Assembly: GCA_903900025.1 (NCBI GenBank)
Contig: CAIULN010000079.1
Coordinates: 1-64,000, forward strand
Direction of reading: 5' to 3'
DNA: 64,000 nt
From: an uncultured Methanomicrobiales archaeon
Lineage (GTDB): Archaea > Halobacteriota > Methanomicrobia > Methanomicrobiales > Methanospirillaceae
The notes below the pieces were generated by a model, which was given only the letters and a program-made list of their open reading frames with translations, was not told where the DNA came from and did not search any database. Made by a program: the position numbers and the translations under genes. This document shows positions 1-64,000 of this stretch, in pieces; the first letter of the stretch is position 1, and every line of letters starts with the position of its first letter.

Positions 1-531
1 GACATCCTTGCACAGGCAGAACACGACCCCAATGCCGCCTGTATCCTGATCACGACTGATAAAAAACTGGCAGAAAAAGTCGGCAAACAGGTCGCTGCAA
101 TGACAGAACAGGCGCCACGAAAGGAGATTATTGCGCAGGCGCTGAAAAATTCCGGCTATGTCATCATCAGCGATCTGGATGAAGCAATCGCGGCGTCCGA
201 TGCGATCGCCCCAGAGCACCTCTCAATCCAGGTTGCCGATCCTTTGACGGTGGTCACCCGGGTGCAAAATGCCGGGGCAATTTTTGTCGGACGGTACTCG
301 GCGGTCGCCTGCGGGGATTATGCGGTTGGCACCAACCATGTGCTCCCAACAGCTGGCTATGCAAAAACCTACTCGGGGCTTGATGTGCAGCATTTCTGCA
401 AGACCTCGTCAGTTGAGATGATCGACCAGGATGGTCTGGAGACGATCGGGGATATCGTGGAGACGATCGCAGAGGCAGAGGGGCTTTTTGCACACGCGGA
501 ATCGGTGCGGATCCGCCGGAAAACTCCCTGA
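1..531 (+). CDS. hisD: histidinol dehydrogenase, C-terminal part
   Basis: The reading frame is open from the first base, so the 5' part lies outside the window. HisD carries out the last two oxidations of histidine biosynthesis, L-histidinol to L-histidine, with NAD and zinc. The family's late motifs are visible: an APEHLSIQ segment, GAIFVGRYS, a GTNHVLPTAG stretch and the closing SGLDVQHF block, followed by a short helical C-terminus. An ATG at 100 is internal to the conserved fold and is not the start. The C-terminal length is normal. hisC and hisE also occur in this window but in separate operons. Confidence 0.95.
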   Translation, partial: DILAQAEHDPNAACILITTDKKLAEKVGKQVAAMTEQAPRKEIIAQALKNSGYVIISDLDEAIAASDAIAPEHLSIQVADPLTVVTRVQNAGAIFVGRYSAVACGDYAVGTNHVLPTAGYAKTYSGLDVQHFCKTSSVEMIDQDGLETIGDIVETIAEAEGLFAHAESVRIRRKTP

Positions 532-556
532 TTCTCCCCGATATTTCCACGTTTTT

Positions 557-1087
557 TTAGTCCTGCTTCCGTCGGCGGATCAAAAAAGCTGCACACGACG
601 TGCTGATGAGTGCCAGAAGAACAACAAGCGGATCAAAAGGTACATTGTTTGCAGGGGTATCAGATGGTAAAAACACGACCTGCGTGGCCGCATACTCCCC
701 GTTTGCAAAGCGGAGCCGGTCGACAGGGGTGCTCACAACGTTTATCGTGTAGGTGCCGGGCTTGGGGGTGCCAAGGATCACGGACGTGTCCCAGACATAC
801 TCCCATGTCCCGTCCTTCAGGTTGACCGGCGCCGTCGTGAACAGCCCGCGTCCCGCCGGGATATTGAGGTTTTCGAGCGTAACGCCGCGGTTGTCAAGGT
901 CGGGGCCGTTGACAAAAAGATATACGGCGATCGTTTTTAAACCGGAAACCTTCCCGGTCAGCGTAATGGTATCGCCGATATGTGCCTGTATTGGCGTTGC
1001 ATTGATCTCGAGGGATACCGCGGCCACGCACGGGATGGCACAGCAGACTATGAGGGCGGCAATGAGGACAATCTGCGCCCGTCGCAT
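557..1087 (-). CDS. exported protein with C-terminal membrane anchor
   Basis: About 176 residues if translation begins at the ATG at 1087, chosen because an AAGGGG Shine-Dalgarno lies just upstream; the frame opens at 1120. Residues 1-23 form a signal peptide (Arg-rich start, long hydrophobic stretch, Ala-Val-Ala end). The middle is beta-rich, with an HIGDTITLTGKVSG segment typical of archaeal surface beta-sandwich domains. The last 25 residues are a hydrophobic helix followed by RRRKQD, a classic stop-transfer. It is the last gene of the minus-strand group beginning near 5726. No enzymatic motif is visible. A cell-envelope protein of unknown role. Confidence 0.75.
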   Translation of the reverse strand: MRRAQIVLIAALIVCCAIPCVAAVSLEINATPIQAHIGDTITLTGKVSGLKTIAVYLFVNGPDLDNRGVTLENLNIPAGRGLFTTAPVNLKDGTWEYVWDTSVILGTPKPGTYTINVVSTPVDRLRFANGEYAATQVVFLPSDTPANNVPFDPLVVLLALISTSCAAFLIRRRKQD

Positions 1088-1137
1088 ACAATCCCCTTGG
1101 GTGCCGGACACATTAAACATTGCCGGATCTGGACAGG

Positions 1138-2433
1138 TCAGAACTCCACCACCATCACCGCTTCCTCCTCTTTCCTGAGTTCACCCTTGAGGTGCTCTGC
1201 GTCAAACTCGTACGTCTCCCACGGGTTATAGGCTTCGTAGAGCTCGGACTTGTCGAGCACATCCACAAATTCTTTTAAAAATATCCTCGGAATGACATCG
1301 ACCCGCCCGCCAAACCGGCTGGTGATCTTCTTGATCATCGCCCGGATGAACCGGTGGGAGATCCGCTCCCGGTCCACCTCGGAGAAAGCCTGCGAGTAGA
1401 TGTCAACCACCTTCAGCGCGACCTGCTCGAGCTTTGTTGTGTCAAATTTTGAGAGCATGATCTGGGGCTGCCGGGGGTTTTTATAGGAGTCGGTCTGGAC
1501 AACGCTGATCCGGTCATAGAGGGGGGGCACGGACCGGATCCCCCGGGAACCGTCAAACAGTGCCGGGGTACCGGTGAACAGGAGGTAACACCGCGGCATG
1601 TCCCCCCGGTCAAGGGCGTCAATGATGTGGACGAGAGTCTGGTAGCCTTTGTCCCGCTGGTTTTTTGGAAGCGCCTGTGTCGTCTCCATCTCATCGATGG
1701 CGATCGCAAGCCCGCTGTACCCGGCACCCTGCATGACCACGACGAGCCCCCGGAGAAAGAGCAGGGCGACGGTATCATCGATATCCCCGCGGATCCCGGC
1801 TTTTTGTTTGAAGTCCCTGCCGATATTGGGTTCCGCTGAGATCCACCCGAGCGCTGCCTGCGCGAGCTGGAAATCGCCGGTGTTGTTGGCACGGTAATAG
1901 GTCCTCAGTGCAGCGGCAAGTGCGGAGTTCATTTCCGAGATACCGGTCAGCGCTGATTCGATCTCACGCTCGGTCGCTGCTTCGAGTGCAGCGTCCTCGA
2001 TTCCGGTCCCGCCCACCGATATGATCCGTTCCTCAATGGCAAAGAGCCAGTTGTCGACAACTGTCTTTATTGCGTGTTCCTCTTCCTGCGTGCGAAGGTT
2101 TGAACAGACCTGCTGGTAGATCGCCCTGAGTTTGTAGAGCGGGGAGGCCGGGGAGATCACCACGTGCGACGTGATAAAACCCTTGTTGCGCGCCATCTCG
2201 AGAGCACGGGCGACCAGAAACGTCTTCCCGCTGCCATAGTCTCCCCGGATGAATTTTGTATCACCGCCACCCTGTGACACATAATCGAGCTGCTTTCCAA
2301 TCACACCTTCTTCGACATCAAGACCGACCGCGATCCGTTCGAGCCCGGACCCCGGTACCGTACCGCGGCGCAGTGCGTTGATGATATTGATGCTTTCCAG
2401 TTTTGTCCTGTCCATCCGTTCAGGTTCCGACAT
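1138..2433 (-). CDS. DUF2791 (BrxC/BrxD-type) P-loop ATPase
   Basis: An ATPase of about 431 residues resembling the DUF2791 family that includes BREX proteins BrxC/BrxD. A Walker A (GDYGSGKT, residues 64-71) follows an N-terminal segment typical of the family (INALRRGTVPGSGLERIAVG). A Walker B-like AIDEMETT lies near residue 240, followed by a sensor-like LLFTGTP. The start is taken at 2433 or 2439; GGGAGG sits 9 or 3 nt upstream, so 2433 is better. The start lies inside the end of the TPR gene, so translation is probably coupled. No PglZ, methylase or protease of a BREX locus is nearby. The family probably loads onto or remodels DNA or protein complexes; the actual target here is unknown. 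Confidence 0.8.
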   Translation of the reverse strand: MSEPERMDRTKLESINIINALRRGTVPGSGLERIAVGLDVEEGVIGKQLDYVSQGGGDTKFIRGDYGSGKTFLVARALEMARNKGFITSHVVISPASPLYKLRAIYQQVCSNLRTQEEEHAIKTVVDNWLFAIEERIISVGGTGIEDAALEAATEREIESALTGISEMNSALAAALRTYYRANNTGDFQLAQAALGWISAEPNIGRDFKQKAGIRGDIDDTVALLFLRGLVVVMQGAGYSGLAIAIDEMETTQALPKNQRDKGYQTLVHIIDALDRGDMPRCYLLFTGTPALFDGSRGIRSVPPLYDRISVVQTDSYKNPRQPQIMLSKFDTTKLEQVALKVVDIYSQAFSEVDRERISHRFIRAMIKKITSRFGGRVDVIPRIFLKEFVDVLDKSELYEAYNPWETYEFDAEHLKGELRKEEEAVMVVEF

Positions 2434-4234
2434 ACTCATAAACCTCCCCGTCATCGCCAAACCCTTTCTTTTCAATGATGGTTATATGTTTTGCAGCTGC
2501 CTTCTGGTTGAGCCGGTTGATGATCCCGGCCACCCTGCGGGTATTGAGTGCTTTTCGCAGCTCACTCTCCGTTGCCTTTTTATGTGAACGGAGGAATTCA
2601 ACAATCTTCTGCTCCTGCTCGTCAAGGTCAAGGTCCTGTCGGATCTGGTGCAGTGTTGACACCTGGACCGCCCTCCACTTTGCCGGTGTGAGGTCCATGA
2701 TGGGGCGGTCTGCGATCGAACGGTCCTTGCAGGACCTGATCAGGTTCAGGAAGTCCTCCAGCTGTAGTGCCTTTGTGTGTACCGGCAGTACATCAATGCC
2801 CCGAAGGCAGAAACGCTTGCAGCCTGCATAGTCCGATTCCTCAAGTGCCTGGCGTCCCGTGATGAGCAGGGCAATCGCAAGCAGCTCCAGCCCCTTGGTG
2901 TTCAGGCTCGACCTGCGTTCTTCAAGCCGGCGGATCACGTGCTCCATCAGCCGGCGCATGCGGTGCATCGGGTGGTGCCGGTCAACAATAACCGCCACGA
3001 CGCGGTGGAGATCAACGGAGCGCTTCACATTGTTGAGGATGTACAGCATCACCTTCTCGCATTCACGGTCCTCGTTATGGGCGGCTAGGAACCTGGCATA
3101 CTCGAGCCCCCCGGACAAAAAGTCTGCGCGGTATGCACGGTAGAACCAGGCCCGTGCTTCAGCGGAATTCCCCAGGCCCTCGTACAAGCGTGCGGTCTCC
3201 AGCAGGCTGGCAATGTTGACATCCTTTGACACGACTGAAAGGAACCGGGCGAGCGCTTCTGATGCCGGGAAACTCAACTGGAGGAATTTCCGGTACTTCC
3301 CGATGATCAGGCCCAGCGTGTCCAGGTCGTTTTTTGAGCGGATCTCATCGGTGATCAGGCGCTCGTACTCGGCAGCCGCCTTTTTTGTATCGCTGAGGAC
3401 GGCATATACATCGCAGGTCATGAGACGGTGGATGGGAAGACTGGTCCGTACACTCAACTCATTACAGAGTTCGAGCGCTTTTTTGTGGTTGCCTGATGAT
3501 GTGAGCAGCAGGATGTAATCGGCAAGGATGTCCCCGTCACCCTGAGCGCCTGCCTGTGATTCATAGGCATCAAGGGCGGCCGTCAGATCGTACTGTGCCA
3601 GTGCGGCAAGGTATTTTCTGAGGATTGCGGGGTCATTTGACGTGTGGTATGCATCCAGTGCTGCCGTTGCAGCAGCCCGGTACTGCCGTGAACTGAGCAG
3701 GGCGTCGAGATACTCGTGGCCCTGTGTACGGTCACCGAGCAGCGTACGGTGGGTCTCCAGTGCCGCCTGCGGTTCGCCAATCTCAATGAGTGCCCGCACG
3801 AGGTTCCTTGTATCATTCTCGTTCCTTGCAAGCATGACGAGCTGTTTGAGGACCGGCAGTGCACCATGGTAATCATGGTGCGAGAGCAGGTATTCTGCAT
3901 AACTCCGCAGGGCGTCCTGGTTTGTCGGGTCGAGGTGGACGGCCGTTGCATACTCGGCGATCGCCCCTTCATCACCCTGTGCTTCGAGCACTTTTGCGAG
4001 ATAGCTGTGGACGTATGATGAGTCCGGCATCTTCTGGGCAAGGTCACGGAAATATACCTCGGCATCATCGAGTTTTCCTGTATAGAAGAGGTTCGTGGCG
4101 GCAAGGACCTCCAGCGGCTGGTCTTTGACGGACCCGAGCACCAGCATACAGAGGTTCAGGGATTCCTGGTACCTCCCGTCTTCAAAAAGCCGGAACGCCT
4201 CTTTCTTCTGTTCTTCGAGCGTGGCAGGGATCAT
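2420..4234 (-). CDS. TPR-repeat protein with C-terminal winged helix
   Basis: 604 residues. Roughly residues 10-480 are tandem helical pairs of TPR type (for example FEDGRYQESLNLC, FYTGKLDDAEVYF, LSSRQYRAAATAAL). The last 70 residues change character: LDEQEQKIVEFLRSHKK, ATESELRKALNTRR, then a beta-wing ending VYEYVGT, which reads as a winged-helix DNA-binding domain. There is no signal peptide or membrane segment. The stop overlaps the start of the DUF2791 ATPase and the gene begins 3 nt after the glycosyltransferase stop on this strand, so all three are probably one transcript. Inference: a scaffold coupling DNA binding to the neighbouring ATPase. Confidence 0.8.
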   Translation of the reverse strand: MIPATLEEQKKEAFRLFEDGRYQESLNLCMLVLGSVKDQPLEVLAATNLFYTGKLDDAEVYFRDLAQKMPDSSYVHSYLAKVLEAQGDEGAIAEYATAVHLDPTNQDALRSYAEYLLSHHDYHGALPVLKQLVMLARNENDTRNLVRALIEIGEPQAALETHRTLLGDRTQGHEYLDALLSSRQYRAAATAALDAYHTSNDPAILRKYLAALAQYDLTAALDAYESQAGAQGDGDILADYILLLTSSGNHKKALELCNELSVRTSLPIHRLMTCDVYAVLSDTKKAAAEYERLITDEIRSKNDLDTLGLIIGKYRKFLQLSFPASEALARFLSVVSKDVNIASLLETARLYEGLGNSAEARAWFYRAYRADFLSGGLEYARFLAAHNEDRECEKVMLYILNNVKRSVDLHRVVAVIVDRHHPMHRMRRLMEHVIRRLEERRSSLNTKGLELLAIALLITGRQALEESDYAGCKRFCLRGIDVLPVHTKALQLEDFLNLIRSCKDRSIADRPIMDLTPAKWRAVQVSTLHQIRQDLDLDEQEQKIVEFLRSHKKATESELRKALNTRRVAGIINRLNQKAAAKHITIIEKKGFGDDGEVYEYVGT

Positions 4235-4237
4235 AAT

Positions 4238-4939
4238 TTACCCGAACCGGACCTGCAGAAGCCCGGCTAGCATCCTGATCATGTCCCGCCGCTCTACCCG
4301 GGAGTCCCCCGTGTTCTGCCATTCGATGGGAAATTCCCCCACTGAATAACCCCCTTGTTTCAACCGCCAGAGCAGTTCGACATCAAACTCAAATCCGGTC
4401 GATACCATATGGGACAGGACGGCATCGACGGCACTCTTCCTGAACACCTTGGCACCGCACTGGGTATCATGGTAGCGCAGCCCGAATAACAGCCGGATGA
4501 TCAGGTTAAATGCTCTGCTCTCGAACCGCCGCAGCATGTCCTGACTCACCCTGAGTACGGCGCCCGGGACCCAGCGCGACCCGATTGCACCGTCATACAA
4601 GGACAAGTGAGAAAACAGATTCATCATCTGATGGATACTGGTCGACCCGTCAGCGTCCAGGTACCCGACCCATGAGCCCCTTGCTGCTTTCATTCCCTCG
4701 ATCACCCCTCCTCCTTTCCCTAACCGGTGCGCAAATTTCAGGCACCGGATGTCCAGACCGGGACGGGAGGCGGCGATCTGCCCGACAACGTCAGCTGTGC
4801 GGTCGTTCCCGTCACACACGACAATCAGTTCTCCTCCGAATTCCTCGATCCGGTCGAACAGCTGAGAAATCCGCTTCTCTTCGTTGTACGCCGGGATCAC
4901 AAGGCTGTACCGGTTCGGGGAGAGTTCATTCATGGTCAT
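4238..4939 (-). CDS. GT2-family glycosyltransferase (Alg5/DPM-like)
   Basis: About 233 residues. The GT-A fold is clear: SLVIPAYNEEKRI at the N-terminus, an LIVVCDGNDRTADV nucleotide-binding strand, GKGGGVIEGMKAA, and the metal-binding YLDADGST. QCGAKVFR and a WRLKQGGYSVGEFPIEW block match dolichyl-phosphate glucose/mannose synthases. No transmembrane segment is present, so it probably acts at the cytoplasmic face, charging a polyprenyl phosphate for N-glycosylation or surface glycan synthesis. The ATG at 4939 is preferred because GGTGAG lies 8 nt upstream; the frame also has a GTG at 4951 overlapping the previous stop. Confidence 0.85.
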   Translation of the reverse strand: MTMNELSPNRYSLVIPAYNEEKRISQLFDRIEEFGGELIVVCDGNDRTADVVGQIAASRPGLDIRCLKFAHRLGKGGGVIEGMKAARGSWVGYLDADGSTSIHQMMNLFSHLSLYDGAIGSRWVPGAVLRVSQDMLRRFESRAFNLIIRLLFGLRYHDTQCGAKVFRKSAVDAVLSHMVSTGFEFDVELLWRLKQGGYSVGEFPIEWQNTGDSRVERRDMIRMLAGLLQVRFG

Positions 4940-4947
4940 CGGGAGTC

Positions 4948-5463
4948 TCACCGTTTCAGTGCTTCAATGATGGCAGAACCGAATGCACGTGCGGCAGCGG
5001 GACCATTCGCGGTGATGATGTTGCCGCTGACGACAACAGGCATATCAGAAATTGCCGAACCTCCCGCTTTCATCTCATGGACTGATTCAGGTGTCTTGAA
5101 GGCGGTGGATGGTAAACCCCTGAGAATGCCCGCACGGGCAAGAACCACCGGGGACAGACAGATCGCTGCAACGATCTTATGGGTATCATGAAACGCTTGT
5201 ACCAGCCTGATAAGATCCCCGTTTCCCCAGAGATGGGCGGGTGAGCCCGCTCCCCCGATGACAACAATACCGGCATAATCGCCGGCACTGGCCCGGTCAA
5301 ATGTCAGTGTTGCCTGCGCCCGCCCGCCCAGCATACCGGTGCAGGTGCCGGTTTTTGTTGATGCAATATCAAATCCGATTCCCGCCCTGGCAAACACCGC
5401 ACGAGGTTCATCCAGTTCTTCGTCCCTGTAGCGTTCCGGTGCAATAGCGACGAGGAGTTTCAT
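4948..5463 (-). CDS. DJ-1/PfpI-family protein
   Basis: About 171 residues from the ATG at 5463 (MKLLVAIAPERYRDEEL); the frame extends further upstream but that part lacks family similarity. The DJ-1/PfpI fold shows as GIGFDIAST, IVVIGGAGSPAHLWG, and the nucleophile elbow AAICLSPVVLARAG, where Cys takes the position of the catalytic cysteine of the family. PfpI members include intracellular proteases, deglycases and chaperones; the specific activity cannot be told from sequence. The stop overlaps the glycosyltransferase start region. Confidence 0.85.
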   Translation of the reverse strand: MKLLVAIAPERYRDEELDEPRAVFARAGIGFDIASTKTGTCTGMLGGRAQATLTFDRASAGDYAGIVVIGGAGSPAHLWGNGDLIRLVQAFHDTHKIVAAICLSPVVLARAGILRGLPSTAFKTPESVHEMKAGGSAISDMPVVVSGNIITANGPAAARAFGSAIIEALKR

Positions 5464-5495
5464 ACTGTACCTGTGGTCTGACAACAAGAATAACA

Positions 5496-5726
5496 TTACT
5501 GGTGCTTGCCAAGGTGCCGTCCAAGGGCGGTACCGGTACGGTATTTTTCTGCAATCCCAAGGGCCGTTGCACGCAGTGCATCATGATCCCTGAGGCAGAT
5601 CTCCGGTGGCGGGGATTTGCGGAGAATTGCCGATGTGTTCTCGGTCACCTGGATCAGTTCGGTTGCGATCAGGGCGTCGAGCCAGATCAGATCGGCAAGC
5701 ATCTGCTTGATCTCATCGTTCTGCAT
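5496..5726 (-). CDS. small hypothetical protein
   Basis: 76 residues from the ATG at 5726, preceded by GGGAG about 12 nt upstream. The frame is open further upstream, but that portion is low-complexity and overlaps the divergent thioesterase region. The predicted protein is mainly helical (EIKQMLADLIWLDALIATEL), with an HDALRATALGIAEKY helix near the end. I do not recognise the family. It is the likely first gene of the minus-strand group that includes the DJ-1 and glycosyltransferase genes. Confidence 0.5.
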   Translation of the reverse strand: MQNDEIKQMLADLIWLDALIATELIQVTENTSAILRKSPPPEICLRDHDALRATALGIAEKYRTGTALGRHLGKHQ

Positions 5727-5808
5727 GGTCGTACATTCTCCCGGGTGCGTATTAAATGGTACAACACGGATATGGCAACCTTCATCGTTTTTGACCCCCT
5801 GATCACTG

Positions 5809-6240
5809 ATGAGGATGATGTCATACCTTGAAAGGATCAGGAACCAGGGGAGGGAAGCAAACCCGTTCTTCTGCCTGATGGGGATTGATGTGGTGAGCGT
5901 TGAAGAGGGAAACGCGGTACTGCGTATGGCGGTGCGGCCTGATATGCTCAACGGGGTTGGGTGGCTTCAGGGGGGGATATTCACGGCACTTGCCGATGAG
6001 GCAATGGCTCTGGCCCTCCATCCGATGCTGTCCCCCCACGAAGGGATCGCAACCATCTCGGAATCGACCAGTTTTATCAAAGGTGTGAAGGACGGGGTGC
6101 TCATCGCACAAGGGCGCGTGATCAAGAAAGGGCATCGGGTCGTGTTTGCGGAAGGCGATGTGACACTGGACCAGAAGGAAAAGGAGATTCTGGCGCGGAC
6201 TTGTGCGGCGTTTGCAGTAACAGTGAGGGATTCAGGGTAG
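5809..6240 (+). CDS. PaaI-type hotdog-fold thioesterase
   Basis: 143 residues or slightly fewer (ATG at 5809, 5815 or 5818; no decisive ribosome site). The hotdog fold shows as NPFFCLMGIDVVSVEEG, then the catalytic-type segment NGVGWLQGGIFTALADEAMA, and SESTSFIKGVKDG plus AQGRVIKKGHRVVFAEGDV in the central sheet. The family hydrolyses acyl-CoA thioesters, typically phenylacetyl- or short-chain acyl-CoA. The conserved G-G-x-x-x-x-x-A-D helix is present, so the protein is probably active. It is transcribed alone, divergently from the 5726 gene, and ends in front of a T-rich tract. Confidence 0.85.
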   Translation: MRMMSYLERIRNQGREANPFFCLMGIDVVSVEEGNAVLRMAVRPDMLNGVGWLQGGIFTALADEAMALALHPMLSPHEGIATISESTSFIKGVKDGVLIAQGRVIKKGHRVVFAEGDVTLDQKEKEILARTCAAFAVTVRDSG

Positions 6241-6301
6241 TTGTAAGATGGGTTCATGGGACCTTGTCGAAACGACCTGGAGATCCAGGGAAATTGGAAA
6301 A

Positions 6302-6326
6302 TTTTTTTACCCCGCTCCACTTTTTT
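6302..6326 (+). terminator. T-run terminator after thioesterase gene
   Basis: Two T-runs (7 T at 6302-6308 and 6 T at 6321-6326), with a third at 6342-6348, follow the thioesterase stop at 6240. Archaeal transcription stops at such U-rich tracts without needing a hairpin. The region also separates this gene from a convergent minus-strand gene. Confidence 0.5.
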
Positions 6327-6339
6327 AACATTGGAAAAA

Positions 6340-7047
6340 TTATTTTTTCCCGACTGGTTTCTCTTTTTGGGATTTACCGGCGTTTTTCCCTTTCATCAGA
6401 TAATATACTGCACCACCAATGATGGCAACTGCCGCGATTGCTGATACGATAAAAACAGGGGAAATCTCAGAGGCTTTCTGCTGTGCACGGGCAAGCCCTG
6501 CAGTGGCGTCGGTATTTCCGGGATCGGTGGCAAGCGCTGATGTATAGGCAACAACCGCCTCCTGGTATCGCCCCGCCTCAAAAAGGGTGTCTCCTTTATT
6601 GATCCAGCCCTTTGTAAAATTTGTATCAATCGCAAGTGCCTGATCGTAAGCAGCGATCGCCTCTGGATACCGCCCGAGCTTGAAGAGTGAATAACCCCTG
6701 TTGTTCCAGAGGGGGGCATCTCTTGGATAGAGTGCAAGACCCTGGTTTGTGGTATCTGCCGCATCAGCGAACAGGCCCAACTGAATTTGGGCAAATGCCT
6801 TGTTGCGGTATGTGTACAAAAGACCATCAGACATCCTGATTATCGTTGTATTGGATGCAAGCGCACTGTCAAAAGCGTTGATAGCACGTTCAAATTCACC
6901 GCCGGCTATCAACCGTGTCCCTAAATTATAATAATACGTCCCATCATCCGTTTCATTACCATTGACTACAATCGCCCCCGCTTGTTGTATCATGATACAG
7001 ATGATGACGGATAATCCGCAAAATATTACAAATTGCCGAAGGTGCAT
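6340..7047 (-). CDS. membrane-anchored TPR protein
   Basis: About 235 residues from the ATG at 7047. Residues 1-26 are a signal or anchor sequence (MHLRQFVIFCGLSVII). Four TPR-like units follow (YNLGTRLIAGGEFERAINAF; NKAFAQIQLGLFADAADT; NRGYSLFKLGRYPEAIAAYD; NKGDTLFEAGRYQEAVVAYT). A C-terminal hydrophobic helix (FIVSAIAAVAIIGGAVYYL) is followed by a Lys-rich tail, so the repeats face the outside with both ends in or at the membrane. TPRs mediate protein contacts; the partner is unknown. It is transcribed alone. Confidence 0.8.
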   Translation of the reverse strand: MHLRQFVIFCGLSVIICIMIQQAGAIVVNGNETDDGTYYYNLGTRLIAGGEFERAINAFDSALASNTTIIRMSDGLLYTYRNKAFAQIQLGLFADAADTTNQGLALYPRDAPLWNNRGYSLFKLGRYPEAIAAYDQALAIDTNFTKGWINKGDTLFEAGRYQEAVVAYTSALATDPGNTDATAGLARAQQKASEISPVFIVSAIAAVAIIGGAVYYLMKGKNAGKSQKEKPVGKK

Positions 7048-7140
7048 GCCCAAATATTGTGTATACAATGTTAATTTGTTTTCGTTGAGGGCGAAAAATT
7101 CTCCTCGTTATAACCGGATCCCCTCTCAAAGGTGGCAGCA

Positions 7141-7443
7141 TTACATATTACGCCAGAATGCCCAGTAAAAAAAGTAAATCAATAACAGGGAACCCAGGGC
7201 GAGGATATCGATCGTGAGCATGACCGAACCCAGCATGGCACTGGCGACCATTGCCTGGATCTCGGCCAGGTTGTACGTGCTTGCTATCATGGCAAATATA
7301 ATCACAAAAAGACACAGGAACCCGGCAAGAATTGCGAGATTTTTAATGAAGGTTTCTGGTATTTTAAAATGCACAAAATGATCTATTGTTGTTTGCACGA
7401 TAAACCCATTCATTGCAATTGAAATTTCTTCCCAAAACATCAT
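7141..7443 (-). CDS. small integral membrane protein
   Basis: Up to 100 residues; translation may begin at 7443 or at the internal ATG at 7413 (MNGFIVQTTIDHF), neither with a clear ribosome site. Two long hydrophobic segments are visible, LAILAGFLCLFVIIFAMIA and a second one near the C-terminus ending FFYWAFWRNM. No motif is recognised. It lies upstream of the TPR membrane protein on the same strand, about 94 nt away. Confidence 0.55.
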   Translation of the reverse strand: MMFWEEISIAMNGFIVQTTIDHFVHFKIPETFIKNLAILAGFLCLFVIIFAMIASTYNLAEIQAMVASAMLGSVMLTIDILALGSLLLIYFFYWAFWRNM

Positions 7444-7507
7444 GCAACAACGGCATCTGCATCATCGTCATCTGCCCTACCACTGGTGACCTTTATGGGA
7501 ACGTCCG

Positions 7508-7527
7508 CCCGCCTTCCTGACGGCGGG
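7508..7527 (+). other. GC-rich hairpin upstream of pyrG
   Basis: A perfect inverted repeat CCCGCC / GGCGGG with an 8-nt loop lies 55 nt before the pyrG start, in the gap between divergent genes. It could form in DNA or in a leader transcript. It may be an operator or structural element for pyrG; this is inference only. Confidence 0.35.
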
Positions 7528-7581
7528 ATGATAACAATAATACGGATTGCACGCGAATGATAAAACAACGGGGAGACTTTC

Positions 7582-9162
7582 GTGAAGTATATCATTATTA
7601 CCGGCGGTGTGATGAGCGGGCTTGGAAAGGGGATCACAGCTGCATCCGTCGGGCGGATCCTGAAAAACCGCGGGTACCGGGTCACGGCAGTCAAGATTGA
7701 CCCGTATCTCAACATTGATGCGGGCACGATGAACCCCGCCCAGCACGGGGAAGTATTTGTGCTCAAGGATGGAGGCGAGGTTGACCTGGACCTTGGCAAT
7801 TACGAACGGTTCCTCGATATCGAGCTCACATCTCCCCACAACATCACCACCGGCAAGGTGTATCGCACGGTAATTGAGAAGGAACGCCGCGGGGATTTCC
7901 TGGGAGAGACCGTGCAGATCATCCCTCATATCACCGACCAGATCAAGGCATGTATCCAGCAGGCAGCAGAAGAGGAGTTCCCGGATGGGACAAAGGCGGA
8001 TGCGTGTCTGGTCGAAGTGGGAGGCACTGTCGGCGATATCGAGAGCATGCCGTTTCTAGAAGCCATACGGCAGATGCGGGGCGAACTGCCCGAGCATGAT
8101 TACGTCCTGATCCATGTCACCCTCATCCCTGAAGACACGATGGGCGACCTCAAGACAAAGCCCACGCAGCACTCGGTCAAGGCGTTGCGGGAACTCGGGC
8201 TCCACGCGGACATTATTGTCGGAAGGAGCGAACGCCCCATCGGTGCCCAAACAAAGCGCAAGATCTCCGCGTTCTGCGATCTCCCCCAGGCAGGTGTGAT
8301 CAGTGCTGCAACGGTGCCGGACATCTACGAAGTCCCCATGGAGATGGAAAAGGAGGGGCTCGCTGATGTGCTTTCCACCCACCTGAACCTTGAGAAACGG
8401 GAGGCGGACTCCAGCTGGTACCGGCTTGTCACCAGGGAATATACGAACCGTGTAACGATTGCGATCGTGAGCAAGTACGGCATCGAGGATGTCTACATCA
8501 GCATCAAGGAGGCCCTCAAACACGCCGGGAGGGCCCTTTCGACCGAGGTGAAGATTGCATGGCTGGATGCCGAGCGATTTGAGACGTGCCAGCTCAAGGA
8601 TTGTGATGGTGTCCTGATCCCCGGCGGGTTTGGCAAACGCGGTATTGAAGGCAAGATCGAAGCGATCCGGTTTGCCCGGGAGAACAGTGTGCCGTTCCTG
8701 GGGCTCTGCCTCGGGTTCCAGCTCTGCGTGGTTGAATATGCAAGGAATGTGCTGGGTATTCCTGACGCGACAAGCGAGGAGATAGGCGGGGGGACGCATG
8801 TAATCGCACTCCTGCCGGAACAGGAAGGGCTGATGGAACTGGGGGGCACCATGCGTCTTGGGGATTACCCTGCCGAGATCCGGGACGGGACCCTTGCGAT
8901 GAAGCTGTATGGGCAGAAGGTGATCACCGAGCGGCACCGCCACCGGTATGAAGTAAACCCGCGCTGCATCAGCAGGCTCGAGGATGCAGGACTAGTCTTC
9001 TCGGCAAGGAACAAAAACAGGATGGAATGTGCAGAACTGCCCAGCCATCCGTTTTTCCTCGCAACGCAGTTCCACCCCGAATTCAAGTCCCGCCCCACGA
9101 ACCCCGCACCACCGTATCTCGGGTTTGTTGAAGCGTGCAGGGCAAACAAGCGGACGAAATAA
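7582..9162 (+). CDS. pyrG: CTP synthase
   Basis: 526 residues, full length. It converts UTP, ATP and glutamine to CTP. The GTG start at 7582 is supported by GGGAG 6 nt upstream. The N-terminal synthetase domain (about 1-265) has [35 protein letters not shown] and HNITTGK. The C-terminal class-I glutamine amidotransferase has the oxyanion segment [10 protein letters not shown], the nucleophile elbow LGLCLGFQ with catalytic Cys, and the partner His-Pro-Glu in QFHPEF. It heads a biosynthetic operon with guaA 15 nt downstream. Confidence 0.98.
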
Positions 9163-9176
9163 ACGCTGGAGATACC

Positions 9177-10094
9177 ATGGTCAAGTCGGAAAAATTCATC
9201 AGTAAGGCAATCGCTGAGATCAGGACTGCCGCAGGCAATGACAAGGTGGTCATGGCGCTGTCAGGGGGGGTTGACAGTTCCGTATGCGCCGCTCTGGCTG
9301 CCCGTGCGATCGGTGACCGCCTCATCCCGATCTATATCGATACCGGCCTGATGCGCAAGGGTGAGACCGACCGTGTCCGGACGGTATTCGGGAACATTCA
9401 CCTGCAGGTTGTTGATGCGGCTGACGAGTTCTTTGCGGCGCTCAAGGGTATCACGGATCCGGAAGCCAAACGCAAGGCGATCGGCGAGCGGTTCATCCGG
9501 GTGTTTGAGCGGGAGGCAAAAGAGCAGGGGGCGAGATGCCTTCTGCAGGGGACGATCTACCCTGACCGGATTGAGAGCGAAGGCGGAATAAAAAGCCACC
9601 ACAATGTCGGTGGCATGCCGCTCCACATGGAATTCCACCGGGTCATCGAGCCGATCCGGGACCTCTACAAGGACGAGGTACGGGAGATCGCAGGTGCCCT
9701 GGGTCTCCCGAAGGAAATACAGCACCGCATGCCGTTCCCCGGCCCGGGGCTTGCCGTCCGGGTGCTTGGTGAAGTAACAGAAGAAAAAGTTGCGGTGGTC
9801 CGGGAAGCGAACTGGATTGTCGAGGATGAACTGGTCGAACGCTACCACCCCTGGCAGTGCTTTGCCGCCCTTGTCGGGCTGGGGACCGGCGTCAAGGGGG
9901 ACAACCGGATCCACGGCTGGATCGTGGCGATCCGTGCGGTAAATTCACGGGATGGCATGACCGCGGATCCACTGGAGATCCCATTCTCCGAGCTGACACG
10001 CATTGGGTCGAGGATCTGTGCTGATATACCCCGTGTCGCCCGGGTGGTGTACGATATCACCCCAAAACCTCCTGCAACCATCGAATATGAATAA
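9177..10094 (+). CDS. guaA: GMP synthase, ATP-pyrophosphatase subunit B
   Basis: About 305 residues from the ATG at 9177, with GGAG just upstream. This is the separate subunit B of the archaeal two-subunit GMP synthase, which aminates XMP using ammonia from subunit A (not in this window). The PP-loop motif [12 protein letters not shown] is at residues about 25-36. Further family marks are [28 protein letters not shown] and the C-terminal dimerisation domain with [13 protein letters not shown] and [11 protein letters not shown]-type ending (here [11 protein letters not shown]). The amidotransferase domain is absent, as is normal for archaea. Confidence 0.96.
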
Positions 10095-10131
10095 GGTGCA
10101 AGGAACACAGTACATAACAAAAAAATCCGTG

Positions 10132-11280
10132 ATGGACATGGAAACAACGCAGGTATACAGGGAACTCGATGAACGCTACTACATGCCCGCATTCTCCCGT
10201 GATTTGGCGCTCGTGTCAGGAAACGGTGCAAAGGTGTGGGATGCGGAGGGTAAGGAATACATCGATTGTGTTGCCGGGATTGCGGTCTGCAGCACCGGGC
10301 ACTGCCACCCCGCCGTGGCAAAAGCGATCTGCGAACAGGCAAAGACGCTCATCCACTGCTCGAACCTCTACTACGTGCCCCTCCAGGGGGACCTCGCAAA
10401 AAAAATTGTCGAGGTTACCGGCATGCACAAGGCATTCTTCTCAAACTCCGGTGCGGAGGCGACCGATGGCGCCCTGAAACTTGCCCGTGTACGGACCGGT
10501 AAGAAGAAGTTTGTCGCATTCACCCACGGATTCCACGGCAGGACCGTGGGGTCCCTTGCCGTGACACACAAGCCTGCAATCCGCGAACCTTTCGAACCGC
10601 TGGAACCGAAGTGCAGTTTTGTCGAGTACGGCGACCTATCAGGGCTGGAAAAAGCAGTGGACAACGACACCGCGGGCGTCCTTGTCGAGCCGATCCAGGG
10701 TGAAGCGGGCGTCATCATCCCTCCCGAAGGTTTCCTTGAAGGGGTACGCGAGGTGTGCGACCGGGCGGGGGCGCTCATGATCGTGGATGAAGTGCAGACC
10801 GGCATGGGTCGCACCGGAATGTGGCTCGCAATCCAGCACACGAAAGCCGTGCCCGACATTGTCACCCTTGCAAAAGGGATTGCAAGTGGTTTTCCGATGG
10901 GAGCACTCGTTGCCCGCGAGGGGCTTGAGTTCAAAAAAGGCGAACACGGGAGCACGTTTGCCGGAGGTCCGCTTGCCTGTGCGGCTGCACTTGCGACAAT
11001 CGGGGTAATCGAGAAGATCCTGCCTGATGTAAGCAGGAAAGGTGAGCGGTTCAGAACAGGGCTTGCGAAGTACAAGCCCCGGGTCCGCGGGCTGATGATC
11101 GGTGTTAGTGTCGGAGAGAAGTGTCCGGCTGTCCAGAAAACCTGCGCAGACCAGGGTGTCCTCGTAAACTGTGCGGCGGACGGGAACCTGCGGCTGGTAC
11201 CCCCGCTTGTCATATCGGATGCAGAGATCGACCGTGTCGTTGGGGTGATCGATGGAGCGCTTGGTCAGGTCATGCTATAA
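10132..11280 (+). CDS. argD: acetylornithine aminotransferase
   Basis: About 382 residues from the ATG at 10132; 10138 and 10087 are also possible. It is a class-III PLP aminotransferase of arginine biosynthesis and, in organisms using the diaminopimelate route, can also serve N-succinyl-DAP. Visible: DCVAGIAVCSTGHCHP, the PLP-phosphate region FFSNSGAEATDGALKLAR, HGFHGRT, VDEVQTGMGRTG, and the Schiff-base lysine in TLAKGIASGFPMGA. The C-terminal NLRLVPPLVIS block is intact. It follows guaA by 37 nt and its end overlaps hisC by 29 nt, so the genes are probably cotranscribed. Confidence 0.93.
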   Translation: MDMETTQVYRELDERYYMPAFSRDLALVSGNGAKVWDAEGKEYIDCVAGIAVCSTGHCHPAVAKAICEQAKTLIHCSNLYYVPLQGDLAKKIVEVTGMHKAFFSNSGAEATDGALKLARVRTGKKKFVAFTHGFHGRTVGSLAVTHKPAIREPFEPLEPKCSFVEYGDLSGLEKAVDNDTAGVLVEPIQGEAGVIIPPEGFLEGVREVCDRAGALMIVDEVQTGMGRTGMWLAIQHTKAVPDIVTLAKGIASGFPMGALVAREGLEFKKGEHGSTFAGGPLACAAALATIGVIEKILPDVSRKGERFRTGLAKYKPRVRGLMIGVSVGEKCPAVQKTCADQGVLVNCAADGNLRLVPPLVISDAEIDRVVGVIDGALGQVML

Positions 11281-12310
11281 GCAGGGCGGGTACGTATTCG
11301 CAAAAAAGGCAGAAGAGATCGGAAGGGAGTACGGTGTTGCCCGCATCGCCCGTCTCGCAAGCAACGAGAACCCGGATCCCCCGTCAGCACTGGCAGTAAC
11401 GGCAGCAAAAAAGGCACTCCTCGCATCGAACCGGTATCCCGATGAGCGGGGGGATGTCCTGACACAGGCCCTCAGAACCTGTTATGGCAACTATTCCTTT
11501 GTTATTGGTGCCGGGATGGACGGGATCATCGAGACACTGATCCGTACACTCGTTGAACCCGGTGAAGCCGTTGCAATCGCCACGCCAACCTTCTCCTTTT
11601 ACGGGCTTGCAGCAATGGCACAGGCAGCACATGTCACGACAGTGCCACGGCATGTGAAGGATTTCTCCATCGATACAAAACGGCTTATTCATGCGGGAAA
11701 AACTGCCAAGATTACCGTGCTCTGCTCGCCGAACAACCCGACGGGCAATGCGACTCCGGCCGATGATGTCGGGGAGGTGCTTGAGGGGATAGAGGGTGTC
11801 CTGTTCCTCGATAATGCGTATGTGGAGTTCTCGGATTACGATTACCTGCCCCTGATGAAAACATACGACAACCTGGTCATCGGCAGGACGTTTTCCAAGG
11901 TCCATTCACTCGCCGGGCTGCGCATCGGTTACGCGTTCGCCCCGGCATGGCTTGTGCCCTATTACGAGCGGGCCAGAACCCCGTTTGCTGTCAACAGTGT
12001 ATCAGCCGCAGCCGCGGCCGCAGCGCTTCTCGATCCTGATCACCCGGAGCGGTACATTGCGCAGGTGAAACGGTGGGGAAAGCGTTTTGCTGACGAAGTG
12101 AAGTACCCGATACTGCCGTCAGATGCAAACTTCGTCATGGTGGACGTTTCCCCGCATACAGGTGACCAGATGGTGGAGCATCTTGCGCGACGCGGGGTGA
12201 TTGTGCGATCGTGCAGAAGTTTTGGCGGGCTGCCTGACCACTATATACGGGTGAGCATTGGCGAGGACTGGGAGAACGAGCTCTTCGTACAGGCGATTAA
12301 CAGCATATGA
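11252..12310 (+). CDS. hisC: histidinol-phosphate aminotransferase
   Basis: 352 residues starting at the ATG at 11252 inside the argD end. It converts imidazole-acetol phosphate and glutamate to histidinol phosphate. Fold-I PLP features include ARLASNENPDPPS, the ring-stacking PTFSFYG, the SPNNPTGN loop, VLFLDNAYVEFSD with the Asp contacting PLP nitrogen, and the Schiff-base lysine in RTFSKVHSLAGLRIGY. The C-terminal YIRVSIG motif binds the substrate carboxylate. The stop overlaps the next gene by 4 nt. Confidence 0.95.
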   Translation: MERLVRSCYKQGGYVFAKKAEEIGREYGVARIARLASNENPDPPSALAVTAAKKALLASNRYPDERGDVLTQALRTCYGNYSFVIGAGMDGIIETLIRTLVEPGEAVAIATPTFSFYGLAAMAQAAHVTTVPRHVKDFSIDTKRLIHAGKTAKITVLCSPNNPTGNATPADDVGEVLEGIEGVLFLDNAYVEFSDYDYLPLMKTYDNLVIGRTFSKVHSLAGLRIGYAFAPAWLVPYYERARTPFAVNSVSAAAAAAALLDPDHPERYIAQVKRWGKRFADEVKYPILPSDANFVMVDVSPHTGDQMVEHLARRGVIVRSCRSFGGLPDHYIRVSIGEDWENELFVQAINSI

Positions 12311-12819
12311 TGTGCGGTATCACCGGCACTCCCGGTACCGGAAAATCCATGGTGGCAGATGAGCTTTCCCGCCGCGGGCACACCGTTGTCCATCTTGTCG
12401 ATACGGTCCGGCTGTATATTATTGGGGAAGACGAGGTGCGGGATACTCAGGTGATCGATGTCGACCGCTGGGCACGGGAGTTTGTACCGGTCGACGGGTT
12501 TGTCGAGGGGCACTTCGCACACCTGCTCTCCTGTGACCGTGTCGTGGTGCTCCGTTGTCGTCCCGACGAGCTGAAAAAAAGGCTGATGAAGCGCAAATAC
12601 CCCAAAAAAAAGGTACGGGAGAACATGGAGGCAGAGGCACTGGACGTGTGCCTGATCGAGACCGTTGAGATGCACGACCCCTCCCGTATCCTTGAACTGG
12701 ACACCACCGGCCATGACCCTCCATACTGTGCTGACCGGATAGAATTATTCGTGAAAAATAAGATCCCGGCAGCGTTCGGCACGATCGACTGGTCAGCATT
12801 CGTGGAGGCGGAGTTGTGA
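12307..12819 (+). CDS. AK6/Fap7-type adenylate kinase family NTPase
   Basis: 170 residues (or one less, from the second ATG). The N-terminal GTPGTGKSMVADELSRRGH is the P-loop, and FVEGHFAHLL and VVVLRCRPDEL match the AK6/Fap7 group, which has adenylate kinase and ATPase activity and acts in small-ribosomal-subunit maturation in eukaryotes and archaea. A Lys-rich LID-like segment (LKKRLMKRKYPKKKVREN) follows. Start and stop overlap neighbours by 4 nt, indicating tight coupling in the pyrG-to-lipid gene operon. Confidence 0.85.
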   Translation: MMCGITGTPGTGKSMVADELSRRGHTVVHLVDTVRLYIIGEDEVRDTQVIDVDRWAREFVPVDGFVEGHFAHLLSCDRVVVLRCRPDELKKRLMKRKYPKKKVRENMEAEALDVCLIETVEMHDPSRILELDTTGHDPPYCADRIELFVKNKIPAAFGTIDWSAFVEAEL

Positions 12820-13412
12820 CACTTGACCAGTTCCGCCCCCACGTAAAGGTCTATTTTGACCCGCTGGTTTCCTTATCGATGCGGCTTGGGCTCACTCCCA
12901 ACCTCTTCACCCTCGCTGCCTTCCTTGCTTCCGCTGCAGCCGGCGTCCTGTTCTATCTCCACATGGAGGCAGGGGCAATCGTTGCGGTCGCGCTCAATGC
13001 GTTCTGCGATTCAATGGACGGGGCGATTGCACGGGAACTGAAGACCCAGAGCCTGCGGGGCGATTTCCTCGACCATGCAGTGGACCGGTACGCAGACATC
13101 TTCATTATTACCGGCATCTTTGCGGGAGGAATTGTGCCATGGCAGATCGGGGTCTTTGCACTTACCGGTGTGCTGATGGCGTCCTATCTCGGCACGCAGG
13201 CACAGGCGGTTGGTGTCGGGCGGTATTACGGCGGGGTGCTTGGCAGGGCAGACCGCCTCGTGTTGATCCTCGCCGTAGGCATCATCGGACTGCTCTTCCC
13301 GATCAGTATCTGCGGCCTCACATGGCTCGGCTGGCTTCTCGTCCTGTTCGGGATTTTCGGGCATTTCACCGCGTTCCAGCGGTTTGCCTATGTCTGGAGA
13401 AAAGTGGAATAA
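12816..13412 (+). CDS. CDP-alcohol phosphatidyltransferase (archaetidylinositol-phosphate synthase candidate)
   Basis: 198 residues from a GTG at 12816 overlapping the previous stop (GTGA). The full signature D-x2-D-G-x2-A-R-x8-G-x3-D-x3-D is present (DSMDGAIAR...GDFLDHAVD), with the metal-binding aspartates intact. About five membrane helices surround it. The family joins a CDP-archaeol or CDP-alcohol to a polar alcohol in the membrane. Size and archaeal context fit archaetidylinositol phosphate synthase, but the headgroup cannot be fixed from sequence. Last gene of the operon; it is followed by structured intergenic DNA. Confidence 0.85.
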   Translation: MTLDQFRPHVKVYFDPLVSLSMRLGLTPNLFTLAAFLASAAAGVLFYLHMEAGAIVAVALNAFCDSMDGAIARELKTQSLRGDFLDHAVDRYADIFIITGIFAGGIVPWQIGVFALTGVLMASYLGTQAQAVGVGRYYGGVLGRADRLVLILAVGIIGLLFPISICGLTWLGWLLVLFGIFGHFTAFQRFAYVWRKVE

Positions 13413-13440
13413 TCGGCTCTGCGGAAACGGCAGAAAAATC

Positions 13441-13494
13441 GAAGATATTTTCAATATCTTCTCCAGTTTGCCCTTCCCTGCGGGAACGGCAAAC
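13441..13494 (+). repeat. double-hairpin element, copy 1
   Basis: Two adjacent hairpins: GAAGATAT / ATATCTTC (13441-13461, 5-nt loop), a 4-nt spacer, then GTTTGCC / GGCAAAC (13466-13494) with an inner TTCCC / GGGAA stem. A second copy at 46414-46463 has the same order, identical first stem, the same 4-nt spacer and compensating changes in the second stem. It lies between a plus-strand operon end and the convergent tfuA gene. It may be an intergenic repeat, a structured RNA or a terminator-like element. Confidence 0.6.
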
Positions 13495-13548
13495 ATCCAC
13501 AAGAGCATTATGAGATATCTGATATATTTCTACAGAGCCGGATAACTG

Positions 13549-14205
13549 TTACTTTTCCTGACCATCACAATTACTGCGCAGATAGGTGAGTGCAGCGATC
13601 GCGTCCTCCTTTTTCTGGTCACATGGGCCGGTACTGACCCATGACAGGAATCTCTCCCGCATCACCGCATCGATTGCATCACCTGCATCTGAAACAATCC
13701 GGGTGTATGTCCGCTGCGGGTAAAATACCGAACGGGCGGCAGTGAGCAACAGATCGTGCGCTGCCGGATCGATGATACCCTGCTCCTTTGCAGATTTAAG
13801 CGTGCACCGGATATTGATGAGGGGTTCGGAGAGTGCCATGCCCGAGGCCAGATCAAAGACCAGTGCGACCTCGTCGTCAGAGACCAGTTCCCCTCTCTTA
13901 TACATCCGGTAGATCTCGCCGATTCCTTCCATGCCGAACGTGTCCATCTCGGCAGCACGCAGGGCGCCCATGCTCGATGCGCCAATCACCCGCACACCGT
14001 GCTTTAATGCATGGAGGATTTCGCGGTGGCCGACCGCGGAGTCCTGGTGGAACACCCCGTCGATAAGGCATATGATATCCGATCCACCGTTTACAGCGGC
14101 AGTGAGGTCCCCCCGCTTTGCAGGCGGGAGGTAGGTGGCAGGAAGGATCGCCTCTGCTGCCGTTTTATCAAGACTTGGGCCGAGAAAGACCGTGATCCTG
14201 TGCAT
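13549..14205 (-). CDS. tfuA: TfuA-like protein (McrA thioamidation partner)
   Basis: 218 residues. The TfuA core is visible: ITVFLGPSLDKTAA, YLPPAKRGDLTAAV, CLIDGVFHQDSAVGHREILHAL, GASSMGALRAAEM and GMEGIGEIYRMYKRGEL. In methanogens YcaO and TfuA together install thioglycine in the McrA active-site region; TfuA is thought to deliver or process the sulfur donor. Its 5' end overlaps the ycaO 3' end by 38 nt, so the two are cotranslated. The call is firm for the family and strong for the McrA role because the organism is a methanogen. Confidence 0.9.
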   Translation of the reverse strand: MHRITVFLGPSLDKTAAEAILPATYLPPAKRGDLTAAVNGGSDIICLIDGVFHQDSAVGHREILHALKHGVRVIGASSMGALRAAEMDTFGMEGIGEIYRMYKRGELVSDDEVALVFDLASGMALSEPLINIRCTLKSAKEQGIIDPAAHDLLLTAARSVFYPQRTYTRIVSDAGDAIDAVMRERFLSWVSTGPCDQKKEDAIAALTYLRSNCDGQEK

Positions 14206-15379
14206 ACTTCACTCTCATTCCCCGGCGTTCAGCGTCCATTGCGTACGATTCAAGCCCGGGAACTACCACCCGCACGACAGGGATGCCGATCTCATCCCGC
14301 GTCAGATCGATGACAATGACACGGTCAAGGCCCCGCTTTCTGAGGGCCTCAATCATCGTGTGGATATCGTTCAGAAAATCGTCTGTGTCGCATGACGGTA
14401 TGGTACGGTAATCGACCTCCCCGTTATCCCTGAACCAGTACGCGTTCATCCGTTTGGTGCGGTCGTATCCCAGCCTTTTGCGCACCTGGGCGACCGTCGT
14501 GTCTTCCCGGGCCCCGTGGATCTGGGTGAGCCGGCTCTGTGCTACTTCGGTCAACGCCCGCATGACAGCAATCCTTGCACTCGTGTGCGTCCCCATGCCC
14601 ATCGTGAGCAGCATGGGATCCTTGAGGAGCACATCATCGGCGACCGCTGCCATGGTCGGGATGCCGATGTCTGACGTGATATCCCGGATCGTAACCTCGA
14701 CCTGTGCATCGGCAAACTTCTTCTGCATCCCGTTGATCAGGGGGTCTGCGATGTTCACCACCTCCGGACCGGAGTGCCTGGATGCTTCCACAAGCGACCA
14801 TGCGTCCCGCTCGATCACCTCGGCAAGGGCATGGAAGATTGCCTCCTCCATGGTATTTCCCGACGCAAGGCCGTTGGTGCCCGTGCGGAAGAGCGGGCGG
14901 TATCTCTGGGGGAGCGGGTGAAAGACCGCCGTTGCCGGGACAAGAACGGGCTCATCGTTGGCGATGTCAAATCCGCCGACCCAGGGGAGGATCTGGTCGT
15001 GGTTTGTCTCAGGAGGAAGGATCAGGTCCCTGGGATCGACAATCCGCCCCCTCCCGAACAGCTCATGGTAGTATCCCAGCTCAATCCGGCGGTTATGCAC
15101 TTCCCCGCAATACCGCTCAATGCCCTCCATAATCGCCGAGATTTTCGATTCCTCGACCGTTGCTCCCTTGCCATTATAGACGGTAATTGCCCCGTCCTCG
15201 GCAGTCGGCCTGATGCAGGAAAAAACAGGGATGCCGACCCGGTCGAGGTTGGTGATATCGGCAACCCGCGTGATACCCACTGCCGGGACTTTCGGTTCGA
15301 TCCGGGCAAGCGTCTCTTCAAGAGGGGAAGCCCGCTGCGTGTCGTGTTTGTAGATCTTTTTACAGGACTGGAGCTTCAT
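14168..15379 (-). CDS. ycaO: YcaO cyclodehydratase-like, McrA thioglycine synthesis
   Basis: 403 residues. YcaO enzymes activate an amide backbone with ATP. The ATP-binding residues fall in the family blocks YNGKGATVEESKISAIMEGIERYCGE, GLASGNTMEEAIFHALAEVIERDAW and TEVAQSRLTQIHGARED. N-terminal RVADITNLDRVGIPVFSCIRP is typical. Paired with TfuA, this should thioamidate the conserved glycine of methyl-coenzyme M reductase. The gene is first in its operon; a TATA-like tract lies about 110-125 nt upstream on the minus strand (GTGTATAAACATAC). Confidence 0.93.
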   Translation of the reverse strand: MKLQSCKKIYKHDTQRASPLEETLARIEPKVPAVGITRVADITNLDRVGIPVFSCIRPTAEDGAITVYNGKGATVEESKISAIMEGIERYCGEVHNRRIELGYYHELFGRGRIVDPRDLILPPETNHDQILPWVGGFDIANDEPVLVPATAVFHPLPQRYRPLFRTGTNGLASGNTMEEAIFHALAEVIERDAWSLVEASRHSGPEVVNIADPLINGMQKKFADAQVEVTIRDITSDIGIPTMAAVADDVLLKDPMLLTMGMGTHTSARIAVMRALTEVAQSRLTQIHGAREDTTVAQVRKRLGYDRTKRMNAYWFRDNGEVDYRTIPSCDTDDFLNDIHTMIEALRKRGLDRVIVIDLTRDEIGIPVVRVVVPGLESYAMDAERRGMRVKYAQDHGLSRPKS

Positions 15380-15552
15380 GGGATCACCGGATTATTTGGG
15401 GGGATAGTAACCCGAATACTGGTTGATGGGTACCAGCAACAAGGGTAATGGAATGGTGGGGAAAATCACACCAGACAATGCATCTTTTGTATGTTTATAC
15501 ACTTTCTTTTATTCCTGCAGTCAGGGGGGGCAGTGTTTATGTCAGAATTACA

Positions 15553-16554
15553 TTAAAACCATGCGTCAAGCGACCGCTGCCCTGCCTTTACGGTAAACCC
15601 TTCGAGTGCCTTTCTCACCCGTTCCTCCGAAAAGTCATAGGTGCCGCAGAGGAGCTGCACAATACCCTCCACATCCGGTCGCCCCCACGCAAGCTCATAG
15701 GAATCGGTCACCGGAGGGTGGAGGAAGATGTCCCGGACAGGATCCGGGTCAAAATCAGGCAGTTTTTCCCTGATTTTTTGCACAAAATCGCCCTTCTGCA
15801 CGATCTTGAGTGCGGTCTTTGCGCCAACCCCCGTCACCCCGTCATTGAAGTCTGTCCCGACGAGAATGCCGATCTCGACCAGTTGTTCCCGGGTGAGGTG
15901 TATCCCGCCAAGAAGGTCGGCGAGCACGATCCGCTCCGGCGTCACCGTAACGGTCCTCCCGTGGATCTTGCGCTTACCGCTGACGGTAAGGTTCCTGATA
16001 AGCGACGGTGCACCGAAAAGGAGCGTATCATAGTCCTGCGATACCACATACCTCACATCCCCCTTTGCTGCCATGTGCGCTGCCTGCGCCTCGCCTTCCC
16101 CCGGAGCCTGGAGATAGGGGATTTTCATAAGCCGGAGGAGTTCCTGGGAAGTCCTGATGACCTCTGCGTCAACGCGGGTTGATGCCCGTGCCTGCTTGTA
16201 CGCCTCCTCCTGATCGCCCCGTTCGAGCGCCTCTTTCCAGCGCTCACCTGCTTCACTGCGAATTTTACGGCGCTGTTCGATCGTTGCCTGTTTGAGCCCG
16301 ACCGGCATTCCATCGAAAACGAAGACCGGCCTGATCCCTTTTTCCATGAAATTTACCATCCGGAAGAGGATCCCCGAGAGATGAGAGGTCACCCGTCCGC
16401 GCCGGTCCATGAGCGGTGTGCCATCAGGCTGCCGGATAATCGTCAAAAACTGGTAGAGGGCATTGCTTGCATCGATTGCCGCTATTCCGGAAAGCGCGTC
16501 CCAGCTTACCGGTGACTTATAGTCAAGGACGATATCCCTCAGTGCGACGCCCAT
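15553..16554 (-). CDS. fen: flap endonuclease 1
   Basis: 333 residues from the ATG at 16554 (MGVALRDIVLDYK), preceded by GGGG; the frame runs to 16608 but that extension is not family-like. FEN-1 removes 5' flaps in replication and repair. Acidic metal ligands sit in AAIDASNALYQFL, PVFVFDGMP, APGEGEAQAAHMA, VVSQDYDTLLFG and ILVGTDFNDGVTGVGAKTAL. The last residues GQRSLDAWF form a PCNA-interacting PIP box. Its start lies close behind the coiled-coil membrane gene on the same strand. Confidence 0.96.
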   Translation of the reverse strand: MGVALRDIVLDYKSPVSWDALSGIAAIDASNALYQFLTIIRQPDGTPLMDRRGRVTSHLSGILFRMVNFMEKGIRPVFVFDGMPVGLKQATIEQRRKIRSEAGERWKEALERGDQEEAYKQARASTRVDAEVIRTSQELLRLMKIPYLQAPGEGEAQAAHMAAKGDVRYVVSQDYDTLLFGAPSLIRNLTVSGKRKIHGRTVTVTPERIVLADLLGGIHLTREQLVEIGILVGTDFNDGVTGVGAKTALKIVQKGDFVQKIREKLPDFDPDPVRDIFLHPPVTDSYELAWGRPDVEGIVQLLCGTYDFSEERVRKALEGFTVKAGQRSLDAWF

Positions 16555-16579
16555 GAAAACCCCGGCGGGAGGATTGGAG

Positions 16580-16894
16580 TTACCGGTACACCCGCTTTGA
16601 ATATTCACCGATCAGTTCGTCGAGGTGGGAGATTGCCATGTCGTGCTTCTGTGCCATCCTCTTTGAGATCTCCTCAAGGTTGGTGCGCAGCATGCGCTCC
16701 CGCGAGATCACACGGTTTTCGAGCCTTCTGACCTTGACCTGCAGGGAAAGAAAGAGCCCGCCAAGAGAGAGCATCATTAAAATGGCGGCAATCGCGATGG
16801 TCAGGTCCTGCCAGAAACGGAGGATGAGCACGAGGGTGGAGACGATCATGACCACCGTGAGCGCGATATCGGTAAAGAATTCACGAATCTCCAT
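16580..16894 (-). CDS. small membrane protein with coiled-coil tail
   Basis: 104 residues. Two hydrophobic helices (IALTVVMIVSTLVLILRFW and an adjacent AIAAILMMLSLGGLFLSL) are followed by a charged helix of about 50 residues with heptad spacing (VRRLENRVISRERMLRTNLE). The tail is probably cytoplasmic. No family recognised. It precedes FEN-1 in the same direction, and its stop is 25 nt before the FEN-1 start. Confidence 0.7.
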   Translation of the reverse strand: MEIREFFTDIALTVVMIVSTLVLILRFWQDLTIAIAAILMMLSLGGLFLSLQVKVRRLENRVISRERMLRTNLEEISKRMAQKHDMAISHLDELIGEYSKRVYR

Positions 16895-16947
16895 GCTTTT
16901 AGATGATGAAGACGTAGTAATTAAGCTAACGATAGATGGAGACGATC

Positions 16948-17841
16948 ATGGATCTCAACCGCATCATCCCGTTCCTTGTCATGCCCCTGCTGCTCATTAT
17001 CGTCGAGATCGGAGCGCTCACCCTGTCGCTTCCGGTACAGGCAGCAGGAATCAGTGCATTCGAAGACCCGACTTCAGTGGCTAACCCGTTCATCTTTATT
17101 GTCATCCTGCTCGTGTTTACGGGATTTTTACTCCTGCTCATCAAATTCGGGTTTAAACGGGTCATCTCTATTGTTATCGGCGCCTCCATCTTTTTCACTT
17201 TTATCTATATCTTTTACGCGATTGTGTATGCCGCAACGGGTGCCACGGATATTTCGGTCCTCTTTATCCTCATATTGTCGGTCCTTGCAACGGTGGTTCT
17301 CTACTGGTACCCGGAATGGTACGTGATCGATACGCTCGGGATCCTCATCGCTGCCGGTGTTGCATCCATCTTTGGCGTTTCACTCGATATCCTCCCGGTT
17401 GTCATCCTCCTCATCCTCCTTGCCGTTTATGACGCGATCTCGGTATACAAGACAAAACACATGATCACGCTTGCGGAAGGTGTCATCGATCTCAAGACAC
17501 CGATCCTGTTTGTGATCCCCAAGAAACGGGACTATTCCTATATCCGTGAGGGTATAGGGAAGCTGGGAGAAGGACAGGAGCGCGCTGCATTCATTATGGG
17601 GATGGGGGACCTGATCATGCCCTCCATCCTTGTCGTTTCCGCCAACGTCTTTTTAAAAGGAACCCGCATCATGGGATTTGTAAACCTGCCTGCGCTGGGC
17701 GCAATCGTCGGCTCCCTTGCAGGGCTTGCCGTCCTTTTGTATTTTGTGAGTTCCGGAAAACCGCAGGCAGGGCTCCCTCCATTAAACGGGGGCACCCTTA
17801 TTGGTTTTGCTCTCGGGTTGGGACTTTCGTCCTTTTTATAG
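16948..17841 (+). CDS. presenilin-family intramembrane aspartyl protease
   Basis: 297 residues starting at 16948, where GGAG lies 6 nt upstream; an ATG at 16936 is in frame but overlaps that site. About nine hydrophobic helices. The two catalytic aspartates of presenilins are present: Y-D at residues 161-162 (LLAVYDAISVY) and G-x-G-D at 218-221 (IMGMGDLIMPS). A PxL motif (GLPPLNGG, about 277-279) replaces the canonical PAL. It should cleave membrane-spanning substrates within the bilayer. Very similar in layout to the Methanoculleus presenilin homologue used for structural work. Its end overlaps the convergent GTPase gene by 44 nt. Confidence 0.93.
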   Translation: MDLNRIIPFLVMPLLLIIVEIGALTLSLPVQAAGISAFEDPTSVANPFIFIVILLVFTGFLLLLIKFGFKRVISIVIGASIFFTFIYIFYAIVYAATGATDISVLFILILSVLATVVLYWYPEWYVIDTLGILIAAGVASIFGVSLDILPVVILLILLAVYDAISVYKTKHMITLAEGVIDLKTPILFVIPKKRDYSYIREGIGKLGEGQERAAFIMGMGDLIMPSILVVSANVFLKGTRIMGFVNLPALGAIVGSLAGLAVLLYFVSSGKPQAGLPPLNGGTLIGFALGLGLSSFL

Positions 17842-18766
17842 GCACGGGACGGTAGGAGAGCAGGCGCTCCAGAATTTCGCTGACACCATCACCGGTTTCC
17901 GTGGACATCGTAAGATCCCGATCCGATCGTACGATATCTGATTTGTTTGCGACTGCAACGATCGGCACAGAAACAAGCCCTGCAACTTCATCGAGCAGGT
18001 GGCGCTGTACTTCGATGGGATACCCGCAATGCTCGGAGGGATCGATAATGAAGAGCACGACATTGGCAACATTCATGATGGCAGAGAGTGCCTGCCGTTC
18101 GATTGCGTTGCGTTCATCGGCAGGGCGGTCGAGGATCCCCGGTGTATCGACAAACTGGACCCGTTGCCGCCCCTCGGCCCGGTGCCCGACAATAATCCCC
18201 TTCGTCGTAAAAGGGTACGATGCTATCTCCGGGGTCGCGGTGGATACCCGGCGGATGAATGATGACTTGCCTACATTGGGATACCCGGCAATAACGACCG
18301 TGAACGCGTCATCGATATGCGGGAGGGTCCGCAGAACGTTGCGCACCTCGTTCAAAAAAAGCAGGTCGCGTTTGATCTGGTGGACCATGGACGCAAGGCG
18401 GGCGACCGCCCGTTTGCGGACCGCGAGTGAGTCCGGAGCCCTCCTTGACTGGTATGCCAGCTCATCGCCCACCCTCTTTGTGTGTTTTGCCGCCCACCCG
18501 ACAGCCCCCAGAGCCTGTTTTATACGGTCAAGACCATACAGGATCTCAACAAGTTCACGATAAAATTGCGGCAACTCTTCAAATTCCGGGAACCCGCGGA
18601 TGATATACACCAGACGGTCATGGATCCCATGGCTGACAGCCCGGATGAACTCCTCGTTCGCCCGGTCTTTATTCATTTTCTCTTTCATCTTCTTTGCCGC
18701 ACGGCGAAAACTCCTGTCGAGGATCTCGTCAGCCGTTGGCACCGTCGGTAATTTTTCGAACTCCAC
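17798..18766 (-). CDS. Nog1-type archaeal GTPase
   Basis: 322 residues from a GTG at 18766. An N-terminal helical domain (about 1-155) is typical of Nog1. The GTPase domain follows: G1 GYPNVGKSSF, G2 region YPFTTKG, G3 VDTPGILDRP, G4 NKSDIV. Nog1/OBG-HflX-like proteins bind the large ribosomal subunit during its assembly. The archaeal version lacks the eukaryotic C-terminal extension, as here. It shares its upstream region with the divergent HTH-CBS gene and converges on the presenilin gene. Confidence 0.92.
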   Translation of the reverse strand: MEFEKLPTVPTADEILDRSFRRAAKKMKEKMNKDRANEEFIRAVSHGIHDRLVYIIRGFPEFEELPQFYRELVEILYGLDRIKQALGAVGWAAKHTKRVGDELAYQSRRAPDSLAVRKRAVARLASMVHQIKRDLLFLNEVRNVLRTLPHIDDAFTVVIAGYPNVGKSSFIRRVSTATPEIASYPFTTKGIIVGHRAEGRQRVQFVDTPGILDRPADERNAIERQALSAIMNVANVVLFIIDPSEHCGYPIEVQRHLLDEVAGLVSVPIVAVANKSDIVRSDRDLTMSTETGDGVSEILERLLSYRPVPIKRTKVPTREQNQ

Positions 18767-18778
18767 GAATCTCTAACC

Positions 18779-18790
18779 TATATATTTATG
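18779..18790. promoter_or_regulatory. TATA-like box between divergent genes
   Basis: CTATATATTTAT lies about 28 nt before the ATG of the HTH-CBS gene and about 19-23 nt before the GTG of the Nog1 gene. For the plus-strand gene this spacing predicts a transcript beginning at or beside the start codon (leaderless). The symmetric A/T core could serve both directions. Confidence 0.5.
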
Positions 18791-18812
18791 GACAGTTATA
18801 CGGTTTATCGTT

Positions 18813-19691
18813 ATGGACTTATCCCTCATCCAGAAAGATATCCTCATCACCCTGATCACCCTGTATCACCAGCACTCCCGTTCCATCAAAGGAGAAGATA
18901 TTGCGGATGTGATCCGGCGCAACCCGGGAACTGTCCGCAACCAGATGCAGGCGCTCAAAACGATCGGGCTTGTTGATGGCATACCAGGTCCAAAGGGGGG
19001 ATATATCCCGACCGCTCTTGCCTACAAAGAGCTCAACCTGAATATTTCTGAGGGGGACTATGATGTCAGTATCAGCCGGAATGGGGAGATCGTTAAAGGT
19101 GTAAATGTAACTGAAATCGATTTTACAACACTTTGCAACCCTGATATATGCCATGCGGTCATCAAGTTGATCGGCAGTGCCAAATTCTTTGAGATCGGTG
19201 ACCAGATCACCATCGGCCCGACCCCGGTCAACAAGCTGGTCATCAAGGGGGAAGTGTTTGGAAAAGATGAATCTGAACAGTCTTTGCTTATCTCCACATC
19301 AGAAATGGTCTCGCTCCCAAAAAAGGAGATCAGATATTATATGAGCGCACCGTTAAAGACCCTGCAGAGTTCTGCCACGCTGCGCGAAACCATCACCCTT
19401 TTTAACACAAACCATATTCACGGTGCACCGGTCATCGATCGCGGGAAACTCAGGGGGATCATTACGATGAGCGATATAACAAAAGCAATCGAAAACGAAC
19501 TCCCACTGGCCACCAAAGTTACCGCTGTGATGACGACCGATGTGGTTGAGGTCCCGTCAAACACAAAACTGTTTGAGGTGGTACGGAGATTCAAGGAGAG
19601 GGAAATCGGTCGCATTATCGTTGTCGAGGACGGAAAACCGGTTGGTATCCTTACACATTCTGATATTATCAGGGTCTTTCCCTCCCTGTGA
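18813..19691 (+). CDS. HTH-CBS domain transcriptional regulator
   Basis: 292 residues. Residues 1-65 are a winged helix (DILITLITLYHQHSRSIKGE, NPGTVRNQMQALKTIGLVDG). A middle domain of about 100 residues with IVKGVNVTEIDF is characteristic of this archaeal family. Two CBS domains close the protein (about 175-232 and 235-292), with VIDRGKLRGIITMSDI and VVEDGKPVGILTHSDI. CBS pairs bind adenosyl ligands, so this is probably a nucleotide-sensing regulator. Targets are unknown. Leaderless start predicted from the TATA-like box at 18779. Confidence 0.88.
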   Translation: MDLSLIQKDILITLITLYHQHSRSIKGEDIADVIRRNPGTVRNQMQALKTIGLVDGIPGPKGGYIPTALAYKELNLNISEGDYDVSISRNGEIVKGVNVTEIDFTTLCNPDICHAVIKLIGSAKFFEIGDQITIGPTPVNKLVIKGEVFGKDESEQSLLISTSEMVSLPKKEIRYYMSAPLKTLQSSATLRETITLFNTNHIHGAPVIDRGKLRGIITMSDITKAIENELPLATKVTAVMTTDVVEVPSNTKLFEVVRRFKEREIGRIIVVEDGKPVGILTHSDIIRVFPSL

Positions 19692-19710
19692 TAGTTGTCC
19701 GGTGAGATAT

Positions 19711-19720
19711 TTTTTATACC
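19711..19720 (+). promoter_or_regulatory. TATA box of the histone gene
   Basis: TTTTTATACC lies about 35 nt before the histone ATG at 19750, placing the transcript start near 19740 with a short leader that just holds an AAGGACT ribosome site. Confidence 0.45.
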
Positions 19721-19749
19721 ATGAGAAGTGAACAAAAGAGAAGGACTGA

Positions 19750-19965
19750 ATGCCTATGACTGAACTATCCCAATCCGCGGTTGAACGGATCTTAAAAAAA
19801 GCCGGTGCCGGGCGTGTCAGCGCTGATGCTACGACAACCCTTGCCGATCTCATGGAAGAATACGGGTTGTTTCTTGCAAAGGAGGCAAAAAAGATGTCAG
19901 ACCATGCGGGAAGAAAGACGATGAGGGGTTCTGACGTCAGAATGGCGGCTGAAATGTTCAAATAA
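19750..19965 (+). CDS. archaeal histone
   Basis: 71 residues (ATG at 19750, or the second Met at 19756). A single histone fold with no tail: LSQSAVERILKKAGAGRVSA, a long central helix containing LMEEYGLFLAKEAKKMSD, then HAGRKTMRGSDVRMAAEMF. The RKT and R residues that touch DNA in HMf are present. It should dimerise and wrap DNA into nucleosome-like particles. It stands alone with its own TATA box. Confidence 0.96.
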   Translation: MPMTELSQSAVERILKKAGAGRVSADATTTLADLMEEYGLFLAKEAKKMSDHAGRKTMRGSDVRMAAEMFK

Positions 19966-20036
19966 CGAATAATGTCATACAATCCTTCAAATAATCCCCT
20001 AAAATCCGCCGGTTCAATCCCGATTTTTAGAACACT

Positions 20037-20050
20037 TTAAATATTTATAC
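20037..20050 (+). promoter_or_regulatory. TATA box of the PRC-barrel gene
   Basis: TTAAATATTTATAC is centred about 23 nt before the ATG at 20066, so the transcript probably begins at the start codon (leaderless). Confidence 0.5.
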
Positions 20051-20065
20051 GTCGTCAATTTTTTT

Positions 20066-20320
20066 ATGACACGCGTATTTGCCCGCAGCCTTTCAAGAAA
20101 AAAGATCATGAGCAATGACGGGAAGCTTATCGGCACGCTTAAAAATATCAGGGTTGATTTTGATTCCGGTCAGGTAATCGAGCTCATCATTCATCCGGAT
20201 CAGACTTTTGTCACCGATGGGTACAACCTTGAGGATGACAAACTTCTTATCATTCCGTTTGAGGCGGTAAAAGACATCAAGGATTATATTGTGGTCGACC
20301 GCTTCATTGCACGAAAATAA
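20066..20320 (+). CDS. PRC-barrel domain protein
   Basis: 84 residues forming a lone PRC barrel: ARSLSRKKIMSNDGKLIGTL, a D-F-D-x-x-x-G-Q-V stretch, then [18 protein letters not shown]. Small archaeal PRC-barrel proteins of this type are widespread, and related domains occur in RNA processing (RimM) and photosystem assembly; the archaeal role is uncharacterised, possibly linked to RNA metabolism or cell division. Its stop overlaps the convergent phosphatase gene by 37 nt. Confidence 0.88.
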   Translation: MTRVFARSLSRKKIMSNDGKLIGTLKNIRVDFDSGQVIELIIHPDQTFVTDGYNLEDDKLLIIPFEAVKDIKDYIVVDRFIARK

Positions 20321-21000
20321 GGTACATATTTTTCGACTGCTTCAACAAACCCGTTTCCAAACTCTTTTTCTGTTACATACTGGGCAGCTGCCTTGACATC
20401 CGGGGGGGCATTGGCAACGGTAACCCCAATGCCTGCAGTTGTAAGCATCGGGATATCGTTGAGGGAGTCACCAATCGCAAGAAAATCAGATGGTGACAGT
20501 TCCATCTCCTGTGCAAGAGGTACAAGTGCAGTTCCTTTATTCACGCCCTGGGACTGCAGGTGAATCGCAAAACCGGTATCCAGGACCTCGACGGGATGAT
20601 CCTTGAGAAGTGTCTTCACTTCCCCGACAGGGACCGTCCGGGCGAACGCGAGATCGGCAAACCGGTAGGTTGGGCTGTAGAGTTCAAGTTCAATCCCCCG
20701 TGCCCTGTAATGGGACTGCACCACCCCCAGCGCCCTCCTGCAGACCGCCTGATCTCCCGTAATACGCAGGGTACCGGTGTAGCCGACCCGGAACACTCCC
20801 CCGTTCTCAGCAATGAAGGTCCCGCGGGTTCCCACCATTTTACAGAGAGCATCCATGAAACATGCGGTATTCCCGCTTGCAAACACCACTTCAACACCCT
20901 GTTCCTGCAGTACTCTGATTGATTCGATTGCGGCAGTGTTGATGCGGCGGGACGGATCGGTAATCGTCCCATCCACATCGGTCAGGAGTGCTCTTAACAA
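20284..21000 (-). CDS. phosphoglycolate phosphatase, HAD superfamily
   Basis: 238 residues from a TTG at 21000 that overlaps the radA stop. HAD motif [12 protein letters not shown] is at residues 8-18, motif II VFASGN near 55, motif III Lys in [10 protein letters not shown], and motif [14 protein letters not shown]. The C2B cap fits the archaeal phosphoglycolate phosphatase (TA0175-like) group, which removes 2-phosphoglycolate arising from DNA repair or side reactions. Cotranscribed behind radA, which fits a repair connection. Confidence 0.9.
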
Positions 21001-21968
21001 GGCTTGAGACCTGCCTCTTCAACCATGAATGGTGCCTCGCCTTCCGGGAGGTTGGGGCTGTCCACCAGGCGTGCAATGCGTTTGCCGCCCTTGCTCTTGC
21101 GCAGGTAGATCCGGAACGTGGCGGTGTGTCCTACGATGTTGCCACCAATGGGTTTTGTCGGGTCTCCGAAGAAGACCGCGGGGTTGGACATTACCTGGTT
21201 TGTGACGAGCGCTACCGCGTTGTGTTCATCAACGAGCTTGAAGAGATCGTGCATGTGCCGGTTCAGCTTCTGCTGGCGTGTTGCAAGCGTCCCTCTCCCG
21301 GCATATTCCGCCCGGAAATGGGCCGTGAGCGAATCGATGATGAACAGCTTGAACGGTTTTTCGCTGTTTTTGAGATCGTTTACCAGCTCCCGGGAGTTCT
21401 CAACAAGGAGCATCTGGTGGTCTGAGGTATGTGCCCGGGCGATGTGAATGTTCTTTAAAAACTCCTGAGCATCGAGCCCCTTCATACCAAGACCGTTCAC
21501 CATCTGTTCGATACGCTCCGGGCGGAAGGTGTTTTCCGTATCGATATAGATGACACTCCCGTTTAAGCCCCCATCATCTTCCGGGAGCTGAACATTGACT
21601 GCCATCTGGTGGACGATCTGACTCTTTCCGGAGCCGAACTCGCCATACATCTCGGTGATCGCCTGCGTCTCCAGCCCTCCCCCCATCAGGGTATCCAGTT
21701 CCGGGACACGGAAAGAGATCTTTCTCACGTCTTTTCTCTGTTCAAAGATGTCTTTGCCGGTCTTGAACCCGTCAATATCCGCTTTCTCCCTCGCCGCCTT
21801 TATGATCTTTTTTGCGGTTGCTTCGGAGATCTCGGTAATCTCGGCAAGCTCTGCTGCTGAAGTGGTCGCAACGCTTTCAATGGTGAGATAACCGGCTTCG
21901 CGGAGTTTTTCAGCCGTACTCGGGCCTACACCCGGTAAATCCTCAATCTCTAATGGTCTTTCAGCCAT
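20994..21968 (-). CDS. radA: DNA repair and recombination protein RadA
   Basis: About 324 residues from the ATG at 21968, with GGAGAT about 11 nt upstream. RadA is the archaeal RecA/Rad51 strand-exchange ATPase. An N-terminal helix-hairpin-helix region ([18 protein letters not shown], plus [13 protein letters not shown]) is followed by the core with Walker [12 protein letters not shown], a polymerisation-like segment [16 protein letters not shown], Walker [18 protein letters not shown], and loop L2 [20 protein letters not shown]. No intein. Transcribed together with the phosphoglycolate phosphatase. Confidence 0.98.
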
Positions 21969-22053
21969 TTTGTATAACATCTCCTATGGCACAACAACAT
22001 TTTAAACCCACACATATATGCTCTCGGAGTGTGCAGGGTGAAAGTGAACTGTT

Positions 22054-23358
22054 CTATTGAATGAGGATTTCGTGAATTTTCTTGGCTTTTTTTCTGACAT
22101 CATCTGATGAAAGATGGATCGGCTCCCAGTGGTCTGGTCTGATCCTGTCACCAGAGACGGTTCCCTGCACCTGCACTTCCCGCCATGCCGGCAGATCGCT
22201 GCCACCATCGATCAGGTATCTCACATCCCCGTTGTCGATGAAAGTGTTGCTCTGGCTTGTGATAACCGTTCCATCAAAGACAATCGTACCGGATTGCATC
22301 TTTGGGAGAATGACTGCACTGCCCCTCCCTGCACCAAGCTCGATTCTCCCGAACCTTCCGGGCTTTGCGGTTGCATGATACACCTCAATTTTATCGCAGG
22401 GCACAACCGAAAGAAGGGCTTTTTCACCCCAGAGCACAACGTTGAGATCGTCTTGTCCATCCGTAATGACAATATTCCTGACCCACGATGCCCTGCTGTC
22501 CCTTGTCGTAAACGCACGCGGTTCCTGCACCCGCTTCACATCCCCCTGCACCGAATAGGTGCCCTTGTCGCCCACTGAACCTATCGGGGTGAACGGCAGG
22601 GAAATCTGCATATCCGTAACCGCAACCGTGCTCTTCTCGTCAAGGCTGTATGCCCTCCCCTCACCACGCCCATCCGGTTTTGCCCCGGTAATGTGAAGTG
22701 TGGATCTTTTGGGGATGCCGGCAAGGATCTCTTTTGTCCATGCGACAAGCCTGGCAGTGCCATTTTCATCAGCGATCACCGCCTCCACCATCTCACCGGT
22801 TGTCCCGTCTTTTCGGGTGAATGTACGGGGCTCTTTTTTTGCAATAAGAATTACATCGAGATCAACGGGGTCTGTCGACAAACGTGTGGTCCCTGCACCC
22901 TGTCCGGCACAGGTACAGGTGATATCACATGTTGATTTCCGCAGGGCAAGCGCGTAGATCTCGTGCATGGTCCTTCCTGAATGGCGCCCGATAATCTCCA
23001 GCACGTCCCCGCCAGCGATCTCCTCAACAGCCGCTGCCCGTTCGTCCCAGAGCACCACCCGTGCGGTCCCGGTCTCATCCCCGACCAGCAGGGTGGCTAC
23101 CGCACCGCGCTCACCATCAGCACGGTCAAATTCCCTGACCTCCGTCTTGTCAAGCACTTTTGCAAAAAAAGAGAAGAGGCTGGATTTTCCACCCAGACCT
23201 TTGATCTTTACATGGGCTCTTCCCAGTTCTCCAACCACGAGCATGGCAGCGGTCGGTTCGTCAATCAGATCGCCGCATTCATCGATCTTTTCCTCTACCC
23301 GCCGGGTAAACTCCTCTTTTTTTATGAGGTCATCGACCAGCGCGTAATGGAAGAGCAT
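22054..23358 (-). CDS. replication protein A, multi-OB-fold ssDNA-binding protein
   Basis: 434 residues; GGAGAG lies upstream of the ATG at 23358. At least three OB folds can be traced: about 65-150 (TLLVGDETGTARVVLWDE), about 165-260 (EAVIADENGTARLVAWTKE) and about 270-360 (NIVITDGQDDLNVVLWGEKA), with a fourth barrel near the C-terminus. The repeated D-G/E-N-G-T-x-R-x-x-x-W pattern marks RPA-type folds. It protects single-stranded DNA in replication and repair. A short CDITCTC stretch sits between folds, but no classical zinc finger was found. It lies 18 nt after lysA on the same strand. Confidence 0.93.
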   Translation of the reverse strand: MLFHYALVDDLIKKEEFTRRVEEKIDECGDLIDEPTAAMLVVGELGRAHVKIKGLGGKSSLFSFFAKVLDKTEVREFDRADGERGAVATLLVGDETGTARVVLWDERAAAVEEIAGGDVLEIIGRHSGRTMHEIYALALRKSTCDITCTCAGQGAGTTRLSTDPVDLDVILIAKKEPRTFTRKDGTTGEMVEAVIADENGTARLVAWTKEILAGIPKRSTLHITGAKPDGRGEGRAYSLDEKSTVAVTDMQISLPFTPIGSVGDKGTYSVQGDVKRVQEPRAFTTRDSRASWVRNIVITDGQDDLNVVLWGEKALLSVVPCDKIEVYHATAKPGRFGRIELGAGRGSAVILPKMQSGTIVFDGTVITSQSNTFIDNGDVRYLIDGGSDLPAWREVQVQGTVSGDRIRPDHWEPIHLSSDDVRKKAKKIHEILIQ

Positions 23359-23376
23359 ATCCGTCTCTCTCCGGGT

Positions 23377-24669
23377 TTACCGCTGCCAGGGAGGGCATTC
23401 CATCGTTGCGGTGATATCACGAATGGTCTCCTGCCTCCGCATCAGTGATGCCGTATCCCCCCGGACGAGCACCTCAGGGCACCGGGGGCGGCTGTTATAC
23501 TGCGAGGACATCGCAAATCCATACGCCCCGGTGTCAAGCACGGCGATGATATCCCCTGCTACAAGCCCGGGGAGTTTCCTGTCATGTGCGAGAATGTCAC
23601 CGGTTTCACATATCGGGCCCGTGACGGTATATTCCGTGGTCAGGGAGGCATCTGCCCTGTTTGCCACGATGACTTCGTGATAGGCGTCGTACATCGCCGG
23701 GCGGATAAGCAGGTTGAACCCGGCGTCAACGTTGGCAAACCGCCTGTGCGCCTCTTTTGTCGAGTTGACGCGGGTGAGGAGTAGTGTGGAATCAGCGACG
23801 AGGGAGCGACCGGGCTCGACCCACAGTTCCGGTGTAATCCCGCATGCTTCGACGCCGGCTTTGAAGATGGGAATGACCTTTGCTGCATAGTCCTCCGGGG
23901 TGGGGGCCGGGTCCGTATCGTGGTGATAGGGGATCCCGAGCCCCCCACCGAGATCGATAAATTCGAGTCGTACGCCCATCTCTGTAAGCTCCTTTGCGAT
24001 CCGCACCATCACTTCAGCGGCCCTGGCGAAGGGCTCAACATCAAGGATCTGTGAGCCGATGTGGCAGTGAATCCCGACCGGCTGTATATGTTTGCATGAG
24101 AGGGCTTTGCGGTACGCTGCCGGAATCTCCTTGTGAGGGATGCCGAACTTGCTCGTCGCAAGTCCGGTTGCGATCTTCGGGTGCGTGGGGACTTCAAGTG
24201 CCGGGTTCACCCGGAAGGCGATCTCCACTGTTTTTCCTGCCGCTTTCGCCGCTGCATCGAGCTGGTAAAGCTCATCGAGCGAGTCCACCGAGACTTTCAC
24301 GCCTTTTTCCACAGCAAGCCGCAGGTCAGCGGGTGCCTTTGAACTGCCATTGAAAAGCAGTTTTTCCGGCTGCATGCCTGCGTCAAGTGCGAGATGGAGC
24401 TCTCCGGAGGAAAAGACATCGGCCCCGGCACCCAGATCCGCGAGCGCACGTATCACGGCAAGGTTGCCGTTTGCCTTTGCTGCAAAGAGCACCCTCACCT
24501 TCGGGTACCGGCTGGAAAGCGCTTTCTGGTAACTCCGGAACTGCTCACATACCCGGTCCTCGCTCGTCACGTAGAGCGGTGTCCCGTACTGCTGTGCAAG
24601 GGCGACGCAGTCGAGCCCGTTGAGGTGGAGGTGCCCGTTTTTTATCGAGAGGTGGTGGGGGAGTTTCAT
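23377..24669 (-). CDS. lysA: diaminopimelate decarboxylase
   Basis: 430 residues, full length. It makes L-lysine from meso-diaminopimelate with PLP. The PLP lysine lies in VLFAAKANGNLAVIRAL. Further marks are DVFSSGELHLALDAG, GIHCHIGSQI, LEFIDLGGGLGIPY, WVEPGRSLVADS and the C-terminal GPICETGDILAHDRKLP with the catalytic Cys, then GAYGFAMSSQYNSRPRCPEVLV. Its start overlaps the dapL stop by 4 nt, so the two lysine genes are coupled. Confidence 0.97.
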   Translation of the reverse strand: MKLPHHLSIKNGHLHLNGLDCVALAQQYGTPLYVTSEDRVCEQFRSYQKALSSRYPKVRVLFAAKANGNLAVIRALADLGAGADVFSSGELHLALDAGMQPEKLLFNGSSKAPADLRLAVEKGVKVSVDSLDELYQLDAAAKAAGKTVEIAFRVNPALEVPTHPKIATGLATSKFGIPHKEIPAAYRKALSCKHIQPVGIHCHIGSQILDVEPFARAAEVMVRIAKELTEMGVRLEFIDLGGGLGIPYHHDTDPAPTPEDYAAKVIPIFKAGVEACGITPELWVEPGRSLVADSTLLLTRVNSTKEAHRRFANVDAGFNLLIRPAMYDAYHEVIVANRADASLTTEYTVTGPICETGDILAHDRKLPGLVAGDIIAVLDTGAYGFAMSSQYNSRPRCPEVLVRGDTASLMRRQETIRDITATMECPPWQR

Positions 24670-25814
24670 ACATCAAGCCCCCGCATCCGTTCGATCGCCT
24701 CGTTGATCCGTGACACCGGCCGCGTGAGCGCAAACCGCACATACCCTTCCCCGCTCGAACCGAACCCGACCCCCGGTGTTGCCACGATGCCCGCTTCGCT
24801 GAGGAGCTTTGCCGCGAATGCCATGCAGTCCTGTACCGGCAGCCAGACGTAGAACGTCGCCTGTGGTGCCGGCACATCAAAGCCAAGGCTCCGGAGCCCG
24901 GCAATGAGCACATCCCTGCGCTCCTGGTAGATTGCGCACGCGTTCCTGACGCAGTCCTGCGGGCCGGTGAGCGCTGTGATCGCCGCGCGCTGCACGGCGT
25001 TGAAGACCCCGGAGTCCACGTTGGTCTTCACCCGCCCGAGCCCGGCAAGGATCTCTTCGTTGCCGACTGCCATCCCGATCCGCCAGCCGGTCATGTTGTA
25101 GGTCTTGGAGAGCGAGTGCATCTCGACACCGACCTCCATTGCCCCTTTTGTTTCGAGAAATGAGGGGGCGCGGTAGCCGTCATACGCGATCTCGGAGTAC
25201 GCGTTGTCCGAGACCACGACAATGTCATGATCGGATGCAAAGTTAACGACCTCCCTGTAAAAGCCGTCAGGAGCGACCGCTGCCGTCGGGTTATTCGGGT
25301 AGTTGATGAACATGAGCTTTGCTGCTTTTGCCACTTTTTCTGGGATTTTTTCAAGCAGCGGAACAAAGTTATTCTCCCTTGCAAGGGGCATTTCGTACAC
25401 TCTTCCCTCTGCAAAGAGCGTGCCCGTCCGGTAGACCGGGTAGCCGGGGCTCGGGGCGAGCACGAAATCACCGGGATTTACAAACGCCTCGGCGATATGG
25501 GCGATGCCATCCTTGGACCCCATCAGGGCGATCACCTCTTTTACCGGATCGAGCGATACCCCGAAGCGCTGTTGATACCAGTCCGCAACAGCGCTGCGGT
25601 ACTCCGGCATGCCTGCATAGGAAGGATAGTGGTGGTTGTCCGGGTTCTGTGCTGCTTCGCACAGGGACGATACGATATGGCCAGGAGTAGGAAGGTCGGG
25701 GTCCCCCACGCCAAGGTCGATGATGTCAGTGCCTTTTTTCTGCTGTTCCGCTTTCATCTCGTCGATCCGTGCAAAAAGGTACGGTGGGAGATTACTCATG
25801 CGTGCTGCGTACAT
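24666..25814 (-). CDS. dapL: LL-diaminopimelate aminotransferase
   Basis: 382 residues from the ATG at 25814 (MYAARMSNLPPYLFARID, as in archaeal homologues). It makes LL-DAP directly from tetrahydrodipicolinate, bypassing acylated intermediates. Fold-I features: IIDLGVGDPDLPTPG, substrate loop, FINYPNNPTAAV, VVSDNAYSEIAYDG, and the Schiff-base lysine in HSLSKTYNMTGWRIG. Paired with lysA by a 4-nt overlap, giving the last steps of the methanogen lysine pathway. Confidence 0.93.
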   Translation of the reverse strand: MYAARMSNLPPYLFARIDEMKAEQQKKGTDIIDLGVGDPDLPTPGHIVSSLCEAAQNPDNHHYPSYAGMPEYRSAVADWYQQRFGVSLDPVKEVIALMGSKDGIAHIAEAFVNPGDFVLAPSPGYPVYRTGTLFAEGRVYEMPLARENNFVPLLEKIPEKVAKAAKLMFINYPNNPTAAVAPDGFYREVVNFASDHDIVVVSDNAYSEIAYDGYRAPSFLETKGAMEVGVEMHSLSKTYNMTGWRIGMAVGNEEILAGLGRVKTNVDSGVFNAVQRAAITALTGPQDCVRNACAIYQERRDVLIAGLRSLGFDVPAPQATFYVWLPVQDCMAFAAKLLSEAGIVATPGVGFGSSGEGYVRFALTRPVSRINEAIERMRGLDV

Positions 25815-25895
25815 ACCCAATACATGTGTGTGCTTTATTCTCTAGTAATTAACGATGCCTGAACTTATTGTTGCCCGGTACAGGGATGTGTCATA

Positions 25896-25907
25896 CCCTT
25901 ATAAGCC
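25896..25907 (+). promoter_or_regulatory. TATA box of the ABC exporter operon
   Basis: CCCTTATAAGCC is centred 27 nt before the ATG at 25929, predicting a leaderless or nearly leaderless transcript for the ABC ATPase. Confidence 0.5.
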
Positions 25908-25928
25908 TGGACTCATAATATCAGTTTT

Positions 25929-26663
25929 ATGGATGAAAAGCAGGGGGTTATCGGGGCAGCGGGGCTCGTCAAGGAGTTTGGCGACGTGATTGCAGTGGAC
26001 AACATATCGCTCTCAGTTGGCGAAGGGGAACTTTTTGGTCTGCTCGGGCCGAACGGTTCGGGCAAGACGACCATGATCAAACTCCTCACCGGGCAGGTGC
26101 GCCCGACCGCAGGATCGGCGGTTGTGCTGGGGCTCGATGTGACAAAAGATCCTGTTGGTGTCCGAAAAAAGGTGGGGATCATCCCGGAACAGGAGACGCC
26201 CCCCAGTTTTCTCACCGCAACCGAGTACCTAGATTTTGTCGGTGAAGTGCGCCATATTACAGGCGTCCGGAAAAAAGCTGACTGGTGGTTTGATTTCCTC
26301 GACTTTAATGACAAGAGGGACGTGCTCTGCAAGGACCTCTCCCGCGGCACCCGCCAGAAACTGATGTTCACCCAAGCGTTCATCCACGAACCGGCGCTCG
26401 CCCTGATTGACGAACCGCTCATCAACTTCGACCCGATCATGCAGCGGAAGGTGAAAGATTACCTGACTGAATACGTCAGGCGCGGCAATACCATCTTCAT
26501 CTCGACCCATATCCTTGAGATCGCAGAAGAGATCTGTTCGAAATTTGCGATCCTGCACAAGGGAAAACTCCTCCATACCGGCACGGTAGCGGAATTAAAA
26601 GGGAGGGACCAGCACCTCGGCGAATTCTTCCTCTCGCTCGTGGAGACGGGTGCTCATGCTTAA
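25929..26663 (+). CDS. ABC transporter ATP-binding protein
   Basis: 244 residues. Walker A GPNGSGKTTMIK near residue 40, Q-loop-like PEQETPPSF, signature LSRGTRQKLMF (a variant of LSGGQ), Walker B LALIDEPLINFDP and the H-loop STHILEIAEE. It belongs to the ABC-2 exporter type. The substrate is unknown. The end overlaps the permease start, so the two form an exporter. A leaderless start is predicted from the upstream TATA box. Confidence 0.93.
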   Translation: MDEKQGVIGAAGLVKEFGDVIAVDNISLSVGEGELFGLLGPNGSGKTTMIKLLTGQVRPTAGSAVVLGLDVTKDPVGVRKKVGIIPEQETPPSFLTATEYLDFVGEVRHITGVRKKADWWFDFLDFNDKRDVLCKDLSRGTRQKLMFTQAFIHEPALALIDEPLINFDPIMQRKVKDYLTEYVRRGNTIFISTHILEIAEEICSKFAILHKGKLLHTGTVAELKGRDQHLGEFFLSLVETGAHA

Positions 26664-28062
26664 GCTCTTTGTAAACATGATGAAGGAGGAGTGGCGGGTC
26701 CATTCCACGATGTTCGGGAGCCTCTCGTTTGCCCTCTTCCCGGTGATGATCTTTGGCATCGCGTTCATGGGCTCCTTTCTCCTGCCCCTCTTCCGGACAG
26801 TCGTCCCGCCCGGTTATCTTTCGATCATCATCCATGCCATCTTCCTCCTGCTCGGCATCATGGTCGGGGGGTTCGGGCTTCTCGGCATGGAAGTGATGAA
26901 CCGGCGGTTCGGGCAGGCAAGCCTGCTCTCCTATTCTGCACGCAGCCTGCCGATCTCCGAACAGGAGATCTTCTGTACCTTTGTCGTGAAAGATACCGTC
27001 TATTACCTCGTCCTGTGGGTCGTACCGTTCGTTGCCGGGTTTGCCATTGCCTCGCCGTTCATCTCTGTCCCGCTCTCCCTCTCCCTGCTCCTGTTCCTGA
27101 CCCTGACCCTCTCGTTCCTCACCGGCCTTGCCCTCATCTTCTTCCTCTCCACGGTCTACGCCCGGTCAAAGCGGGTATTCGCTGCCCTGTTTGTAACCCT
27201 GCTTACGGGCTGGGCAGCACTGTACCTTGTCGCCGGTATCAACACCGTAGCCCTCTTCCCCCCGCTGCAGCTCTTTCACGCGTTCTCGTATGATATGCTC
27301 CTTGCTGCGTGTGCTGTCGTTATCATTCCCTCGGCCATCGCCGTCGCTCTCTTCACATCGGAGTACACCGACACAACGAAGCGGTTTAAAAATGCGATCG
27401 TTCCCCTTACAAAAAAACTCTCGTTCTTTCCCTATCCCCCCCTCGCTGCCAAGGATTTGATCGACCTTTTGCGCAGCGGAAGCTTCATCGGCCAGACCCT
27501 GTTCTCCTTCCTCATCCCGCTCTGGCTCCTCTGGTTTCTCCTGTCAGTGCTTGGGCGGTTTATCCCCCCAGGTGATGTGCTCCTGCTCTTTGCAATCCTC
27601 ACCGGTGTAATCGCATCAACGATGTACACGTGGCTCACTATGTTTGACACCTTCAGTTCGTACACCTGCCTGCCGGTCGGCGTCCCGGCGCTCCTGGAGA
27701 GCAAGATCTGCAGTTTTGCTGTCCTGCAGGCGATTCCTGCCGCGTTTATCGTGCTCGTCACGATCGCATCGGGCGGGGTTGCATACCTTGTGCCTGCGTT
27801 TGTGCTCTGCCTCTCGGTCTCGTTCTACGCCCTTGCGGTCACCATCTGGCTGACCGGGCTCTCCCCAAGTGTGCTTGTCTATGATGTAAAAGTGCTCTTC
27901 CTCTACCTCATCTTGGTTGGCATTGCGGTACTCGCCCTCATCGCGCTTGCATTTGTCAACCCGTACTATGCGACCGGCTCTGTCCTGCTCTTCCTCCCGG
28001 CATGGCTGCTGGTGAAAGCAGGCTTTACGAAATGGGAAATACAGGACCAGCCAATGTTCTAG
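26656..28062 (+). CDS. ABC transporter permease
   Basis: About 468 residues from the ATG at 26656 (a GTG at 26650 is in frame). About twelve hydrophobic helices are arranged as two blocks of six separated by a soluble stretch near residues 225-265. The pattern fits large ABC-2-type exporter permeases. It lacks an extracellular substrate-binding domain, consistent with export. Partner of the ATPase immediately upstream. Confidence 0.85.
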   Translation: MLKLFVNMMKEEWRVHSTMFGSLSFALFPVMIFGIAFMGSFLLPLFRTVVPPGYLSIIIHAIFLLLGIMVGGFGLLGMEVMNRRFGQASLLSYSARSLPISEQEIFCTFVVKDTVYYLVLWVVPFVAGFAIASPFISVPLSLSLLLFLTLTLSFLTGLALIFFLSTVYARSKRVFAALFVTLLTGWAALYLVAGINTVALFPPLQLFHAFSYDMLLAACAVVIIPSAIAVALFTSEYTDTTKRFKNAIVPLTKKLSFFPYPPLAAKDLIDLLRSGSFIGQTLFSFLIPLWLLWFLLSVLGRFIPPGDVLLLFAILTGVIASTMYTWLTMFDTFSSYTCLPVGVPALLESKICSFAVLQAIPAAFIVLVTIASGGVAYLVPAFVLCLSVSFYALAVTIWLTGLSPSVLVYDVKVLFLYLILVGIAVLALIALAFVNPYYATGSVLLFLPAWLLVKAGFTKWEIQDQPMF

Positions 28063-28072
28063 GGGAGTGATG

Positions 28073-28402
28073 ATGGGCATGCCTGCGCAGACCTTTGTGA
28101 TCTTCTCGACAGCACCTCCAACAGAGTCCACCGCGATGGCACGGGCGCTCCTTGACCACAGGCTGGTTGCCTGCGTGAACGTGATACCTGTACGATCGTT
28201 CTACCGCTGGAAGGGGGAGTTCTGTGACGATCAGGAGCACCTGCTTATCGCAAAGACGACTCAGGACAAGGTTGAAACGGTTATTTCCGAGATCAAAGGG
28301 ATGCATCCCTATGAAGTACCGGAGATCATCGCGGTGCCGGTTATCGCCGGGCACGCGCCCTATCTCGAATGGGTACACCAGGAGACTCGGACCCATCCTT
28401 AG
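28073..28402 (+). CDS. cutA: CutA1-type divalent cation tolerance protein
   Basis: About 109 residues from the ATG at 28073, where GGGGAG is 5 nt upstream. CutA1 forms a trimeric ferredoxin-like fold. Family motifs: RLVACVNVIPVRSFYRWKG, DDQEHLLIAKTT, and HPYEVPEIIAVPVIAGHAPYLEWV. Implicated in copper tolerance in bacteria and in anchoring or signalling elsewhere; the archaeal role is not settled. It follows the ABC permease by 10 nt and is probably in the same operon. Confidence 0.93.
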   Translation: MGMPAQTFVIFSTAPPTESTAMARALLDHRLVACVNVIPVRSFYRWKGEFCDDQEHLLIAKTTQDKVETVISEIKGMHPYEVPEIIAVPVIAGHAPYLEWVHQETRTHP

Positions 28403-28543
28403 AACCGGCAGAGGCACCCGGGTATGGTTTTGTGCAATCCAATCCGGAGGGAGAAGAATGTTCGATCAGGTGCAGTCCGGCACTCCCCCATGCACAACCT
28501 TATTCTTTTTTACCAGAGATACTAGGTACATAAGATCAGGGAT

Positions 28544-29023
28544 TTGATCGGTCTGGCTGACGAAGAGAAACCACAACGGTCGGCATTGCTCGTGCTCGGC
28601 TGCCCGCAGGTGCCGGTACAGACAAGTATTGCGCTCTACCTGATCCACCGCCTCAGGCAGGCGGGGATCACGCCGGTGGTGGCGGGCAACCGGTCAGCAA
28701 TCACCCTGCTCGTTGTCGCAGACCCGAAGCGCCACTATCTTGGGGAGGCGCTGGACCTTGACCGGGCTATCGACCAGATCACCGAAAAGAAACGCGATTT
28801 TGATCTCTGCTTTGTATTTATTCATAATGACGCAGGCGTGAGCTATGCTGCGACGATGGGTGTGATCTCCAGAGCACGCCTCTATGCCCTCATCTACGGT
28901 GAGCACTACGACGAACTTGTCGCTTCCATCGAGTTTCCCTGCCAGAACATCGCTGCAAAGGCGGTGCACAACCCGATGCCGCTTAAAAAAATACTGGACG
29001 AGGTCGCTCCATGGGCTGCATAG
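28544..29023 (+). CDS. DUF1890 methanogen protein
   Basis: 159 residues from a TTG at 28544; no ATG occurs in the early frame. The opening ALLVLGCPQVPVQTSIALYL and the middle VVAGNRSAITLLVVADP resemble DUF1890, a family confined to methanogens and relatives and usually found beside DUF1894, as here. A Rossmann-like beginning suggests a nucleotide or cofactor-binding fold. Function unknown. The 3' end overlaps the DUF1894 gene by 13 nt. Confidence 0.8.
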   Translation: MIGLADEEKPQRSALLVLGCPQVPVQTSIALYLIHRLRQAGITPVVAGNRSAITLLVVADPKRHYLGEALDLDRAIDQITEKKRDFDLCFVFIHNDAGVSYAATMGVISRARLYALIYGEHYDELVASIEFPCQNIAAKAVHNPMPLKKILDEVAPWAA

Positions 29024-29283
29024 AAGAATTACCGTACGAGGTGGTCCTGCGGGGTGGATCGTTCAAGGAGTGCCGGGACTATGTCAGGAAACATTTCAGG
29101 GAGTCCCTTGATGTCCAGCCCGGGTTTAAGATCTTTGATACGCACATCATCGGCATTCCGCCGATCTCGATCGGGCTTGATGGTGATTTTGTGATCTTTC
29201 CATTCACAAAACCCTGCCATGGGACGTTTCTTCTGCGCGTGGAGGACCGGGCAGAGGCTGACCGGTTACGGAAGCGCAAATGA
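29011..29283 (+). CDS. DUF1894 methanogen protein
   Basis: 90 residues. The sequence LPYEVVLRGGSFKECRDYVR, HIIGIPPISIGLDGDFVIFP and a closing charged helix fits DUF1894. The family is a methanogen-restricted partner of DUF1890 with no known function. Overlaps both its neighbours (13 nt upstream, 4 nt downstream), so it is made together with DUF1890 and the ubiquitin-like protein. Confidence 0.8.
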   Translation: MGCIEELPYEVVLRGGSFKECRDYVRKHFRESLDVQPGFKIFDTHIIGIPPISIGLDGDFVIFPFTKPCHGTFLLRVEDRAEADRLRKRK

Positions 29284-29558
29284 GAATCACGGTCAAAACC
29301 TTTGCAAGTCTGCGGGAGGTTATGGAAAACGAAGTGCATATGGTGGTAAGGGAAGGCGAGACACTGGGCCAAATCCTGTCAACGCTCTGCGAGACCCATG
29401 CAGGGTTGGGAGAAGCCCTTTTCGAAACACCCGGCATACTGCGGCAGTATGTCAACATTTTAAAAAACGGCAGAAATATTGCGTTCATTGGCGGCACCGC
29501 AACAACCGTTGAGGAAGGGGACGTCATAGCCATATTCCCTCCGGTCGCCGGTGGGTAG
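29280..29558 (+). CDS. ubiquitin-like small modifier (MoaD/ThiS/SAMP family)
   Basis: 92 residues with a beta-grasp fold: MRITVKTFASLREVM, a GETLGQILSTL helix, FETPGILRQYVNILKNGR, and a terminal AIFPPVAGG. The two glycines are the last residues, so the protein needs no proteolytic maturation before E1-type activation. Such proteins act as sulfur carriers (molybdopterin, thiolated tRNA) or as covalent protein tags (SAMPs). The 4-nt overlap with DUF1894 places it in that methanogen-specific operon. Confidence 0.9.
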   Translation: MRITVKTFASLREVMENEVHMVVREGETLGQILSTLCETHAGLGEALFETPGILRQYVNILKNGRNIAFIGGTATTVEEGDVIAIFPPVAGG

Positions 29559-29683
29559 ACAAGATTGCCTGCCCCATGACCTCTATCGGCGGTTCCCCGT
29601 AACGGGTGTACACCGGTCGGGAGATGAAAGGGAAATCTCTTATAGGAACCAAAAAGATTGATTGATAGCCCGGAGTGGCATGA

Positions 29684-30070
29684 ATGACCAGTAAAGGAAA
29701 AATTCTTCTGATGGACGACGAACAGGTGATCCTCGATGTCACGTTGGAAGTTCTGAGATTCCTTGGTTATGACGCCGCGTTTGCCAGGGACGGGGCTGCC
29801 GCCATCGAGATCTTTTCCAAGGAAAGAACAGGAGGGCGCCCGTTTGATCTCGTCATTCTCGACCTCACCGTGCCCGACGGGATGGGGGGGAAGGAGGCGT
29901 TTGAAAAACTCCGCAAAACGGACCCCTCGGTCAAGGTTGTTCTTTCAACCGGGTACACCGAAGACCCCATGATGACCGACTATGCAAAGCACGGGCTGGC
30001 CGGGATTCTCGCAAAACCCTACCGGATTAGCGATATCAAAGCACTTCTTGAGAAGATAATCCAGAAATAA
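29684..30070 (+). CDS. single-domain response regulator (CheY-like receiver)
   Basis: 128 residues; a lone receiver. Acidic pocket DD near residue 12, phospho-acceptor Asp in LVILDLTVPDG, conserved Thr/Ser in VVLSTGYTED and Lys in ILAKPYRISD. No output domain. It probably relays phosphate from one of the PAS histidine kinases common in this group; no kinase is adjacent. The gene is monocistronic and ends before the hairpin at 30101. Confidence 0.92.
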   Translation: MTSKGKILLMDDEQVILDVTLEVLRFLGYDAAFARDGAAAIEIFSKERTGGRPFDLVILDLTVPDGMGGKEAFEKLRKTDPSVKVVLSTGYTEDPMMTDYAKHGLAGILAKPYRISDIKALLEKIIQK

Positions 30071-30100
30071 GTATCATTTTTCGTGGTTGTGTACAATCCG

Positions 30101-30131
30101 CCCCTGATCATAATTAACTATATATCAGGGG
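30101..30131. terminator. hairpin between convergent genes
   Basis: CCCCTGAT at 30101-30108 pairs perfectly with ATCAGGGG at 30124-30131 across a 15-nt A/T loop. It lies 30 nt after the receiver stop and ends just before the stop of the frameshifted PEGA gene on the other strand, so it may end transcription from both sides. Confidence 0.45.
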
Positions 30132-30132
30132 A

Positions 30133-30542
30133 CTACTCTTCATCACGGCGGTGGTAACGGATTAATTGCTTACTTAAATAAAATTTCTCCCCGCTTTTTA
30201 ATTCAATAGTCACCCATTCAAAATGATACCCGGTCAATTTTATCTGAATGACCTTTGTACCTGGACTGAGCTGTTCTATCGTCAACGGAGAACGACCCTT
30301 ATAAGACCCATTGACAAATATCTGGGCATTGTCAAGGGATGTTGTAATAGAAATTGTACCTGGTTTATTTGAAACCGGGGGATTTGTTGTTGCCGTCGGA
30401 GTAATTGTTACTGATTGCTGATAAGGGATGGGACCTTCAGAGACCTTAACTGTGGTCTAATAAATCCAGCGATAAATATAAAAATTATTATTAGTACTAC
30501 TTTTGAAGCACAATTACAGGCAGTATGCTCAAAAGAAACCAT
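30133..30542 (-). pseudogene. PEGA-domain membrane protein, frameshifted
   Basis: Two frames must be joined. An ATG at 30542 opens MVSFEHTACNCASKVV followed by a membrane helix (LIIIFIFIAGFI). That frame then runs out, while another frame, opening near 30455, reads a Ser/Thr-Pro linker (VTITPTATTNPP) and a PEGA domain (GTISITTSLDNAQIFVNGSY, then KGRSPLTIEQLSPGTKVIQI, LTGYHFEWVTIELKSGEK), ending at 30133. A single -1 shift restores one continuous membrane-anchored PEGA protein. It is therefore a recent pseudogene, a sequencing error or, less likely, a programmed shift. PEGA domains are common on the surface of Methanomicrobiales. Confidence 0.7.
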
Positions 30543-30718
30543 CTATACTACCTGATATTAATACAAAAAAAGGTTTACGCCTGCGATATACCCTTATTAA
30601 TCAGCACTTTTAATTCAATCAGCTTTTGTTTTTAAAAAAAGTCAAAGGCAGTAATAACCAACGCTTACGGCGGTGTTTGCTGTTCTGATAGGCTGAAAAA
30701 AACAGAAAAAATTAAAAA

Positions 30719-31603
30719 TCAGGAAAGGATCAGTTCGATTGCTTCTTCTGCTGCCGTCCTGACATATTCGTCCTTATCTTCGAGCGCCTTTTTCAGGTGC
30801 TCCAGTGCCCGTGAATCCCCGATCTTCCCGAGCGCTTCGATTGCACCCCAGCGGACGTACCAGTCGGAACTCCTGAGTGACTGGATGAGGGCATCGACCG
30901 CCTTTTTGTCACCGAGCTTACCCAAAGCCCATGTCGCCGGCACCTGCACAAAAGAGTCCGGTTCCTTCAGTGCCGCTATCAGTGTCGTTATAGCATTTTT
31001 ATCGCCGATTTTACCGAGGGCATCGGCAGCGCTCCAGCGGACGTACCAGTCCTGATCGTTCACTGACTGTATGAGCGGTTCAACGGCACTGCTGTCACCG
31101 ATCTCCCCGAGTGCCCAGGCAGCTCTCACCCGGACGAACCAGTCCTTGTCCTTCAGGGCCTTGATAAGGGGTCTGACTGCCGGTTTTCCGATGAGCGCGA
31201 GAGTAAGGGCGCTGTGCCACCTCAGGTCACTGTCTTTCTCCTTGAGCAGGTCGATGAGGGGCCTGACTGCCGCTTCCCCGAACTTTGCAAGGATAATTGT
31301 TGCACGCCAGCGGACATCATAATCCTTCTCGGTCATCGCACGGATGAGGTGCGGGATGGCGGCTTCTCCAATCCGTGCAAGGGCGATGCCTGCAAGCCAC
31401 TGGATGTCTTTATCCTCGTCTTTGAGGGCCTTGATCAGGGGTTTTAATGCCGGTTCACCGATCTCGCCAAGGGCGAGCGCAGCACGCCAGCGGATGCCGA
31501 GGTTGTGGTTCCGCAATGCCTTGATGAGGCTCTGGAGGTCCATTCCGCTTTTACTGTGGAACGAGTAAATTTTTACATCGGGAACGATCGATCTGGTCTT
31601 CAC
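30719..31603 (-). CDS. HEAT-repeat protein (E-Z/PBS-lyase type)
   Basis: 294 residues from a GTG at 31603, or about 274 from the ATG at 31543. About nine nearly regular 31-residue repeats of the form PLIxALKDxDWxVRWxAAxALGxIGD cover the whole protein. This gives an elongated helical solenoid. Members include phycobilin lyases, but in non-photosynthetic archaea they act as protein-binding scaffolds. No catalytic domain. The gene stands alone. Confidence 0.9.
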   Translation of the reverse strand: MKTRSIVPDVKIYSFHSKSGMDLQSLIKALRNHNLGIRWRAALALGEIGEPALKPLIKALKDEDKDIQWLAGIALARIGEAAIPHLIRAMTEKDYDVRWRATIILAKFGEAAVRPLIDLLKEKDSDLRWHSALTLALIGKPAVRPLIKALKDKDWFVRVRAAWALGEIGDSSAVEPLIQSVNDQDWYVRWSAADALGKIGDKNAITTLIAALKEPDSFVQVPATWALGKLGDKKAVDALIQSLRSSDWYVRWGAIEALGKIGDSRALEHLKKALEDKDEYVRTAAEEAIELILS

Positions 31604-31888
31604 GATTCCACATCCGTTGGCCTGTTCGTCACCGGGCTGATATGATCACACGTCCGAATCATCGCCTCAGCAGGCATTACCCCTGTAGTGACGGTACCAT
31701 GTCAAGGCGAGATTTCGTCCATGTTGATGGTTGACGCCGATCTATTTGAATATAACTATCTGAATAGAATAAGGGGATGGGCTTTGTTCCCTCAACGACA
31801 GGGAATGAGCCTGATCCCATCGCCCTTGTAAGAGACATCATGCCAATCTATATCCATTCACCTTCCTACCAGAATGTGAGGGGATTAT

Positions 31889-33547
31889 ATGGCAGGAAAG
31901 GAAGTCTCAGTCCTTGTTGGTGGCAGGGCGGGTGACGGGATCAACAGTGCCGGGGCAGTGATCGCCCATTTTCTCAACCATCTCGGCTATGTTCCGTACC
32001 TGTATTTCGATTACCCGTCCCTGATCCGCGGAGGTCACAACTTTGGCATCATCCGCGGTTCTGAAAAACCGATCGGGGTTCACCACGATGCAGTGGATTT
32101 TGTACTTGCACTCAATCAGGAAACGGTTTTTCGGCATCGTGCGAGGTTCCACGAAGGGACGGTGATCCTATTCAATGCAGATGTTGTCCATGCAGACGGG
32201 CAGGGAGTACCGGTTAAAAAGATCCTCCTTGAGGAAAAGGCCCCTGCCATCATGGGTAATTCTGCGGTTATCGGGGCGTTTGCGAAGGCAGCAGGCATTC
32301 CCTGGGATACGGTCAATGCGGTCTTTTCTGCACATATGCCAAAGGGTGCTGATCTCAACCTCCGTGTGGCGCGGAGGGCATATGATCAGTGCAGCACGGT
32401 CTTAACGATACCCCCCCTGGGCGATCGCCGGCTCTCCCTCATCACCGGAAACGAAGCAATAGGGCTGGGGATGGTTGCGGGAGGGTTGTCTGCCTATGTG
32501 TCCTACCCGATGACCCCGTCTTCAAGCCTCCTCCATTTCCTTGCCGAGAATGCAGAAAGGTTCGGGATCACCGTCGTTCACCCCGAAAACGAGATCGCCG
32601 TCATGCTGATGGCACTCGGCTTATCCTATGGAGGGCAGCGGGCTGCAGTCGGTACTTCAGGCGGGGGGTTCTGCCTGATGACTGAAGGGCTTTCGCTGGC
32701 CGGTATGGCAGAGATCCCCGTTGTTCTCGTGGTATCCCAGCGGACAGGGCCTTCAACCGGTCTTCCCACCTACTCCGCCCAGTCCGATCTCCACTTTATC
32801 CTCAACGCAGGCCAGGGAGAGTTCCCGAGATTTGTGGTCGCGCCCGCTGATGCTCAGGAGGCATTTTTCTGGTCCGCAGTGGCGATGAATATTGCATGGA
32901 AGTACCAGATTCCTGCGTTTATCCTTGCTGACAAAACCCTTTCGGAAGGGGTTTATGGTGTCGACCCCTCAAAAATTGCGGATGTCAGGCAGGACGGGCT
33001 GCTGTCGTGGGACGGGACTGAACCGTACCGGAGATATGCCGATACCCCGTCAGGCATTTCCCCGCTCACGTTCCCTGGTACAAAAGGGGCTGTGGTCAAG
33101 GTAAACAGCTACGCTCACGATGAATCCGGTATCACGACCGAAGATGCGGGGACGGTCGTGCAGATGACAGATAAAAGGGTCAGAAAGGCTGCTTCTCTTT
33201 CAACGGAAATGGAGAGCTACAAAACCGTTCTTACCGAGGGAGTACCAGGTGCCACGACCGCAATCGCGTGCTGGGGCTCCACAAAAGGGGTCTGTTCCGA
33301 AGTTGCGGAGGAGCTTGGGCTCAGGACAATTCAACCTGTTATGATGTCACCATTTCCAACAGGACAATGTACCAAAGCACTGGCGGGTATCAGGCGCCTT
33401 ATCGTGGTGGAAGAGAATGCCAACGGGCAGCTCGCGGCACTGCTGCGCCTTAATGGCATACCTCATGATGCAACGGTCCTCCAGTATGACGGGCGCCCGT
33501 TCACTCCCGACACCCTCCTTTCACGTGTCAGGAAAGTGATCGTATGA
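31889..33547 (+). CDS. korA: 2-oxoacid:ferredoxin oxidoreductase, alpha subunit (gamma-alpha fusion)
   Basis: 552 residues. Residues 1-190 are the gamma domain (VLVGGRAGDGINSAGAVIAHF), fused to the alpha domain (about 200-552) with GNEAIGLGMVAGGLSAYVSYP, HPENEIAVMLMALGLSYGG and GTSGGGFCLMTEGLS. With the beta subunit it oxidatively decarboxylates a 2-oxoacid to acyl-CoA and reduces ferredoxin, or runs in reverse for carbon fixation. Substrate is probably 2-oxoglutarate or a broad range; no ferredoxin-like delta subunit is adjacent. Overlaps korB by 4 nt. Confidence 0.88.
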   Translation: MAGKEVSVLVGGRAGDGINSAGAVIAHFLNHLGYVPYLYFDYPSLIRGGHNFGIIRGSEKPIGVHHDAVDFVLALNQETVFRHRARFHEGTVILFNADVVHADGQGVPVKKILLEEKAPAIMGNSAVIGAFAKAAGIPWDTVNAVFSAHMPKGADLNLRVARRAYDQCSTVLTIPPLGDRRLSLITGNEAIGLGMVAGGLSAYVSYPMTPSSSLLHFLAENAERFGITVVHPENEIAVMLMALGLSYGGQRAAVGTSGGGFCLMTEGLSLAGMAEIPVVLVVSQRTGPSTGLPTYSAQSDLHFILNAGQGEFPRFVVAPADAQEAFFWSAVAMNIAWKYQIPAFILADKTLSEGVYGVDPSKIADVRQDGLLSWDGTEPYRRYADTPSGISPLTFPGTKGAVVKVNSYAHDESGITTEDAGTVVQMTDKRVRKAASLSTEMESYKTVLTEGVPGATTAIACWGSTKGVCSEVAEELGLRTIQPVMMSPFPTGQCTKALAGIRRLIVVEENANGQLAALLRLNGIPHDATVLQYDGRPFTPDTLLSRVRKVIV

Positions 33548-34395
33548 CAGAACGTCCGCTCATCACCGATGCCCAGAACACGTGGTGCCCGGGCTGCGGG
33601 AATTTCACCATCCAGCACACGCTCAAGGCGGTACTCTCCGACATGGAAAAGGAGGGAAAGAGCCTTGACGATGTCGTCCTTGTCACCGGCATCGGCTGCC
33701 ATGCAAAGATGGCCGATTACCTCAATATCAATAGTTTCTATGCAATCCACGGCAGGGCAGTCCCGGTTGCGACCGGCATCAAACTGGCAAACAAGCGGCT
33801 GACGGTCATCTGCTGTGTCGGGGATGGCGACGCATATGCCGAGGGACTCGACCACCTCATCTTTGCTGCCAAACGCAACATCGATATCACTGTCCTTGTC
33901 CATAACAACCGGGTCTACGGCCTGACAACGGGGCAGTATACCCCGACATCCCCCCTTGGGTTCAGGGGGCGTTCTACACCATCAGGGACACCGGAGTACC
34001 CTTTAAACCCGCTGGAACTGATGCTTGCCAGCGGGGCTACCTACATTGCACGGGGGTATACAAAAAAAATGGACCAGCTGAACCATCTGGTTCGCGGGGG
34101 GATCGGTCACAAAGGGTTTGCGTGCATCGATATCCTGCAGATCTGTGCAACGTTTTTCAACATGACAGATTTTTACAACACCCGTGTCTATGATCTGCCG
34201 GATGGTGACAAAGGCGATTTTTTGTCTGCATGCCAAAAGGCACGCGAGTGGGACTACAACAGCGAGAGCAACATTGCCCTTGGTCTGTTCTACCAGCGGT
34301 CGTTCCCGACGTTCGAGGATCGTGTCATAAGAAAACCTGTGCAGAAGCCTGACAGAAAGGGGGTCATAGGGGAATTTCTCAAAGCACACCAGTGA
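33544..34395 (+). CDS. korB: 2-oxoacid:ferredoxin oxidoreductase, beta subunit
   Basis: 283 residues. TPP-binding and Fe-S features: NTWCPGCGNFTIQHTL at the N-terminus, GIGCHAKMADYL, the diphosphate/Mg site CCVGDGDAYAEGLDHLIFAA and NNRVYGLTTGQYTPTS. It is the catalytic partner of the upstream alpha subunit. The stop overlaps the following membrane gene start (GTGATAG), though that gene may not share function. Confidence 0.92.
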   Translation: MTERPLITDAQNTWCPGCGNFTIQHTLKAVLSDMEKEGKSLDDVVLVTGIGCHAKMADYLNINSFYAIHGRAVPVATGIKLANKRLTVICCVGDGDAYAEGLDHLIFAAKRNIDITVLVHNNRVYGLTTGQYTPTSPLGFRGRSTPSGTPEYPLNPLELMLASGATYIARGYTKKMDQLNHLVRGGIGHKGFACIDILQICATFFNMTDFYNTRVYDLPDGDKGDFLSACQKAREWDYNSESNIALGLFYQRSFPTFEDRVIRKPVQKPDRKGVIGEFLKAHQ

Positions 34396-35285
34396 TAGTG
34401 GCCGGCGAAAAAAAAATGAAACAACACTTTTTTCCACATGAAAAAACTCAGGAAATGAGACCTTCGGCCGAGCCAGACCCCGCAATCAGGGGGCCATTCC
34501 AGACGGAACGTAAAAGTTCCGTGCCGAGGCTCCTGCTCATCCCGATTCTTCTGTACGCTGTCTGGGTACTGGAGACGTACCTGCTCGAAGGGAGTGTGGG
34601 CCTTTTTGGGCAATCCCAGCCCCTGTCATTTCTTCTTTACACGGTCTTTGCCAATTGTATTGTGGGAACGATCCTGCCGGTCATGTGTCTCCGGTCGGCC
34701 TTTTTGAGCGGAGCCGTGAACATGTTCCAGGCAGGATTCCGATCCCTGCAGCGCACGGTGCTTGCCTTTGGACTTACCGCGCTTTCCGGTTACCTGTACC
34801 TTGCCACGTTCACTCCGTCTGGCACACCCGCTGTTGCCTTGTTTAACACGTTTATGTTCATCGTTCCCGTAGCGGTTGCTCAAGTGATGATCTGCTGGGT
34901 GCTTATTGGCACCCATGTTCAGGCATATCTCCGGAAGGGCCGAACGGCCGTCTCAATAACCTTCGGGGTGGTGGTGACGGCTGTTCTTTTCGGGTTCTCC
35001 TTTGCTGCCCATAGTCCGCCGCTCAACCAGCCGGATCTCCTCCCCCTTCTCTGTGCCATTGGTGCAGGAGCAGCGCTGTTTTTCTTTGCAGTGCGGGATG
35101 TCTACGCATCAGTGATATTTGTCGCATGCTCCACCATACCTGTCGTGCTGCAGGGAATCGATCCGGTTTTTACCAGTGAATTCATACCATCGGTGTATGG
35201 AGCCGCGGCGCTCTCGCTGGTGTGCCTGACCGGCTGTCACCTGTACCTCCTCAGGAATTTCCGGACCATCAGGGTACCAGCGTAA
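34392..35285 (+). CDS. integral membrane protein of unknown function
   Basis: 297 residues from a GTG at 34392 overlapping the korB stop, or about 289 from the ATG at 34416. The first 45 residues are hydrophilic and Pro/Glu-rich; then seven or eight hydrophobic segments follow (for example RLLLIPILLYAVWVLETYLL and IVPVAVAQVMICWVLI). Not recognised. Position suggests cotranscription with korAB. Confidence 0.7.
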   Translation: MIVAGEKKMKQHFFPHEKTQEMRPSAEPDPAIRGPFQTERKSSVPRLLLIPILLYAVWVLETYLLEGSVGLFGQSQPLSFLLYTVFANCIVGTILPVMCLRSAFLSGAVNMFQAGFRSLQRTVLAFGLTALSGYLYLATFTPSGTPAVALFNTFMFIVPVAVAQVMICWVLIGTHVQAYLRKGRTAVSITFGVVVTAVLFGFSFAAHSPPLNQPDLLPLLCAIGAGAALFFFAVRDVYASVIFVACSTIPVVLQGIDPVFTSEFIPSVYGAAALSLVCLTGCHLYLLRNFRTIRVPA

Positions 35286-35379
35286 CTATCTCGTCTCTCA
35301 TCCGCAACCATACCTGATTTTTGGATCCGGTCCGGTGCAGCCGTGTGGAGGGGGATCATCCGATACCCTCCCCGTCCCC

Positions 35380-35709
35380 TTAACTCATCACTGGTCCGTA
35401 AGGACGGTATTCTTTTATGACGGTGTATTGCCGGTCCCCGCTCACGACACGGTCAAAACCCCGGTAATCAACGACATAGATGTGGCGGTCGATAAGCGAT
35501 GTCATATCGTTCTTTTTTGGCGCTATAAGGGGTGAGAGCCAGGAGAGCCCCTGCATATCGCCACGATGGTTCACGATATCTGCCATCCGGTTGCTCATGA
35601 GTTCGCGGAGGTCTTCTTCCAGGAGGAAAAATTCAGCGCCCGCAATGTCCAATACAAGCCCCCTGCCTGCCCTTTTTAAGATTCCGGCATGTGAGTAGGT
35701 TTCACCCAT
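35380..35709 (-). CDS. hypothetical protein
   Basis: About 109 residues from the ATG at 35709, with GAGGA 5 nt upstream. An alpha/beta soluble protein: LVLDIAGAEFFLLEEDLREL, then IDRHIYVVDYRGFDRVV and a Tyr-rich end. No motif or membrane segment recognised. Monocistronic, between the membrane gene and the lipoprotein pair. Confidence 0.6.
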   Translation of the reverse strand: MGETYSHAGILKRAGRGLVLDIAGAEFFLLEEDLRELMSNRMADIVNHRGDMQGLSWLSPLIAPKKNDMTSLIDRHIYVVDYRGFDRVVSGDRQYTVIKEYRPYGPVMS

Positions 35710-35959
35710 TGCTTTCCTCATGGAGTCACCACATACCAGATCCCGTGCAACTATGTAAAGGTGGCGTCAGACGCGTTAATGCGGCGTATTTGACAAACAG
35801 ATGAATTTTATTGGATTTCCCGGGCAGCGTAATATTATATTTTTTACCAGTCTTACAAAATGATTAACGCACCGGCAAACCAGTCACACGCATCAATTCC
35901 CGGCAGATCGGGTGATGGCTTTCGGTATGATTATATGAACATAAAAATATGGATGATGT

Positions 35960-37204
35960 ATGCGGAAAAAGGCAGGATTCTGGTTTTTTGTGGCAGGATT
36001 GGTGGTGCTTGCGGTCCTTTTTTCCGGGTGTTTTGGTGGAGTACCTCCGGCGACTCCGGTTCCAACCCCTACGACTGTCGGTGCAAAATTTGTTGCAGGC
36101 GATATCATTGCCAAGACAGCATCATCGACAGATACCTTCTGGCTGATTGTAAAATATGATGCAAAAACCGATATGTATGAACGTTCCCTTGCTTATAAAA
36201 AATCTCAGGCAACGTGGTACCGGAAGGACGATAAGACAGAATTATCTGACCGCTCCGTGACAGAGAGGATATATCCTGCAAAAGTAGCCCATGTAAGCTC
36301 GCTTTTGGAAGTTCCTGTTCTGACATATTCAGTGACTGAGGCACCAACGACAGCACCGATAAAAAAGATAACAACCGCGGCAATCCGGGCACCTACTGTG
36401 ACGGGCATCACACCTAATTCCGGGATGGCAGGAACGACGGTCTCTATCAACACGTTGTCCGGGACAAATTTCCAGTCGGGCGCAACAGTACAATTTGCAA
36501 AGGGGACATCAACCATCTCAGGAACAAGTGTCACGACCCGTTCGGCATCAAACATCACTTGCCAGTTTGTGATACCTGTCAGCGCCTTATCAGGCACCTG
36601 GAAACTTACCGTTACCAACCCTGACGGCCAGGCGGGGACGCTGAACAATGCATTTACCATTACCAATACGACGGCCACAACCGCAGCACTCCCGGCACCT
36701 GCTGTGACGGGCATCACACCAAACTCTGGCAATATCGGTACAACAGTGAACATTACTGGCATCACCGGTACCAATTTTCGCACAGGTACCGGAGTCAGGC
36801 TGGTGCGGGGGACATCGTATATTACCGGATCCAGTGTCAATGCTGTTTCTGCTTCCAGTATCAGGTGCGTTTTTGTCATCCCGTCATATGCAGAAGCGGG
36901 TGCATGGAATGTGACGGTGACTAATCCCGACGGGCAATCCGGGAAGCTGATCAATGGTTTCACTGTCATAAATACCACTGCCACGACGCAACCGACTCCA
37001 ACAGGAACGACTGCCCCGACAACAACAGAAACAACAGTAACAACAACAACAACGACGCAACCGACAACAACAGAAACGACTGCCCCGACAACAACAGAAA
37101 CGACTGCCCCGACAACAACAGAAACAACAGTAACAACAACAACAACGACGCAACCGACAACAACAGGAACGACTGCTCCAACAACAACCGAGACGACACC
37201 CTAA
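35960..37204 (+). CDS. IPT/TIG-domain lipoprotein with Thr-rich stalk
   Basis: 414 residues. A signal peptide with lipobox-like VLFSGC gives a probable lipid-anchored surface protein. Residues about 40-110 form an N-terminal domain (FVAGDIIAKTASSTDTFWLI, then a K-x-D-x-Y-E-R motif) shared with the next gene. Two IPT/TIG immunoglobulin-like domains follow (about 140-225 and 230-320), each with ITPNSG and VTNPDGQ motifs. The last 90 residues are Thr-rich repeats, a likely O-glycosylated stalk. An adhesion or cell-surface role is plausible. Confidence 0.88.
   Translation: MRKKAGFWFFVAGLVVLAVLFSGCFGGVPPATPVPTPTTVGAKFVAGDIIAKTASSTDTFWLIVKYDAKTDMYERSLAYKKSQATWYRKDDKTELSDRSVTERIYPAKVAHVSSLLEVPVLTYSVTEAPTTAPIKKITTAAIRAPTVTGITPNSGMAGTTVSINTLSGTNFQSGATVQFAKGTSTISGTSVTTRSASNITCQFVIPVSALSGTWKLTVTNPDGQAGTLNNAFTITNTTATTAALPAPAVTGITPNSGNIGTTVNITGITGTNFRTGTGVRLVRGTSYITGSSVNAVSASSIRCVFVIPSYAEAGAWNVTVTNPDGQSGKLINGFTVINTTATTQPTPTGTTAPTTTETTVTTTTTTQPTTTETTAPTTTETTAPTTTETTVTTTTTTQPTTTGTTAPTTTETTP
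37015..37195 (+). repeat. 93-nt in-frame tandem repeat (Thr-rich)
   Basis: A unit of 93 nt (31 codons), rich in ACA/ACG, is repeated nearly exactly about twice (the motif ACAACAGTAA recurs with period 93), together with shorter ETTAPTTT-encoding repeats. It lies at the 3' end of the TIG lipoprotein and could vary in copy number by slippage. Confidence 0.7.
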
Positions 37205-37314
37205 AATTAACCCATCTTTTTCGATAATGTATAACCCGCCGACCCAAATTCGTACCTATTATTAAACACAAAATAATTATGGGAATCAGAGAAATGGATT
37301 ACATGGTGTTCTGA

Positions 37315-38298
37315 ATGAGATATCCCCTCCTTATCGTAGGTATTCTGATCATCGCAGTACTCATCGCGGGTTGTTCTGACCAGTCCGGTTCCGGCACCAC
37401 CACCCCGGTTCCGACAACGATCGCAGTCCAGCCAAAATTTGTTGCCGGTGATATTATTGCAAAGACCGCAGCGTCAACGGATACTTTCTGGCTGATTGTG
37501 AAATACGATACAAAGACCGATAAGTATGAACGGGCCCTGGTCTTCAAGTCGTTGCAACAGACCTGGTTCCGCAAGGACAACAGGAGCGAGACTGCCGAAC
37601 GTATCCTGACCGAGAAGATTTATACCGCGAAGGTATTCCATGCCGACTCCGTTTCAGCGATCCCTTCTATAACTCCTACACCAACGACAACTGTCACAAC
37701 GAAACCATCAGGCCCGGCTCCGTATGTTTCAGGCATAACGCCGAATTTTGGCACGACCGGGTTAAGTGTCAGTATTACAAATATCGCGGGCAGGAACTTC
37801 CAGTCAGGCGTAACGGTGAAATTGATCGATGCTATGGGCATGTCGATTACCGCCACCAATGTTCTTGCGACTGATACCAAGATCACCTGCATTATTAACC
37901 TGAACAGGGCTTCTGCGGGTAAAGGCGATATCGTTGTCACCAATCCCGACGGGCAATCTGCGACCCTCACTGATGGTTTCACGATTCAAGAACCCGGACC
38001 GGGGATTTCCAGCATCGATCCAAATGAAGGGAATGCGGGGGATGATAACCTCCCAGTCACAATCACCGGGAATAATTTCCCTGTACTCCCAAAAATCGTC
38101 AGGGTCTGGTTAACCAAACAGAATACGGGAAATATCGATTGCGTAAGCCCCCAATCATCTTTAACTCAAATCACCTGTACACTGGTAATTCCGAGAGGTG
38201 CGCCTGTCGGAAAATGGAACCTGATGGTGAGAAATGTGTACGATAACCTGAATGTAACAGCATTAAACATATTCACCATCAACAATGCTACGTCATAA
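37315..38298 (+). CDS. paralogous IPT/TIG-domain lipoprotein
   Basis: 327 residues. Signal peptide with lipobox-like VLIAGC. The N-terminal domain (FVAGDIIAKTAASTDTFWLI, then KYDTKTDKYERAL) is nearly identical to that of the preceding gene, showing a tandem duplication. Two TIG-like domains follow (VSGITPNFG and SSIDPNEG), without the Thr-rich stalk. Tandem paralogues with different C-termini suggest surface diversification. Confidence 0.85.
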   Translation: MRYPLLIVGILIIAVLIAGCSDQSGSGTTTPVPTTIAVQPKFVAGDIIAKTAASTDTFWLIVKYDTKTDKYERALVFKSLQQTWFRKDNRSETAERILTEKIYTAKVFHADSVSAIPSITPTPTTTVTTKPSGPAPYVSGITPNFGTTGLSVSITNIAGRNFQSGVTVKLIDAMGMSITATNVLATDTKITCIINLNRASAGKGDIVVTNPDGQSATLTDGFTIQEPGPGISSIDPNEGNAGDDNLPVTITGNNFPVLPKIVRVWLTKQNTGNIDCVSPQSSLTQITCTLVIPRGAPVGKWNLMVRNVYDNLNVTALNIFTINNATS

Positions 38299-38362
38299 TT
38301 CTGATACCCCCTTTTTAATGCCACAAACTTTTTTCTGGTTCTGATCTCCAGAGTTATTGGCA

Positions 38363-38962
38363 ATGCTCGATCTCTCTGTATCATCGGGACTTTTTGAATG
38401 GGTCATCCTTCCGGCGCTCATTTTTTGTGCCCGCATCTGCGATGTGAGCCTGGGGACGATCCGCGTGATCTTCATCTCAAAGGGAATCAAATATCTCGCT
38501 CCCGCGATCGGGTTTTTTGAAGTGATCATCTGGCTCCTTGCGATTGGTCAGGTGATGAACAACCTGACAAACATCGCCTCCTACATCGCGTACGGGGGCG
38601 GTTTTGCCGCCGGGACATTTATCGGAATGCTGATCGAGGAGAAGATCTCGCTGGGTCTCACCGGCGTGAGGATCATCACCAGCGATGACCCGGCCCGGCT
38701 GGTACAATACCTGCGCTCGCAGAATTATGGTGTCACGTGCGTTGACGGTCAGGGGGCGAACGGGCGGGTGAAGATGGTCTTTTCCATCATCCGCCGTCAG
38801 AACCTTCCTGACGTGGTCGATGTGATCCGGAGATTCAACCCGGGCGCATTCTATTCAGTCGAGGATGTAAAATCCGTATCTGAAGGGGTATTTCCTGAGG
38901 AACGCCGCAGGTTTTCCATCCCGTATTCCGAGGCGCTTCGGTATTTCAGGAAGGGTAAATAA
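38363..38962 (+). CDS. UPF0316/DUF2179 membrane protein
   Basis: About 199 residues from the ATG at 38363. Three N-terminal membrane helices (LFEWVILPALIFCARICDVS; APAIGFFEVIIWLLAIGQVM; IASYIAYGGGFAAGTFIGML) are followed by a cytoplasmic DUF2179 domain (LVQYLRSQNYGVTCVDGQGA; FSIIRRQNLPDVVDVIRRFN). Architecture and length match UPF0316 proteins of unknown function. It stands alone. Confidence 0.88.
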   Translation: MLDLSVSSGLFEWVILPALIFCARICDVSLGTIRVIFISKGIKYLAPAIGFFEVIIWLLAIGQVMNNLTNIASYIAYGGGFAAGTFIGMLIEEKISLGLTGVRIITSDDPARLVQYLRSQNYGVTCVDGQGANGRVKMVFSIIRRQNLPDVVDVIRRFNPGAFYSVEDVKSVSEGVFPEERRRFSIPYSEALRYFRKGK

Positions 38963-39074
38963 ATCCGGGATTTTCAGGACCGGCCGGGTACTGTGCCCAT
39001 GGTTTTTGTGCACCATCGAAATGATTATCTTACTCTCCCCATGTAATCTCTAAACGAATTTTTGGAAGGATTTC

Positions 39075-39233
39075 ATGGACCGATACAAGTGTACAATCTG
39101 CGGGCATGTCTATGACCCGGACATTGGTGAACGGCTGCAGAATCTTCCGGCAGGGATTGCGTTTGAAAACCTGCCGCCGGACTGGCAATGCCCGGTCTGC
39201 TGTGCGTGCAAAGATGATTTCCGGAAGGTGTGA
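39075..39233 (+). CDS. rubredoxin
   Basis: 52 residues, start at 39075 with GGAAGGA upstream. Two iron-ligand pairs, CTICG near the N-terminus and CPVCC near the C-terminus, flank the aromatic core (Y-D-P-D and the PPDWQCP stretch). The second motif has Cys where the family usually has Gly. It probably feeds electrons to FprA or desulfoferrodoxin, whose genes follow 11 and 1,210 nt downstream. Confidence 0.92.
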   Translation: MDRYKCTICGHVYDPDIGERLQNLPAGIAFENLPPDWQCPVCCACKDDFRKV

Positions 39234-39244
39234 GGGGAATCGTT

Positions 39245-40429
39245 ATGGTTGCACGCGAGGTTTGCCGTGACGTATTCTGGGTGGGCGCACTTGACTGGGA
39301 CCGGCGGCTCTTTGATGAGTTGATCCCGCTTCCCCAGGGTACCAGCTACAATGCCTATCTTATCAGGGGGAGCGAAAAAACCGCACTGATCGATACCGTT
39401 GACCCGACCAAGGAGTATGAGCTGATCAGCAACCTGGTCAAACTCGGCGTGGAAACGATCGATTACATCATCGTCAACCATGCCGAGCAGGACCATGCGG
39501 GATCCCTCCCGATGATGCTCGAGTTCTTCCCCACCGCTCAAATCGTCACGAATGAGAAGTGCCGGGACCTCCTCATCGCGCTCCTCCACATCCCTCCCGA
39601 AAGGTTCAGGGTCATCAAAGACCGCGAGACCCTGTCCCTTGGTGACCGGACCCTTGAGTTCCTCCTGACCCCGTGGACGCACTGGCCCGAGACCCAAGTC
39701 ACCTTCCTGCGGGAGGACCGGATCCTGTTTCCCTGTGACCTCTTCGGTTCGCATATTGCCACAAGCGACCTGTTCATGCGGGATGAGCGGGCAACATACC
39801 TCGCAGCAAAGCGATACTATGCTGAGATCATGATGCCATTCCGTGCAAGCATCAGGGGGCATCTCGGGAAGGTGAACGCCCTGTCTGTTGCCATGATCGC
39901 CCCCAGCCATGGCCCGGTCTACCAAAATCCCCTCTTTATTCTCGATGCGTATGCGGACTGGACGTCCGATGCCGTCAAAAACGAGGTTGTAATCCCCTAC
40001 AGTTCGATGCATGGCAGCACCCAGAAGATGGTCGAGTATCTTGTCGATGCGCTGCTTGCGCGGGGTATCACGGTACAACCGTTCAACCTTTCCAAAACCG
40101 ACGTGGGCGAGCTTGCGATGGCGCTCGTTGACCCCGCGACCGTCGTCATCGCAACGCCGACCGTCCTCTTTGGTCCCCACCCGCAGGTCGTGTATGCCAC
40201 GTACCTTGCCAACCTCCTCAAACCCAAGGTGAGGTTTGCCTCCGTGATCGGCTCGTACGGCTGGGGAGGCAAGGCGGTCGAGACGATTGTAAAGATGCTG
40301 GACCACCTGAAGGTGGAGGTGCTTGAACCGGTGATGGTACGGGGGTTGCCCGATGAAGCCGCAATGCGGGGGCTTGACCGGCTTGCGGACGATATCTTAA
40401 AGAAACATCAGGAGATCAGGATCACATAA
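39245..40429 (+). CDS. fprA: F420H2 oxidase, FprA-type A-type flavoprotein
   Basis: About 394 residues from the ATG at 39245, with GGGGA 7 nt upstream. The N-terminal beta-lactamase-like domain carries the diiron ligands in NHAEQDHAGSLPMML and WTHWPETQ, and a GSHIATSDLF block. The C-terminal flavodoxin domain begins near residue 250 with IPYSSMHGSTQKMVEYL, followed by GPHPQVVYATYL and GSYGWGGKAVE. In methanogens this enzyme reduces O2 to water with F420H2. It forms an oxygen-defence operon with rubredoxin and desulfoferrodoxin. Confidence 0.93.
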   Translation: MVAREVCRDVFWVGALDWDRRLFDELIPLPQGTSYNAYLIRGSEKTALIDTVDPTKEYELISNLVKLGVETIDYIIVNHAEQDHAGSLPMMLEFFPTAQIVTNEKCRDLLIALLHIPPERFRVIKDRETLSLGDRTLEFLLTPWTHWPETQVTFLREDRILFPCDLFGSHIATSDLFMRDERATYLAAKRYYAEIMMPFRASIRGHLGKVNALSVAMIAPSHGPVYQNPLFILDAYADWTSDAVKNEVVIPYSSMHGSTQKMVEYLVDALLARGITVQPFNLSKTDVGELAMALVDPATVVIATPTVLFGPHPQVVYATYLANLLKPKVRFASVIGSYGWGGKAVETIVKMLDHLKVEVLEPVMVRGLPDEAAMRGLDRLADDILKKHQEIRIT

Positions 40430-40443
40430 CCGGAGGATACTGT

Positions 40444-40824
40444 ATGACAAAACTGTTTGAAGTATACAAGTGTGACGTCTGCGGAAACATTGTAAAAATC
40501 GTCCATGCATCGGGCGGCACGCTGGTGTGCTGCGGCAAGCCGATGACACTCCAGCAGGAGAAGACCGCAGACCAGGGCAAGGAGAAGCATGTACCAATCA
40601 TCGAGATGTCGGCAACCGGGATCCTTGTGAAGGTCGGGTCCGTCCCACACCCGATGGAGGAGAAGCACTTCATTGAGTGGATTGAGGTGCGCAGCGGGAA
40701 TGCGGTATACATAAAGGGACTGAAAGCCGGCGAGAGGCCGGAAGCGGAGTTCTGCATTCCGGACGCCAATGCAAAAGCCCGGGCGTACTGCAACGTCCAC
40801 GGGCTCTGGACCAACAGGCCCTGA
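40444..40824 (+). CDS. dfx: desulfoferrodoxin (superoxide reductase)
   Basis: 126 residues, two iron centres. N-terminal desulforedoxin-like site with Cys in YKCDVCGN and LVCCGKPM. The catalytic Fe(His)4-Cys site uses His in KHVPIIE, VPHPMEEKHFIEW, and the C-terminal YCNVHGLW. It reduces superoxide to peroxide using rubredoxin electrons. It is the last gene of the rubredoxin-fprA-dfx operon and is followed by a T-run. Confidence 0.94.
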   Translation: MTKLFEVYKCDVCGNIVKIVHASGGTLVCCGKPMTLQQEKTADQGKEKHVPIIEMSATGILVKVGSVPHPMEEKHFIEWIEVRSGNAVYIKGLKAGERPEAEFCIPDANAKARAYCNVHGLWTNRP

Positions 40825-40835
40825 CCGCCTCATTC

Positions 40836-40843
40836 TTTTTTTT
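40836..40843 (+). terminator. T-run terminator after desulfoferrodoxin
   Basis: Eight consecutive T residues 12 nt after the dfx stop, a typical archaeal terminator. Confidence 0.5.
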
Positions 40844-40988
40844 ATTCAGGCACACCATCCCGGAGTACAAGAAGCTCCCCTTGTTCAAGGAAGAGGGCGG
40901 CGTATCCCCAGATGACCAGCCCGGACCCACGGGCACGTACGACCTCGCCGTCATAATTGCCTGTCGGCGCTGACCTGAATGAATGCAT
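40842..40988 (-). CDS. possible small protein, convergent to dfx
   Basis: A 48-residue reading frame from the ATG at 40988, in the gap between dfx and the nitrogenase-like cassette. It reads like a real protein (GNYDGEVVRARGSGLVIWGY, then LEQGELLVLRDGVPE), with codon use like the neighbours. No clear ribosome site. Not recognised. Confidence 0.35.
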   Translation of the reverse strand: MHSFRSAPTGNYDGEVVRARGSGLVIWGYAALFLEQGELLVLRDGVPE

Positions 40989-41083
40989 GTGCCATCAAAT
41001 ACGAGGTAGCAGGAGAAGGTACGCAATTTTTTTTGGGTTAACATCAGGAGATCTAATATAAATTGCCCGCCAAAAGGATCATG

Positions 41084-41896
41084 ATGAAACAGATCGCCCT
41101 GTATGGCAAGGGAGGGATCGGGAAATCAACGACCTCGGCGAACCTTTCCGCAGCGCTCTCCATGCAGGGCCTTGACGTCCTCCAGATCGGGTGTGACCCA
41201 AAAAGGGACAGCACCCGGATGCTGATGCACGGCAGTTTTATCCCGACCGTGATGGACCTGGTCCGCGAACGCGGCGATGCACAGGTCACCCGCGAGGATA
41301 TTGTCCATTCAGGGTTCAATGGTGTCCGCTGCGTTGAAGCAGGGGGCCCGGAACCCGGTGTCGGGTGCGCCGGGAGAGGGATTATCGCCACGTTCCAGCT
41401 GCTGGAAAAATTCGGGGCGCTCTCCGGGGATGTGATCGTGTACGACGTGCTGGGCGACGTGGTCTGCGGGGGGTTTGCCATGCCGATGCGGGAAGGCTAT
41501 GCGCAGGAGGTCTACCTTGTCACGTCCGGCGAGATCATGTCGCTCTATGCGGCAAACAACATCTGCAAGGCGATCAGGCGCCTCTCGCAGCGCTCAAAGA
41601 GCACCTGCCGTCTCGCAGGCGTCATCTGCAATGCCAAGAACATGCCCCGCGAGGACGAGCTGGTCGGGGAATTTGCGCGCCGGGTCAACAGCAGGCTCGT
41701 CCAGTATATCCCCCGTGACCGGTGTGTACAGGTCGCAGAGATGCACAAGCAGACCGTGATTGAGTATGCCCCGGATTCCGAACAGGCGGAGCGTTACCGG
41801 ACACTTGCGCTGCGGGTGATGGAGAATTCGGCATTCACCATCCCGACGCCCCTTGATATCAATGAGCTCGAATCCCTTGCCCTCGAATACTTCTAG
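41084..41896 (+). CDS. nitrogenase iron-protein-like reductase (NifH-like)
   Basis: About 270 residues from the ATG at 41084; AAGGA lies 5 nt upstream (41081 also possible). Walker [20 protein letters not shown], switch region, [12 protein letters not shown] with the first cluster Cys, and [15 protein letters not shown] with the second. These are the two cysteines that bind the [4Fe-4S] cluster at the NifH dimer interface. It should pass electrons with ATP hydrolysis to the NifD/K-like pair encoded immediately downstream. Similar proteins include CfbC (F430 synthesis), ChlL and NifH; the partner genes here argue against CfbC. Confidence 0.88.
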
Positions 41897-42902
41897 GTTT
41901 GAAGGGTGCACGCTCACCGGGGCGCTCTCCATTACGACCTCTGTCACCGGCAGCGTCAGCATCGTACATGGCCCTTCGGGCTGCGCCCACCATAACTTCT
42001 CGCTTCTCCACGCCACGGCACTCGAACATGACGGGGTTGATGCCCCATCGATTATATCAAGTTGCCTTTCGGAAAACGAGATCATTTTCGGGGGCGAGGC
42101 GGCGCTGGAACGGGCGCTTGCCCGTGCTGCATCCCTCAACCCTGCCTGTATTTTTGTTCTTTCGACCTGCATTGCAGAAACGATCGGGGATGATGCCGGG
42201 GCAGTCTGCCGGGTGGACTGGGGCGTCCCGGTCATCCCTGTCCAGACCGGAGGATTTCTCGGGGGCGTCTTTGACAAGGGCGTGAACAATGCCCTCTGCA
42301 CGATCGCCGACACCGCAGCTCCTTCCACCAGACAAGGCACCGTCAACATCATCGGAGAAAAAAATCTCGAGTACGAAGTGGAAGAGAACCATGCAGAGCT
42401 ATCCCGCCTGCTCTCGGCGCTCGGGCTTTCTGTAAACATCCGGTTTGTGCACCACGTATCACCCGATGAGATTGCGGTGCTGGGCAGGGCATCGCTGAAC
42501 GTGCTGCGGGACGAGGGGCAAAACCCTGTCGGGGATCACCTTCGTGCACGGTTCGGGACGGCATACCTCCCCTCATTTCCCTCAGGGCTCTTTTGCACGC
42601 TCCAGTTTTTAAAAAATGTGGCAGCAGTCTGCGGGGTACCTTCGCACCCTGCGGTCACCATGGAACAGGCGGTGCAGGAAGAAGTGCTGGCTGAATTTTC
42701 CGACCTCGCCCATACCCGCATCGCACTGAACGGTGCGGGCCTGGCTGGATCTTCGTGTGGGATCGCACGCGAGGTGGCCGGGGCGCTCACCATGAAGGTC
42801 TCTCCCCGCGGCTGTCGCGTTCCGCTTCCCGTATCACCGCCGGTCGGCACCGCGGGGATACGCAGGATGCTCCACCGCTGGAGGCGGATGATCAATGCCT
42901 GA
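41862..42902 (+). CDS. nitrogenase component-1-like subunit (NifD-like)
   Basis: About 346 residues from the ATG at 41862, inside the end of the NifH-like gene. Three Cys (16, 41 and 103: FEGC, HGPSGC, LSTC) follow the order and spacing of the NifD P-cluster ligands (25 and 62 residues apart here, 26 and 66 in NifD). [15 protein letters not shown] and [11 protein letters not shown] match the NifD/NifE pattern. The C-terminal half is short, and I see no equivalent of the FeMo-cofactor Cys/His ligands. It should form a heteromer with the next gene product. Substrate unknown. Confidence 0.85.
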
Positions 42903-44022
42903 ATGCACCAACCCCCTCTGGCCCTGCGCGATGACGGGGGCAGCGGCCGCTCTTTCTGGGTTTGACGGGATCACGGTCATCATCCATGGGTCAAGCGGCT
43001 GTTATTATTATCCTGCGACGCTGCTGCATGCGCCTTTGCAGGGGACATTCATCATGGAGGAGGAGGTCATCTTCGGGTCAGAAGAGCGACTTTTACAGGT
43101 AATAAAAGAAGTATCGGCCCCCGGTACCAGGGTCGCTGTCGTTACCACATGCGTGCCTTCGATCATTGGGGAGGACATCAGGAGTATGCTTGCCAGCAGC
43201 GATGTCCTCCTCGTCGACAGCCCAGGATTTTCCGGCGATTTTGAACCGGGGTACCTCAAAGGGCTCCTCTCCCTTGAACCGCGGGTCGATGACCAGAACC
43301 CGGGGATCAATATTGACGGGGTGAGCCTCCTTGATCCTTTTTTTCGCGGAAATGTAAGGGAACTTACCCGGCTCCTCAATAACGCTGGCGTTCCTGTTGC
43401 GACGGTCTTTTGTGCAGACGCGGTCGAAAAGGTGTCGCATGCCGCACCGTTCACGGTTACCACAAACAGCGACCTTGCGAGTGGTGTCGGGCGAACGCTC
43501 GGCGGCACGCTCGGTCTTCAAGATCTCCGTGCAACATTTGCAGCAATCGGGGACCGTATCGGGGAGGCTGATATCGGGCCGGTGCTGCGGGAGATCGCCG
43601 TCAAAGAGGAACATATCATACAGGTCTGCGACAAGTATCTGCGCAGGTTCGATCCCCCCCGTGCCATGATCTTTGGCTGGGCGTCCTACGCCGCGTTTAC
43701 CGCTGCTGCCCTCATGTCATATCTTGATGCGGATATCGCTTTTATTGGCACCCGCACTCCCATCCTGCCCGATCTCCCGTGCCCGGTTGAACGGGTGGAC
43801 AGCTTCTCCCGGGTGCGGGACCTGATCATTGAGTACAGGCCTGACCTTGTTATCGGCTCCTCGTTCGAACGGTCGGTGAATCCGGATCTGGCATTTGTCG
43901 GGCTTACCCCTCCTCTCCGGGGAAGGGTCCGGCTGGCATCCATGCCGGTTGCCGGTGTCGAGGGGATGCTGCATCTGATTGAGGGGGTGCTCAATGCCTG
44001 TATGGACAGGAACCGGAAGTAG
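42895..44022 (+). CDS. nitrogenase component-1-like subunit (NifK-like)
   Basis: 375 residues; start overlaps the previous gene by 8 nt. Three Cys (11, 36 and 86: LWPC, HGSSGC, VTTC) align with the NifK P-cluster cysteines (25 and 50 residues apart, 25 and 58 in NifK). EEEVIFGSEERLLQVI and TTCVPSIIGEDIRSML are component-1 signatures. The middle (GISIDGVSLLDPFFRGN-like region, here NIDGVSLLDPFFRGN) and the C-terminal GSSFERSVN block fit NifK/NifN/BchB-type folds. Pairing with the NifD-like gene predicts an alpha2-beta2 enzyme. Confidence 0.85.
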   Translation: MPECTNPLWPCAMTGAAAALSGFDGITVIIHGSSGCYYYPATLLHAPLQGTFIMEEEVIFGSEERLLQVIKEVSAPGTRVAVVTTCVPSIIGEDIRSMLASSDVLLVDSPGFSGDFEPGYLKGLLSLEPRVDDQNPGINIDGVSLLDPFFRGNVRELTRLLNNAGVPVATVFCADAVEKVSHAAPFTVTTNSDLASGVGRTLGGTLGLQDLRATFAAIGDRIGEADIGPVLREIAVKEEHIIQVCDKYLRRFDPPRAMIFGWASYAAFTAAALMSYLDADIAFIGTRTPILPDLPCPVERVDSFSRVRDLIIEYRPDLVIGSSFERSVNPDLAFVGLTPPLRGRVRLASMPVAGVEGMLHLIEGVLNACMDRNRK

Positions 44023-44110
44023 CACATCCGCAGTGATACGCCAACACAAGAGCCCCTTTCTTCCCGGTACTCGCCCATCCCGTTCACTTTCACCCTGCGC
44101 AGATTGAAGC

Positions 44111-44120
44111 CTTAAATACC
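44111..44120 (+). promoter_or_regulatory. TATA box of the gene after the nitrogenase-like cassette
   Basis: CTTAAATACC lies about 45 nt before the ATG at 44161, with AGGTGG as ribosome site between, indicating an independent promoter. Confidence 0.45.
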
Positions 44121-44160
44121 CTCTCCGGCAACGCCATAGTACGACAGCAGGTGGTCGTGT

Positions 44161-44574
44161 ATGATGAAAAAATCCGGGTATTTCCAGAAAACGGGGTGCA
44201 CCGCATACGATTCGGACGGGAAGCCCCATGAGTTCATCGAACTGCACATACAGGGGGAACGGTATGCAGTCCGGCTTCCGGACCTTGCCCGTGCAATGGC
44301 GGGCAGGATCCATGTGCAGGTCGAGTCTCTTGCCCGAAACTGGAACTATTATCTGGGTGCTGTTGTCGGGCTTGCGCAGGTATCCGCATCAGGAAAGGCA
44401 CTGAATATCGACCTCTTCGGGGCAGGTGATTTTACGGTATCGCTCATGTCGCTGCGGGCAGTCCTGTACGGCAGGAACCGGGTGGCGGTGGTGGTAAAGA
44501 TACCGGAGACACCGTACCATGCAGGGGAAAGAAAGTACCCCTGCAGCCAGAAGACCATCAGTGCCGAAGCGTAA
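44161..44574 (+). CDS. hypothetical protein next to the nitrogenase-like genes
   Basis: 137 residues from the ATG at 44161 with AGGTGG upstream. Mostly beta/alpha soluble protein: FIELHIQGERYAVRLPDLAR, NYYLGAVVGLAQVSASGKAL and a small-residue-rich LFGAGDFTVSLMSLRAVL. A Cys near residue 13 and another near 128, no cluster motif. Not recognised. It has its own promoter, so a link to the upstream cassette is not shown. Confidence 0.6.
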   Translation: MMKKSGYFQKTGCTAYDSDGKPHEFIELHIQGERYAVRLPDLARAMAGRIHVQVESLARNWNYYLGAVVGLAQVSASGKALNIDLFGAGDFTVSLMSLRAVLYGRNRVAVVVKIPETPYHAGERKYPCSQKTISAEA

Positions 44575-44715
44575 AGAACGGGCAGGGATCATTTTTTCCT
44601 GACAATATCGTTCAACATTAATACTGTCACAAACAGATCCTGTATCCAGTGATAAATCCGATCTTTTTGCGTCCGGGCACACCGATTGCGCGGTGCTGCG
44701 GGAGGTCAGACCGGC

Positions 44716-45645
44716 ATGGAATCAGCGGATGATATTCGCGAGATCGTGGAGCAGCAGCAGGACCCGGTTGTCAAGTTTACACCGGAAGGGCGCCTCCTGT
44801 ACGTGAACCCTGCCTATTGTGAACTGGTGGGAAAGACCAAGGACGAACTTTCCGGCAGCGTCTTTATGCCGGTCACCGAACGGCAGTACGCCGATGTGAT
44901 CGCGACGCAGATGGTGAAACTGTTCCGCCCGCCGTACTCGTGTCATGTCGAGCAATGGATGATGACAAGAAAAGGTATGCGGTGCATCAGCTGGTCGGCA
45001 AAATCGCTGCTGGCAGAGGCAGGTGCGGTGCGTGCCATCATTGCCACGGGCAGGGACATCACTGCGCAGAAAACAAGGGAAAAGGCGGTCCGGAAGCGGG
45101 ACCGGGAGCTGATGTTTGTCGTGGAGAGCGGAAGCCCGATGTACTATTCGCACACTCCCGACCATGTCATGGACTATGTCAGCCCGAGGATCCGCACGCT
45201 GCTGAAGTGCCGCCCGAGGACCGGCAAACGGCTGTGGACCGACTACCTTTCCGAGAATCCCGCGAACGCGGCGGGGCTCGAACGGACATTGCGGGCGATC
45301 GCGTCCGGCAGGCGCGAACCCCCCTACCGGCTGGAATTTGTGACGGTGGGCGGGGGAACGGTCTGGGTGGAGGTCAACGAGATACCGGTGGTCAGGGACA
45401 GCAAAACCGTGGCGATCGCCGGGTCCATGACCGATGTCACCGAGAAAATGCAGGTTGAGGAAGGGATGGCGGAGGCAGAGATCCTGATCAAGGGGTCACG
45501 GGCACTGGCATCCGGTGGAGACGACAACCGCGAGGATCGGCGGCAGGGTGAGAACATCCTGCGGTCGCCGGTCAGCTATCTCAAATCGAAGTATACAAAG
45601 AAGGAAAAAAAGGCAGACCAGCAGGAAGAATTTGAGATCGCCTGA
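44716..45645 (+). CDS. double PAS-domain protein without output domain
   Basis: About 310 residues from the ATG at 44716, with GGAGG 10 nt upstream. PAS 1 (about 5-115): VKFTPEGRLLYVNPAYCELV, AIIATGRDITAQK. PAS 2 (about 128-250): MYYSHTPDHVMDYVSPRIRTL, GSMTDVTEKMQVEEG. A basic, low-complexity tail follows, with no histidine kinase, cyclase or HTH domain. A sensory adaptor or truncated kinase. PAS proteins are abundant in Methanomicrobiales. Confidence 0.85.
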   Translation: MESADDIREIVEQQQDPVVKFTPEGRLLYVNPAYCELVGKTKDELSGSVFMPVTERQYADVIATQMVKLFRPPYSCHVEQWMMTRKGMRCISWSAKSLLAEAGAVRAIIATGRDITAQKTREKAVRKRDRELMFVVESGSPMYYSHTPDHVMDYVSPRIRTLLKCRPRTGKRLWTDYLSENPANAAGLERTLRAIASGRREPPYRLEFVTVGGGTVWVEVNEIPVVRDSKTVAIAGSMTDVTEKMQVEEGMAEAEILIKGSRALASGGDDNREDRRQGENILRSPVSYLKSKYTKKEKKADQQEEFEIA

Positions 45646-45767
45646 GGCACTCAGATAACAGCAGGGGGCACCCCCCTCATTCCCCCCTTAAGGGGCCTCC
45701 CGCGTTAGGCCTGTGACCCCCAGCACCCTCCCGTTCACACTTCATTTTCAACCCCGCGAGGAGTGGA

Positions 45768-45785
45768 TTGAACCTTTTGGTTCAA
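45768..45785. other. perfect hairpin TTGAACC-TTTT-GGTTCAA
   Basis: A 7-bp perfect inverted repeat with a TTTT loop, about 50 nt upstream of a TATA box (45831) and 120 nt before the ATG at 45891. Either an operator for the downstream small gene or part of the structured intergenic DNA that follows the PAS gene. Confidence 0.4.
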
Positions 45786-45830
45786 CCTGTTCACCTGTCG
45801 GTTATGACAAAAAACCAATGTCATTTTGGC

Positions 45831-45840
45831 ATTATATATC
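45831..45840 (+). promoter_or_regulatory. TATA box of small gene at 45891
   Basis: ATTATATATC, centred about 55 nt before the ATG at 45891; GGGAGG at 45875-45880 provides the ribosome site. Confidence 0.5.
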
Positions 45841-45890
45841 CCGCTTCCTCCCACCTCCATATCACGCAAAATCAGGGAGGTAGAAACCAC

Positions 45891-46157
45891 ATGACCACCA
45901 TCAAAGATGTTGTCAACCAGGTTGAAATGGTTCTGAACGACACCCAGCATCCCCCGACACGGACGGAGCTGGAGGTTCTGCGCAAGGTACTGAAGACAAT
46001 CAATGCACACCACAGGTTTCCCGGAGACATGCAGTCCCCTCACCCTGCATCCGGAAGCCGGAAGAGCGGGGATTTTAGCACTGCCTTATCGAATTCGATG
46101 CGGCTCATCGGAAATCATCAGCGGGTATCCCGTGCGTCCGTCATCATCCGGTCCTGA
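45891..46157 (+). CDS. small hypothetical protein
   Basis: 88 residues from the ATG at 45891, supported by a TATA box and GGGAGG. Residues 1-45 look like an amphipathic helix followed by another (TTIKDVVNQVEMVLND, RTELEVLRKVLKTINAHH); the tail is Ser-rich and disordered-looking. Not recognised. It sits at the left edge of the C-rich palindrome region. Confidence 0.55.
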   Translation: MTTIKDVVNQVEMVLNDTQHPPTRTELEVLRKVLKTINAHHRFPGDMQSPHPASGSRKSGDFSTALSNSMRLIGNHQRVSRASVIIRS

Positions 46158-46253
46158 TTAAAGGACCCCCACACTCCGTAGGGAGGTATGCCCCGCACCA
46201 TGAGGTACTCGCCAACCTCCTGCACCCTCTTTTCCCTCCATTTCCCGTGGAAC

Positions 46254-46790
46254 TCACGCATGAAACCCCGGTTTCCCCCAATTGTCAGATAGGGGGTACC
46301 CCCACCCTCAGGAGCGTTTACCCCCCTTCTTTTCATATCCCTCACCCCATTTTCTCAGTGACCTCCCGACGGCAGCAGGGTGGCACCCCCCGCTCATGGA
46401 CTTGGGGCAACTCGAAGATATCTTCGATATCTTCTCAAGTCTGCCATTTCTCGAAAGGCAGACACCCCCACCCCCTCTGATCAGGTGACCCCCCTGACCC
46501 CCACCAAGGGGTCGTGAGTACTTGCACCCACCCCCCCACCTTGGGCACATGAGGGGGTACCCCCACCCTGTTCCGGTTTTTGGTCTCCGACGGAGACTTC
46601 ATCGCGACATCCTCCGTTTCCTGTGCAAAACGAGGGGGTACCCCCACTCACATACCCTGAGGTGCCCCCCCACCCGATCAAAGTGAGGTACCCCCCAAGA
46701 CCCCACCTTGGGGTCAAGGGTACCAGCACACCCTCCCCCCTCTTAGGGTAAGTGGGTGGGGGTACCCCCCCTTTTGTTGGGCTGAGGATG
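46254..46790. repeat. C-rich palindrome array
   Basis: Four copies of the perfect palindrome GGGGGTACCCCC (46292, 46553, 46633, 46758) plus partial copies. Two hairpins of form GACCCC...GGGGTC (near 46496 and 46699) each start a diverged direct-repeat unit of about 90-105 nt that begins with GATCA and ends in the palindrome (about 46479-46572 and 46674-46775). The strand is strongly C-biased throughout. Frames crossing it have low-complexity content and were not called as genes. It separates the PAS region from the AT-rich island. Confidence 0.65.
46414..46463 (+). repeat. double-hairpin element, copy 2
   Basis: GAAGATAT / ATATCTTC (46414-46434, loop CTTCG), 4-nt spacer, then GTCTGCC / GGCAGAC (46439-46463) with an inner TTTC / GAAA stem. 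Matches copy 1 at 13441-13494; the second stem differs by a paired C-G versus T-A change, and the inner stem differs while keeping pairing. It lies inside the C-rich palindrome region. Confidence 0.6.
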
Positions 46791-46925
46791 ATAGGGGAAA
46801 GGAGAGGTTCGAATTCGGGTCCTCGCATGAATGTTGGGGGTTTATAGGTATCTCAAAAAAACGCCACTCTTGATTTTGATATCACTTTTTTCAAAATAGC
46901 TGGCGCGATGTTTGGAGTTATCACT

Positions 46926-47507
46926 TTAGAGTAATTTTTCGATGTTTTCTTTGTGTGTATAAAAAATCATATATTTTTCACACCATTCTTTCATTTGTTT
47001 TATAGTTCGCTTACCCTTTGTTGTATTACATCTAAAACAAATAATCATCACATTTTCTTTATCCAAATGATTTTCATTATTAATTCGATCAAGTGAAGGA
47101 GAATTTTGATAATTTTTTCCTTCACCTATTTTATAATTTAATTCTACGCCACATATCGGACAATGATTTGTGTTTTTCGCCAAATCTTCAATTTCTCGAA
47201 CAGTTATTTTAATATCTTGTCCTTTTTGTTTATGAGAGTGGTAGGTTCTCAAAGCCCATCGATGATGAGGATTTTTATTGCTATATTCAATAGCTTTTTT
47301 CCGATTTTTTTCTAAGTCTTTACGATACCGTTTTTTGCTATCTTCTGAAATTTATTCTTTATGATTTGTTGCCCATTTATTCGCATATTCTCTCGCACAA
47401 GATTTACACATATTATAATATCTCTGCGTTGCCTCATTTTTTGTAAATTGGTAAATTGGTAGAGTTTGTTTACACCTCCAACATCTCCTTTCGTTAACTA
47501 TCGTCAT
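46926..47507 (-). pseudogene. HNH endonuclease with in-frame stop
   Basis: A 194-codon frame from the ATG at 47507 to 46926, interrupted by TAA at 47352-47354 (codon 52). Before the stop: CWRCKQTLPIYQF and MCKSCAREYANKW, a zinc-ribbon-like pair. After it: a Lys-rich helix, then an HNH-type core with CPICGVELNY, SPSLDRINNEN and VMIICFRCNTTKG. The frame is preserved on both sides, so only one nonsense change is needed to explain the break. A shorter product from the TTG at 47252 could still hold the HNH core. Confidence 0.7.
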
Positions 47508-47905
47508 ACGCCTTTTTTCAGTATGATATTTCCGTAAATATTCGTAATAACAGAGATGAAAAAAAAAATTCCCGGTTTCAATTCCCGGTTTCTTTAGATA
47601 AATATGGAAGTATTTCGATTTCCTTTAGACAATTTTTACAGGTTGTTTGTATTTTCATACTTTTTCCATTATTGATTAAGATTGATGTCATAACATATCA
47701 TAAACATAGTGTCGGCCCGCTCTGCCTTAAGGTTCAAGGCTTTTACTCCTTTTCTCTATTGAAAGTCCGGCCAGGATGTACCTCTTTCCTAGTCAAAATA
47801 TCTTCTCACACAATTCAATTATATTAAATTTTGTCGGTGCAGTCTGCGTTAACATTTGATGTGACAATAAATCTATTTACAGAATGTAACAATAGGATAA
47901 TTACA
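47508..47905. other. AT-rich gap without a gene
   Basis: No convincing coding frame. It contains a 12-bp direct repeat ATTCCCGGTTTC twice in tandem (47568-47592, period 13) and a slightly GC-richer patch around 47710-47790 with no tRNA-like fold. Confidence 0.5.
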
Positions 47906-48091
47906 ATGGACATAGTCGAAACCGTAGTAGGTGCTATAACTGCAATAATTGTTGTTTTTATCGGTTTAGCAATTTTACCTGCGATTGCAACAGCAACAGG
48001 CCAAAGCCCTGTTTTTGGTATCACACTCATGCTTATTCTGTTGATTGGTGTTATCGTCTCTGCAATAATTGCAATTTTTAGGAGTTTTTAA
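47906..48091 (+). CDS. small two-helix membrane protein
   Basis: 61 residues from the ATG at 47906 (the frame is open to 47831). Two hydrophobic helices, IVETVVGAITAIIVVFIGLA and a second ending IGVIVSAIIAIFRSF, with a short polar turn. The stop overlaps the next gene start (TAATG). Not recognised; such proteins are frequent in archaeal viruses and plasmids. Confidence 0.55.
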   Translation: MDIVETVVGAITAIIVVFIGLAILPAIATATGQSPVFGITLMLILLIGVIVSAIIAIFRSF

Positions 48092-48378
48092 TGACTCTGC
48101 GTGATACCTATAAAGAGGCATTAAAATTTATTGGATATATTAGCGGCGTTATTGGCGGTTTAATTCTCTTTATATTCGCATTTTTGAATAATTTAGGTGT
48201 AAACACGAATCTTCTATCATCATTCAATACGTTAGAATCGAATTTAAAATTTTTATTGACATTTCTCTTCTTGATTTTTTTATTGATCATAACAATAATT
48301 TCCATATTTTTCATATACATTATTTACAAATTAGTTGAAGAAATTGACAAAAAAGATACTAAAGGCTCTAAAAAATAA
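48091..48378 (+). CDS. small membrane protein
   Basis: 95 residues. Helix 1 FIGYISGVIGGLILFIFAFL, helix 2 a very long Phe/Ile/Leu run near residues 52-80, then a Lys/Asp-rich tail (KKDTKGSKK). Overlaps the preceding small membrane gene by one base and is surely cotranslated with it. Unknown function, AT-rich codons. Confidence 0.55.
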   Translation: MTLRDTYKEALKFIGYISGVIGGLILFIFAFLNNLGVNTNLLSSFNTLESNLKFLLTFLFLIFLLIITIISIFFIYIIYKLVEEIDKKDTKGSKK

Positions 48379-48412
48379 AAATATCATCATTAAAACTTAC
48401 AAGAAAAATTAG

Positions 48413-48544
48413 TTAAAATTCCACTCGATGTCTCCTTTGGGGCTTTCGCCGCGCCTTGAAACTCACATCTTCTCCGCTTGAGGTTGAAAAACTGACAGGT
48501 CGCTTAGTTTTGGTCTTCTTTCCCTTTGCTAGAAATGATGGCAT
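48413..48544 (-). CDS. possible tiny basic protein
   Basis: 43 residues from the ATG at 48544: MPSFLAKGKKTKTKRPVSF then a Ser-rich stretch and KARRKPQRRHRVEF. About one third Lys/Arg, so nucleic-acid binding is possible. Locally GC-richer than the island around it. It follows the PD-(D/E)XK-like gene by 55 nt on the same strand. No clear ribosome site. Confidence 0.35.
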   Translation of the reverse strand: MPSFLAKGKKTKTKRPVSFSTSSGEDVSFKARRKPQRRHRVEF

Positions 48545-48599
48545 AGTTGGGAATCGTCATACAAAACGATAAACTTTGTCTCATTAATAAAATGTTGAA

Positions 48600-48920
48600 T
48601 TAAAAAAAGAATGGATCTTCCCGAACCACTCGATAATTACGTTTCTTTTTCTTCGTCTTTTTTTGTAAAGATGAAAGTTTTGCATTTCCTGATTTTACTT
48701 CTATTTCTTTTCTATCGATAACACGTCCTGTAAGAATATCACGTTTCGTTGCCTTTAAATCACTACCTCTTCCGGTTCTTTCAGTATCATAACCTTGTAT
48801 TCTATATCTCATCTCTACCTGATCTTCAGCAGCTCTTCCTTTTCTTTTGTTTTCCTCAAGAGTGCGTCTTTTTCTTTGTTTTTTAGTTGGCGGTTTAAAC
48901 CCAAAGTCAAAGAGTCCCAT
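48600..48920 (-). CDS. PD-(D/E)XK-like nuclease candidate
   Basis: About 106 residues from the ATG at 48920. After a Lys/Arg-rich N-terminus comes KGRAAEDQVEMRYRIQGYDT, then RTGRGSDLKATK and KEIEVKSGNAKLSSLQKK. A helix with Glu, an Asp in GSDLKA and the E-x-K in IEVKSG make the order expected of PD-(D/E)XK nucleases (Holliday-junction-resolvase/YraN-like group). AT-rich codons. Could act in mobile-element replication or defence. Confidence 0.5.
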   Translation of the reverse strand: MGLFDFGFKPPTKKQRKRRTLEENKRKGRAAEDQVEMRYRIQGYDTERTGRGSDLKATKRDILTGRVIDRKEIEVKSGNAKLSSLQKKTKKKKRNYRVVREDPFFF

Positions 48921-49050
48921 GATGAACCATAACATAATATGAAAAGATAAAATTTTCCATATATTATGGGAATTCCGATTTCACAGTTTTCCATGTCGGA
49001 TTTTTCTGATAATTTTATCATCACCGGTGACAAGAATCTTTTACTTGCCT

Positions 49051-49326
49051 ATGTCTACTACTAACGGAGAATGGGGAATTCTAATACTCTCTTTCATTTG
49101 TACAATAGTCACGACGATCCATTTTGTTTTATTAACTGGAAAATTTGGAATAAAAGGGATCATCGCTTTTATGGCGATTTATTTAATTCCACTATACATC
49201 CTTTATTGGATAATTACAAAAGTATATCCAAAAAGTGAAGGATGGGGAATTATTACATGGGTTGCCGTATTTGGGATTCCATTAATATTTTTTTATCTAT
49301 ATCTAATAGGTAGTAGTTTTCAATAA
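49051..49326 (+). CDS. small three-helix membrane protein
   Basis: About 91 residues from the ATG at 49051 (a GTG at 49027 is in frame). Hydrophobic helices LILSFICTIVTTIHFVLLTG, IIAFMAIYLIPLYILYWII and VAVFGIPLIFFYLYLIG. Not recognised. Last gene of the AT-rich island. Confidence 0.5.
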   Translation: MSTTNGEWGILILSFICTIVTTIHFVLLTGKFGIKGIIAFMAIYLIPLYILYWIITKVYPKSEGWGIITWVAVFGIPLIFFYLYLIGSSFQ

Positions 49327-49609
49327 TATTTTTACCTTAAGCACCGGATATTTTCGACCCCAGACTTTTTCGAATGTTTTCACCATCCTTGAAGATTTTT
49401 TTTATTTTGATTAAGTCTGAGTTTTTACAATACTTTCCCATTCATACAACCGTTCCCTGACATGCTTATTGAGAGTAAACGGCCTATCGCTACAAGCATT
49501 CTTTTTCATGTAATGCAAAGTTCCTTTTGAGAATCTACATATAACGCAAGTACGTCAAAAAATTAAATTAAAGAAAAGTGGGAATACATTCATTCCCCTC
49601 TTAAAATTC

Positions 49610-50728
49610 CTACTTCCCCTTTTTCACACATTCGGCAATATAGCTGCCGGCCTTTTCAGTCCCTGCTGAGCCGCCCATGTCCTTCGTCACGACGCCGTCC
49701 CTGATACTCTTCTCGATAGCAGTAACGACAGCCGCAGCCGCCTTGTGCTCGCCGAGGTGATCGAGCAGGAGTGAGCCCGCCCAGATGGTGGCGATCGGGT
49801 TTGCGATGTTAAGCCCCTTGTACTTCGGCGCCGAACCGTGGATGGGCTCGAACATGGAGGTGCCCTTTGGGTTGATGTTGGCGCCCGGTGCGAGTCCCAG
49901 CCCGCCCTGGATCATCGCCCCGAGGTCGGTGATGATGTCCCCGAACATGTTGGGCGTGACCACGACATCGAACCACTCCGGGTTTTTCACAAACCACATC
50001 GTGATCGCATCGACAAAGGTGAACTCGGTCGTGACATCGGGGTATTTTTTCGCATTCTCGGTAAAGACCTCACGCCAGAGCCCGTAGATATCGGAGAGCA
50101 CGTTTGCCTTGTCGACCGAGGTGAGCTTTTTCTTTCGTTGCCGTGCGAGGTCAAAGGCATAGGTCTGGACACGGCGGGCACCCTCGCGGGTGATGACCCC
50201 GATCTGGTAGGCGATCTCCTCCGCGTCGCTCTCGATGTCCAGCCCGAATTTTATTTTATAGAGCTCGCGTTCGACGTTGAGAGTGGTCTTCTGGCGCTTC
50301 TTGAACCGCGATCCGATGCCCACGTAGAAGTCCTCGGTGTTCTCCCGCACGACGACAAAGTCGATGTCTTTTGGTCCTTTTCCCGCCAAGGGGGTCTCGA
50401 CTCCTTCAAGCAGCCTGATCGGGCGGAGGTTGACGTACAGGTCGAAGTGGAACCGTAATGCGAGCAGGATCCCTTTTTCCAGCACGCCCGGCTTCACCCG
50501 CTCATCGCCAATCGCCCCGAAATAGATCGCCCTGAACTTCGAGAGCTCGTTGAAGTCATCCTCGGTGAGGAGCGTGCCGCTGGCAAGGTACCGCTCCGCC
50601 CCGATCCCAAAGTCCGTCCACCCGATGTCAAACCCGAACTTCTCGCCTGCTGCATCCAGCACTTTTTTTCCTTCGGCAACGATCTCCGGGCCGATGCCGT
50701 CCCCGCCTATCGCCGCGATTTTGTACAT
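49610..50728 (-). CDS. leuB: 3-isopropylmalate dehydrogenase family (LeuB/AksF)
   Basis: 372 residues. A beta-decarboxylating dehydrogenase: [15 protein letters not shown] at the N-terminus, substrate Arg region [32 protein letters not shown], catalytic Lys in [12 protein letters not shown], Asp ligands in [12 protein letters not shown] and [21 protein letters not shown], and NAD-binding [15 protein letters not shown]. Leucine (LeuB), coenzyme B (AksF) and tartrate-type enzymes share this fold; the leuCD neighbours support LeuB or AksF. Overlaps leuD by 22 nt. Confidence 0.88.
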
Positions 50729-51204
50729 ACCGGCGCCTCTTTTAATTCTTTTGCATATCCTACAAGCCCTGCCGCCTCGACAATGTGGTACATAAACTCA
50801 GGTACCGGCTCGACTGAATACTCCCTGCCACCGACCACGATTTTTCCCTCCCGTTCCCTTACAACGATCGGGCTTCCGTCCTTCATCAGGTCGGTGTCCG
50901 GGCTGACAAGGGGGAGCAGCCCGACATTGATCGCGTTGCGGAAGAAGATACGGGCAAATGACTTTGCGAGGATCACGCGGACACCCGCTCCCTTGAGAGC
51001 AAGCGGGGCATGTTCGCGGGATGACCCGCACCCGAAGTTCCTGCAGGCGACGATCACATCCCCGTCTTTTACCAGCGCTGCAAAGTCATCACGCGTGCCT
51101 TCAAATGCGTGCTTTGCCAGTTCCTTCTCATCGTAAATCGTCAGGAACCTTCCCGGTATGATCGCATCCGTATCGATATTGTCACCAAATTTCCAGACAC
51201 GCAT
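50707..51204 (-). CDS. leuD: 3-isopropylmalate dehydratase small subunit
   Basis: 165 residues. Swivel domain of the aconitase superfamily: [60 protein letters not shown]. The loop after GRFL reads TIYD, without the Arg reported in methanogen homoaconitase small subunits (YLRT), which leans toward isopropylmalate rather than homoaconitate as substrate. Two bases separate it from leuC. Confidence 0.9.
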
Positions 51205-51206
51205 CG

Positions 51207-52460
51207 TTACACCTCCCTCGGATCGGTGATCTCACCGCTGATCGCGCTTGCCGCTGCTGTTGCCGGCGAGCAGAGGTACACTTCCGCTTCCGTGCTCCCC
51301 TGCCTGCCCCTGAAGTTCCGGTTCGAGGTGGAGAGCGAGACCTCACCGGGGGCAAGCAGGCCAAACGCACCGCCCATGCAGGGCCCGCAGGAAGGAGCCC
51401 CCACAAGAGCCCCGGCCGCCACGAACCGTTCAATCAGGCCGGCCCGCAGGGTTTTCAAGTACTCCTCGCGTGAGGAGGGGATGATGATCACCCTGACATT
51501 GGCCGAGAATTTCCTTGTGCCAAGGACTTCTGCGGCTTCTGCAAAGTCCTCGAACCTGCCATTCGTGCAGGACCCGATGAACACCTGGTCAATATGGGTT
51601 CCCGCAACCGTGCCCACCGGCACGCCCTGGTCGACGTTGTGCGGTGTAGCCACCTGAGGTTCCAGCCGGTTGACGTCATAGCTGCGCTGCTCCGCGTATG
51701 TGGCATCGGGATCGCTTGCCAGCGGAAACGGCCTGGTTCCAGCCCGGCGCTTTGTCATGTACTCCCAGGTCACATCGTCGGGTGCAATGATGCCCGTTTT
51801 TGCCCCCATCTCGATGGCCATGTTGCAGCAGGTCATCCTTCCCGGCATGTCAAGGGCCTCTATCGTTGGCCCTGCAAACTCGATCGCCTTGTATGTCGCG
51901 CCATCCGCCCCGATATCAGCAGCAATGGAAAGGATCAGGTCCTTTGCTCCGACCCGGTGCCGGAACGTCCCGCTGACCTGTGCACGGATGCTCTCAGGGA
52001 CCCTGAAGTAGAGCGCCCCGAACTTGAGCACAAATCCCATGTCGGTTGAACCAATGCCAGTGCCAAACGCCCCGGCTGCCCCGTACATGCAGGTGTGGGA
52101 GTCGGCACCGACGATGATCTCGCCGGGTGCGGCATGCCCCTTCTCCATGACGATCTGGTGGCAGACCCCTTCGCAGACATCATAATTATGGATATCCTGC
52201 TCGGCGGCAAATTTCCGCATGTACACGTGGTTCATTGCCGCCTCGATCGAGTCGGCCGGCACCTGGTGGTCAAAGAGCATGATGATGCGTTTTCTGTCGA
52301 AGACCTGTTTTCCACCCATCTCGTAGAATTTTTGGATGGCAAGCGGCCCGGTGATGTCGTGGATCATCGCACCGTCGACCGGCACCATTACGACACTTCC
52401 TGCCCTGATCTCCCGCCTGCATTTACTGGAGAAAATTTTTTCAGTGATCGTTGCTCCCAT
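51207..52460 (-). CDS. leuC: 3-isopropylmalate dehydratase large subunit
   Basis: 417 residues from the ATG at 52460 (MGATITEKIFSSKC), the normal family length; the frame is open further to 52622 but that part is not conserved. Aconitase-type [4Fe-4S] ligands: one Cys in FIGSCTNGRFED and two in PSCGPCMGGAFGLL. GADSHTCMYGAAGAFGTGIG and EFAGPTIEALDMPGRMTCCN are further marks. With LeuD it isomerises 2- to 3-isopropylmalate. First gene of leuCDB. Confidence 0.93.
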   Translation of the reverse strand: MGATITEKIFSSKCRREIRAGSVVMVPVDGAMIHDITGPLAIQKFYEMGGKQVFDRKRIIMLFDHQVPADSIEAAMNHVYMRKFAAEQDIHNYDVCEGVCHQIVMEKGHAAPGEIIVGADSHTCMYGAAGAFGTGIGSTDMGFVLKFGALYFRVPESIRAQVSGTFRHRVGAKDLILSIAADIGADGATYKAIEFAGPTIEALDMPGRMTCCNMAIEMGAKTGIIAPDDVTWEYMTKRRAGTRPFPLASDPDATYAEQRSYDVNRLEPQVATPHNVDQGVPVGTVAGTHIDQVFIGSCTNGRFEDFAEAAEVLGTRKFSANVRVIIIPSSREEYLKTLRAGLIERFVAAGALVGAPSCGPCMGGAFGLLAPGEVSLSTSNRNFRGRQGSTEAEVYLCSPATAAASAISGEITDPREV

Positions 52461-52670
52461 GCTCAATCGCAGTACTATGGGTGGTTTTGGATATTGTAGT
52501 TTTATGCGGGATACTGTGGCAGGCATCGGGCAACCGGATACCTTCCCCCCTGTTGTCAGAAGACGACAGAAACAGTTCCGGAATGAGGGGGAATACCGGA
52601 ATACCTCCAAAAATTTTCGCACTCAAAGCAATCTTTAACCCGATTGCATGACAATACATTCCCGATAACC

Positions 52671-53411
52671 ATGATGCGTAAAATTACCATCCTGTCTGCA
52701 GCCCTCCTCCTTGTTGCGATAGCGATCACCGGCAGTGCAGCTGCCGCACCCCTTGATTTTACCAGCGAACGGGTCATCCACGCGAGCGGGAGCGGAAATG
52801 TGATCGGGACTCCCGACCGGGCGCAGGTCTCGCTCGCGGTTGAGACGGAGAACATCGATGTAAAATCTGCCCAGCAGGAGAACGCTGCCCGCATGACGCA
52901 GGTGATCGATGCTCTCGTTGCATCGGGGATTCCCAAAGACGCTTTGAAAACGACAGGGTATAACATCTACCCGGTCTACGATGACATCAAACCGCTCGAA
53001 GGTGGAGCATCAGGCCAGAAGGTCCACTCGTACCGTGTGACAAATACCCTCACCGTTACCCTCCACGATGTGAGCAGGACCGGGGAGGTCATCGATATTG
53101 CCGTGGCAAACGGGATCAATTCGGCAAGCTCCATCCAGTTCATGCTCTCTGACGAACAGGCGCAGGTGCTGCGCACGGAGGCTTTGAAAAAGGCGGTCGC
53201 CCGCGCCCGTGCTGATGCAGATACGGTCGCTTCTGCACTTGGTGTCCGGATCACCGGCGTCAGGGATGTGGATATCAGCGGGGGTTACATGCCGGTGCTC
53301 TACGAGAATTACATGCTTGAGGGTGCTGCACCAAAAGCCGCAGCCACCCCCATCCAGCCGGGCGACGTGACGGTTACCGCCAGCATATCCGTCACCTACC
53401 TGATCCGGTGA
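52671..53411 (+). CDS. SIMPL (DUF541) domain exported protein
   Basis: About 246 residues from the ATG at 52671. Signal peptide (KITILSAALLLVAIAITGSA ending in AAAA). The mature part is a SIMPL domain: VIHASGSGNVIGTPDRAQVS, KTTGYNIYPVYDD, AVARARADADTVASALGVRI and a terminal TASISVTYLI. The family forms periplasmic or extracellular oligomers; its function in archaea is unknown. Monocistronic, divergent from leuC. Confidence 0.92.
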   Translation: MMRKITILSAALLLVAIAITGSAAAAPLDFTSERVIHASGSGNVIGTPDRAQVSLAVETENIDVKSAQQENAARMTQVIDALVASGIPKDALKTTGYNIYPVYDDIKPLEGGASGQKVHSYRVTNTLTVTLHDVSRTGEVIDIAVANGINSASSIQFMLSDEQAQVLRTEALKKAVARARADADTVASALGVRITGVRDVDISGGYMPVLYENYMLEGAAPKAAATPIQPGDVTVTASISVTYLIR

Positions 53412-53564
53412 CCCCCGATCTCTTTTCACAATCTTTTTACCCAAGAAGCGTCTGATTATCTCATTAATTCATCGTGAAGGAGTCCGGATATACCGGCTGG
53501 AATACCAACCCATCAAAGCATCGAATATCCCGGAAATTGCGGATACAATAGGAATGATCGAAGC

Positions 53565-54008
53565 ATGGAGCGCAATATCGGCTTTAAGGAGCGCAGGTAC
53601 ATTGAGGAACTGAGGATCCTCACCAAGTCCACGGCATTTGACTGTGTGATCGATGACCGGTTCGACCGGGTCATTTACGTGATCCGGCAGGGTGACATGG
53701 GGCTTGCGATCGGAAAGAAGGGCGAGAACATCAAACGGCTCCAGAACGTGCTGGGCAAAAGGATCGAGATGGTGGAATACGACGAGGATCCAAAGGCATT
53801 CATCACCAACATCTTCAAACCCGCGGAGGTGGTGGGGATCGAGGGCACCCAGGACAACAGCCCGGTGAACGTGCTGTTAAAAAAGAAGAGCGATCTCGGG
53901 ATCGCGATCGGCAAGGGCGGGTGCAATATTGAAAAGGCACGGATCCTCTGCCGCAGGTTCTTCGGGTTCGATATGGGAGAGGTGCTTCTTGCACCGGTGG
54001 AACCATGA
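53565..54008 (+). CDS. NusA-like KH-domain transcription factor
   Basis: 147 residues from the ATG at 53565. Two KH domains: YVIRQGDMGLAIGKKGENIK (GxxG = GKKG) and SDLGIAIGKGGCNIEKARIL (GKGG). Archaeal NusA is this short, lacking the bacterial N-terminal and S1 domains; it binds RNA, perhaps in transcription elongation or ribosomal RNA synthesis. Overlaps hisE by 4 nt. Confidence 0.9.
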   Translation: MERNIGFKERRYIEELRILTKSTAFDCVIDDRFDRVIYVIRQGDMGLAIGKKGENIKRLQNVLGKRIEMVEYDEDPKAFITNIFKPAEVVGIEGTQDNSPVNVLLKKKSDLGIAIGKGGCNIEKARILCRRFFGFDMGEVLLAPVEP

Positions 54009-54307
54009 GAAAGACCATCGACCTGTCCGTCGTTGCCGAGATCTGGGACGTGATCACTGAGCGGGCAAAAAACCCGTCCGGGCATTCCTATACGAGCCGG
54101 CTCCTGACCGATGAAAAGGGGATCGACCGGGTCCTTGAAAAGGTTAGCGAGGAATCGACCGAGTTCATCCTCGCGGTGAAAAATGGCAGGCCAGAACGCA
54201 CCACACAGGAGGCGGCTGACCTGCTCTTCCACCTGCTGGTCGCGCTCCGTGCGGCCGATGTAGACCTTCCAGATGTGCTGGAAGAACTCAGGCGCCGGAG
54301 AAAATAG
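54005..54307 (+). CDS. hisE: phosphoribosyl-ATP pyrophosphohydrolase
   Basis: 100 residues, MazG-like helical fold: SYTSRLLTDEKGIDRVLEKV, EESTEFILAVKNG, EAADLLFHLLVALRA. The E-E-x-x-E and E-A-A-D-L metal-binding motifs are intact. Second step of histidine biosynthesis. Coupled by a 4-nt overlap to the NusA-like gene rather than to other his genes. Confidence 0.95.
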   Translation: MRKTIDLSVVAEIWDVITERAKNPSGHSYTSRLLTDEKGIDRVLEKVSEESTEFILAVKNGRPERTTQEAADLLFHLLVALRAADVDLPDVLEELRRRRK

Positions 54308-54313
54308 GGATTC

Positions 54314-54766
54314 TTATTTTTGCAAAAACTCTGCAATATCTACCATCGGCGGCAGGTCGCTCTCCTGCTGTCCCCCGCTCTCGAGCACGCCCTCATCAAC
54401 AGAGATGGGGGCATTCCCCCGCAGTGCGAGGGCAATCCCGTCACTCGGGCGGCAGTCCACACGGATCTCCTTATTCTCTGAAGAAAGGACCAGATGGGCG
54501 TAGTACACGCCGTCATGGATCGCATCGATCTGGAGTGAAGTAAGTGTTATGCCAAACTTTTCAAATGTCTCTAAAAAGAGGTCATGGGTGAACGGGCGCA
54601 TGAGTACCTCTTTGTTTTTTGCGCTGTTGATGGAGACCGCCTCCAGGAGCCCGACAAAGATCGGCAGCACCCGTTTAACCCCGTCCGTAAGTATTACCAC
54701 AGGTACGGTGCCCGAAGGGCTTACGACAACAAAGACTCCTTTGACGGAACAGGTGACGGTTGTCAT
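54314..54766 (-). CDS. bifunctional-nuclease (DUF151) domain protein
   Basis: About 150 residues from the ATG at 54766 (the frame begins at 54781). DUF151 signatures: VPVVILTDGVKRVLPIFVGL, EAVSINSAKNKEVLMRPFTH, IDAIHDGVYYAHLVLS and CRPSDGIALALRGNAPISV. Related proteins show nuclease activity in plants; the archaeal role is untested. The acidic C-terminus follows the globular domain. Convergent with hisE, 6 nt apart. Confidence 0.9.
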   Translation of the reverse strand: MTTVTCSVKGVFVVVSPSGTVPVVILTDGVKRVLPIFVGLLEAVSINSAKNKEVLMRPFTHDLFLETFEKFGITLTSLQIDAIHDGVYYAHLVLSSENKEIRVDCRPSDGIALALRGNAPISVDEGVLESGGQQESDLPPMVDIAEFLQK

Positions 54767-54819
54767 GCGTGAGAGAGACATCTCCCTGCATCCAGATAAG
54801 GGTTCAGGTACAGGAAAGT

Positions 54820-55845
54820 TCAGCGGGAATGCGCTTCCCTTCTGACAATGATGAGACTTGAAAGGATCCCCAGAGCGATGTTGAAATAGTACAGGACGAG
54901 CCTCCAGATCACGACAAAAATGCCGACAATCGAAGCGGGAATGAAGAGGGCATACATTGACGTTGCACCAACCTCGGCGATCCCCGAACTTCCCGGGGTA
55001 AGCGGCATCATCATCAGGATTGCAAGGATCAGGTTGATCACGAAGGATTCAAAAAGCAGGGGGGGCTGGCCGAGACCGAGGAGTATCAGCGACGCAGTAA
55101 CACATTCAGAAACCCAGTACAGGAGCGTGAACAGCATTCCCCAGAAAAGGCCTCCCTTCGCGGTTTTGACAAACCGTATCACCGCACCGTGGAAGTTGTC
55201 GATCTCCTTGTCGGCCCGTTCGTTCAGTTCCTCTACGGTTGAACTCTCCCATTTTTTCGTCAGGATGCGGACACAACGGTTCACCACTTTTTTTACCACG
55301 TCAGGTCTCTTTACGGCGAGGTAAAAGAGGAAAAGGCAGCCGGCAACAAAAATCCAGGTCACATAGACCATTACTTCCGAGATTTCACCCAGGCGCTTCC
55401 ACTGTTCTGTCAGGACGAGCATGGAGAACGCAGCAAGACCTGCCAGCGCGATACCGTCAAGCACCCGTTCCATAATTACGACGGCAGTCGCGTCGCCAAG
55501 GGGGACATCTGCCTTATAGAGCTCGTGGATCCGGACCGGTTCACCGCCCGCCTGTGCGGGGGTGACTGCTGCAGCAAGCAGGTTGGCAAAGACAAGGTTT
55601 AAGCTGTAAAAGAACCCGATGCGGTACCCAAGCGAGCCGGACATCTTCTGGACGCGCAACGCCCAGAAGCACATCGTAAGAATATGGGTGAGGAACGCAA
55701 AAAGCAGAAAAACAGGGTTGACCTGCCTGAGATACTGGAGCGTATTTTCATTGATGGTCAGGTACAGGATGATGATCAGGACAAGGATGGAAAACCCGAC
55801 CGAAATATAAAGCCAGTTCCGCTGGGACTTCTCCACCGATCTCAC
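54820..55845 (-). CDS. UPF0104/AglD-type flippase-like membrane protein
   Basis: 341 residues from a GTG at 55845, or a GTG at 55836 with AGGGTGA upstream. About eight hydrophobic helices and the family blocks SLNLVFANLLAAAVTPAQAGGEPVRI and MMMPLTPGSSGIAEVG-type segment near residue 290. Relatives include the lysylphosphatidylglycerol synthetase membrane domain and haloarchaeal AglD, so a lipid-carrier or glycan-related role is likely. A TATA-like GGGTTTATAC lies about 60-70 nt upstream. Confidence 0.85.
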   Translation of the reverse strand: MRSVEKSQRNWLYISVGFSILVLIIILYLTINENTLQYLRQVNPVFLLFAFLTHILTMCFWALRVQKMSGSLGYRIGFFYSLNLVFANLLAAAVTPAQAGGEPVRIHELYKADVPLGDATAVVIMERVLDGIALAGLAAFSMLVLTEQWKRLGEISEVMVYVTWIFVAGCLFLFYLAVKRPDVVKKVVNRCVRILTKKWESSTVEELNERADKEIDNFHGAVIRFVKTAKGGLFWGMLFTLLYWVSECVTASLILLGLGQPPLLFESFVINLILAILMMMPLTPGSSGIAEVGATSMYALFIPASIVGIFVVIWRLVLYYFNIALGILSSLIIVRREAHSR

Positions 55846-55970
55846 CCTCGTCTGAATGAAAAGTGACCTGCACTCTGCTTGGTTATCGTAAGAAGTTATG
55901 GGGCAAAGTATAAACCCTTTTTATTTTGTGCACCGGCAGCAGGAAAAAAGGGTGGGGATGAGTTAACGTT

Positions 55971-56543
55971 TCAAACGGTGAAGAGATCCCGTTCTGCCGT
56001 GATACGGAACAGTCCCGCCCGTACAGCCGCATCAAGCCACCCATGCCCGTAGCTGAAACAGGCAAGCGCAGTTTCTGCCTTCCCCTGCACCTGATATCTC
56101 GTTCCCTGCTCGGCATACACGGCGGTGATGAGGAGGACACGGTCTGCAGCACCATGCACCACGGTCCCCTGTTCCGGGGCGGGCACGACGACTGCCCGTG
56201 CAGTATCCAGCAGGCGTGCATACCGCACGCTTTTTTCCTGCAGCTGTCCGGAACACCATGCGGGCGCCCGTTCGGGCGGGGTGCCGAGGGGGCAGGCTCC
56301 CGGTGGGATCTTGAGATACCCGGAAACGGCACCGAAATGCAGCCACCCGAACCCGTACCAGAATGCAGCGAGCGCGTTCACCCAGTCACCCGAGGAAAGA
56401 AATTTTGTGCCGTCCCGCTGGTACGCGGTCACCATCCCGAGGATATCGGTTGCCGTGCCATGGAGCAGGGTTGTATCCGGTGCAGGGATCCGGGTGGAAC
56501 CGGTGAGTTCTGAGAGCAGGCGCCCGCAGTCTGATACCATCAT
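55971..56543 (-). CDS. DUF357 protein
   Basis: 190 residues. Two copies of a helical unit with [20 protein letters not shown] / [15 protein letters not shown] and the later [20 protein letters not shown] / [15 protein letters not shown], the mark of DUF357. Function unknown. Overlaps dph5 by 4 nt, a repeatedly seen kind of pairing with translation genes that hints at a role in that process; inference only. Confidence 0.8.
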
Positions 56544-57289
56544 AGCCCGGCAAACATCTCCAGGTATTTTTTTTCCATATCGTGCAGCTCTGCCGGGACA
56601 ACGAGGATGTGGAGCGGTGGCCCGAAGTCGGTTGCCCGGACGCGCTCCGCACTCCCTGCAACGACGACCGGGTGATCGGATCCTGCGCGGGCGATACCGA
56701 CATAGAGCGGGATGGTGATACTTTTTTGTGCCGCGATATTCTCGATACGATCGATCGCTTCATTCACCGTCATGCACCGCTCATCCTGTATGTCGAGGTA
56801 GACGAGCGTGTGGAGGCGCAGAGCCAGATTTTCCAAAATCACGTCAACCGGTGTTTCGGGCAGCCAGTTCTTCTGCGGGAATGGCAGGGAGCAGGATTTG
56901 CCGAACCGGTAGTTCTGGAGTCCGGATATGCCGCAGACGGCGCTCGAGATGGAAGCACCGTGGATGACTGCGGTCCTGATGCCGCGTTCAGCAGCACGGA
57001 TCCGCAGGTCAATGTGGGTAGTGGAGACCATGGGGTCGCCTGCAGTGAGAAATGCAACATTTGCGACTGAAGCCCGCTGCAGCAGTTCATCGGGGCGCTG
57101 TTCGACGTCCTCGCGCGTGAGCAGGCGGACAGGTTTGTTATAGTGCTTTTCGAGATCTTCTACCGATGACCCCGTCAGCCGCGAGGTATACCTTTCAAGG
57201 TAGATCGTATCTGCCCTTGCAATACAGATCCGCCCTTTCTCAGATATGTCCGTCTTATCGTAGAGACCGAGCCCGACAAATGTCAGCAT
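56540..57289 (-). CDS. dph5: diphthine synthase
   Basis: 249 residues. SAM-dependent methyltransferase of the tetrapyrrole methylase fold: [81 protein letters not shown]. It trimethylates the modified histidine of elongation factor 2 on the way to diphthamide. Second in a pair with DUF357. Confidence 0.96.
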
Positions 57290-57346
57290 ACTGCATCCAC
57301 CTCCCCCTGATCAGGACGAACCGATCCCGGTTCCGGCACAACGGCA

Positions 57347-58510
57347 TCAGTACTTGGACTTCGAGATGAAGTCCACCAGCGATTCAAGGACGAACCGTAC
57401 ATCTGCTTTGCGGGTTGCCGAGATAAAGAAGACCGGCACATCCTTTGAGAGCTTCAACTGTTTGCGTATCTCGCTGGCACTCATGGTTCCCTCAAGGTCT
57501 GCCTTGTTGGCGGCAACCACCATGGGTAAATGTTTGTCTTTGATCAGCTGGACGTGGTGGAGGGCACGCTCGAGTGCCTGAGGGGTTGTCGCATCGATGA
57601 GGAGGACGGCACCTATTGCATGGTTGAGCAGGTTCGGGACGATGGGATCGAACCGCGTCTGTCCCGGTGTGCCATAGAGTGTTATATCAAAGTCCTTCCA
57701 GTGCAGCCAGCCGAAGTCCATGGCGACGGTTGTCGGGTCACCCGTCGTATCCCGACGATCGATTGATATGCCGAAATCCGACGCATTGGTGACAAACGTG
57801 GACTTCCCCGAATGTGCCGGCCCTGTGACAACGATCTTCGGGATGTACGGCACCACCTTTCCTTCCGTGATGATAAACGGCACAGAGCGTTTCGGCACCG
57901 GCCACCACGACGTATGCAGCAGGGTGAAGTAGTCAAAATGGGGCTGCGAGCGGAACGCGGAGCTGATGGAGATGATCAGGTCAAATGAATATTTTTTGAT
58001 GAAGCGGTTGATCGAACGTTTCCCTTCAAGGTTTAAGTGTTCGACGATCGCGGTGGTCTTGCTTGTCGTCTTTGCAGAATTTGCTACCGAGAGAGCACCC
58101 TCGAGCCCCAGATCATCGTACAGCAGGTCAATGTAGAGGAAAACGACTTCAACGGCATGTTCATTGCAGACCTTTTCGATCAGTGCCTCCCATTTCTTCT
58201 TTATCTCTTTTGGTTTCTTGCTGCTTTTTTGTATCCGTTCACGGTCGGCAGCATCGATATAGACGACCTTATTGTTAAAAATATCAAGGGAACAGCCTCT
58301 TTTTTTTGCTGCATCATGTTTGAAAATGTCAAATGTTGTATGGGGCAGTACCACAAGACAGGAGAGCCCATCTCTCATTGCGGAAAAAAGGGTGGAGATC
58401 ATGAAGAGCTGCCCGTCCACACCGGGTTCCATGCTGTAGAGGACCCAGCTCCCGTTCGGGACGCCCCCGCCCAGCATCTCGTCGATCCCGGAGATTCCCG
58501 TGGAGATCAT
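57347..58510 (-). CDS. KaiC/RAD55-like domain fused to Ras-like GTPase
   Basis: About 387 residues from the ATG at 58510, which overlaps the upstream stop as ATGA. Residues 1-225 resemble a KaiC/RAD55 RecA domain (STGISGIDEMLGGGVPNGSW) but the Walker A position reads SMEPGVDGQL, with no GK(S/T). Residues about 230-387 are a small GTPase: G1 VTGPAHSGKSTF, switch I DPTTVAMDFG, G3 YGTPGQTRFD, G4 ANKADLEG, G5 ISAT. The result is a catalytically dead RecA-like sensor with an active-looking GTPase. Cotranscribed with the next gene. Confidence 0.85.
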   Translation of the reverse strand: MISTGISGIDEMLGGGVPNGSWVLYSMEPGVDGQLFMISTLFSAMRDGLSCLVVLPHTTFDIFKHDAAKKRGCSLDIFNNKVVYIDAADRERIQKSSKKPKEIKKKWEALIEKVCNEHAVEVVFLYIDLLYDDLGLEGALSVANSAKTTSKTTAIVEHLNLEGKRSINRFIKKYSFDLIISISSAFRSQPHFDYFTLLHTSWWPVPKRSVPFIITEGKVVPYIPKIVVTGPAHSGKSTFVTNASDFGISIDRRDTTGDPTTVAMDFGWLHWKDFDITLYGTPGQTRFDPIVPNLLNHAIGAVLLIDATTPQALERALHHVQLIKDKHLPMVVAANKADLEGTMSASEIRKQLKLSKDVPVFFISATRKADVRFVLESLVDFISKSKY

Positions 58511-59214
58511 GGGATGATCACCACCTGTCCTTTCTGTACAGAAAATTTTACCCAATCCGAGGACACGCCCTTCATCCCCTGGATGCGCATGTAGTGGGTG
58601 TTCTGCTCCACCTTGACCTCGATCACCCCGTTCATCAGCTGCTTGATGAGCGAGATCGTCTTGTCATCGAACGATTCCTTGTTCAACAGGTAGAACCCGA
58701 CGCCGTCGATCTTCTTCAGTTTCGAGGTGAGTACATGGAGGAACTGGTACAGGACTTCCAGTTTCCGGTACATGAGGAGCGTGGATACGGAGTTGACGCA
58801 GAACCGGATTGGCGGGGGAAAGAGCCCGGACTCGCCGTCGGAAAACTCCCCGTCAAAGATCAGCTCGACCATCTTTGAGAACTTGATGCCGATCCCGGTC
58901 AGGTCCGTCGGGCTGGCAACAAACATGAGCCGGCTGGTATCGACGATTCCCGGCGTTGAGCTCTTGGTGATCGCATCGATTGTCCCGACATACCGCTTGT
59001 CCACGCCCATGATCTTGAAGGCGTCGATCACGCCTGCCGCCCGGTCGTTTGTCGAGAGTATGACCGCGTATTCCCCGGGCAGCGGTTTTGTAAAAAAGTA
59101 GGCGAGTTCTTCGGCAAAGCTCATCGGGGGTGCCAGCACGAGAAAATTCGAGCCCGCCTCAAACCCGCCGGATACCGGATCGATCTGCGCCAGTCCTGAC
59201 TTGAAATTATACAT
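58507..59214 (-). CDS. RAD55-like protein, degenerate P-loop
   Basis: 235 residues. RecA/KaiC-like layout: SGLAQIDPVSGGFEAGSNFL, a Walker B-like strand FCVNSVSTLLMY, and a C-terminal VEQNTHYMRIQGMKG typical of RAD55-family ends. The P-loop position (LAPPMSFAEEL) lacks GK(S/T), so nucleotide hydrolysis is doubtful. It starts 12 nt after the FeoB stop on the same strand and overlaps the GTPase fusion gene by 4 nt. Role unknown; probably partner of that GTPase. Confidence 0.8.
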   Translation of the reverse strand: MYNFKSGLAQIDPVSGGFEAGSNFLVLAPPMSFAEELAYFFTKPLPGEYAVILSTNDRAAGVIDAFKIMGVDKRYVGTIDAITKSSTPGIVDTSRLMFVASPTDLTGIGIKFSKMVELIFDGEFSDGESGLFPPPIRFCVNSVSTLLMYRKLEVLYQFLHVLTSKLKKIDGVGFYLLNKESFDDKTISLIKQLMNGVIEVKVEQNTHYMRIQGMKGVSSDWVKFSVQKGQVVIIP

Positions 59215-59225
59215 CTATTGATCAG

Positions 59226-61076
59226 TCATTTCATCAGAAGATTTATAAGTGCTCCGATAAAAATACCAAGGCTGACTGAATAGACCGAGGCAAGCACCGT
59301 GATCCTTGCCCCGAGGTTCCGGTAGAGCACCGCGATCGTCGAGACACAGGGGATAAACAGGACGCTGATTACGGCAAAGGTGTAGAGCTGGACTGCGCTC
59401 ATGATGGACCCGAGGTCTGCAGTCCCGCCGAGCACCGCCAGTGTTTCGAATGCAAGCTCCTTCCTGAAGATGCCGAACAGCAGCGCAGTGGACGCATACG
59501 GGGGCAGCCCGAGAAGCGACATGGTCAGGGGTGCGACCATGCCCTGCAGTGCATCGATGATCCCGGAATACTGGAGCAGCCCCAGTGCAATGCTGGTGAC
59601 GATCAGCACCGGCATGGCGATGAACAGGAATTCCTTGATCCGGATCCATGCCTTGGTGAGGACGAGCGCGGGCTGGGGGCGCCGCAGCGGCGTCATCTCG
59701 ACAATCATGCCGAATTGTTCGCCCGGCGTGATGCGCGAGAGAAGGATAGCAGAAACGATGATCAGGACAAAGATGATCAGGTAGATGGAGAACGCCCAGA
59801 GGAGCCCGACAAATGCTGCGACAATGCCTGCGATCACGACCGTGCGGGCAGAACAGGGGATCATCGTGATCAGGAACGCCGCGATCGTCTTTTCGCGCCG
59901 GGTCTTGAGGATCCGGATGCTCATGATGGCCGGCACGGTGCAGCCGAACCCGATGACCATCGGAATGATCGCCTCACCGTGCAGCCCGAGCCGGTGCATG
60001 GCACGGTCCGCGAGGAATGCCGCACGGGTCAGGTAACCCGTGTCCTCAAGGAAAGAGAGCGCAAGGTAGAAAATGAATACGAACGGGAACGCGATGCCAA
60101 AGCCTGCCTGCAGTGCGATCAGGAGTGATCCGCCGATCTGGGCAGGCAGTGGTGGCAGCCCCAGTGCGTTGAATGGACCGATCAGGGCGGTGGTAAAACC
60201 TGCAACGATAGCCCTCTCTAACCATGAGCCGATCAGAAAAACGGAGAGGAGCATAAAGACAAGGATTGCACAGAGAATGGGGATGCCGGGCATGGTGCGG
60301 GTGAGCAGGCGGTCCAGATCAAATGACGTCTTTCTCTCACTGATTGCCACCACCTCGGCAGCAAGCTGGCGGGAAAAGTTGTGCCGGTTGGTCGCGATGA
60401 TCTGGTGCACCGACATCCGGTGGCGCTGTTCGATCTCCCGTGCGATCGATTCTGCGGAGTCACGGAGCAGGGGGTCCAGGCTCCCTCCCTGGAGCGCAAG
60501 AAGGTTCCTGTGCCGCGGTGTTGACAGTGTTTTTTCGAGGCTTGTCAGGGCGGCCTCGATATGGTGGTCGTAGGGTGTCTGCACATCAGGAGGGCGGGCT
60601 GCGCCAAGCGCTGCAGGCACGATACGGTCAATGTTTCTCCCCTCCCTTGCCGCAACTGCGATCACTTCGACGCCGAGCAGTTCCGAGAGCCGGCGGGTAT
60701 CGATGGAGAGCCCCGACCTCTCCGCCTCGTCGATCTTGTTCACGACAACGAACATCGGCATTCGGTACTCTGCCACCTGAAGGAGGAGGTAGAGGTTCCG
60801 TTCAAGCCGTGTCGCATCGAGTACGGCGATGAGGGCGCCTGCTTCCCTCTCTTCAAGAAATGTGCGGACGAGAGCCTCCTCATCGGAGCTGCCGTCAAGG
60901 GAGTAGATGCCGGGCAGGTCGATGATCTCGAATTTCTCGTTCTTATAGCAGACGTTCCCCTTTTCCAGCGCCACCGCAGTGCCGGGATACCGGTTGATCT
61001 CCACCCCGAGGCCGGTGAGCTGGTTGAAGATCGTTGATTTTCCCACATTGGGGTTGCCGATCAGGGCGAATCTCAT
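59226..61076 (-). CDS. feoB: ferrous iron transporter FeoB
   Basis: 616 residues. N-terminal G domain: G1 IGNPNVGKSTIF, G3 DLPGIYSLDG, G4 NKIDEAE, G5 region. About eight to ten membrane helices follow from residue 265, with the family core PMVIGFGCTVPAIMSIRILK and MIPCSARTVVIAGIVAAFVG, holding the Cys residues thought to line the iron path. It moves Fe(II) inward. Starts inside the regulator gene (ATGA overlap), so FeoA-type control and transport are coupled. Confidence 0.95.
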   Translation of the reverse strand: MRFALIGNPNVGKSTIFNQLTGLGVEINRYPGTAVALEKGNVCYKNEKFEIIDLPGIYSLDGSSDEEALVRTFLEEREAGALIAVLDATRLERNLYLLLQVAEYRMPMFVVVNKIDEAERSGLSIDTRRLSELLGVEVIAVAAREGRNIDRIVPAALGAARPPDVQTPYDHHIEAALTSLEKTLSTPRHRNLLALQGGSLDPLLRDSAESIAREIEQRHRMSVHQIIATNRHNFSRQLAAEVVAISERKTSFDLDRLLTRTMPGIPILCAILVFMLLSVFLIGSWLERAIVAGFTTALIGPFNALGLPPLPAQIGGSLLIALQAGFGIAFPFVFIFYLALSFLEDTGYLTRAAFLADRAMHRLGLHGEAIIPMVIGFGCTVPAIMSIRILKTRREKTIAAFLITMIPCSARTVVIAGIVAAFVGLLWAFSIYLIIFVLIIVSAILLSRITPGEQFGMIVEMTPLRRPQPALVLTKAWIRIKEFLFIAMPVLIVTSIALGLLQYSGIIDALQGMVAPLTMSLLGLPPYASTALLFGIFRKELAFETLAVLGGTADLGSIMSAVQLYTFAVISVLFIPCVSTIAVLYRNLGARITVLASVYSVSLGIFIGALINLLMK

Positions 61077-61720
61077 TGTTCCCGCTCCACACAGATTGAG
61101 GCGGCAACTTCAGGGCTGAGTGCCACATCGCACCCCTTCACCTGGACAACGAGGGCGTTGTTGGCAAGCTTGCGCTTGATCCTCACCCGTTCGCCCGGCA
61201 CCACACCGAGGTCAAGGAGCCGGTTCGCCCGTTCCTTCCCAAGGATCCTGCTCACGATAAGGTCATCACCTTCGTTAAAATCGGTCAGTGCCGGTAACGG
61301 GCGTACAATTTCACCACCCTCTCCCTGCCCCCCGCGCCGGCGGTGGGGTGGTGATTGCATATAGGTACCAAGGCGGCTGATCGTTTCATCCGATACCGCG
61401 TGCTCCAGCAGGCAGGCCTCGTTTGACGCGGACGGGATGTCCATTCCCAGCATCTCGGAAAAAAAACACTGGAGGGTCTCGTGCTTTTTTACAACCCGCA
61501 TGGCGAGTTCCTTCCCCTGAGGGGTCAGGGTTACTCCGCCGTCCCCGGCCAGAACGGCATCCCCTTTTTCTGCAAGAACCGTCAGGACAGACTGTATCTC
61601 CCCCTCTGTTTTTTTGAGCGCTGCTGCGATGTCGTGGATCGTGGGGGGGCGTCTGCCGTCCCGTGCCAGATTAAGAATCGCCTCGAGGAAATCCTCCCGC
61701 AATGAGGGGTCGATGATCAT
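61073..61720 (-). CDS. DtxR-type iron-dependent regulator with FeoA domain
   Basis: About 215 residues from the ATG at 61720 (the frame opens at a TTG at 61729). N-terminal winged helix (RPPTIHDIAAALKKTEGEIQ, ALAEKGDAVL-type wing), metal-binding dimerisation region with HETLQCFFSEMLGM and EACLLEHAVSDET, then a C-terminal FeoA/SH3-like domain (about 145-215: FNEGDDLIVSRILG, LGVVPGERVRIKRKL, VALSPEVAASICV). It probably senses Fe(II) and controls feoB, with which it overlaps by 4 nt; the FeoA domain may also aid FeoB directly. Confidence 0.9.
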   Translation of the reverse strand: MIIDPSLREDFLEAILNLARDGRRPPTIHDIAAALKKTEGEIQSVLTVLAEKGDAVLAGDGGVTLTPQGKELAMRVVKKHETLQCFFSEMLGMDIPSASNEACLLEHAVSDETISRLGTYMQSPPHRRRGGQGEGGEIVRPLPALTDFNEGDDLIVSRILGKERANRLLDLGVVPGERVRIKRKLANNALVVQVKGCDVALSPEVAASICVEREQ

Positions 61721-61823
61721 GTATTCCAATATTCTTTTCCCGATATGGTTATTAATGTGGGTGGATACGGATCACGATGGATCAATCAAGGCTATGTGGG
61801 GTGGCGGGCAATAGTATGCAGAA

Positions 61824-62453
61824 ATGTTATACTGGCTCTATGAACAGATGCTCAAACGGAAGATTTCCGTCCTTCCGGCACATATCTGTTTCATGATCAG
61901 CGGGCGTGACATGGCAGAGGCCCCTGATAACCTCCTGCGCATCACCGGCTGGTGCAATGAGATCTCTTCCTCCATCGCAAAACAGGCACTGCCCGAACAG
62001 CAGACGATCACAGGGCTGACCTTTCACATAAGTTCACCGGCACCTGAACAGATGGAACGGTGCCTTCCTGCCATATATGCAATCGGGAATATCGCCCGCC
62101 TCACCCTCCACTACCGGGAAAAAGAAGAGGTGATCGGAGAAGGCCTCGGAGTCGTCGTGGCGATCGGCAAAAGCGGGCGGGAGGAGATCACCGCCTGTAT
62201 CCGGAAAATGGCATTTGATAAAATTCCTGCGCAGCAGGTGGACGAACGGTTGCTGGAGTCCTACCTCACCTTCAAATACGTCCCTGATATCGTGGTCAAG
62301 AGCGGCGGGGACCACCTCACTGATTTTCTCATCTGGCAATCGGTGTACTCCGAGCTCTACTTTTCCGATGTGAACTGGACCTCGTTGCGCAAGGTGGATT
62401 TTCTGCGGATCCTGCGGGACTACCAGTCACGGGTGAGGCGGTTCGGGAAATAA
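61824..62453 (+). CDS. NgBR/Nus1-like cis-prenyltransferase subunit
   Basis: 209 residues. Fold and length match undecaprenyl-diphosphate synthases (VLPAHICFMISGRDMAEAPD at the N-terminus; FLIWQSVYSELYFSDVNW near the C-terminus) but the catalytic Asp of M-D-G-N-R-R is Ser (I-S-G-R-D). The last residues RRFGK carry the RxG motif that completes the active site in trans in heteromeric cis-prenyltransferases. It is therefore probably the non-catalytic partner of the enzyme encoded at 63247-64000. The product would be the polyprenyl glycan carrier. Confidence 0.75.
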   Translation: MLYWLYEQMLKRKISVLPAHICFMISGRDMAEAPDNLLRITGWCNEISSSIAKQALPEQQTITGLTFHISSPAPEQMERCLPAIYAIGNIARLTLHYREKEEVIGEGLGVVVAIGKSGREEITACIRKMAFDKIPAQQVDERLLESYLTFKYVPDIVVKSGGDHLTDFLIWQSVYSELYFSDVNWTSLRKVDFLRILRDYQSRVRRFGK

Positions 62454-62456
62454 TTG

Positions 62457-63164
62457 TTATTTCATCGTTACATTGACCCAGCACGGGACATTATTCACGG
62501 TTGTTTCCTGGATCACGAACCGGTTTTTCAGTGCAACGGAAAACGACCGCCTGTCGGGAACCGGAGAGACGGAGTTCGCCCTGCACCACCGCACAAACCG
62601 CTGGTACATCTCATCTTTGGGAACAACGCCGCCCCCGCTGCTCTCTGCATCGGTGCGCACAACCTTCGTGCTCACGAACCGCCTGATTGCAGTTTCCCTC
62701 CCCTTCATTTTTGCCGGCTCTGCCTTTTCCCTTGTCCGGCTCCGCGGCAATGATACCGGTTGAGCGGGTTGTGGTGTGCGGTCAGGCTCCTTTATTTGCC
62801 CTGCTCCTGATACAACGGCGCTTTTCTGACGGGGGCGATGGGCGGTATCTTTTTTCTGCTGTAAAACCGTACCAGGCGTTGTGGGATCATCTGCGTTCAG
62901 CACCGGGCGCAGGGACCCGTTCTCCTGCCCCAGACCTCCGGTGGCACGGGCTGTTTTTTGCTCGGATGCAATGATGACCGGTTCTGCCGGTGCCTCCTCC
63001 GGGAGCTGCTGCTGGCGGTAATCGATACCCACCAGATCAGCAAGTGCCCGGTTGCATTCATGGCTGATATTGAGCCCCCGTTCATGGACATGTGCAAAAA
63101 TATCGGCACGGATCAGAACTGATGTGTGCCGCCACTGGACGCCTTCGCCTTTTTTTGCGGTCAT
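62457..63164 (-). CDS. ribbon-helix-helix plus winged-helix protein
   Basis: 235 residues. Residues about 10-50 (WRHTSVLIRADIFAHVHERG, then SHECNRALADLVGID) resemble CcdA-like antitoxin or ribbon-helix-helix DNA binding. A long Pro/Gln/Thr-rich linker follows. The C-terminal 60 residues (MYQRFVRWCRANSVSPVPDR, then RSFSVALKNRFVIQETTV) look like a D5-primase-type or similar winged helix. Probably a DNA-binding protein; no toxin gene adjoins. Located between the two cis-prenyltransferase genes. Confidence 0.65.
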   Translation of the reverse strand: MTAKKGEGVQWRHTSVLIRADIFAHVHERGLNISHECNRALADLVGIDYRQQQLPEEAPAEPVIIASEQKTARATGGLGQENGSLRPVLNADDPTTPGTVLQQKKDTAHRPRQKSAVVSGAGQIKEPDRTPQPAQPVSLPRSRTREKAEPAKMKGRETAIRRFVSTKVVRTDAESSGGGVVPKDEMYQRFVRWCRANSVSPVPDRRSFSVALKNRFVIQETTVNNVPCWVNVTMK

Positions 63165-63246
63165 GATTCCCCTATCTTCTATTCTTTTGAGAAGGGATAT
63201 AGAGCCAGCGGTGTGCGATGCGAACCTGAAGGATCGAACATGTCAT

Positions 63247-64000
63247 TTACTGCTGTGCCTGCATCCGCTGGTCATAGACACGGATCGCCCGGAGAAGGTC
63301 GATTTTGCGAAAGAGTGGCCAGTAGGGGGCGCAGAAATAGACGGCGGATTCATGACCATTTGCGAGCCATGGCAGAAAATTTGAGGTGCGGTAATCATTT
63401 CCCGTGCGGATGATCAGGTCGACCGGCGGCAGCCCCTTCCCGCCGTGGAGGTGCGATTCGACCATCTCCACATCGATCGCATCCGGCGTGATTACACCAT
63501 CCCGCACTGATGTGAGGATATCCCGGGCGGCAAGGACGATCTCATTTCTCCCGCCGTAGGCAAGGGCGATATTGAGGTAAAAGCCGGAGTACCTTCTGGT
63601 CGCTTCTTCTGCGCTGCTGATTGCATGGAGAAGATCCGCAGGAAGCAGGGAGCGATCGCCGATTATCTGGACCCGGATTTTGTACCGGTGCACGCGTTCA
63701 TCAGTGAGGACCCGGATAAACTTCTCCTTGAAGAGTGCAAACAGGTGCCCCACCTCATCCTGGTCGCGCCGGAAGTTCTCGGTTGAGAACGTGTAGAGCG
63801 TGAGGTGATGGATCCCAAACTGATGCGCCCAGTCGAGCATCTCCTCAGTTTTCTGTGCCCCGGCGCGGTGCCCTTCGGAGGCATGTATGCCGGCCGCCCG
63901 GGCGAACCGCCGGTTTCCGTCCATGATGATCGCGATATGGCGCGGGATATGATGGACCTGCATCCGGAGGAAGCGCTCGTAGAGCGGTTCAAGGAGGCTT
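63247..64000 (-). CDS. uppS: cis-prenyltransferase catalytic subunit (UppS-like), 5' end outside window
   Basis: The frame is open to the window edge, and residues upstream of the Met at 63963 (LEPLYERFLR) are typical of the family N-terminus, so the true start lies beyond 64000. Catalytic motif IAIIMDGNRRFARA, LTLYTFSTENFRR, NIALAYGGRNEIV, DLIIRTGNDYRTSNFLPW. The Asp-Gly-Asn-Arg-Arg site is complete. The C-terminus (RAIRVYDQRMQAQQ) lacks the R-x-G motif found in self-sufficient enzymes, which matches dependence on the 61824-62453 partner. Confidence 0.9.
   Translation of the reverse strand, partial: SLLEPLYERFLRMQVHHIPRHIAIIMDGNRRFARAAGIHASEGHRAGAQKTEEMLDWAHQFGIHHLTLYTFSTENFRRDQDEVGHLFALFKEKFIRVLTDERVHRYKIRVQIIGDRSLLPADLLHAISSAEEATRRYSGFYLNIALAYGGRNEIVLAARDILTSVRDGVITPDAIDVEMVESHLHGGKGLPPVDLIIRTGNDYRTSNFLPWLANGHESAVYFCAPYWPLFRKIDLLRAIRVYDQRMQAQQ

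Follow-up and report, generated by a model that had tools for sequence, protein, structure and literature searches.

The window, the whole 64,000-nucleotide stretch of DNA analyzed here, comes from an uncultured Methanomicrobiales archaeon and carries near its start two overlapping genes, followed upstream by two further genes on the same strand:

1138..2433, minus strand: BrxD-type AAA+ ATPase, 431 residues (Pfam PF10923, formerly DUF2791; NCBIfam; PADLOC)
2420..2433, minus strand: overlap of TPR stop and ATPase start, 14 nt with the start at 2433 or 20 nt with the start at 2439
2420..4234, minus strand: TPR protein, 604 residues, with a predicted C-terminal winged helix at residues about 527-601 (Pfam, structure model)
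4238..4951, minus strand: GT2 glycosyltransferase, the usual upstream neighbor of the ATPase-TPR pair (Pfam)
4948..5496, minus strand: DJ-1/PfpI-family protein, a frequent neighbor of the pair (Pfam)

The original prediction had placed the ATPase start inside the last TPR codons, and both minus-strand reading frames indeed lie there. The longest reading frame of the ATPase spans 1138-2475 (445 residues) and opens with a TTG; judged from the sequence, the likely start is the ATG at 2433, with an in-frame ATG at 2439 as the alternative. By eye, a purine-rich GGGGAGG lies directly 5' of the start. The protein matches Pfam PF10923 (BrxC_BrxD) with E = 5.5e-130, exceeds the cut-off of the NCBIfam equivalog NF033438 (BREX_BrxD; 405.2 bits against a cut-off of 350), and in PADLOC matches BrxD with E = 1.4e-122 and 408 bits, compared with 162 bits for SngB, such that all three resources call it BrxD. 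It carries the Walker A motif RGDYGSGKT, the Walker B motif AIDE, a TGTP motif and a conserved arginine in YDR; in an alignment of 44 orthologues, the GKT of Walker A, the DE of Walker B and the conserved arginine are invariant. A profile search found a single PF10923 gene in the window's own genome. The ATPase has no match among PDB sequences, and its structure model is poor (pLDDT 65), with weak Foldseek matches to ORC and BrxC (E >= 0.03).

The TPR protein was predicted to be 604 residues long and to end in a winged helix, and this description is borne out by a match to Pfam TPR_19 (E = 1.7e-11) and by a structure model with a mean pLDDT of 89. Residues 6-505 are modeled as all-helical and TPR-like, and residues 527-601 as a winged helix with the order helix-helix-strand-helix-helix-strand-strand. 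No Pfam HTH family scores above its cut-off at this C-terminal end, and a Pfam scan shows no TerB domain. Based on the model, we propose that this TPR-wHTH protein may serve as a DNA adaptor or scaffold. Foldseek returned generic superhelix matches only (Ctr9, Naa15 and Ski3; TM about 0.2-0.4), and given their generic nature we keep the analogy to Ski2-Ski3 as a lead only. In most relatives the junction between the two genes is equally compact, with the genes overlapping or a few bases apart. The pairing is not a chance arrangement, since full-length orthologues of both genes occur in three families and the Walker A and B residues are invariant.

We next surveyed the pair among its relatives, which include Methanoregula and other Methanomicrobiales. 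In 40 of 41 loci the ATPase and TPR-wHTH genes stand together as a conserved unit; in the remaining locus (L113, in genome G089) the TPR gene was found by homology, the gap being due to a greedy gene caller. Within the window's family, an ATPase match and a TPR match each occur in 57 of 59 good genomes, and the pair proper in 56 once an accessory match in G036 and a weak match in G075 are discounted. For the order as a whole we used 129 genomes of Methanomicrobiales with a completeness of 90% or more, from six sampled families that carry the arbitrary labels f1-f6. The pair is present throughout f1, f3 and f5 except in two f1 genomes, G073 and G075; f2, f4 and f6 have no close orthologues. This core kind of ATPase is single copy and 50-90% identical among relatives. 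A universally conserved core pair with a known role thus describes the data in part: nearly every genome from three of the six families has the pair, but the other three families lack it and no role is known for it.

The earlier reading also held that no helicase gene is present. That holds for the neighborhood of the pair but not for the genome, where we identified one on another contig:

G000:C74:21350-23515: BrxHI/SngC-type SF2 helicase (PADLOC, Pfam)

Against PADLOC this helicase scores 558 bits with BrxHI over residues 2-693, compared with 403 bits for SngC, and Pfam recognizes a DEAD helicase core with an Lhr-like winged helix (WH_Lhr). Searching with a Shango helicase, we found a helicase of ~720 residues at a separate site in module-bearing genomes of the family; its catalytic motifs are invariant or nearly so in an alignment of orthologues. 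In relatives it is unlinked to the pair or distant from it, for example by 46 kb in G077 and 16 kb in G126. Across the 129 genomes, full-length orthologues of the helicase (>= 340 bits) occur exactly in the 80 that carry the pair (51 in f1, 19 in f3 and 10 in f5). All three genes are therefore found in 80 genomes and none of the three in 49, namely those of f2, f4 and f6 together with G073 and G075. In these 49 the helicase search gives only Lhr-like proteins of ~900 residues, Shango-type helicases or weaker matches, at about 230 bits or less. In the ATPase tree as well as in the helicase tree, f3, f5 and genus g13 each come out as a group, and the module is vertically inherited across three families.

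The clearest case of joint absence is G073, a complete genome with two empty sites about 46 kb apart. At the pair site, 24 bp separate the glycosyltransferase gene from hisD with synteny intact, and at the helicase site 33 bp separate a thioredoxin gene from the next gene. A genome of the same genus, G077, shares this synteny and has the helicase at the site that is empty in G073. Gene orders in G075 are as in G073. Three genomes (G036, G008 and G107) have the helicase but lack the pair. These exceptions are likely to be assembly gaps, because hisD, the pair's neighbor in the family, is also missing in G036 and G008, and in G107 a contig end truncates it. The main weakness of reading the three genes as a module is that their co-loss rests on few independent events: f2, f4 and f6 may form one clade, and G073 and G075 may reflect one event. 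Gain of the genes, instead of loss, may be an alternative history.

Rates of evolution also link the three genes. As a measure of covariation we took partial rank correlations between pairwise distances, controlling for CTP synthase, and obtained 0.88 for ATPase and helicase, 0.91 for TPR protein and helicase, and 0.84 for ATPase and TPR protein; other genes gave 0.05-0.63. With hisD as the reference, ATPase and helicase correlate at 0.81, and two genes of the CTP synthase cluster reach 0.80-0.81 with the ATPase. Because these two genes match the value of the helicase, we regard the covariation as supportive and not decisive. Evolution is faster in the TPR protein and the helicase than in the ATPase and the neighboring enzymes. 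Overall, an unlinked BrxHI-type helicase is present or missing along with the pair and covaries with it in rate, and the idea of a stand-alone, two-component system is not supported. The three genes instead appear to be one machine, whose parts are inherited together as a fixed set in roughly half the order and are also lost together.

Among known systems, type-2 BREX (Pgl) offers the closest counterparts of two of these proteins. Its BrxD and BrxHI have been called a "tightly linked dyad", with BrxD classed as an ORC-Cdc6 AAA+ ATPase and proposed to load or activate BrxHI, although the role of BrxD/BrxHI is described as uncharacterized (PMC12839542). The methanogen ATPase passes the BrxD cut-off and is about 39% identical to bacterial BrxD, its nearest match on plasmids, and the helicase matches the PADLOC BrxHI profile as given above. 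Matches to the ATPase on plasmids are all below 60% identity, and many of the best are annotated BrxD. In three bacterial plasmid loci that we read, the gene after BrxD encodes a helicase that matches the archaeal core-helicase profile (E < 1e-130), and two of the loci have PglZ upstream. In bacterial type-2 BREX the genes of BrxD and BrxHI are neighbors next to PglZ, whereas in the methanogens the two are unlinked, BrxD is instead paired with a TPR-wHTH protein, and the genes are fixed core genes. Type-2 BREX itself "did not include archaeal lineages" (PMC12839542). As had been predicted, no further BREX gene lies beside the pair, which is not a complete BREX system; PglZ (PF08665) has no match in the window's own genome and matches in only 6 of 59 genomes of the family. 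The module therefore has two components in common with type-2 BREX without being a BREX system. Full-score PglZ genes do occur in the two good f1 genomes without the module (G073:C1:2150738-2151259 and G075:C165:3864-4385). Replacement of the module by PglZ would rest on one or two cases, and G006 has both.

The module also resembles Shango, which comprises the TerB-like SngA, the ATPase SngB and the helicase SngC: each combines a non-enzymatic partner, a PF10923 ATPase and a helicase of the clade that unites SngC and BrxHI with other antiphage helicases (PMC12278908). However, the methanogen ATPase shares 25-30% identity with SngB paralogues and fits the BrxD profile better than that of SngB, a TPR-wHTH protein stands in place of TerB, and relatives carry true Shango loci as separate systems. 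A second, patchily distributed kind of PF10923 gene is 25-30% identical to the core kind and located beside an SngC/BrxHI-like helicase in nearly all inspected loci; the two such loci scanned whole have the order SngA(TerB)-SngB-SngC and are thus Shango. Complete-looking archaeal Shango loci were seen at L132:6636-12631 and L152:7376-13066, one of them in the window's family and the other in a different family of the phylum. A TPR match close to a Shango locus of G084 (L139:577-2493) was judged generic.

Other loci place BrxD directly before a BrxHI-family helicase outside BREX. In two archaeal loci (L153 and L154:349-4517) this pair has a conserved 258-residue partner without a Pfam family, and in L154 it lies upstream of type I restriction-like genes. 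On a Deinococcus psychrotolerans plasmid (L215:3981-9257), an LRV/HEAT-repeat protein and a 451-residue protein of no assigned kind precede BrxD and a BrxHI-family helicase, with no PglZ nearby; a second BrxD-helicase pair follows the first. This layout possibly parallels a "repeat scaffold + BrxD + BrxHI" arrangement, but its partners are not homologous to the TPR-wHTH protein and its genes are adjacent and plasmid-borne. Finally, the ATPase resembles ORC/Cdc6 helicase loaders through its BrxD class (PMC12839542) and its structural matches to ORC, a likeness that rests on a weak model (E >= 0.03) and involves a different helicase superfamily. We found no published description of the ATPase-TPR pair or of the three-gene module, in line with the suggestion that the system may be undescribed; the literature library searched also gave no paper on DUF2791 in archaea.

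Taken together, the overlapping gene layout, the shared phyletic profile, the clean syntenic sites at which all three genes are missing, the covarying rates, the intact catalytic motifs and vertical inheritance point to the three genes as a module. We consider it fairly probable that they form a BrxD-BrxHI helicase loader that is split but fixed in the chromosome: the pair supplies two of its three parts, with the TPR-wHTH protein as DNA adaptor, and the unlinked helicase is the third. In the predicted physical complex, the TPR-wHTH protein would bind DNA via its winged helix and scaffold its partners. The co-translated, ORC/Cdc6-like BrxD ATPase would act as an ATP-driven oligomer that loads or activates the helicase on the bound DNA, and the helicase would then unwind or remodel DNA. 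As to purpose, constitutive genome maintenance is close to an even call and somewhat more likely than fixed innate immunity, because the genes have housekeeping neighbors, occur in single copy and descend vertically. The full picture, in which a BREX-type BrxD-BrxHI engine was domesticated in methanogens and serves genome maintenance as a three-protein complex with dispersed, vertically inherited genes, its TPR-wHTH adaptor paired with the ATPase, is one that we put forward tentatively. In a minimal split version fixed in many species, the ATPase-helicase engine stands apart from the other BREX components; helicase loading thus becomes testable with three proteins, for which natural strains without all three provide a ready comparison. 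If true, it would place defense-type machinery among core chromosomal genes, or the reverse.

The strongest competing account, possible though rather doubtful, is fixed innate immunity: a BREX/Shango-like machine against viruses or plasmids, whose helicase disrupts recognized foreign DNA, its effector perhaps being a housekeeping nuclease. The BrxD/SngB and BrxHI/SngC relatives that we read do reside in defense or defense-like loci (PMC12839542, PMC12278908, PMC10250203), and both the faster evolution of the TPR protein and helicase and the full-score PglZ in the two family genomes lacking the module would fit such a role. Yet the module shows no defense island, effector or patchy distribution, being single-copy and vertical across three families; separate Shango systems coexist with it in several genomes, G006 has PglZ and the module together, and a search of viral contigs and phages found no relative.

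It is improbable that the pair works independently of the helicase, as a split regulator of transcription or DNA binding that resembles STAND or ORC proteins, with the helicase profile a coincidence of lineage. Only the pair is physically linked, the ATPase gene overlaps the gene of the wHTH protein, and the small number of independent losses would suit this account. It is difficult to reconcile, however, with the ATPase and helicase scoring as BrxD and BrxHI, partners whose genes lie side by side in bacteria, with two separate clean empty sites in one genome, or with the rate covariation of pair and helicase.

The flanking genes, which Pfam confirms to be the expected glycosyltransferase (GT2) and DJ-1-like protein (DJ-1/PfpI), are probably bystanders: the former is kept in a genome without the pair, and the rates of the latter do not covary with it. 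Joint action of the pair with both, for example in surface glycan control, is very unlikely, as their proximity in 21 (glycosyltransferase) and 20 (DJ-1) of 41 loci is outweighed by an unrelated PAS kinase upstream of the pair in f5, by retention of the glycosyltransferase where the pair is missing, and by low partial correlations (0.37-0.48 and 0.05-0.30, respectively). In the f5 loci (e.g. L106:2718-8288), the glycosyltransferase is replaced by a multi-PAS histidine kinase of 1430-1860 residues upstream of the TPR gene. An OB-HD (YhaM-like) gene downstream of the pair in f3 and f5 is not specific to it, since genomes of f4 and f6 that lack the pair also have this gene. In the window, positions 5496-5951, between the DJ-1 gene and a thioesterase gene, encode a small conserved protein with a core of about 100 residues and no Pfam family.
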